Shown: positions 1-26,417 of the stretch, piece by piece
Layout: the number at the start of each line of letters is the position of its first letter
Position numbering within the stretch: the stretch's first letter is position 1
IMG/VR virus record: IMGVR_UViG_3300001718_000007
Coordinates: 2,539-28,955 of that record
Strand: one strand, 5' to 3'
DNA length: 26,417 nucleotides
Origin: a virus
Made by a program: the position numbers and the translations under genes
The notes under the pieces: model-generated
Told to the model about the DNA's origin: nothing
Seen by the model: only the letters and a program-made list of their open reading frames with translations
Databases searched by the model: none

Positions 1-2336
1 CCTTGCTCTTCTGTCATTTTGCCTGCAATAATTAAGTCATTCACATTTTTTTGAAGAGATTCATAATTTTGCCCTAAAGAATAAAAAGCTCTTAATTGGT
101 TTAAAGATTCAGATCCGCTATTACCTGGTAGCCTTACATTTGCAATACCTCCTGCGGTTAAAAAAGACAAAGCAGTAGTAACTTTTATATCATTTAACGT
201 GTAAGTGTCTTTTAAAAAATCAGTTCCTGCCATTTCGTTTATGGAAGGATTAATTAATGTATATTCACCTAATTGTTGAATATTTTCTTGAACTACTTCT
301 TTTGAGCCTTCTTCTGTAAATATTGCAGCGCCTTTAGCCCCTTTTGTTAAATATTTTTTAAACTCATCGGTAAGTTGTAATTGTCTTACACTTTTGCTTA
401 AGCTATTCATAAACCCAATTGATCCAGTTTCTGAATAAGCCCCCATAGCTTGCGTTATTTTACTTTTAACGGACTTGCCAAATATAGCCTCGGTAGCTTT
501 TGTTCGAGGGTTTAAAGGTGCTGTAGCGGCAAATAAAAGCATCATTTGTTGAGAAGCTCTAGAAGCTAATTCTTCTGATTTTGAAATAGACAATCCGGAA
601 GCACGCCCTTGACGTAATGTTTCTTCATACCCTAAGCTAGCTCCGTACATAGATTGAAATACCATTAAATCAACATACTGTTTTTTTATAGGAAGTCGTA
701 TAGATCCAGCTACTTTATTACCGTACGTTCCGCCAATACTATTAGCTAAGTCTCTAACTTTTTTAAATTTTTCAACACTTGTAAAACCATTTGCAGTAGC
801 CAAGGCTCTTGTATTTAAAGCAGTAAGCCCTCCGCCAATGCCTCTAGTCATAGCTATTTGAAAAATAATACCGCCAGTTACACTACCAGCTTGTTGTGCA
901 AATCCTCTTGAATCCCAATCGGATCCATATTCTGTGCTTTCGTCTAAAGCTTTTTGTATTTCTTCATAATCTAAAGGAGCTGTTGTGTAGCTTATATTAT
1001 AGCCTATTGTTGTATTAAATATTTGCCCATCAGAATTTTGTATATATTCTATTCCATTAATTGTTGCTTTTTTGCCTTCAACCCTAGCATAGTTTAATGC
1101 TGTTGTTTTAGATCTTTGTTTTTCGGTTTTAGCCATTCTTGCATTTTCAGCAATAGTGTCTGCACCTAAGTAATCCGCAACAGAAGTTAAAAAGCCATCG
1201 GCTTCGTCATAAACTCCTGTACCTACATTTTTTACAAAATCACCTAAAGCAAGAGCCGCTTTTATAGTCCCTTCAGACTCCATTCTTTGTACCTCTTTAA
1301 TTTTTTCGGACAAATATTCATCGTCTTTTTGGGCAGCTAATGGAAATTGTAAAGTGTTATAAGCAAAAGAAAGCTCCGAGTTAAACCTTGAAGGTGTATT
1401 TTTTTTATGTTCATTTATAGCATTTACTAACTCTATCCCTTTTAAGTTACCAGGGTTTTCAATATTAAAGTAAGCTCCGGCTTTTTCTTTATCATGCTCA
1501 TCTAAAGCGGACATGTACCTTTGTAAGCCTTGTTGTAATTGTCTTTCTCTTGCTAAAGCTAATTTTTCGTCTTTTTTAGCTGTAGAAGCGAGCGCTTGCA
1601 CTAAGGAGTTATCTTTAGCGCCTTGAGATAAATATTTATTTGGATCATCTTGATCGTAAAACCCTGAGCTATCTAGGCTTTTAATATCTTGCATAATTCC
1701 TTCTTTTCTTAAAAACCCACTTAGCCCTCTAGGGCTTATTCCTTGAGCTTCTAAGTAATCTGAATTGTAATTGGCATTTACAAAAGCATCGTCTTGAATG
1801 CCAAAATATTCGTAAGGATCGCTAATATCTAAATCTAAATCATATATTTTAGCCCTAGCTTCGGATCCATCGTTTATGAATTTTTCCGCATAGGTATTCT
1901 TATTTTTTTCAAAAAAATCTTTTGTAACAGCTGCTCTATTATAAAAACCAACATTAGTTAAATCAGGAGATAAATCTATTGTGCTGTCTTTAAAATATTC
2001 TTTTTGAAGTTTTTCAAATTCAGATTCAGATTGATTTGTTTCTATTAAATAGCTATTTGGCGCAACTTCGCCGTTTGCTCGATTTTCAAAAGTTCGTTCA
2101 ATTTCATCTATCTCTAAAGAATCCGCAAAACCACTTTCCAAAAGAGATTCCATAGTAATTTCTTGTGCTGGTTGAGGGCCTATCGACGGAGCACTTGCAC
2201 TCACTACACCGTCCTGTATCTTTGCTTCCTCAACTGCTTTATTCCCATTAGCAACAAACTCTTCAGCTAGCCTAGTTATTTCTTCTTGATCTAACCCTTG
2301 AGCTAGCAAGCTGTCAATATATTCTTCTAAAGTCAT
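1..2336 (-). CDS. Very large internal virion / cargo-like protein, N-terminal 778 residues (C-terminus outside window)
   Basis: I translated this frame by hand from the ATG at 2334-2336 to the left edge and met no stop, so the gene is cut off. It begins MTLEEYIDSLLAQGLDQEEI. The first 350 residues are mainly acidic, helix-prone sequence rich in Glu, Asp, Lys and Gln. Residues about 480-510 form a Gly- and hydrophobic-rich stretch, and residues about 560-740 alternate Ala/Ser-rich helices with a segment GSKEVVQENIQQ of a kind I associate with giant internal phage proteins. It follows the 559-residue protein by 14 nt at the end of the tail module, where podoviruses and crAss-like phages encode proteins ejected with the DNA. 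No enzymatic motif is visible in this part; a transglycosylase, protease or virion RNA polymerase domain could lie in the missing C-terminus. Coding status is secure; the role is inferred from position and size. Confidence 0.8.
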   Translation of the reverse strand, partial: MTLEEYIDSLLAQGLDQEEITRLAEEFVANGNKAVEEAKIQDGVVSASAPSIGPQPAQEITMESLLESGFADSLEIDEIERTFENRANGEVAPNSYLIETNQSESEFEKLQKEYFKDSTIDLSPDLTNVGFYNRAAVTKDFFEKNKNTYAEKFINDGSEARAKIYDLDLDISDPYEYFGIQDDAFVNANYNSDYLEAQGISPRGLSGFLRKEGIMQDIKSLDSSGFYDQDDPNKYLSQGAKDNSLVQALASTAKKDEKLALARERQLQQGLQRYMSALDEHDKEKAGAYFNIENPGNLKGIELVNAINEHKKNTPSRFNSELSFAYNTLQFPLAAQKDDEYLSEKIKEVQRMESEGTIKAALALGDFVKNVGTGVYDEADGFLTSVADYLGADTIAENARMAKTEKQRSKTTALNYARVEGKKATINGIEYIQNSDGQIFNTTIGYNISYTTAPLDYEEIQKALDESTEYGSDWDSRGFAQQAGSVTGGIIFQIAMTRGIGGGLTALNTRALATANGFTSVEKFKKVRDLANSIGGTYGNKVAGSIRLPIKKQYVDLMVFQSMYGASLGYEETLRQGRASGLSISKSEELASRASQQMMLLFAATAPLNPRTKATEAIFGKSVKSKITQAMGAYSETGSIGFMNSLSKSVRQLQLTDEFKKYLTKGAKGAAIFTEEGSKEVVQENIQQLGEYTLINPSINEMAGTDFLKDTYTLNDIKVTTALSFLTAGGIANVRLPGNSGSESLNQLRAFYSLGQNYESLQKNVNDLIIAGKMTEEQ

Positions 2337-2350
2337 ATTATTAAATTTTA

Positions 2351-4030
2351 CTATTTATTTAAAAAAGCTCTATAAGCCACTGTTGCAGCTACGCCATTAA
2401 TATCCCCGCCAGGATTATCTTTTAACCATCCGGCTAAAAATTCTTTTTTTGCAGTTTTTTTACGTTCTTTTAGTAGTCCAAGATGTCCTTTAATTGCTTT
2501 TAACTGAGCTGCCGTTCCTCCATTTAGCCTAAAAAGCATTTTTTCTAATAACCTAGTGTCAGAAGCGTCATAAGCTTTTCTTTTACCTGGAATGTATATG
2601 GAATTTAAATTATAACCGCTTTGTTTTGCTACTTTTTGCATAGCAGCTTCCGTATCATTAGCATCCATTTTCCCACCTAAAATTAAAAGCTCTTTACCCG
2701 TCATGTATTCGTTTTGGGTATCTAAGTCATTTAATGTTGTTAGCAAAGTTTCATTATTTGTAATAGTGTCTAACAAGGCTATGGTTTCATTATAAGGAGC
2801 TTGCCCCCCAACAATAGCTTCTGCCGTAGCTGTTCCATAACCAAAGTTTATTTTTAATGATCCAACCTCTGTCGGTGGTGGTGGTGGTGTTTTTTTGTAA
2901 CTGCTTGATTTTTTTATTTTTGCAGGGTTTTTTGTAACTCCCCCGGTTTTATAAAAAATCCCTTTTTCATCAACCGCCATTTTCATAACTCCTGCAGCGG
3001 ACTGCTGGTATTCGCGAATTAAATCAGCCTCATGATTATTTTCCTTATTATTATACCATTCTTCAAACGGGTTAGTAGCCGCATTTTTAAAAGTATAATT
3101 CCATAAAGTTCGTAAATTGTGTTCTATTTCATCAGGGGTGCCGCTTAAATCAGCAGAAGCCTGAGCCTGTATTGCTGATGTAATCTTTAATTGAGCGGTT
3201 TCAGATAAAAATTGGGTAGCAAACGTGCTTTTGTTATCTGTAGTGCTTTCTCTTGTTGTGGATGCGGAATCTATATTGGCTACATTAAAAACACCCTTTT
3301 CTGTAATGTTAAGAGTATCTAGCATATTAGCTGCCATTACATTTTCATTTTCTATTTGAGAGGTAAGCCTTGTTTGAGTAACGGCCAAGGCTTTTAATTG
3401 CTCCATAGATTTTGAAGCTGCAATTTTACCTGAAGAATCTTTAAAATTAATTACTAACCCCCCATTTTTATCTTTTACAACATCTCTAGTATATTCATTA
3501 TTTAAGCCGGACATAGAAGTCCAAAATATATATTCTTGATCTTGCTCAGAAGCTTTGCCATTAGTGAAAATCCAATTTTTCCCCCATGCTCCATTTTCGT
3601 CGTTTTGTATGTAAGCTAATCCTCCTTGTATGTAATCTCCTATTAATTTATAATCTGCAATTGTGCTTTCATAATTACTAATGTCAGCATAATAGCCATC
3701 TCTTTCCGCGGAAGATAAATCACCTCTAGTCGATAATTGCATATTAGCATTTCGCATAACATCAGCAGCGTTATTTATTTCTGCTAAAAAAGCTCCAGTC
3801 TTTATTACAGGCTGTATTTGACTTAATCCCTTAGTTTTGGAATCAATCATTTGCATGTTTATTTTCTGCCTAAGAAGATTGTTTTTTTCTTCCTCTTCTT
3901 TAGCTTTAAGCATCTTATCAGATCGATCAGTAATGTATTTGCTAGCCATATTCCCTAAATTAATAGCTAGCTGGCCCCAAACTTCAGTTTTTCTATTTAT
4001 TGGTACTACTGGATTTTCGTATGCTCCCAT
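2351..4030 (-). CDS. Probable internal virion (cargo/ejection) protein, 559 aa
   Basis: I do not recognise a named family. The N-terminus (residues 10-65) is helical and ends in a Lys/Glu-rich stretch (KMLKAKEEEEKNN) typical of coiled coil. The middle is Ala/Asn/Thr-rich without Cys clusters or a membrane span. At residues 382-386 there is a run of five prolines encoded by four CCA and one CCG codon, right after a Ser/Lys-rich stretch, which looks like a stiff linker to a C-terminal domain that ends in several short helices. The gene lies between the Ala/Gln-rich 244-residue protein and the very large protein at the left edge. In podovirus-like genomes this place is used for proteins packed inside the capsid or ejected through the portal. 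The 43-nt leader is A/T-rich and lacks a Shine-Dalgarno motif. Coding status is secure; function is inferred from position only. Confidence 0.8.
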   Translation of the reverse strand: MGAYENPVVPINRKTEVWGQLAINLGNMASKYITDRSDKMLKAKEEEEKNNLLRQKINMQMIDSKTKGLSQIQPVIKTGAFLAEINNAADVMRNANMQLSTRGDLSSAERDGYYADISNYESTIADYKLIGDYIQGGLAYIQNDENGAWGKNWIFTNGKASEQDQEYIFWTSMSGLNNEYTRDVVKDKNGGLVINFKDSSGKIAASKSMEQLKALAVTQTRLTSQIENENVMAANMLDTLNITEKGVFNVANIDSASTTRESTTDNKSTFATQFLSETAQLKITSAIQAQASADLSGTPDEIEHNLRTLWNYTFKNAATNPFEEWYNNKENNHEADLIREYQQSAAGVMKMAVDEKGIFYKTGGVTKNPAKIKKSSSYKKTPPPPPTEVGSLKINFGYGTATAEAIVGGQAPYNETIALLDTITNNETLLTTLNDLDTQNEYMTGKELLILGGKMDANDTEAAMQKVAKQSGYNLNSIYIPGKRKAYDASDTRLLEKMLFRLNGGTAAQLKAIKGHLGLLKERKKTAKKEFLAGWLKDNPGGDINGVAATVAYRAFLNK

Positions 4031-4073
4031 AGTTATATATTTTTAAATTGTTTGTAGTAAATAATCACGGGGT

Positions 4074-4808
4074 TTATGGATTAAAATTAGTTCCAGGAGC
4101 GGCAGTGCCATAAGCCATGGCTACGTTTCCTAAAGATTGTATCCCACCAGCAATTGCTTGAGCGCCTGCTGCTTCCGAGGCAAATTGTTGCGCTTGATAT
4201 CCTTGTTGTAAGCCAGCCAATCTATTTAACTGTTGATTGTCTCTTTGCTCTTGCGCATTAAATTCAAATATTTCTCCTTGCGCTCCTGCTCCTTGCATTC
4301 TAATAGCTTCAGACATTTGTACGCCTTGGATTCTTTGTTTTTCTTGTATTTGTTTATCTTGAAGCTGCATTTCTCCCTGAGCTCTTAATTTTTCATTATT
4401 TGATTCTTGCTTTTCAATTGTTGCTGAAACGCCTCTTTTAGATCGCATAGCAGCTTGAGCTAAAGCAGTTGCTCCACCGGCGGATGCGCCAGAAGCTCTT
4501 AAGGTGTCTAATGAATTAGCTAAAGCTATATCAGTTTCTTCAGCTTGAAATTCAGCTGCTTGCGTAGCAACCCCTAGATTAGCGTAGGCATTACTCATCA
4601 TTCCGCTTAAATCTTGCGCTAAACCACTAACATTCTCAAACCCATCGTATGGATTAATTACATCTTGTCTATTTGCTTCTAATTCAGCAATCATAGCTCC
4701 CTGGTTGTTAGCTTTCCCTTGAGCGTCCTTTGCTGCTTGATTAGAAGAATAAGCCCCATAAGCGGTACTAAGTACGGTTGCTCCTATAGCTATTCCTACT
4801 ATTGCCAT
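4074..4808 (-). CDS. Ala/Gln-rich internal virion protein, 244 aa, with N-terminal hydrophobic helix
   Basis: Residues 1-20 (MAIVGIAIGATVLSTAYGAY) form one hydrophobic Gly/Ala/Val helix. The rest is Ala-, Gln- and Glu-rich, with long stretches that should be helical or coiled coil (about residues 110-215), almost no aromatic residues and no Cys. This composition, a single N-terminal hydrophobic helix followed by Ala/Gln-rich helices, resembles the small internal core proteins of podoviruses (T7 gp14-like in style) that insert into the host envelope during ejection. It starts 2 nt after the stop of the cupin-like gene and precedes the 559-residue protein by 43 nt, so it belongs to the set of internal proteins at the end of the tail operon. 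The similarity is one of composition, not of a diagnostic motif. A pore-forming or scaffold-like role in the virion are both possible. Confidence 0.78.
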   Translation of the reverse strand: MAIVGIAIGATVLSTAYGAYSSNQAAKDAQGKANNQGAMIAELEANRQDVINPYDGFENVSGLAQDLSGMMSNAYANLGVATQAAEFQAEETDIALANSLDTLRASGASAGGATALAQAAMRSKRGVSATIEKQESNNEKLRAQGEMQLQDKQIQEKQRIQGVQMSEAIRMQGAGAQGEIFEFNAQEQRDNQQLNRLAGLQQGYQAQQFASEAAGAQAIAGGIQSLGNVAMAYGTAAPGTNFNP

Positions 4809-4810
4809 AT

Positions 4811-5290
4811 CTAATTTATTTTTTTAATTAAGTTTTGTTGTAATGCAAATTCTTCAAATCCTGCATAAGTGTCAAAAGAAACATTATCTACAATGCTCTC
4901 TATATTTTTTGTGTTTTCTAAGTCTGGAAATACATTTATAAAAATACAATCCTCTAAAACATATACAATTCTTTTAGTTCCTGCTGGAGATGTTCCCCAC
5001 GCAGGTGCTGTTATTTCTTTATTACCGGTTGGACTTCCCATTAAAAGTTTACCTTTCATTAAAAACCAAGTGTGTTTGTATTTATGTATTTTTCCAATTA
5101 ATATATTTCCTTTTTTAGAAAACATTTCTCTTGTTAATAGCCCTTCGGCAAAAGTGTGTTTTAAAGGAGCTATTTCTTCGCTATCTGTGCCAACATACAC
5201 TCCTTCTAAGTTTAAGCTTGCAATCTGGTTTTGCAATTGTTCTAATTGTAAAGTAAAGTCTTTTTCTAATTTAATTAAATTTGATTCCAT
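4811..5290 (-). CDS. Cupin-like (RmlC-type beta-barrel) phage structural protein, 159 aa
   Basis: Residues 4-27 form a short coiled coil (repeating Leu and Gln). Residues about 50-122 fit a small phage family I recall as cupin/RmlC-like: REMF at 54-57, KKGNILIGKIHKYKH at 59-73, FLMKGKLLMG at 76-85, TAPAW at 94-98, SPAGTKRIVY at 101-110 and EDCIFINVF at 113-121. The two His residues at 69 and 73 sit where metal-binding His residues would fall in a cupin, but the Glu/His of the second cupin motif are not obvious, so the barrel may be purely structural. The ATG overlaps the stop of the 465-residue tail gene by one base (TAATG), which suggests translational coupling and a virion or tail-assembly role. 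The fold assignment is from memory of the motif pattern; its function in phages is not established. Confidence 0.75.
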   Translation of the reverse strand: MESNLIKLEKDFTLQLEQLQNQIASLNLEGVYVGTDSEEIAPLKHTFAEGLLTREMFSKKGNILIGKIHKYKHTWFLMKGKLLMGSPTGNKEITAPAWGTSPAGTKRIVYVLEDCIFINVFPDLENTKNIESIVDNVSFDTYAGFEEFALQQNLIKKIN

Positions 5291-6687
5291 TAATATCCAT
5301 TAAGTGGTTTATATTCTGAAGAAACTACAAACAATTCTTTTGCGTTTCCTACATCTGTAGAGGAGTCGGTCTTCATAGTCACCGTAGTAAAATATCCTTT
5401 TATTCCAGAAGTAGGTTGACCTAAGTTAGGATTTAAATTAATTATTACTTGACCTGGTGTTGATTCTGTTTTGTAAGTTCTTTTTAAAGCAGCAACATAT
5501 TTGTTTTCTTTAATATCAAATCCTGCGTGATAAATAGGAAATTGAGAAGCAGCTGTTCCTGTATTTGCTGGACTAGCTGAGTCATAAGATCCTTCTAAAT
5601 AGCTTAATACTTTTTCAGCTCTATCAGAGTAAGTTGAAGAACCTCCTGATCCTGGTATTTGATTTTGTACGCCCTGAAGATCACTGTTCATGTAACTTGC
5701 CTCCCACCCGTTTGATCCTTCGTAAGACAATGTTTGAAAAACTTTTTGGTTAGAAGCGCTTGGATTAAAAATAAAAGTTATATTAGAAGGAGTTACGGAA
5801 TTTCCGTAATAACTTCCTCTTTGAGCTATTTGCGCGTAGTGTTGCCATAGGCCACTTCCAGTACCGGTGCCTCCTGTTGAAAAGTAAGTGCTTTTTAAAC
5901 TAAAAGCAAATTCAGGTGTATAAGAATGAAAGCTAACCCATCCTTTAGCAGACTCATCGTAAACTAAAGTATAGCTTGCGCCAGGATTTTGAATAGAAAG
6001 CGTATAGTTTTTATTATGAATATCCCAACCACCAACAATTAAACTGTTTGAATTGTTTTGACCTAAAGTATCTCTAAACCAATCTTTCATGCCATAAGAC
6101 GATATTTCTGTAATACCATCTTGAGACAATCTTAATATTGCAGACCTATCTTTATCGGCAAAGTATTTTCTATAGCCATAAATAGCAAAGCTTTCAGGGT
6201 TTTGTGATATCCCATATTCCCCTGCGTATGCTTGAATTTGTCCAATAACTAAACTACCAGAAGTAGTCAATGCTCCCCCTTGTGCTGTGTATATTGCATC
6301 TTTATCTATTAAAGCTTTGCTTACTTTGCTTTCTTGAAATATAGTTAAATCAGTATTTTCAGCATATAGTTTTTGTATTCCCCCATGATCTGGATTTACA
6401 GCTTTAGTAATATCTTCGGCTACTGAAAAAACATTTGTTTGATTTACAGCTGTTCTTGAATTATATATGCCTGAATATATTATTGAGCTAGGTAACACTC
6501 TTTGGGAATCATCTTTTAAAGTTGTATAAGCCCTGGAGCCGTTTCCAACGCCTACATTATTAAAACCCCCTTTTATTCTAGCTTCTTCTAAAAACCAATC
6601 TTTAGAAAAATTAGCGGTTAAGTCGGTAAAGTCTGTCTTCTTTAACCAAAAAGAGTTATAATACTGTATTCCTAAAGTAGTTGCCAT
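5290..6687 (-). CDS. Tail / stabilization-like structural protein, 465 aa
   Basis: This is a Gly/Ser/Tyr/Asn-rich beta protein without a signal peptide or membrane span. Several stretches fit tail proteins of marine Bacteroidota phages and crAss-like muzzle proteins as I recall them: KGWVSFHSYTPEFAFSL at 248-264, GLWQHY at 279-284, TFIFNPS at 304-310 followed by QTLSYEGS at 318-325, and near the C-terminus MKTDSSTDVGNAKELFVVSSEY at about 438-459 (read in two parts). The repeated strand-turn pattern in residues 150-330 would suit a beta-propeller or receptor-binding barrel. It follows the 1622-residue tail protein by a short gap and overlaps the cupin-like gene by one base, so all three are probably made together. 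It may be the distal half of a muzzle complex whose N-terminal half is the 1622-residue protein. Tail assignment is likely; the exact position in the particle is not known. Confidence 0.8.
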   Translation of the reverse strand: MATTLGIQYYNSFWLKKTDFTDLTANFSKDWFLEEARIKGGFNNVGVGNGSRAYTTLKDDSQRVLPSSIIYSGIYNSRTAVNQTNVFSVAEDITKAVNPDHGGIQKLYAENTDLTIFQESKVSKALIDKDAIYTAQGGALTTSGSLVIGQIQAYAGEYGISQNPESFAIYGYRKYFADKDRSAILRLSQDGITEISSYGMKDWFRDTLGQNNSNSLIVGGWDIHNKNYTLSIQNPGASYTLVYDESAKGWVSFHSYTPEFAFSLKSTYFSTGGTGTGSGLWQHYAQIAQRGSYYGNSVTPSNITFIFNPSASNQKVFQTLSYEGSNGWEASYMNSDLQGVQNQIPGSGGSSTYSDRAEKVLSYLEGSYDSASPANTGTAASQFPIYHAGFDIKENKYVAALKRTYKTESTPGQVIINLNPNLGQPTSGIKGYFTTVTMKTDSSTDVGNAKELFVVSSEYKPLNGY

Positions 6688-6713
6688 ATATAATTATTAC
6701 TTATATTTTTTAT

Positions 6714-9700
6714 TTATTCCGGATAATAAGGGAAGTTAGTCCCGTCAGTTCCAAGGGGAAAAGGAGGAACAGTGTAATCAACTTTAATTAACGTGTTAGC
6801 TCCAGACGGCGATATAGGTAAGCCCCCTAGGTCTTGAGCATGCGCCAGAAATATAGATGCTCCTTGAGAAGTTCCGGTACCAGCCTGCAAAGTGTTTCTT
6901 ACAATACCTATACAAACATTAGCCATTAGACACCCAGTGTAGTCGTATGGTAATCCGGTTGCAGTTGTCCCTGACTGCCCAGGAACAACCCCTTCTAACA
7001 TCTCTTCTTGAGTTGGATTAAATGCTTCTAAAGTTGCTAAAATTACAAATTTTTGTGATTGAGCTGCGCCAGCGTAGTCTTGAATATTAATAATATTTGA
7101 AGTTGGTATACTTGTTGTTACAAGTCCGTACCCTTCTATTTTCCCAGTCTGGCCTCCCGTAGTATCAGCAGCATAAGCTATTGCTGCAATTGTTCTTGTT
7201 TGAGCTGTCCAGTTTGCTACAAGACCCCTTTTTGAGGTATTAACAAAATGCCCTTGCGGCGTCACATTTGGAGCGGTATAATTCCATGGTAAATAGTTAA
7301 AGGCTATGCCTGTGGATAACGGCGGACCTTGATCACCTCCTACAAGTTTTGCGTTAACATTTTGCAAATTTGGATTACTGTTAGGTACATCACTTCCTGA
7401 TAATTGTTGATTTGAATAAGGAGCCCAGGTTACATATCCATCATATCTTTTTATTCCAACTGTAAATTGTATTACAGCAGTATTTACTAAGCCTCCAGGA
7501 TCGGTGCATTTAACCGTGATTTCGTAGAAAGCAGGCAACATAGGAGCAGCGCCGCTAACCCTGGTTATAGTAGCACCAGTATTAGGGTTTTGATATGCTA
7601 TTTGAAATTCTGTTGTAACATCTTGAGGCACACTTTCAAAATTTACGGTTGCAAATTCAATTTCTGTAGTATTCATTCCAGTGGACCTTCTATTTAAATC
7701 CGCGCTTCCGTTAACACTTTTTAAGCCTGAGATTATAACCGTTTGATCCGCTGTAACTCCTGGTATAATAAACAATTGAGTAGGGTCAGACGGCGCGCTA
7801 AAAGAATTAGGTAAAAATGAAGGATCTTTATTAACTAAAACAGTATCCGTATTTAAACTAACAGTTTCACCGGTGGCAGTTGTAAATTCCATTACAAATA
7901 AATAATAATCTAAAAGAGCTGAATCAGTTAAATAAGCTTGAGGTAAAAGAATTTGAATATAATAAGATCCGTTAGAATTTTGAATTAAATCAAACTCTCC
8001 TGTTGCCCCTATAGCGTTACTTCGATTTGTAGTTGTATTTAAATTGCCTTGTATATCTTTTGAATACACGGCAGTTAATACACCTGTGGTTGTTGCAATA
8101 TCGCCGCTAAAATTAGTAGGAAAAAAACTGCTTGATCCTGGAGTACCTGCGGCATCATCTTCTTCAATAGCAAAAATAATATCCGAAAGCCCTGTTGGCA
8201 AAGATGTGCTTGAGCTACTTAAAACTAAAGTGTTTAAATCTGATATTAAACCTGTAGTAGAAGTTTCCCAATATATATCTAAAACAGATTCAACGGGAGC
8301 CGTTTCATAAACAGCCAAGTACATGGAGGTCGGATATGTTCTAGTAGGATCAACAACCCAATCTTCCTCAGCCTCTCCTATAGGATTAACCGTGTTTATT
8401 CTAGCTACTAAAGGGTTTACATTTGTAAATTTTCTAATTGAACCTGTAGGAGCAGGAGGTGTCGCACTGTCAAATGTTGTTTCTTGATATTCCACAGCAA
8501 ACCCAGGATATAAACAAAGCCCGTTTAAATAACCTATATCTGTAGTAGTATAATCTGCAAGTCCAAACAATTCTTTTTGAGAAGCAATTAAAGTAACTGT
8601 GTCAGGTGTTGGTGATGGAAAATATTGCTGATTTCCATCAGATAAATTATTCACCCTACCATACAATCTAACACTACTATTAAATTCTGTTTGCACAGGG
8701 CCTACTTCTTTTAAATCCCTAGGTATTTTATTAATATTATCATTTATTAAAACTATATGGCCCGTTTTATTGACTTCATCGCTGTTTTGATTTATAGGAT
8801 AGCCATTAACCACGCCAGGAAGATACACGTTATAATAATCTTGTTGTTTTTGTTGAACAACTATACGATAAGAGTAATAGCCTAATTCATTAATATCATA
8901 AGAAGCGCCTGCCTTAGAGCCAGAAACTGTTATAACAGCTGTGGAATATTCAAACAAATAACTATCAGCTATTCTGTCTTGGGTAGTCAAAACTACTACC
9001 CCTCCTGTTTCGGTGGAAGTTGATATTATATTAATATAATCTTCGTAATAGCCTCTTAATTTTTTATTAGAATTAAAAAAGGTAGTGTAAGTTGTTAACC
9101 AGTTAACAAATAATTCTTGCAATCGATACTCGTAAGTTCCGTTTGCATTTATTTGCGTAAATCTCCAGTATTTAGCGGGAGCCTGGAAAGGGCTGATTGG
9201 CACAGGAAATTCAGTAATCCATGTATTGCTAATTGCATATGCTCCCGGATAGCCAGATATGCCTTGAAAGTTAGCAGCTTCAGGAATAACATCGTTAAAA
9301 GTTATTCTTAATTGATCTCCATCCCAAGGTCCTATTTGAGGAAGAAAATTTGGAGATTTATAGTTATGAAACATATTTGCTCCTTTAACATACTGACCAA
9401 ATTCGTCTAGTAAATTATCGTACTTCGAAAGTATCACGTCTGATTGCCTACCCCACTTGTCAGCCAAAACAATACCTACTTTATAATTTCTATTTTGTTT
9501 TAAATTATGATTTGGATATTCAATAGCTTCTTGAGTATTTTTTTCAGCAGCAAACACTTGATAATCTAAATTATTTAAACTTGCATGATTTGCTACAAAA
9601 TTTCCATACATAACTCTATTACCTGAAGTCTCTTGCGCTAAAGCTCGTAGAGGTACTTCATCATAAACTCTTACCACTTCTCTTTCGGGAAGAGTTTTAT

Positions 9701-11582
9701 AAGGCTTTGATGATTCATATGTATATTGATAAACCGGTATAGGTGAGTAGTCCCATGAAAAAGTATCTCCATCTGTATATCCAACACTTCCTGCAATTGT
9801 TATTTCATATTGAGGAGGTGTTGTTGTAGGATCAAAATCCACTGCCAACACTAAAACAGGAGAAGGCAAAGCAACTCCATTTATTTCTTCTAAATAATAC
9901 CCCGGTATAATTCCGTTTAAAAGATCTGTTGTAACAATTTTTGTACCACTAACCGTACCTATAGCCGTTGTTGTTGTGGTTCTATCTGTATAAAGAGTGT
10001 CAAATGTATTATCAACAGGTATAGTCTCTATAACTTTATATACTACCCCATCTGATTCTTTAACAATAATGTCAATTTCAATTATTTTATAATTTTTGTG
10101 AGGGCTTCCTGAAGGCAATTCAATATTTAAAACTAAATTATTAATATTGTTTTGCATGAATTCCACAATAGTTGATCTAAATGCAGCGTCTTCATCACCT
10201 TCATAAAAATAGCCATTTTGTTCTGGAACAAAAGCGGCCTGTGTAAAAGGGGCTATTAACGAATATTCATTATCATCAAATTTAAACCTATAACTAAATG
10301 TTAAAAACTTATCTTTCATATAAGCTGGATCCCCATTCCACCCGTCATAATCTGCATCTCTTATACATCTTATATAATATCCAGGAGTTCCTGAGCTTGG
10401 GATGGCTGTTTGTGTTACATCATCACTGCTTCCTTGCATTCTAACATATTCACTTGGGTTACCTATTTTAGCTGCCCACCAAGCAACTGCGTTATCTCCT
10501 TGAGGTTGAACTACTCCTGGTGCTGATTCACCGCCCCCGATACCAAAAAAATCAGTTCCACCTGTTACGCCAACACGGTATCCCCCAGGCCTTGCGTTAA
10601 AAAACTTATTAGTATCTGTGTTACCTTGAGTACCTGCCCCCCAAGTTCCAGGGCTATAAAAAGTAGGCCAATCAACTATTGAGCTAGAATTAGGCGTTTT
10701 TAACTTTAAAGCCGCTCCTGTTGCACCTCCAACTCCTAATAACAAATTTGTCCAATCATCCTTATCAGCAACCTTATATCCTGTAGGCGCTAATTTTGGA
10801 TGAGTAGCCGCAGCCTCGTTATATATTTTTCCATAAACTTCTGCATTAGCGGGATTAAAGTCATAATAACACCAAGCAGGACCTGTTGCTGCATTCCAAT
10901 CAGATAAAGATTGTGCTTCTTCAATTGGGGTGCCGTCATTTAATCTATCTACACTAAGGTTTACAGTTGTCCATTGTAGTAAATCAATAAGCACAGTAGG
11001 CAAATCAGCGGCATTAGTCATGGTAGAAGGATGTAAACCATTTTGTGTAACAGTTAAATCCAATAAGCTAGGAGCAATATACGGAGAAAATTTTGCTACT
11101 GAAATAGTTTGTTCATTTACATAATAACTTGGATCAGCAATAGCTGAAAGCACATTTAGTTTTCTAGGCTGATTATTATTGTCTGTCCAAAATAATAGAT
11201 CTTCTATTAAGGTTATACCATAAACCTTACTGGTTTTGTTAAAATTTAAATAAGCGCCTTTTGTAAGTATATCTAATGCTCCAGATCCATTGTTATATTT
11301 TATAATAAAATGACTTGTATTATTTGTTAAAAACAAATAAATATCATTTTTATCTTGATCAGCAAAAGCACCAATTGAAACTAATCCCGACACGCCAAGA
11401 CGTGTTTCAAAGCTAAAAACTTGTACATTACCAACTACGTTTTGTACAGTACCTACATCTGAGCTTTCAGATTGACTAATTTGAACATTTAGAGCATCTC
11501 TATATTCTCCATTAGGAATTAGACGTGCATCTAAATCCTTATTCATTTTAGATTTTATAAAAGAATTTGTAACTTTAGCCAT
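6714..11582 (-). CDS. Giant tail protein (muzzle/stabilization-like), 1622 aa, with inserted FISUMP domain and Ig/cadherin-like C-terminal region
   Basis: The N-terminus (NSFIKSKMNKDLDARLIPNG at 6-25, then EYRDALNVQIS and SDVGTVQN) fits the start of long tail stabilization/muzzle proteins of marine and crAss-like phages. The conserved block is interrupted after about residue 180 and resumes at about 420 with KDKFLTFSYRFKFDDNEYSL (424-443). Between them, residues about 205-409 match a FISUMP domain (Fibrobacter succinogenes major paralogous domain): RLNDGTPI, WCYYDFNPANAEVYGKIYN, LAPTGYKVADKDDWTNLL, FNARPGGYR, AWWAA, and terminal GYYIRCIRD. Towards the C-terminus, a stretch ending FYEITVKCTDPGGLVNTAVI looks like a cadherin/Ig-type sandwich. 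The gene lies between a ring-type connector protein (6-nt gap) and the 465-residue tail protein. The likely role is the tail tube or muzzle, with the FISUMP fold exposed for adhesion. Tail role strong; FISUMP assignment strong by motif; exact particle position inferred. Confidence 0.85.
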   Translation of the reverse strand: MAKVTNSFIKSKMNKDLDARLIPNGEYRDALNVQISQSESSDVGTVQNVVGNVQVFSFETRLGVSGLVSIGAFADQDKNDIYLFLTNNTSHFIIKYNNGSGALDILTKGAYLNFNKTSKVYGITLIEDLLFWTDNNNQPRKLNVLSAIADPSYYVNEQTISVAKFSPYIAPSLLDLTVTQNGLHPSTMTNAADLPTVLIDLLQWTTVNLSVDRLNDGTPIEEAQSLSDWNAATGPAWCYYDFNPANAEVYGKIYNEAAATHPKLAPTGYKVADKDDWTNLLLGVGGATGAALKLKTPNSSSIVDWPTFYSPGTWGAGTQGNTDTNKFFNARPGGYRVGVTGGTDFFGIGGGESAPGVVQPQGDNAVAWWAAKIGNPSEYVRMQGSSDDVTQTAIPSSGTPGYYIRCIRDADYDGWNGDPAYMKDKFLTFSYRFKFDDNEYSLIAPFTQAAFVPEQNGYFYEGDEDAAFRSTIVEFMQNNINNLVLNIELPSGSPHKNYKIIEIDIIVKESDGVVYKVIETIPVDNTFDTLYTDRTTTTTAIGTVSGTKIVTTDLLNGIIPGYYLEEINGVALPSPVLVLAVDFDPTTTPPQYEITIAGSVGYTDGDTFSWDYSPIPVYQYTYESSKPYKTLPEREVVRVYDEVPLRALAQETSGNRVMYGNFVANHASLNNLDYQVFAAEKNTQEAIEYPNHNLKQNRNYKVGIVLADKWGRQSDVILSKYDNLLDEFGQYVKGANMFHNYKSPNFLPQIGPWDGDQLRITFNDVIPEAANFQGISGYPGAYAISNTWITEFPVPISPFQAPAKYWRFTQINANGTYEYRLQELFVNWLTTYTTFFNSNKKLRGYYEDYINIISTSTETGGVVVLTTQDRIADSYLFEYSTAVITVSGSKAGASYDINELGYYSYRIVVQQKQQDYYNVYLPGVVNGYPINQNSDEVNKTGHIVLINDNINKIPRDLKEVGPVQTEFNSSVRLYGRVNNLSDGNQQYFPSPTPDTVTLIASQKELFGLADYTTTDIGYLNGLCLYPGFAVEYQETTFDSATPPAPTGSIRKFTNVNPLVARINTVNPIGEAEEDWVVDPTRTYPTSMYLAVYETAPVESVLDIYWETSTTGLISDLNTLVLSSSSTSLPTGLSDIIFAIEEDDAAGTPGSSSFFPTNFSGDIATTTGVLTAVYSKDIQGNLNTTTNRSNAIGATGEFDLIQNSNGSYYIQILLPQAYLTDSALLDYYLFVMEFTTATGETVSLNTDTVLVNKDPSFLPNSFSAPSDPTQLFIIPGVTADQTVIISGLKSVNGSADLNRRSTGMNTTEIEFATVNFESVPQDVTTEFQIAYQNPNTGATITRVSGAAPMLPAFYEITVKCTDPGGLVNTAVIQFTVGIKRYDGYVTWAPYSNQQLSGSDVPNSNPNLQNVNAKLVGGDQGPPLSTGIAFNYLPWNYTAPNVTPQGHFVNTSKRGLVANWTAQTRTIAAIAYAADTTGGQTGKIEGYGLVTTSIPTSNIINIQDYAGAAQSQKFVILATLEAFNPTQEEMLEGVVPGQSGTTATGLPYDYTGCLMANVCIGIVRNTLQAGTGTSQGASIFLAHAQDLGGLPISPSGANTLIKVDYTVPPFPLGTDGTNFPYYPE

Positions 11583-11588
11583 TTAATT

Positions 11589-12824
11589 TTAGTGTTTAAT
11601 CCATTTAGATTTACCTCTCATTACTTGAACAATTTCATCAAGTTTTATATTAGATAATCTTATTTTGGCATTTCTTAATTTAGCATTTTTTTCTCTTCTA
11701 AATCTTTGAACTACATACTCAGGCTGCTGAGCTCTTGTGGATATAATAGAATACATTATAGCTGAGTATAACGCATCTTCTGCTAACTTAGGTACTTTAG
11801 TATCCAGGTCATAAGCAAGCCCGTCTGAGATGTATTCTAGCACAATAAGCTTTCCGGCTAAATTGCTAGAAAAAGTCATTTTACCTTCTCTGTAGTCTAT
11901 ACCAAACCACCCGTTTGTTTGAGCATACTGAGGATCCATGCCATATAATTGGCCTGCTGCTGCAGATCCGTAAGGCCCAAAGCCCCATCCGCTATATCCC
12001 CACTCAGCCCAATCTTGAGTCCATTCTGAATTTATTAAGCTAGTATTATTTTCGCCCCATCTTTCAGTTGTAATAGAAGTTCCTTCTGTATTTTCACCAA
12101 AATTATCCTGAGTTGGCACACCGTTTTTATCTTGCAAAGGGGTTTCTGTAGGATTAATCGTTAAGTTATTAGCAGGATATATAGGTCTTTTAACACCTAG
12201 TTTATCTATCCAAGAAACTTTAACGTAATTTACGTAGTCTTGTGGTATAATAACACTTAAGCTGGGAGGTATATTTAATTCCGCAGATTTAATACTTTTT
12301 AAAGTGTCATAGCTAAATTCCTGTAAATTTCTTTTAGCAAAAAATAATACATCAGATTTTTTAGCTGTTTGAATTATTTTACCATCGCCAACATATCCAA
12401 CCATAAAGTTGTCTATTGCATCACCTAGTTTTATATATTCGTAATCACCGTAACCTTCTTCTACAACCTCTCCAAATGCTTTTTCTGGATAAGTAGCGCC
12501 ATAATTTCCACCAGTTAAGGTTTTTAATTGAACAACTACAATCGTATTTGCGGGCAATGGGTCGGTGATAGTAATTACATTATTTTCTACTGCATATGCT
12601 TGAATATATTCACTAAAACTTCCGGGAAGTCCAGTTGAACTTGTATATATTTTAAAGTTATTTAAAGCATAACTAGTAGCTAAAGGATCCCAAGAATCAG
12701 CGCCTCCTGAAACTATAGAAGTGTCAAATGTTGTTGGAAATGTCTCATTAGCTGAAGCGGTTATAGATAAAAACTGCTGTGCTCCTTGGTAATATTGTTG
12801 ATTTGTTTGGGTTATTAATGCCAT
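11589..12824 (-). CDS. Ring-type head-tail connector protein, 411 aa
   Basis: The protein has an N-terminal beta-rich part, with strands ending in NNVITITDPLPANTIVVVQL, that would suit a tail- or fibre-facing domain. The second half resembles connector proteins of marine and crAss-like phages: GYGDYEYIKLGDAIDNFMVG, SYDTLKSIKSAELNIPPSL, then DYVNYVKVSWID, a Trp/Gly/Tyr-rich loop around residues 265-300, and a basic helical C-terminus ending in GKSKWIKH. The repeated pattern 'helix, PPSL, I-P-x-D-Y-V' fits proteins that stack below the portal. It follows the 257-residue ring protein by only 3 nt and precedes the giant tail protein by 6 nt, so the three are probably translated from one transcript. 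In Crassvirales, several ring proteins join portal to muzzle; I infer this is one. I have no structural evidence for its order in the stack. Confidence 0.78.
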   Translation of the reverse strand: MALITQTNQQYYQGAQQFLSITASANETFPTTFDTSIVSGGADSWDPLATSYALNNFKIYTSSTGLPGSFSEYIQAYAVENNVITITDPLPANTIVVVQLKTLTGGNYGATYPEKAFGEVVEEGYGDYEYIKLGDAIDNFMVGYVGDGKIIQTAKKSDVLFFAKRNLQEFSYDTLKSIKSAELNIPPSLSVIIPQDYVNYVKVSWIDKLGVKRPIYPANNLTINPTETPLQDKNGVPTQDNFGENTEGTSITTERWGENNTSLINSEWTQDWAEWGYSGWGFGPYGSAAAGQLYGMDPQYAQTNGWFGIDYREGKMTFSSNLAGKLIVLEYISDGLAYDLDTKVPKLAEDALYSAIMYSIISTRAQQPEYVVQRFRREKNAKLRNAKIRLSNIKLDEIVQVMRGKSKWIKH

Positions 12825-12827
12825 TTA

Positions 12828-13601
12828 TTAGCTTTTTAGATTTACCTTGTCTTGCTGTATTTCGCCCATAGCTGCTTGTATAACATTACCGTTATTAATA
12901 ATAAGTCCACAGTATTTAAGTACGTTTAGTATAATATTAGATTGTTCTGATATGTCTAATTCAAAATTTAAACTTCCGTTTACATTAGTTGCAGTACGAA
13001 GAGAGTTGTTGTAAGAAAATTGTCCAACAGATCCTATTGAATAACCCCAGTAAACATTAGAAGGAGATGTAAGTATATTGCAAAGCAATGTATCAGGTTT
13101 TGGAAAAACCTTAAGAGAAGATGTTTTATCTTGAGTTACAAGATTTGTTAGGCTAGAAGCATAAAAAAGCGGATAACTTTTTGTAGGCTGCGTTAATTTA
13201 GATCTTGTTATTAAATTGTAATCTTTTACAGTAGTTAATTCAGCTACTGATTCTAACGTAGGGTTGTTAACGTAAGTAGCTATTACGTCCCCTATTTTAT
13301 AAACGTTTTCAGTAGTAGTCCAAGCTTTATCTGCTAAGCTATAAGAAAACAATACTTCTTTTTGAAAAGGATATAACTTATACTCTATATTTTTTACATG
13401 ATTAAAAAACTCCGAATCATTCTGTGTATTTATTTGGTCTTTCCGTATTAGCTGATTTGCATCAGAAAAATACTCTTGAAAAATTTCCATTTGAACTTGA
13501 GTAGCTATTTGGTTAAATTCCTCAGGCGTTATATATCCTCTTTGTTCTTTGTTTAACAAGTACAAAACTGTTTCATATACTGTATTTACGTTTACCGCCA
13601 T
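12828..13601 (-). CDS. Small ring-type connector protein, 257 aa
   Basis: The N-terminus (NTVYETVLYLLNKEQRGYIT at 6-25, then PEEFNQIATQVQMEIFQEYF) fits a connector family that I recall next to the capsid genes of marine Bacteroidota and crAss-like phages, where it starts with the same 'NTVY..VL.L.NKEQRGYITP.EFN..A...Q' pattern. The N-terminal 60 residues are helical; the middle and C-terminal parts are beta-rich, and the last 30 residues are helical again (SNIILNVLKYCGLIINNGNV). It lies between the 269-residue protein and the 411-residue connector, with a stable RNA hairpin in its 5' leader. The likely role is an adaptor ring below the portal. The ATG is taken at 13601, preceded by an A-rich stretch and no Shine-Dalgarno motif. 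Function is from family memory and position. Confidence 0.75.
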   Translation of the reverse strand: MAVNVNTVYETVLYLLNKEQRGYITPEEFNQIATQVQMEIFQEYFSDANQLIRKDQINTQNDSEFFNHVKNIEYKLYPFQKEVLFSYSLADKAWTTTENVYKIGDVIATYVNNPTLESVAELTTVKDYNLITRSKLTQPTKSYPLFYASSLTNLVTQDKTSSLKVFPKPDTLLCNILTSPSNVYWGYSIGSVGQFSYNNSLRTATNVNGSLNFELDISEQSNIILNVLKYCGLIINNGNVIQAAMGEIQQDKVNLKS

Positions 13602-13623
13602 TTTTTATTTTTATTATAATACA

Positions 13624-13650
13624 CAGGAGACTGTTGTGAGCAGCCCCCTG
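13624..13650 (-). promoter_or_regulatory. Stable RNA hairpin after the 269-aa gene
   Basis: In minus-strand RNA, arm CAGGGGGCUG pairs with arm CAGUCUCCUG over 10 bp around a 7-nt loop. Eight pairs are Watson-Crick and two are G-U. On the plus strand those two become A-C mismatches, so the structure suits the sense RNA. It starts 18 nt after the stop of the 269-residue gene. It is followed by an A-rich rather than U-rich stretch, so it is not a classical intrinsic terminator. It could protect the 3' end of an upstream mRNA, pause transcription, or shape translation of the ring gene. Confidence 0.6.
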
Positions 13651-13668
13651 GTATATTATGATTACATG

Positions 13669-14478
13669 TTATTTTAGTTTTTTCTCTATAGACCTAAAGA
13701 CTTGCACGCCTTCGTCTGTCTTAAAGAATGCTGCCATAGCTGAATATGGATTTTCATCAAAAGGAATTGTCATTAACTTAGCACCATTCGAAGCCCATAT
13801 AAATGTTCTTTGATCTTGTGAAAGACTAATTATTCCGTTTTCAGCAGCTATAATTGCTACGTTTCTTAATTGAACGTTTTCATCAGTGGCTAATTGTAAA
13901 AATAGGTAAGGACTTCTTCTTGCAAAAAGCAATAAATCTCTTTTTAATTCTTTAGATCCCATTGTAGAAACCTTTGATCCCATTTCTGTTCTTAAAATTG
14001 CCTCTGCTTGGTCAATGTCCATGTCTCTCGCTATATTTAAAGCGTCAATTTGTACATCTAATATTTCTAAATCATCTTCAGCAACTTCAACTGCACTAAA
14101 CTCTTCATATACTTTGTTTCTTAAAGGATGATATAAAGAAAGCAGTTTTTGTAAATTTTGTTTTTCTTTTGGTACGTTAAGACTTCCATCTTTAAATATA
14201 ATGTGTCCTAATGTAACCTCTCCATTTTGTTCATCTACCAACGGAGAATGCTGGTTTGTTGCATATCTAATTTCCCTTTGTTTTCCTGAATTTTTATCAA
14301 AGTAAAGTAAAGGATGTTTTGACGTATGCCTTGAATGAATAGTATGCGTTAAAGGAGAATTACCTGATATAAAATAAGTTCTATCTCTAACTTCCCATTC
14401 TGGTTTTTTTATTTCTTTTGTAATAGTTTTTGTTTGAGTTGCAACCTCAATAGTTTCTGCTTTAGCTTGTTTAGCCAT
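13669..14478 (-). CDS. Conserved-looking phage protein of unknown function downstream of the capsid gene, 269 aa
   Basis: I recall proteins of this type directly after the major capsid gene in marine phages, but no function. Residues 1-30 are a Lys/Glu/Thr-rich, probably flexible head. Residues 30-100 include RDRTYFISGNSPLTHTIHSR and HPLLYFDKNSG, then EIRYATNQHSPLVDEQ, suggesting a beta domain. Residues about 110-200 are acidic and helical (EVAEDDLEILDVQIDAL, and RELLLF-type helices around 180), and the C-terminus is compact with Trp228 and short helices. It has no Cys, signal peptide or membrane span. The gene is isolated on both sides by intergenic gaps of 86 and 67 nt, each holding a strong hairpin, which is unusual in this otherwise packed module and suggests its dose is set separately. 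A head-completion or capsid-decoration role is possible but unproven. Confidence 0.78.
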   Translation of the reverse strand: MAKQAKAETIEVATQTKTITKEIKKPEWEVRDRTYFISGNSPLTHTIHSRHTSKHPLLYFDKNSGKQREIRYATNQHSPLVDEQNGEVTLGHIIFKDGSLNVPKEKQNLQKLLSLYHPLRNKVYEEFSAVEVAEDDLEILDVQIDALNIARDMDIDQAEAILRTEMGSKVSTMGSKELKRDLLLFARRSPYLFLQLATDENVQLRNVAIIAAENGIISLSQDQRTFIWASNGAKLMTIPFDENPYSAMAAFFKTDEGVQVFRSIEKKLK

Positions 14479-14500
14479 AATATAATAAAATTAAATAGTT
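14479..14500 (-). promoter_or_regulatory. A/T-only leader of the 269-aa gene, shared with the scaffold gene
   Basis: The 22 nt directly upstream of the ATG match the 22 nt upstream of the scaffold-like gene (17247-17268) at 20 positions when aligned at the start codon. Both read toward ATG as a TAATT core followed by TATTATATT. There is no Shine-Dalgarno motif. It could be an initiation enhancer of the Bacteroidota type or a small duplicated leader. Base composition alone makes some similarity expected, so confidence is low. Confidence 0.3.
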
Positions 14501-14514
14501 TATAAAAGTAATAA

Positions 14515-14541
14515 TTACCCCCGTCAATACAACGAGGGTAA
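14515..14541 (-). terminator. Hairpin after the major capsid gene, possible weak terminator
   Basis: In minus-strand RNA, arm UUACCCUCGU pairs with arm ACGGGGGUAA over 10 bp around a 7-nt loop (UGUAUUG), with one G-U pair that would be a C-A mismatch on the other strand. It begins 23 nt after the capsid stop codon and is followed by a moderately U-rich stretch (UUAUUACUUUU). This could be a leaky intrinsic terminator or a 3' stabiliser that raises capsid mRNA over downstream genes. Its size and loop length match the hairpin at 13624-13650. Confidence 0.6.
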
Positions 14542-14564
14542 GAATTACATTAATATTGAGCTTC

Positions 14565-16031
14565 TTATGCTCCTTTGAATAATACAAAGTTGTTAGCAGC
14601 TTGTACACATAAACATCTTTCAGACAAGAAGTTAACTTGCATTGCATCAAGATCAGATGTGAAAGCGCCTCCAGCAGAACCAGTTAACCAAGACTTCATA
14701 CGACGATCATCAGCTTGTGAAGCTCTGTATCGAACGTGTAAGAATGGTCGACGAATGTTAGTTCCTAAGATTTGATCGTATACTGTAGAAGTTCCAGCAG
14801 GTACTAATACACCTTCAATTCCTTGAATAGTATAATCTAGTCCACCACGAGTAGAAGCATCGTTTAAGTATTTCCAATCAGTCTTATAGAAATCGTAAGA
14901 TCCTCTACGGAAACCGCTAAAACCTAAGTTTAATGCCATTTCTTCTGAGTTTTCAAACAATCCAAAAGCAGTTCCTCCGGCTTGACCAGCTGAAATAGCT
15001 CCTAGCATATCATCAAAATCTAAAGCTGTTTGGCGATTTAAGAAAAGCATGTTTTCTTCAATAGCACCTTGAGTATCTAAATTTTTAAGAATGGCATCAA
15101 AATCGTCAAGACCTGCAGCCGCTGTGAATCCAGTTTGTACATTTCCACGATCTTCAATAGCTTCAAATAAACCTTGAGTACCAGAAAGAAGTGCATTGTG
15201 TCCTGCAACACCGTCACCTGCAACTACTTTTTTACCTTCTACTACAGACATTTCTAAGTAATCACCAAAACGTAAACGAGTTTCTGATTCGGCTTTTAAA
15301 TACCATAAGAATCCAGATGTTCCGTCTTCAGTTGCAACTTCAACCCATCCAATTTGAGCCATATCAGATCCAGATACTACGTATTGGTTTCTAATGATGA
15401 TTGGTGAATTTGAAAATTGCGTAAAAGAAGGTTCAATACTTGCGTAGTTGTCTCCTACTAAAGTAGATCCTTTTTGATATTCAGATCCGTATACAAATAT
15501 CTTAACCTTAGCAGCAGCTGTAAAAGGTGCTGGATTACCAGCTCCGTTGGCAGTTACTAAATCAGCAGATCCGTAAGTAGCAACTGAAACTGCGGCAGTT
15601 CCAGGTCCAGCTGGTGTAACTTTAACTATAACTTTAGCTTCTTTACCTGTTACAGGATCTATAACAACTAAAGTTTGATTTGCAGATAATACATTTTGTA
15701 CAAAATTAGGTCCTACAGTAGCAGAAAGATTATTAATAGTTAATGTTGTTCCGTTAGTTACAGTTACATCATCATATGCAACGTGTAATCTATTTTGTTC
15801 CGACCAAATTACTTGATCAGATGTCATTGGCATTTCAGCTCCTACCATGCGTAAGAATCCAGATAATGTTCTGTTTCCATAACGCTCTACTTCTTGTTCG
15901 TAGATTTCAGGTAAATACTGCTTTGCAAATGTTCCCCCGCCTGTATCAGAGTCGAACGACAAGTAATTGTCGCTAAGCGTTTGTTGCGCTTGGGATGGTT
16001 TAATTGTACCAAATTGTGGTGTAATTGACAT
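14565..16031 (-). CDS. Major capsid protein, 488 aa
   Basis: The diagnostic block lies at residues 37-83: KQYLPEIYEQEVERYGNRTL, then SGFLRMVGAEMPMTSDQVIW and SEQNRL. I recall this pattern from the major capsid proteins of marine and crAss-related tailed phages, which adopt the HK97 fold. Residues 85-200 are a Thr/Ala/Val/Gly-rich beta region that may be an inserted surface domain; residues about 280-400 hold helices and a conserved-looking RGGLDYTIQGIEGVLVPAG stretch; the C-terminus (TSDLDAMQVNFLSERCLCVQ) is typical of the family. Codons are somewhat richer in C and G than in neighbouring genes, as expected for the most expressed phage protein. It follows the scaffold-like gene by 15 nt and is followed by a hairpin that may boost its mRNA. 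A folding partner could be the GroES-like protein encoded upstream. High confidence in the role; the fold is by family analogy. Confidence 0.9.
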   Translation of the reverse strand: MSITPQFGTIKPSQAQQTLSDNYLSFDSDTGGGTFAKQYLPEIYEQEVERYGNRTLSGFLRMVGAEMPMTSDQVIWSEQNRLHVAYDDVTVTNGTTLTINNLSATVGPNFVQNVLSANQTLVVIDPVTGKEAKVIVKVTPAGPGTAAVSVATYGSADLVTANGAGNPAPFTAAAKVKIFVYGSEYQKGSTLVGDNYASIEPSFTQFSNSPIIIRNQYVVSGSDMAQIGWVEVATEDGTSGFLWYLKAESETRLRFGDYLEMSVVEGKKVVAGDGVAGHNALLSGTQGLFEAIEDRGNVQTGFTAAAGLDDFDAILKNLDTQGAIEENMLFLNRQTALDFDDMLGAISAGQAGGTAFGLFENSEEMALNLGFSGFRRGSYDFYKTDWKYLNDASTRGGLDYTIQGIEGVLVPAGTSTVYDQILGTNIRRPFLHVRYRASQADDRRMKSWLTGSAGGAFTSDLDAMQVNFLSERCLCVQAANNFVLFKGA

Positions 16032-16046
16032 AGTCTTTTAATTTTT

Positions 16047-17246
16047 TTAGTTAAATTTTTTTGTTTTTACTCTTAATTTTGAAGAATCAGTGCCGGTGAT
16101 TGCTCTAACTTTAAATCCATTAACAAAAACATCCTGAGGCGCTTGCCTTGGGGTCCCTGTAGAAGGATTTTTAGATTTTGCAACTACATCTTTAATAGCG
16201 TCAGCTTTTCCTTGTTCGTAGAAATGATTAGCTATTTGATCTGAATGCGTAGCGGCGTACATAGCTTTGTGATAACCTTTAGGATCTTCGACACTGCCAT
16301 CTTTAGCTAGGAACTTCCCAACTACATTGCCTATGTCCGATTGCTTATCTGCAACTTCACTAGGGTTTGAAACATTATACTTAAACCTTTTATCTCCTAA
16401 TTTAAATTCGAAACCTTCGAAGTCATTAGAAAATAAGTCTTTTGTTTTTTGTTTAAAACTTTCGTGATGTTCTGTGGCTGTTTTCTGCCCTTCATTATAT
16501 CGGTTGAAAAAGTCTACTGCTTTTTGTTGATCTTTGTTTACGCTTGGCCTCAACTTGATTTCTTCGTAATATTTTTTCTTAGTATCTTCTAAAAAGCTTT
16601 TAGCTTTTGCAACCTCTTCTTTAAACGCAATTTTTTTCTTGCGTATTTCTTTTGGCTCATCTAAATCTTCATCATAAGAATAATCTTCCATAATTAAAGA
16701 TATATCTTCTGCATCTAAATGAGGCTTTGTTTTTTTATAAAACTCTGAAATTAATATATTATTATCTATCTTAGAGTAATCAGTGTTAAGTCTAGCGTAC
16801 TCTTCAATAGTCCCGCCAGTATCTTCCATAAAACTAATAAGCTTTTCAATATTTTCAGGCAATTCTTTTCCTAAAACTTTTTCATCTCGTAAAGCTTCTT
16901 TTACTTCTTTTACTGTTTCTTTAACTTCGTCTTCTGTTATTTCTTGAATAACATTTTTAACGGCCCCTTCGTCTCCTTGTCCCACTGTTGACAATTCCAC
17001 TTTTGGCTCTTCCCCTGTTTCTTTAACTGGCTCGCTTTCGCGTAACACAGCGCTCTCTGAGCTTTGCTCTTGAATGGCATTTTCTTCGTCTTTTTTAATT
17101 ACTACTTTAGTAACTTCAGGCACTACTGCACCTTGTACATTAGGAGCCGATAAATCAACCTTTATAGGTTCATTTGTAGGCTTCATAAATTTTTTTGGTT
17201 TGGATTTAAGTTTAAAATCCCCTTCTTGTTTTAACGTTTCTGACAT
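16047..17246 (-). CDS. Scaffold-like capsid assembly protein, 399 aa
   Basis: The protein is highly charged and rich in Lys and Glu. Residues 1-110 are low-complexity, acidic and probably disordered. Residues about 110-260 form long helices (TEDEVKETVKEVKEALRDEK; KKKIAFKEEVAKAKSFLEDT) fit for coiled coil. The C-terminus is basic with the pattern DVFVNGFKVRAITG then DSSKLRVKTKKFN, which I recall from proteins encoded just before the capsid gene in marine phages. Position directly between portal and capsid genes, acidic coiled coil and a basic C-terminal end are the hallmarks of scaffolding proteins, whose C-terminus binds the capsid protein. No protease motif is visible, so a fused maturation protease is unlikely. 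It is preceded by a 33-nt A/T-only leader. Scaffold role is inferred from position and composition. Confidence 0.8.
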   Translation of the reverse strand: MSETLKQEGDFKLKSKPKKFMKPTNEPIKVDLSAPNVQGAVVPEVTKVVIKKDEENAIQEQSSESAVLRESEPVKETGEEPKVELSTVGQGDEGAVKNVIQEITEDEVKETVKEVKEALRDEKVLGKELPENIEKLISFMEDTGGTIEEYARLNTDYSKIDNNILISEFYKKTKPHLDAEDISLIMEDYSYDEDLDEPKEIRKKKIAFKEEVAKAKSFLEDTKKKYYEEIKLRPSVNKDQQKAVDFFNRYNEGQKTATEHHESFKQKTKDLFSNDFEGFEFKLGDKRFKYNVSNPSEVADKQSDIGNVVGKFLAKDGSVEDPKGYHKAMYAATHSDQIANHFYEQGKADAIKDVVAKSKNPSTGTPRQAPQDVFVNGFKVRAITGTDSSKLRVKTKKFN

Positions 17247-17268
17247 AATATAATATAATTAAATAATT
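17247..17268 (-). promoter_or_regulatory. A/T-only leader of the scaffold gene
   Basis: This 22-nt stretch ends at the ATG and agrees at 20 of 22 positions with the leader of the 269-residue gene. It has no G or C at all and no Shine-Dalgarno motif. A role in Bacteroidota-type initiation, which favours unstructured A/T-rich leaders, is possible. The match may also be partly a result of base composition. Confidence 0.3.
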
Positions 17269-17279
17269 AAATAATAATT

Positions 17280-19688
17280 TTACTTAGGATCAAATTGCTC
17301 TAATCCAAATCCACCCATAGTATCAAAACCAGCGGATTCAAAATCAACAGGCGGAGTGTTATTACTTCTTTGCTGTATCATTTTACTTTGTTGAGTAGCT
17401 TGTATTTTTGTTCTTTGATCTTTTCGATCTTCTATTTCTTGCTCTTTTGTAGTTTTAGCTTCTTGTTCTATTCCTGCTAATTGCATATTATAGCTAAACT
17501 CTTCAGCCATTAAAAGCTTTTTGAACATTACTTCTGATTCCATTTTTTGAATTTCAAATTGGACTTTAGCTTGCTCTATTTGTATTTTACTTTCTGTAAT
17601 AGCTTGTGTTTTTTGAACTTCAAATAGTGCTGCTTTTTCAGCGGTTTGTTGGCTAGCCTGAGCTTGTGCTTGTATATTAGCTTGCTTTTGGGCTTGTTCT
17701 TTTTCCTGCCTTTGATTTCTTTTAATCTTTAGCATTTGATTAGCTAATTTAAGATTTTTTATCTGACGTATATCTATGGCGTCAGTCAAATCAATTCCTC
17801 CCATTTTTAACGCTATCTGTATGTTTTGCTCAAGCTGGGCAGCCTCTTCTGTGTCAGGCTCTAATTCTAGGTATATACCAAAATCATGTAAATTTAAATT
17901 ACTAAGTTCCGATAAAGCCGCTACGTTTGATAAAGAAATTGTATTCTTTAAAGTTTCTGCTGTTAAAGGATAGCTTAATACATCTGCCATTTTTAAAGAA
18001 ACATTCTCACATGCTCTTAAAGCTAAAAACAAATTAGCATTTAAAACGTGCTTAGTGGCTATGTTGGAGGCATTCGCTGCCATTTTTTGCAAACCTACTA
18101 AAGCATCTTTATCTGGCAAGCTTCCGTCTCTTGCTTCATTAAGCCCCGTTACATCACGAATCATTTGTAAATAGTATTGATACGTTTGTATTAAGCTTTG
18201 TATTTTAGCACCTCCACTTGAGGTTGTTAATTCTTGAACAGGTATTTTACCTCTATTAAGTTCGCCGTCTTGAGTAAGTGATCTACCCACTATGGAACCT
18301 GTTTGAAAGTACATATTAAGTGCTTCTGCTGGATTGTAATTAGTTCCATTACCTAAATCAACTTCAGCTAAACCATCCATATCTAAAAATACCCCATCCG
18401 GAACAACTTTAGACAAGACTTGCTGTAGTTTTAAATGTGTTAATTGGATCATGTCAGCAAACCCCGTAATACGACTTACAATAGATTCTATTTTTCCTTT
18501 GTACATTTTAGGCGCACATATTGCATAGCTCATTTCAACTTTTGTAGTATCCGCAAAAGGACGAGACATATTTTCTGCAAGCTCCCATTTAAGCATAGTG
18601 TCAGTTCCTACAACTTTTGCTCCAGAATATAAAACTTCAATAGATCGTGATATTCTTTCAAAGTTATCATTTTCAGGTGGATTAAAAGTGTCTGGCTTTT
18701 CTAAAGCTTTTTGTAAACCTTGATCGGTTTGTTTTATTTTAAAAACTTGATTCATATAAGTTTTGTATTCAAAATACATAACTTGTACCGTGTTTTCATC
18801 ATAATTACCCCAACCCATTATATTCTGTCTATTGCCGGGCATTTTTTGAATTCTTTCAAGTTCTTGCTCTGAAATATTTGGAAATTCTTTTTTAAGCTCA
18901 GGTATTGTTATAGACTTTACTTCTCCTATATAATATATATCTTCAAAATTAGGATCTTCAGTGTATGAATAAACCATATAAGCAGGATCAACATAATCAA
19001 TTGTTATTCCCTCAGCTGTATTAAAATCTGTTTTAACTGCACCAATACCTAAAACTACTAAATCTTCTACAATTCTTTTATTTGTTAAATGATATCTATT
19101 TGAAGCTAATACATTACTAATAGCTTCTTCATTTGCTATTTCTATATTTTGCTTGTAATTAAGCTGCATGTATATTTCCAGCTCTTCTGTAGAAGTTGGC
19201 ATATTTTCAACGGGTCCAAGTGCAGAAACATCAATCCCTAAAGATTGTTGAGTCATTGCTATTTGCTTTTGACTGTGCATATCTTGCAAAAGAGCCTCTG
19301 TATATTGTGTTCTTTTTCTTATTGAAAACGGATCCTGAGCGTAAGCTTTTATGTCATATTCTTTTTGAGCAATGCCATTAGTAACTATATCTACAAATTT
19401 TGCTATTACAGGAACAGGTTTCCAATCTAAATTTAAATATGATAAATCTCCATTTATGGCAAGTTCATCTTTATACTTTTGTATAGGCTGTTCCCCTCTA
19501 GCATATAATCTTAATAAATGAAAATTATTTGAATTAGATAAATATCTGTTTCCATTGCTACGCCCTTGTTCAAACCACTCTTGCTCAATAGCTCTTGAGA
19601 CTTGCAGTCCATACTGGATAGATGCCTTCTCCTCGTCGCTAACGACTTGGCTAGGAAAATTGCTATTAGTATCTGTGTATATGTTCAT
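17280..19688 (-). CDS. Portal protein, 802 aa
   Basis: The size and position immediately after the large terminase identify this as the portal, the dodecameric ring at the packaging vertex. The N-terminal half holds the clip/stem/wing-type mix of helices and strands with YLNLDWKPVPVIAKFVDIVT at 84-103, a block common to large Bacteroidota-phage portals, and a later GAVKTDFNTAEGITIDYVDP motif. Residues about 500-560 (a QTYQYYLQMIRDVTGLNEAR helix followed by DALVGLQKMAANASN) fit the crown-proximal helices. From about 651 to 765 the protein turns into a Gln/Lys/Glu/Ala-rich coiled coil that should form the barrel inside the head, followed by a flexible end. The gene starts next to the terminase stop with no gap, so the two are coupled. 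The length (about 800 residues) is within the range I recall for crAss-like portals. High confidence. Confidence 0.88.
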   Translation of the reverse strand: MNIYTDTNSNFPSQVVSDEEKASIQYGLQVSRAIEQEWFEQGRSNGNRYLSNSNNFHLLRLYARGEQPIQKYKDELAINGDLSYLNLDWKPVPVIAKFVDIVTNGIAQKEYDIKAYAQDPFSIRKRTQYTEALLQDMHSQKQIAMTQQSLGIDVSALGPVENMPTSTEELEIYMQLNYKQNIEIANEEAISNVLASNRYHLTNKRIVEDLVVLGIGAVKTDFNTAEGITIDYVDPAYMVYSYTEDPNFEDIYYIGEVKSITIPELKKEFPNISEQELERIQKMPGNRQNIMGWGNYDENTVQVMYFEYKTYMNQVFKIKQTDQGLQKALEKPDTFNPPENDNFERISRSIEVLYSGAKVVGTDTMLKWELAENMSRPFADTTKVEMSYAICAPKMYKGKIESIVSRITGFADMIQLTHLKLQQVLSKVVPDGVFLDMDGLAEVDLGNGTNYNPAEALNMYFQTGSIVGRSLTQDGELNRGKIPVQELTTSSGGAKIQSLIQTYQYYLQMIRDVTGLNEARDGSLPDKDALVGLQKMAANASNIATKHVLNANLFLALRACENVSLKMADVLSYPLTAETLKNTISLSNVAALSELSNLNLHDFGIYLELEPDTEEAAQLEQNIQIALKMGGIDLTDAIDIRQIKNLKLANQMLKIKRNQRQEKEQAQKQANIQAQAQASQQTAEKAALFEVQKTQAITESKIQIEQAKVQFEIQKMESEVMFKKLLMAEEFSYNMQLAGIEQEAKTTKEQEIEDRKDQRTKIQATQQSKMIQQRSNNTPPVDFESAGFDTMGGFGLEQFDPK

Positions 19689-21899
19689 TTATTTATTTAT
19701 TTTTGATACAAATCCTTCGTTATCATATTTTTTAAATCCTAAATTGTAAACAACTTTGTTTACAGGAGAAGACGGAGCGTATAAGTTTTTATTGCAAGCC
19801 ATTATTGCTAAACCGCTGCTTATGGAAGCATCATGTTTTGTTCTATTGTTTATATTAAATTTAGACCAATCATCTAATGTTCTTTGAAAATAAACATCTC
19901 CAAAGCCTGTTTCGGTAATTCCTACAAAAGTTTCTATATAAGTCTCTATAGCAGATGCGTGAGCTTGCTTTATGTCTTCGCTTGAGTTAGGTATTCCACC
20001 CAACTCTCTTTCTGTAATAGAAAGTTTATTATATTTTTTATCAGGTCTGTTCATTGAGTAACCTCTGTAGCCTCTTCTTTTAAAATGGTACAAAAGCCTA
20101 GGTTTATTGTTTTCACACAAAATAGGCATACCATAAAACACACAGGCCATTAATACGTCTTCAAAAAATATTTCCGCGGTTTGTGGTCTAGCTATATATT
20201 CTAAAAAAAATCTATTAGGGGGCACGTCCTCCATACTAAATTTAGTTAATCCATGCAAAGCTCCGTTAGAACCTCTGCTGCCAACAGTTCCTGATATGTC
20301 GTAACTGTCACAACCAAATGCTCCACAATGTTCATTGCCTGGATATTTTATTCCATTTTTTAAAAAAACTCTATTTTGCAAATTAAAAGGCGGTACCCAT
20401 GAAATCATAAACCTTCCGCTTTTATTAGGAACAAATATAACTTTAGAATCTTTAATCCCGTTCTCCCATTGAAAACTACCTTGTGAAACAGCGTTTGTGT
20501 TTTTAAGGTCCTCGTTGTAATCAATTTGTTGATAAATCTTAGTTAAATTAAATAAGGATTCTTTTGATTCATCTCTAAAAGCATGCTTAGTTGTTCTTGG
20601 AAATTGCCTGTAAAATTCATTTAAAGCATCTTGATCGCTTTTTAAACCTTCTACTTCGTTTTGCCAATACTCAATAACTCCTTGATCTATTATTTCTTTA
20701 TTAGGTCCTTTGGTATCTTTTTTTGGCTTATCGAATACAGGTAGCCCATAAGAATCAATGTATCCTTCGTAGTTCCATTCCATAGGTATGAACAAAGAAT
20801 AGAGTCCTGAGCGAGTCTGTCCATTGGCATTTCTTTCAGTAACATCTGAATCATTATAAAGCTTTTTAAAATTTGCCCCTCCCTTATCTAAAGAATTAGA
20901 AGTGGAACCCATCATACATTTTCCTATAATCCTAGACCCTAATCTGAGGGTGGTTTTCGTAACCCTCCAGTTGTTGAGGATGTTCGTCGGCCTTTCCCAT
21001 TTGCCCGATTCATCGTGGACGAGGAGTTTAAGCTTCTCACCGTCGTAGGAGTTGTCACCGGTGTTCTTCCAGTCAATGGTGGTGTCCAAACCGGTAATTT
21101 CTTTAAGGGTTTCATTGGAATCAAGTTTTCGACGGGTAAATTTGGAGGCTGGGACTCTATAGGCAAGTTCTGTCTTCGGCCTGTCCATACCGTCCTGGAT
21201 CGGTTTGAAGAAAAACGGGTAGTTAACGGAAATTGGTACCACCTTATCTGTGAACATCTTCTTAGCATCGGGACCAGATTTGGACAATATTCCGAACCGT
21301 GAATCCGAGGATATTGTAGCAAGGTTGACCGATTCAGCTGAGGACATAAATGAAAAGCCTGATCGACGGTTTTTAAGATAACACATTCCATAAGACCTGG
21401 TATCGGCTTTACAAGCTTCCCAGAAAATATAGAATAATCTATTTGATTCCCTAAAGTCTGGCTGCCCGACGTCAATTTTACTCCACTGCAAGTACATGTA
21501 ATTAGTACCAGTAATATAAGTAGGCTTGCCTTTATTAATAAACCAAAAGCCTTTTTCACGCCTTGTAAATTCTTTGTCAATATAATCATACCATTTTTCT
21601 TTAAAGTCTATTGGATATTCTTCCCAATCAAAAACAGATTTTATTTTTTTTAAAACCTTAGGATATTCAGTATATTTCCAAGTATCTGATTCAAATTGAA
21701 TTACATCATTTTCTTCTGGTAAAGCTATTTTAATATTTTGTATTTCATAAATATCTCCTATTTTTCCAGTCTTGCTTATAACAATAATATCATGTTCCTT
21801 GTTATAACCGTATTCCCACTTATTGTACCTATTGTTTTTTTTTAAAACAGCGGGCTTAATATGGTTTTTTAAAACCTTATATAAAGTTTGCTTATACAT
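19689..21899 (-). CDS. terL: Terminase large subunit (packaging ATPase-nuclease), 736 aa
   Basis: The protein drives ATP-dependent DNA packaging and cuts the concatemer. Visible motifs: a variant Walker A at 178-184 (RRSGFSF, Arg-rich with no classic GKT), Walker B KLLVHDE at 291-297 with catalytic Glu297, coupling motif MMGSTSN at 329-335, and the nuclease domain with FGCDSYD at 528-534 holding the first metal-binding Asp531 or Asp534, followed by acidic residues near 576-581 (EIFFED). The variant Walker A is of a type I recall in Bacteroidota phage terminases. The ATG overlaps the stop of the 91-residue gene by one base (TAATG), and the portal gene starts directly after the stop. Residues about 165-322 are encoded by DNA with much higher G+C and different codon choice from both flanks, yet the frame and all motifs are intact; see the separate patch entry. 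High confidence. Confidence 0.92.
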   Translation of the reverse strand: MYKQTLYKVLKNHIKPAVLKKNNRYNKWEYGYNKEHDIIVISKTGKIGDIYEIQNIKIALPEENDVIQFESDTWKYTEYPKVLKKIKSVFDWEEYPIDFKEKWYDYIDKEFTRREKGFWFINKGKPTYITGTNYMYLQWSKIDVGQPDFRESNRLFYIFWEACKADTRSYGMCYLKNRRSGFSFMSSAESVNLATISSDSRFGILSKSGPDAKKMFTDKVVPISVNYPFFFKPIQDGMDRPKTELAYRVPASKFTRRKLDSNETLKEITGLDTTIDWKNTGDNSYDGEKLKLLVHDESGKWERPTNILNNWRVTKTTLRLGSRIIGKCMMGSTSNSLDKGGANFKKLYNDSDVTERNANGQTRSGLYSLFIPMEWNYEGYIDSYGLPVFDKPKKDTKGPNKEIIDQGVIEYWQNEVEGLKSDQDALNEFYRQFPRTTKHAFRDESKESLFNLTKIYQQIDYNEDLKNTNAVSQGSFQWENGIKDSKVIFVPNKSGRFMISWVPPFNLQNRVFLKNGIKYPGNEHCGAFGCDSYDISGTVGSRGSNGALHGLTKFSMEDVPPNRFFLEYIARPQTAEIFFEDVLMACVFYGMPILCENNKPRLLYHFKRRGYRGYSMNRPDKKYNKLSITERELGGIPNSSEDIKQAHASAIETYIETFVGITETGFGDVYFQRTLDDWSKFNINNRTKHDASISSGLAIMACNKNLYAPSSPVNKVVYNLGFKKYDNEGFVSKINK
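20936..21405 (-). other. In-frame high-G+C mosaic patch covering the terminase ATPase core
   Basis: Seven 60-nt lines from 20941 to 21360 contain 30, 32, 25, 29, 28, 26 and 26 G or C, 196 of 420 (47%). A flanking line (20821-20880) has 19 of 60. On the coding strand the patch prefers CTC, GTC, ACC, AAC, ATC and GAC, whereas flanking terminase codons end mostly in A or T. The edges fall near the conserved Walker A block (about residue 178) and just before the coupling motif (about residue 325). The reading frame is preserved. The likely explanations are homologous replacement from a higher-G+C relative, or an assembly chimera joined at conserved motifs. Confidence 0.85.
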
Positions 21900-22174
21900 T
21901 ATTTAGATCTCCCTTCTGCAAAACCTTTAAATGCTTTCTCTTCTTTAGCTTCTTTTGGCTTCTCGCTTAATAAAGCCTCTTCAGATTCTATTCGATTAAG
22001 TATTTCAAAAGCATCAAATATAGCTAGCTTTTTCGTAGCTGCTGCATTTTTTAATCTATCCGCCGTAATATCTTCTCCTGAATCTACAATAGCTTCTTTT
22101 GCTACTTTAATTAATTCTTCAACTGCTACTTGCCCAGCTTGGATTATATTTTTCTTCGTTTCCTTTACGTTCAT
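21899..22174 (-). CDS. Small helical protein before terL, candidate small terminase subunit, 91 aa
   Basis: The protein is almost all helix: residues 4-35 (KETKKNIIQAGQVAVEELIK and on), then GEDITADRLKNAAATKKLAI at 33-52, FDAFEILNRIESEEALL at 53-69, and a charged Lys/Glu-rich tail. The central 'D-x-x-x-D-R-L-K-N-A-A-A-T-K-K-L-A-I-F-D-A-F-E-I-L' block looks conserved in marine phages next to the terminase, but I know no proven function. Length, helical content and its position directly before the large terminase (TAATG overlap) fit a small terminase subunit, which binds DNA and starts packaging. No clear helix-turn-helix can be read. Its first 56 nt overlap the end of the GroES-like gene in another frame. 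Gene call strong, TerS role only a candidate. Confidence 0.72.
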   Translation of the reverse strand: MNVKETKKNIIQAGQVAVEELIKVAKEAIVDSGEDITADRLKNAAATKKLAIFDAFEILNRIESEEALLSEKPKEAKEEKAFKGFAEGRSK

Positions 22175-22724
22175 ATTTAATTACAATATCATTAGATTTC
22201 ATACAATAAAGTCTTTCGCCTTCAATTAAAAATTCCCACTCTCCATTAGGTTTATACCCTACTAGATCGCCTGAATTAACATTAAGAGCTTCTAATGACT
22301 TGTTTCCGTATTTTAGTATACCAACAAGGCCTTGCTCTTTATTAAGCGTTAAACTATCTTTATTTGCTATTGGGGTTATAAAACATCTATTATTTATAGT
22401 GTTCCAGGTGTTGTCATGGTTATACATGTATATTTGATCTAAAGTACAAAGATACAAATCTTCTTTTAAAAAAGATCTGCTTTTCTTTTTTTTGCCTTTC
22501 ATATCATAAAAAGTTCTAAATACATTTTGATGTACTACAACTTTATCCCCAACCTTTATGTTGCAGCTAAAAGCTAAAGGTATTTGAACAACCTTTGCTA
22601 TTCTGTTTACAAACTTCCAATTCTCTATTTTAGTGTTAACAACCAATTGTTTATCACCTACTTTAATTGTATTGCTGTATTTTTCACCTACAGGCGTAAC
22701 AATAAAATCGTATAAACTATTCAT
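22119..22724 (-). CDS. GroES-like co-chaperonin (Cpn10 fold), 201 aa
   Basis: Two blocks resemble Cpn10. Residues 42-74 read IAKVVQIPLAFSCNIKVGDK then VVVHQNVFRTFYD, matching the GroES pattern 'G.V..VP....VKVGD.V'. Residues 146-185 read LNVNSGDLVGYKPNGEWEFL then IEGERLYCMKSNDIVIKYE, matching the GroES end 'DGEELLVLREDDILAVIE'. Between them lies a Lys-rich segment (77-83) and an extra loop with Asn and Trp residues at 100-115, so the protein is about twice the length of bacterial GroES (about 97 residues). GroES caps host GroEL; phage versions such as T4 gp31 replace it to fold capsid protein. Its position just before the terminase and head genes fits this. Its C-terminal 56 nt overlap the next gene. 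Family call is good; capsid as client is inferred. Confidence 0.78.
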   Translation of the reverse strand: MNSLYDFIVTPVGEKYSNTIKVGDKQLVVNTKIENWKFVNRIAKVVQIPLAFSCNIKVGDKVVVHQNVFRTFYDMKGKKKKSRSFLKEDLYLCTLDQIYMYNHDNTWNTINNRCFITPIANKDSLTLNKEQGLVGILKYGNKSLEALNVNSGDLVGYKPNGEWEFLIEGERLYCMKSNDIVIKYERKGNEEKYNPSWASSS

Positions 22725-22951
22725 TAGTATTCTAAATCATACTCAACGGATATAGCCATGTTAGAATTAAATTTTTTCCATGGCAATACCTCATTGTTTT
22801 TCTTTATATGAATATTATAAGAGCTGTCAGTTTCATCAAGTATTATATAGGCTATTTCATGACCCCCGTAAACCTGCTGCCCTACCGAGTAGTGCATAGC
22901 GTCATTCTTATAATCAGAGCCAATACTTATTTTTCTAACAACAGAGCTCAT
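22724..22951 (-). CDS. Small conserved-looking phage protein, 75 aa, unknown function
   Basis: I recall proteins of this pattern in marine phage genomes near the terminase, always without function. The protein starts MSSVVRKISIGSDYKNDAMH, then YSVGQQVYGGHEIAYIILDE, and has a beta-rich body and an aromatic end (WKKFNSNMAISVEYDLEY). It has no Cys, signal peptide or membrane span. The stop TAG/TAA region touches the start of the GroES-like gene (one-base overlap) and its own start overlaps the stop of the 80-residue gene, so these three genes form a coupled block. A small DNA- or protein-binding partner is possible, but nothing in the sequence decides this. Confidence 0.68.
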   Translation of the reverse strand: MSSVVRKISIGSDYKNDAMHYSVGQQVYGGHEIAYIILDETDSSYNIHIKKNNEVLPWKKFNSNMAISVEYDLEY

Positions 22952-23193
22952 TATTCCTTTGTTTTAATTTCTTCGTACTCTCCTGTTTCTAAATTAACAG
23001 AAACTTGACCATAAGCTTCTTCAAGTTTTTTCTTTTCTTCTTCAATAACTTGATTTAATTCTGCAATTTTGTGCAAAGCAGAATGCTTTTGAGCCTCCAT
23101 GCCGCCTACTTGAATTAACACTTCTGAAATTTCTTTGTTAGTTTTAACAATAATTTCTAACTCTTCTTTCTTAATTTTTTTTACTTTTCCCAT
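22951..23193 (-). CDS. Small coiled-coil protein, 80 aa, unknown function
   Basis: Residues 1-30 are Lys/Glu-rich (KVKKIKKEELEIIVKTNKEI), and residues 33-62 continue as a helix with heptad-like hydrophobic spacing (VLIQVGG, HSALHKIAELNQVIEEEKKK). The C-terminal 15 residues (VSVNLETGEYEEIKTKE) look beta-like, a pattern I recall from small phage proteins in which a helix pair ends in 'G.x.NLETGEYE'. No family function is known to me. It follows the holin by a 50-nt gap containing a short A/U hairpin and its stop overlaps the next start, so it is probably coexpressed with the 75-residue and GroES-like proteins. A dimeric or trimeric helical accessory protein is the simplest reading. Confidence 0.68.
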   Translation of the reverse strand: MGKVKKIKKEELEIIVKTNKEISEVLIQVGGMEAQKHSALHKIAELNQVIEEEKKKLEEAYGQVSVNLETGEYEEIKTKE

Positions 23194-23225
23194 GATTTAA
23201 TTTTATTTAATTGTTACTTTATATT

Positions 23226-23243
23226 TATATAGTTACCTATATA
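23226..23243 (-). promoter_or_regulatory. Short A/U hairpin directly after the holin-like gene
   Basis: In minus-strand RNA, UAUAUAG and CUAUAUA form a perfect 7-bp stem around GUAA, which fits the GNRA tetraloop pattern. It abuts the holin stop codon. With a single G-C pair it is weak and no U-run follows, so it is not a convincing terminator. It might act as a small 3' stabiliser, or be chance in AT-rich DNA. Confidence 0.3.
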
Positions 23244-23636
23244 TTAATTATTTACTCTTTTTGTTTTTTCCCAACTTCTACCTACAAAATAAGCACCATA
23301 TACGGTTACTAATAATGTTTGAAATATTGGAATATACTCTTTAGATATTTTAAAATTACCTATATTGCCATCGAAAAAAGCACACCCCGTAAAAATTACA
23401 GTTAAATATACAAGCACCATAGGGCGAATATTTTTAGACAAGAAAGAGTCAGATTGCATATCCGACTCCCACCTTGCTGTAACTTGTTCCTGAGCTGTCT
23501 TGTCAGCGCTTTCAAGAATTTTTGTAATTTGCTTTTGAGCTTCTAATTTTTCTTCTTCGGTTGTTGTTAAATCATCTAAAACCTTGCCAACTTCTTTTAT
23601 GACAGAACCACTTAACCACTCCCAAAGTTTTTTCAT
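23244..23636 (-). CDS. Holin-like membrane protein, 130 aa
   Basis: The N-terminal 60 residues are amphipathic and charged (MKKLWEWLSGSVIKEVGKVL, then TTEEEKLEAQKQITKILESA). They lead through WESDMQSDSFLSKNIRP to two hydrophobic segments, at 72-89 (PMVLVYLTVIFTGCAFFD) and 102-119 (IPIFQTLLVTVYGAYFVG), with a basic C-terminal tail WEKTKRVNN. The 'DS(F/W)LSKNIRP..' entry into the first membrane span and the 'YGAYFVGRSWEK' exit fit the holin family named for gene-transfer-agent release (GTA_holin_3TM) and similar phage holins. Holins make the timed inner-membrane lesion that lets the endolysin out. No endolysin is visible in this window, so the lysis genes are separated here. Holin call moderate to good; another small membrane protein remains possible. 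Confidence 0.72.
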   Translation of the reverse strand: MKKLWEWLSGSVIKEVGKVLDDLTTTEEEKLEAQKQITKILESADKTAQEQVTARWESDMQSDSFLSKNIRPMVLVYLTVIFTGCAFFDGNIGNFKISKEYIPIFQTLLVTVYGAYFVGRSWEKTKRVNN

Positions 23637-23645
23637 AAATTTTTA

Positions 23646-24755
23646 TTAGTTACCGTACATGCTAAAGATTTTTTTCCCTGCATCTCTAAGTTTTCTATCT
23701 ATTAGTCTACCGTGCATTGATCTTCTTTCTAAAGATTTTTCCGCATCAGACTTATTGGTACTGTTAGAGCGGTAAGTACCAGACTTTCCTATCATGTTAG
23801 AATGCTGAGTGCCTAATCTGTCTAAGTGAGTATAATTATCTTTTACATTGCTTCCCATAACTATGTTTCCTGCGCCTCTTTCCTGTAATTGGCCTCCATT
23901 AGCACTTGTTCCACCCATGTTAGAGTAGTATCTATTTGGGTTATTCGCTATATTTGCTTGTATGTCGCTCAAAGTTGTGGCTAATCCATTCGCAATGTTA
24001 GTGTTTCCTTGAGTTAAGTTAGAAAACCCTTCGCCATAGCTGTCTCTTAATGTTCCTGCATATGATCGAGGCTGGTCTGTTCTGTTAAGATAATCATTGG
24101 CTCCCGTTAAACGTTGGGTTGTAATAATATCTTCTCCGCTGGCGGATGTATTTTTTAGTGAATCTGTCTCTAAAACTCTTTTTACAGTTGAAGGATTGCC
24201 GCTGGGGGTATCTAAGGTAAATTGATCATAACCACCTCTAGAACTTGAATTGTAATTTTGCACAGCATCCGAGATATTTTTTTCAGCAGATGAAGTTTTC
24301 TTATAGTTTTTATTGCTTGGATAAGAATATGAACTTCCAGACATAACTGATTCTCCTGTAGAGGCATCAACACCACTACTATAGCCACCAAGTTCAGCTC
24401 TAGGCGATAACGTTACATAACCATCTTTATCTTTGCTTCCCCTTTGCTCCATTCTATTAGAAATTTGTGCTGTATTTTCAGCACTTCCGCTATTAAGAGA
24501 TGTAAGGTTAGTATATCCCTCTAAAGATGAAGGATCAACCTTCACTCCGCCTATAGTCCCTGAAGTTAAAAACTCATTTTGATCAGCTTTGTTAAGTGTA
24601 TTTCCCGAAATTTTGCTAAAAATGCCTTCGTATGAAGAAAGCTTCATTCCTGGTTTTACAGGATAATCCGCATTTAATGGACTCATTGGTAATGCGCTTG
24701 GAATGCCTCTTCCTGTTTTTGGCAGTGCTGATCTGCCGGGTGTGTGTTTATACAT
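23646..24755 (-). CDS. Disordered Ser/Gly/Asn-rich protein, 369 aa, unknown function
   Basis: I do not recognise a family. Ser, Gly, Asn, Thr and Tyr dominate, hydrophobic runs are absent, and there is no Cys or signal peptide. The N-terminus (YKHTPGRSALPKTGRGIPSA) and C-terminus (DRKLRDAGKKIFSMYGN) are basic; residues 320-345 include Arg/Lys/Glu-rich helical sequence (DAEKSLERRSMHGRLIDRKL). Overall it should be largely disordered. It lies between the secreted 136-residue protein and the holin, well away from the tail genes. Possible roles are a virion-internal filler/cargo protein or a decoy-type protein; nothing decides this. The start is preceded by an almost pure A leader (two runs of 8 A), without Shine-Dalgarno. 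Confidence 0.65.
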   Translation of the reverse strand: MYKHTPGRSALPKTGRGIPSALPMSPLNADYPVKPGMKLSSYEGIFSKISGNTLNKADQNEFLTSGTIGGVKVDPSSLEGYTNLTSLNSGSAENTAQISNRMEQRGSKDKDGYVTLSPRAELGGYSSGVDASTGESVMSGSSYSYPSNKNYKKTSSAEKNISDAVQNYNSSSRGGYDQFTLDTPSGNPSTVKRVLETDSLKNTSASGEDIITTQRLTGANDYLNRTDQPRSYAGTLRDSYGEGFSNLTQGNTNIANGLATTLSDIQANIANNPNRYYSNMGGTSANGGQLQERGAGNIVMGSNVKDNYTHLDRLGTQHSNMIGKSGTYRSNSTNKSDAEKSLERRSMHGRLIDRKLRDAGKKIFSMYGN

Positions 24756-24769
24756 AATTTTTATTTTTT

Positions 24770-25180
24770 TTATTTTTTTTTGTAAGTAATTTTTCCTTTC
24801 CAGTCACCTGTATAAGTTGCTATTATTGTTTTTTTGTTTTTTAGTTTATAAGTTATAAAAACTCTATAATTGTTTTTTCTATTATAAACAATACTTTTTA
24901 TTTCTTTTTTACTAATATAAGTTATATATTCCTGAAGATGTGTAATTATTTTATATTTAGACAGGTCAAACTTAAATTTTGGATTTTCTTTACTGTGATT
25001 AATCCAATCTAATTTACTAGCGTACGTCCAAATAATACAATCATTCATTAAAATATTTATATTTTTTGAGTATACAGTGTTTTTTATATTTTCTGGAATC
25101 CAATTACCACAAAAATCTTCTTGTGAATTAGCATTCATAAAAAAAAACAATAAAGCAGTTGTAATAAATAATTTTTTCAT
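24770..25180 (-). CDS. Small secreted (periplasmic or envelope) protein, 136 aa, very AT-rich
   Basis: Residues 1-20 form a type I-like signal peptide: basic MKK, hydrophobic LFITTALLFFFM, then NANSQ, an ending common in Bacteroidota. There is no lipobox Cys after it. The mature part has two Cys residues (24 and 48) that could form a disulfide, an acidic-to-basic trend, and a Lys/Tyr/Ile-rich C-terminus with strand-like repeats (YRVFITYKLKNKKTIIATYT, GKITYKKK). The gene is visibly more AT-rich than its neighbours, with long T and A runs, and has a 41-nt A/T-only leader. These are marks of a recently gained accessory gene. A surface role such as superinfection exclusion or host-envelope change is plausible by analogy, but no domain is recognised. 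Confidence 0.65.
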   Translation of the reverse strand: MKKLFITTALLFFFMNANSQEDFCGNWIPENIKNTVYSKNINILMNDCIIWTYASKLDWINHSKENPKFKFDLSKYKIITHLQEYITYISKKEIKSIVYNRKNNYRVFITYKLKNKKTIIATYTGDWKGKITYKKK

Positions 25181-25221
25181 AATATTAAATTTAAGTGTTA
25201 TATTAATATTATTACATATAT

Positions 25222-25530
25222 TTATGCTCTTTTATAAGCCTCTGCTTCCCAAGGTAAGTTTTTAGCTCCTTCTTGCATTTTTTTTCTAGAATAAGTTTTT
25301 CCTTTCCAATAAACATTATCATCATCATAGTCAAGATCGCCTCGCTCCATTTGCTCAATATGAATTTCTTCGTGAGCAATAACTTCTTTAACCTGTTCGG
25401 CCGAGCAATCTTGATCTACAATAATTGTTCTATTATTATTGGCTTTCCCCAAAGCACCATCTTGCATGTCTACATAGTAAACTGGGGTTATAGACCCCGC
25501 AAAAGGTGTACCTTTCATTTTAAAAGCCAT
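25222..25530 (-). CDS. Mini HExxH metallopeptidase-like protein, 102 aa
   Basis: The protein carries HEEIH at 53-57 (EVIAHEEIHIEQMERGDLDY), the zincin zinc-binding and catalytic motif in the correct form. Before it lies the strand-like NRTIIVDQDCSAEQVKEV. After it, YWKGKTYSRKKMQEGAKNLP (74-93) and WEAEAYKRA (94-102) provide Glu95 or Glu97 as a possible third zinc ligand. Small phage proteins with 'HE.(I/V)H..Q...GDL.YDD..VYWKGK.Y.R..M.EG...LPWE.EAY' are familiar to me from marine Bacteroidota phages, but their substrate is unknown. At about 100 residues it is far smaller than most zincins. It could be an active protease or a peptidoglycan- or protein-binding remnant. Gene and motif are clear; activity is inferred. 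Confidence 0.72.
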   Translation of the reverse strand: MAFKMKGTPFAGSITPVYYVDMQDGALGKANNNRTIIVDQDCSAEQVKEVIAHEEIHIEQMERGDLDYDDDNVYWKGKTYSRKKMQEGAKNLPWEAEAYKRA

Positions 25531-25543
25531 CTAATAATTTGTT

Positions 25544-25837
25544 TTAGATAATTGTTACGTCGTCAATTACTATTGACCCTAGTTGTACTTTAGATTTAAT
25601 TCCTCCGGGATTAGCTGTTAAAGCGCTTTGGATAGCTTTAGCTAAAGCAGTTCCAGTACCAGTTGAGCATTGGAATACGATGTGACTTGTAATTCCGTTT
25701 TGAAAAATAGTTGCTTTTGTAGCCGCGGCAGCGCCTGTTCCAGTTCCGTCTCCAGCTGATACATTTAAAATTTGATCTGCATTAACTAAAAAAGTTCCAG
25801 CAGCATCGGTTGTTGCAATTTCGATAAATTTTGCCAT
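25544..25837 (-). CDS. Small Gly/Thr/Ala-rich protein, 97 aa, unknown function
   Basis: It begins MAKFIEIATTDAAGTFLVNA and continues DQILNVSAGDGTGTGAAAAT. The body alternates short strands and Gly/Thr turns, with an amphipathic helix at about 63-76 (TALAKAIQSALTA) and a beta end (QLGSIVIDDVTII). One Cys (58), no membrane span and no signal peptide. I recall a family of similar small proteins with 'F(I/V)xI....GTYL.NADQILNV' in marine phages, with no assigned function. It is remarkable for its leader: seven tandem hexamers directly abut the ATG, suggesting strong or length-tunable translation. A small, abundantly made virion or head-decoration protein is possible but unproven. The next gene starts 13 nt after its stop. 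Confidence 0.65.
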   Translation of the reverse strand: MAKFIEIATTDAAGTFLVNADQILNVSAGDGTGTGAAAATKATIFQNGITSHIVFQCSTGTGTALAKAIQSALTANPGGIKSKVQLGSIVIDDVTII

Positions 25838-25879
25838 TGTGTTTGTGTTTGTGTTAGTGTTAGTGTTAGTGTTAGTGTT
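25838..25879 (-). repeat. Seven-unit hexamer tandem repeat forming the leader of the 97-aa gene
   Basis: Read on the coding strand, the 42 nt before the ATG are (AACACT)4 followed by (AACACA)3, perfectly in register and touching the start codon. The leader contains no G, so it cannot form Watson-Crick G-C pairs within itself and should be unstructured. There is no Shine-Dalgarno motif. Slippage would change the leader in steps of 6 nt without affecting the coding frame. It differs sharply from the A/T-only leaders of neighbouring genes. Confidence 0.9.
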
Positions 25880-25911
25880 TGGCTGAGGTTTGTACAGTCC
25901 TCTCTGTTTTA

Positions 25912-26352
25912 TTAGCTCATTTGAGAATCTGAAGAGTAAGCTCCTTTGCCTTTGCTCTTTTCCATTCCTTTTGATTCGTCTCTACGATCTCCTAAAGATT
26001 GAGATTTTTTACCGTTTCTTGCTCCTAAAGATTCGTCTAATCTATCATTATAACCTTGCATTGAAGCAGGAGATGCGTATCCTTTATTTTGATTTGAAAT
26101 TGGAGAATATCTTGCTCCTCCCATAAAATCAGGTGTAGACATATGCTTGCTTAGCGGATTCATACTTATAAGATTGTGCTCGTGCTGAGCATTTGATTCC
26201 CGCATACTAATACCTGTTTCTCCAGCTGCTTCTTTTACAGCCATTTTAGCCTCGTACTTACCGTCTTTTCTTACAGATGCGCTTGAAGATTTAGAATCAG
26301 CAATAGCGTTACGAGAATAGTCTTGTGCTACTTTTTTTCTTGATTTTCCCAT
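25912..26352 (-). CDS. Charged, low-complexity, probably disordered protein, 146 aa
   Basis: I do not recognise a family. The first half is Lys/Ser/Ala-rich (KSRKKVAQDYSRNAIADSKS, KDGKYEAKMAVKEAAGE), the middle has short Pro/Gly/Met/Asn turns (MNPLSKHMSTPDFMGGARYS), and the C-terminal third is Arg/Asp/Ser/Gly/Lys-rich with an imperfect internal repeat: the bases encoding ESLG-type segments share a 12-base direct repeat (coding strand AATCTTTAGGAG) 33 nt apart, in frame. No membrane span, Cys or signal peptide is visible. It ends 32 nt before the hexamer-repeat leader of the 97-residue gene. The start is preceded by an A-rich leader. A nucleic-acid-binding or packaged small protein is possible, but nothing is decisive. 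Confidence 0.62.
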   Translation of the reverse strand: MGKSRKKVAQDYSRNAIADSKSSSASVRKDGKYEAKMAVKEAAGETGISMRESNAQHEHNLISMNPLSKHMSTPDFMGGARYSPISNQNKGYASPASMQGYNDRLDESLGARNGKKSQSLGDRRDESKGMEKSKGKGAYSSDSQMS

Positions 26353-26375
26353 TTTTTATATTTTTATTATTATTA

Positions 26376-26417
26376 TTAACAATTCCATCTGCGTCTAGCA
26401 GCTCTACCTCTTTCGCT
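26376..26417 (-). CDS. C-terminal end of a gene entering from the right edge (partial)
   Basis: In one minus-strand frame the last 42 nt read SERGRAARRRWNC and a TAA stop, 23 nt before the next ATG. The spacing, and the fact that this would complete the head-to-tail gene chain, make a real gene end plausible. Another frame stays open longer and cannot be excluded, and 13 residues are too few to name a function. The Arg-rich end could belong to a DNA-binding or virion protein. Confidence 0.35.
   Translation of the reverse strand, partial: SERGRAARRRWNC

What the first reader, a model, noticed from the sequence alone, without database searches (positions are those of the whole stretch)
10356..10970. 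FISUMP domain inserted into the conserved N-terminal part of the giant tail protein
Residues about 205-409 of the 1622-residue tail protein follow the FISUMP pattern (NDGTPI, PAWCYY, YGKIYN, LAPTGYKV..DDW, AWWAA, GYYIRCIRD), while the flanks read as one continuous tail-protein block. A Bacteroidota surface-protein module within a tail muzzle-like protein suggests a transferred adhesion or recognition domain, possibly with a C-type-lectin-like fold.
Basis: partly seen in the sequence, partly recalled or inferred. Interest (0 to 1): 0.65.

Follow-up and report, generated by a model that had tools for sequence, protein, structure and literature searches.

The report
Lectin-like domain in phage tail-tip protein
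A virus that probably infects Bacteroidota bacteria carries, inside the large protein that plugs the end of its tail, a surface domain of a family mostly found in Bacteroidota; it was gained as one unit and kept by a whole group of related viruses, probably as an extra hand for holding the host cell.

Summary
Residues 202-408 of the 1622-aa muzzle protein match Pfam Fib_succ_major (FISUMP), E=1.4e-16, over the cut-off; TIGR02145 falls short. The domain is a discrete insert: phi38:1 has 13 residues at that site and 19 IMG/VR relatives carry other sequence. On a tree built without the insert, 25 FISUMP-bearing muzzles form one clade (100/97): one gain, then vertical retention. The site probably lies in a loop of Ig-like domain 1 of the muzzle. 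A confident model (pLDDT 86) has C-type-lectin-like domains as nearest solved folds, none significant. A distant muzzle (L099) captured FISUMP at another site, and a relative without it carries FISUMP at the end of a tail-fibre-like protein. No reverse transcriptase in 77 records, so retroelement hypermutation is unsupported. Best explanation: a captured lectin-like binding domain displayed near the tail tip. Domain identity is near certain; its binding role is inferred.

The parts
6714..11582 (-). muzzle (tail-tip gatekeeper) protein, N-terminal and central part, 1622 aa
   Evidence: phrog_14478 virion structural protein E=1e-51; syntenic with phi38:1 gp97; hhalign of the family to crAss001 gp44, 97.0% probability, E=1.2e-10 with the slot excised
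10347..10997 (-). FISUMP (Fib_succ_major) domain, residues 196-412 as modelled; HMM match 202-408
   Evidence: PF09603 E=1.4e-16 in the whole protein, 2.5e-18 for the domain alone; AlphaFold2 pLDDT 85.8, pTM 0.86
10998..11048 (-). entry linker TQNGLHPSTMTNAADLP (residues 179-195); P-[SG]-T-M-[ST] conserved in the FISUMP-bearing muzzles aligned
   Evidence: alignments
11049..11582 (-). N-terminal flank, residues 1-178 (ring-joining arm and first propeller blades by homology to gp44)
   Evidence: domain plan from PMC10172136
9963..10355 (-). C-terminal flank, residues 410-540 (rest of IG1 and onward; motif KFLTFSYRFKFDDNEYSLIAPFTQ)
   Evidence: 88% aa identity to L010 and L003 against 61-62% in FISUMP
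10881..10910 (-). fast-changing loop of FISUMP, residues 225-234, before the invariant Cys strand
   Evidence: 7 of the 19 differences between L002 and L010 in residues 1-760; 2-aa length change between L003 and L004
10401..10415 (-). second fast-changing loop of FISUMP, residues 390-394, before the last strands
   Evidence: 3 of the 19 differences between L002 and L010
9735..9962 (-). second variable beta-rich segment, residues 541-616, absent in e.g. L011
   Evidence: L011: query 527 to 617 corresponds to target 505 to 514
5290..6687 (-). C-terminal part of the muzzle as a separate ORF, 465 aa
   Evidence: PF25729 crAss_MUZ_C E=1e-10; phrog_14478 positions 920-1234, E=3.5e-44
4811..5290 (-). 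short tail-fibre protein
   Evidence: phrog_12032 short tail fiber protein E=2e-24
11589..13601 (-). two virion proteins in the ring-protein position (411 and 257 aa)
   Evidence: phrog_13977 and phrog_14543 virion structural proteins; same order as phi38:1
14565..21899 (-). virion structural protein in the capsid-protein position, a further gene, portal protein, terminase large subunit
   Evidence: phrog_13704, phrog_6547, phrog_6681; order as in phi38:1

Best explanation
An ancestor of this clade of phi38:1/crAss-like phages gained a complete FISUMP domain in a loop of Ig-like domain 1 (IG1) of its muzzle protein, and the domain has been inherited since. It folds on its own into a probably C-type-lectin-like domain, is displayed in about six copies around the tail tip, and most likely binds a surface glycan or surface protein of a Bacteroidota host, adding avidity or a second contact when the tail tip reaches the outer membrane. 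Shown: the domain, its site, presence and absence, single gain on the sampled tree, a confident model. Inferred: exposure, six copies (from the gp44 hexamer), ligand binding, host group.
For: PF09603 match. Site occupied in 25 muzzles that form one clade on a tree of flanks only, 100/97 support, one change in 98% of bootstraps; unoccupied in phi38:1. The FISUMP domains of these muzzles are also one clade in the domain tree, SH-aLRT 95. Site maps into IG1 (gp44 163-292, PMC10172136) by alignment. Self-contained confident model; nearest solved folds are C-type-lectin domains and Lcl-CTD, an adhesin head (PMC11162425). FISUMP lies at the C-terminal end of tail proteins in other phages (L210, L106) and is a variable target domain in Bacteroides phages (PMC8143477). 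The domain is less conserved than its flanks, 61-62% against 74-88%, and gathers amino-acid changes between close relatives (binomial p=0.007, 0.05, 0.0007, 0.05 in four comparisons, neither corrected nor independent).
Against: No ligand is known for any FISUMP domain in the papers found. The same site holds non-FISUMP beta-rich segments in relatives, so a spacer role is possible. Other muzzle regions (761-900, 1121-1622) vary as much. In two of the close pairs synonymous changes are enriched too, which points to recombination rather than selection alone. IG1 homology to gp44 is not significant when tested without the N-terminal anchor. The 140-560 model that would show the domain in context was poor, pLDDT 53.
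Confidence: 0.6

Rival explanations
1. The insert is a structural spacer or brace: any compact beta-rich domain in the IG1 loop serves to widen or stiffen the muzzle, and FISUMP is one of several fillers without a ligand.
For: The site holds 85-100, 144 or 198-245 residues of other beta-rich sequence in 19 relatives; a similar segment sits at 541-616 in the window protein.
Against: FISUMP has been kept for a long time with its core residues (N, C, N, P invariant in 114 domains) while two loops change fast; the family is used at the ends of tail proteins.
Confidence: 0.22
2. The domain is a target of a diversity-generating retroelement, like FISUMP/DUF1566 domains of Bacteroides phages, so the tail tip is hypermutated.
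For: Fib_succ_major is an established DGR target (PMC4159848; PMC8143477); the fast-changing loop at 390-394 lies where variable repeats usually lie.
Against: No reverse transcriptase in the window's record or in 76 related records, three of the FISUMP-muzzle ones 61-68 kb long; changes between close relatives are not confined to adenines; no change in FISUMP between window and L001. The records may be incomplete.
Confidence: 0.05
3. The domain works through its partners, for example in folding or assembly of the muzzle hexamer or in holding tail fibres, not in host contact.
For: Lcl-CTD, a possible fold relative, forms a trimer and may drive assembly of its protein (PMC11162425); the muzzle of this group is split in two ORFs, which could create new assembly needs.
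Against: Relatives with the same split and no FISUMP in the muzzle exist (L016-L036), so the split does not require it.
Confidence: 0.1

Closest known systems
Fib_succ_major / FISUMP domain (PF09603, TIGR02145), mostly in Bacteroidota and neighbouring phyla
   Same: Full-length match over the Pfam cut-off, with the WCYY and RCxRD elements and the invariant Cys
   Different: Inserted in the middle of a phage virion protein; below the TIGR02145 cut-off
Muzzle protein of crAss001 (gp44) and phi38:1 gp97
   Same: N-terminal homology, gene order, crAss_MUZ_C part
   Different: gp44 and gp97 are single chains without a FISUMP domain; the gp44 paper reports length variation in IG2 and the crass domain, not this insert
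DGR target proteins with DUF1566/Fib_succ_major in Bacteroides phages (Bacuni phages, PMC8143477)
   Same: Same domain family used by a Bacteroidota phage; described there as C-type-lectin type
   Different: Separate target genes with an RT cassette; here no RT was found and the carrier is the muzzle
BACON domains of the crAssphage tail protein (PMC6949934)
   Same: A Bacteroidota-type putative carbohydrate-binding domain in a protein of a crAss-like phage
   Different: Different domain family, as tandem repeats, in another protein
Legionella Lcl C-terminal domain (PF07603, PDB 8Q4E)
   Same: Among the nearest solved folds (rank 4, E=0.77) and a weak Pfam relation in 12 of 114 FISUMP domains
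   Different: Trimeric adhesin head on a collagen stalk; similarity to our model is not significant by itself

Membership tests
FISUMP domain (PF09603) | Score over the curated gathering cut-off across the model | tested here: met
   61.7 bits against 33.9; profile positions 6-187 of 187
FISUMP domain (TIGR02145) | Score over NCBI's curated cut-off | tested here: not met
   30.3 bits against 41.65; filed under PF09603 only, as a divergent member
crAss-like / phi38:1-like muzzle protein | Homology of the N-terminal region to gp44 and the conserved C-terminal domain | tested here: met
   hhalign E=1.2e-10; PF25729 in the adjoining ORF E=1e-10; PF25731 crAss_MUZ hits relatives L023 and L031, though not P0001 itself
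crAss-like / phi38:1-like muzzle protein | Muzzle as one polypeptide | tested here: not met
   Split into two ORFs in the window and in every relative of this group with both parts read; a variation in gene structure, homology of both parts stands
C-type-lectin-like fold | Significant structural match to solved C-type-lectin domains | tested here: inconclusive
   9 of the top 10 PDB hits are C-type-lectin domains or Lcl-CTD, but best E=0.21 and TM 0.13
C-type lectin (calcium-dependent sugar binding) | Calcium/sugar-binding activity | not testable with these tools
   needs purified protein
DGR target | RT gene and adenine-specific variable repeat | tested here: not met
   0 of 77 records with PF00078, records incomplete; changes not adenine-specific

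The most novel reading that the evidence does not exclude
The muzzle itself is a receptor-binding protein in this clade: ligand binding by six lectin-like domains on IG1, next to the propeller that holds the gate, is coupled to gate opening, so that host recognition and ejection are joined in one molecule instead of being passed on from fibres.
Probability: 0.18. Interest if true: 0.72.

Novelty: new variant of a known kind. Interest (0 to 1): 0.45.

Why it matters
How crAss-like phages recognise the cell once the tail tip arrives, and what opens the muzzle gate, is open; the crAss001 paper only proposes that exposed loops of the crass domain touch the cell. Here is a defined, self-folding domain at one site, present in one clade and absent in its sisters, with a second capture elsewhere in the same protein family. 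That makes the question testable: express the domain, find its ligand, delete it. It also shows that FISUMP, a little-studied Bacteroidota module, moves into phage virion proteins repeatedly.

Tried and rejected
(1) DGR: searched for RT in the window's record and 76 related records, none. (2) Recent transfer from GC content: FISUMP has 42.0% GC against a 5-95% range of 32.4-40.7% for other stretches of the gene, but GC3 (21.2%) is ordinary, so composition follows the amino acids. (3) Structure in context: the model of residues 140-560 was poor (pLDDT 52.7) and was not used. (4) Sequence search of the PDB with the FISUMP profile: no hit up to E=10; with the muzzle profile: none up to E=1. (5) IG1 segment alone against gp44: not significant (E=0.43-0.72), so the IG1 placement rests on the N-terminal anchor and motif. 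(6) PHROGs gave no FISUMP family for three of these domains; the PADLOC scan of both muzzle parts gave nothing.

Full report
What was checked. The window lies in a 28,955-base IMG/VR virus record. Its genes on the minus strand run terminase, portal, a further gene, a virion protein in the capsid position, a further gene, two virion proteins in the ring-protein position, muzzle, short tail fibre, the same order as in Cellulophaga phage phi38:1 up to the muzzle. The protein in question is the muzzle, 1622 aa, matching phrog_14478 at E=1e-51.

The FISUMP domain is real. Pfam PF09603 matches residues 202-408 with E=1.4e-16 and 61.7 bits, well over the cut-off. TIGR02145 gives 30.3 bits, under its cut-off. 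The domain alone scores 67.4 bits. Chance is not an issue.

It is an insert. A search with the whole muzzle gave 44 loci. Aligning anchors on both sides shows that residues about 178-412 are a slot with different contents. FISUMP fills it in the window, L001-L015, L022, L024 and L025; a family search over 36 records finds FISUMP in 20 of them, one of which (G018) has it in another protein. Other relatives have 85-100, 144 or 198-245 residues of other, beta-rich-looking sequence, and phi38:1 has 13. A tree of the flanks alone, slot left out, puts all 25 FISUMP-bearing muzzles in one clade with support 100/97, one change in 98% of bootstrap trees, against 15 for shuffled labels. With phi38:1 as the outside reference this is one gain. 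The phi38:1 branch is long, so the root is not certain, and the sample was drawn partly by searching with FISUMP itself, which affects how many members are seen but not that they group.

Domain history. In a tree of 114 FISUMP domains from phages and bacteria the muzzle domains are one clade (SH-aLRT 95), without a close bacterial sister. The bacterial relatives are nearly all Bacteroidota and neighbouring phyla, so that origin is likely, but the donor is not seen. The transfer is old: identities to the window's domain go down to 30% within the clade, and GC3 is ordinary.

A second capture. L099 encodes a more distant muzzle (phrog_14478 E=2.8e-27, crAss_MUZ_C E=1.5e-8) with FISUMP near its N-terminus, E=1.6e-40, at a point that corresponds by motif to residues about 58-65 of the window protein, and only a short stretch at the IG1 site. 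Its domain groups with other phage FISUMPs, not with those of the IG1 site. So this protein family took up FISUMP at least twice. In other phage contigs FISUMP sits at the C-terminal end of tail proteins (L106, phrog_5939; L210, phrog_13892, from the record whose muzzle lacks it) and once in mid-protein (L077, 525-706 of 1064). In deposited phage genomes it is rare: three tblastn queries found at most 4 of 50,697 records each.

Where it sits. The crAss001 muzzle is a hexamer with a ring-joining domain, a seven-bladed propeller, IG1 (residues 163-292) between blades 2 and 3, IG2 in blade 3 and the crass domain (PMC10172136). With the slot cut out, the family profile aligns to gp44 1-269 at E=1.2e-10, the junction falling near gp44 residues 180-187; a multiple alignment places it likewise between IEVSK and YAFTYY. 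The IG1 stretch alone gives no significant score, so this placement is probable, not proven.

Fold. With 114 sequences AlphaFold2 gives pLDDT 85.8 and pTM 0.86. Foldseek finds no significant PDB match; nine of the ten best are C-type-lectin domains of snake venoms and a tunicate, or Legionella Lcl-CTD, at E 0.21-1.0. Among viral models only proteins named for the same domain match well. Lcl-CTD was itself found similar to snake-venom C-type-lectin domains (PMC11162425), 12 of 114 FISUMP domains match Lcl_C, and Fib_succ_major and DUF1566 were reported as similar to each other and as DGR targets (PMC4159848, PMC8143477). Together this makes the fold likely.

Evolutionary behaviour. Against L010 and L003 the domain is 61-62% identical, the adjoining flanks 74-75% and 88%. 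L002 and L010 differ at 19 places in residues 1-760, 11 of them in FISUMP, ten of those in the loops 225-234 and 390-394. Amino-acid changes are enriched in FISUMP over the rest of the gene (p=0.007, 0.05, 0.0007, 0.05 in four overlapping comparisons), but in two of these silent changes are enriched as well, which suggests recombination. Other parts (761-900, 1121-1622) are as variable. The window and L001, 99.95% identical, do not differ in FISUMP.

Mechanism. The best reading is a captured binding domain displayed near the tail tip, six copies per virion if the hexamer holds, that touches the host surface. The rivals (spacer, assembly helper, DGR target) are weighed in their own section. Nothing here measures binding.

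Novelty. A BACON-domain protein in crAssphage (PMC6949934) and FISUMP as a DGR-varied target in Bacteroides phages (PMC8143477) are known; capture of Ig-like domains by phage proteins is also known (own knowledge). FISUMP inside a muzzle was not found in the papers searched (no paper held both 'FISUMP' and 'phage'; the passages read of the crAss001 paper do not mention it), though the library is partial. I rate it a new variant of a known kind.

Noticed in passing
5290-6714: The muzzle is split: the conserved C-terminal part (crAss_MUZ_C) is a separate ORF in another frame, starting 26 bases downstream, in the window and in every relative of this group where both parts were read, while phi38:1, crAss001 and L099 have one chain. 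How two chains complete one propeller is unexplained.
   Followed up: partly
9735-9962: Residues 541-616 are a second variable beta-rich segment, absent in L011 and others and similar in style to the non-FISUMP slot fillers.
   Followed up: partly
L210:1747-3849: A 701-aa tail-fibre-like protein with FISUMP near its C-terminus (35.3 bits, just over the Pfam cut-off) in the record of L018, whose muzzle lacks FISUMP.
   Followed up: yes
L077:4335-7526: FISUMP at 525-706 inside a 1064-aa protein without any PHROG match; the carrier is unidentified.
   Followed up: no
L092, L095: Proteins with three to four tandem FISUMP domains in viral contigs, one also matching Lcl_C weakly.
   Followed up: no
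L025:10574-11434: The FISUMP of L025 has an extra stretch of about 80 residues before the last strand that resembles the beta-rich slot fillers: perhaps an insert within the insert.
   Followed up: no
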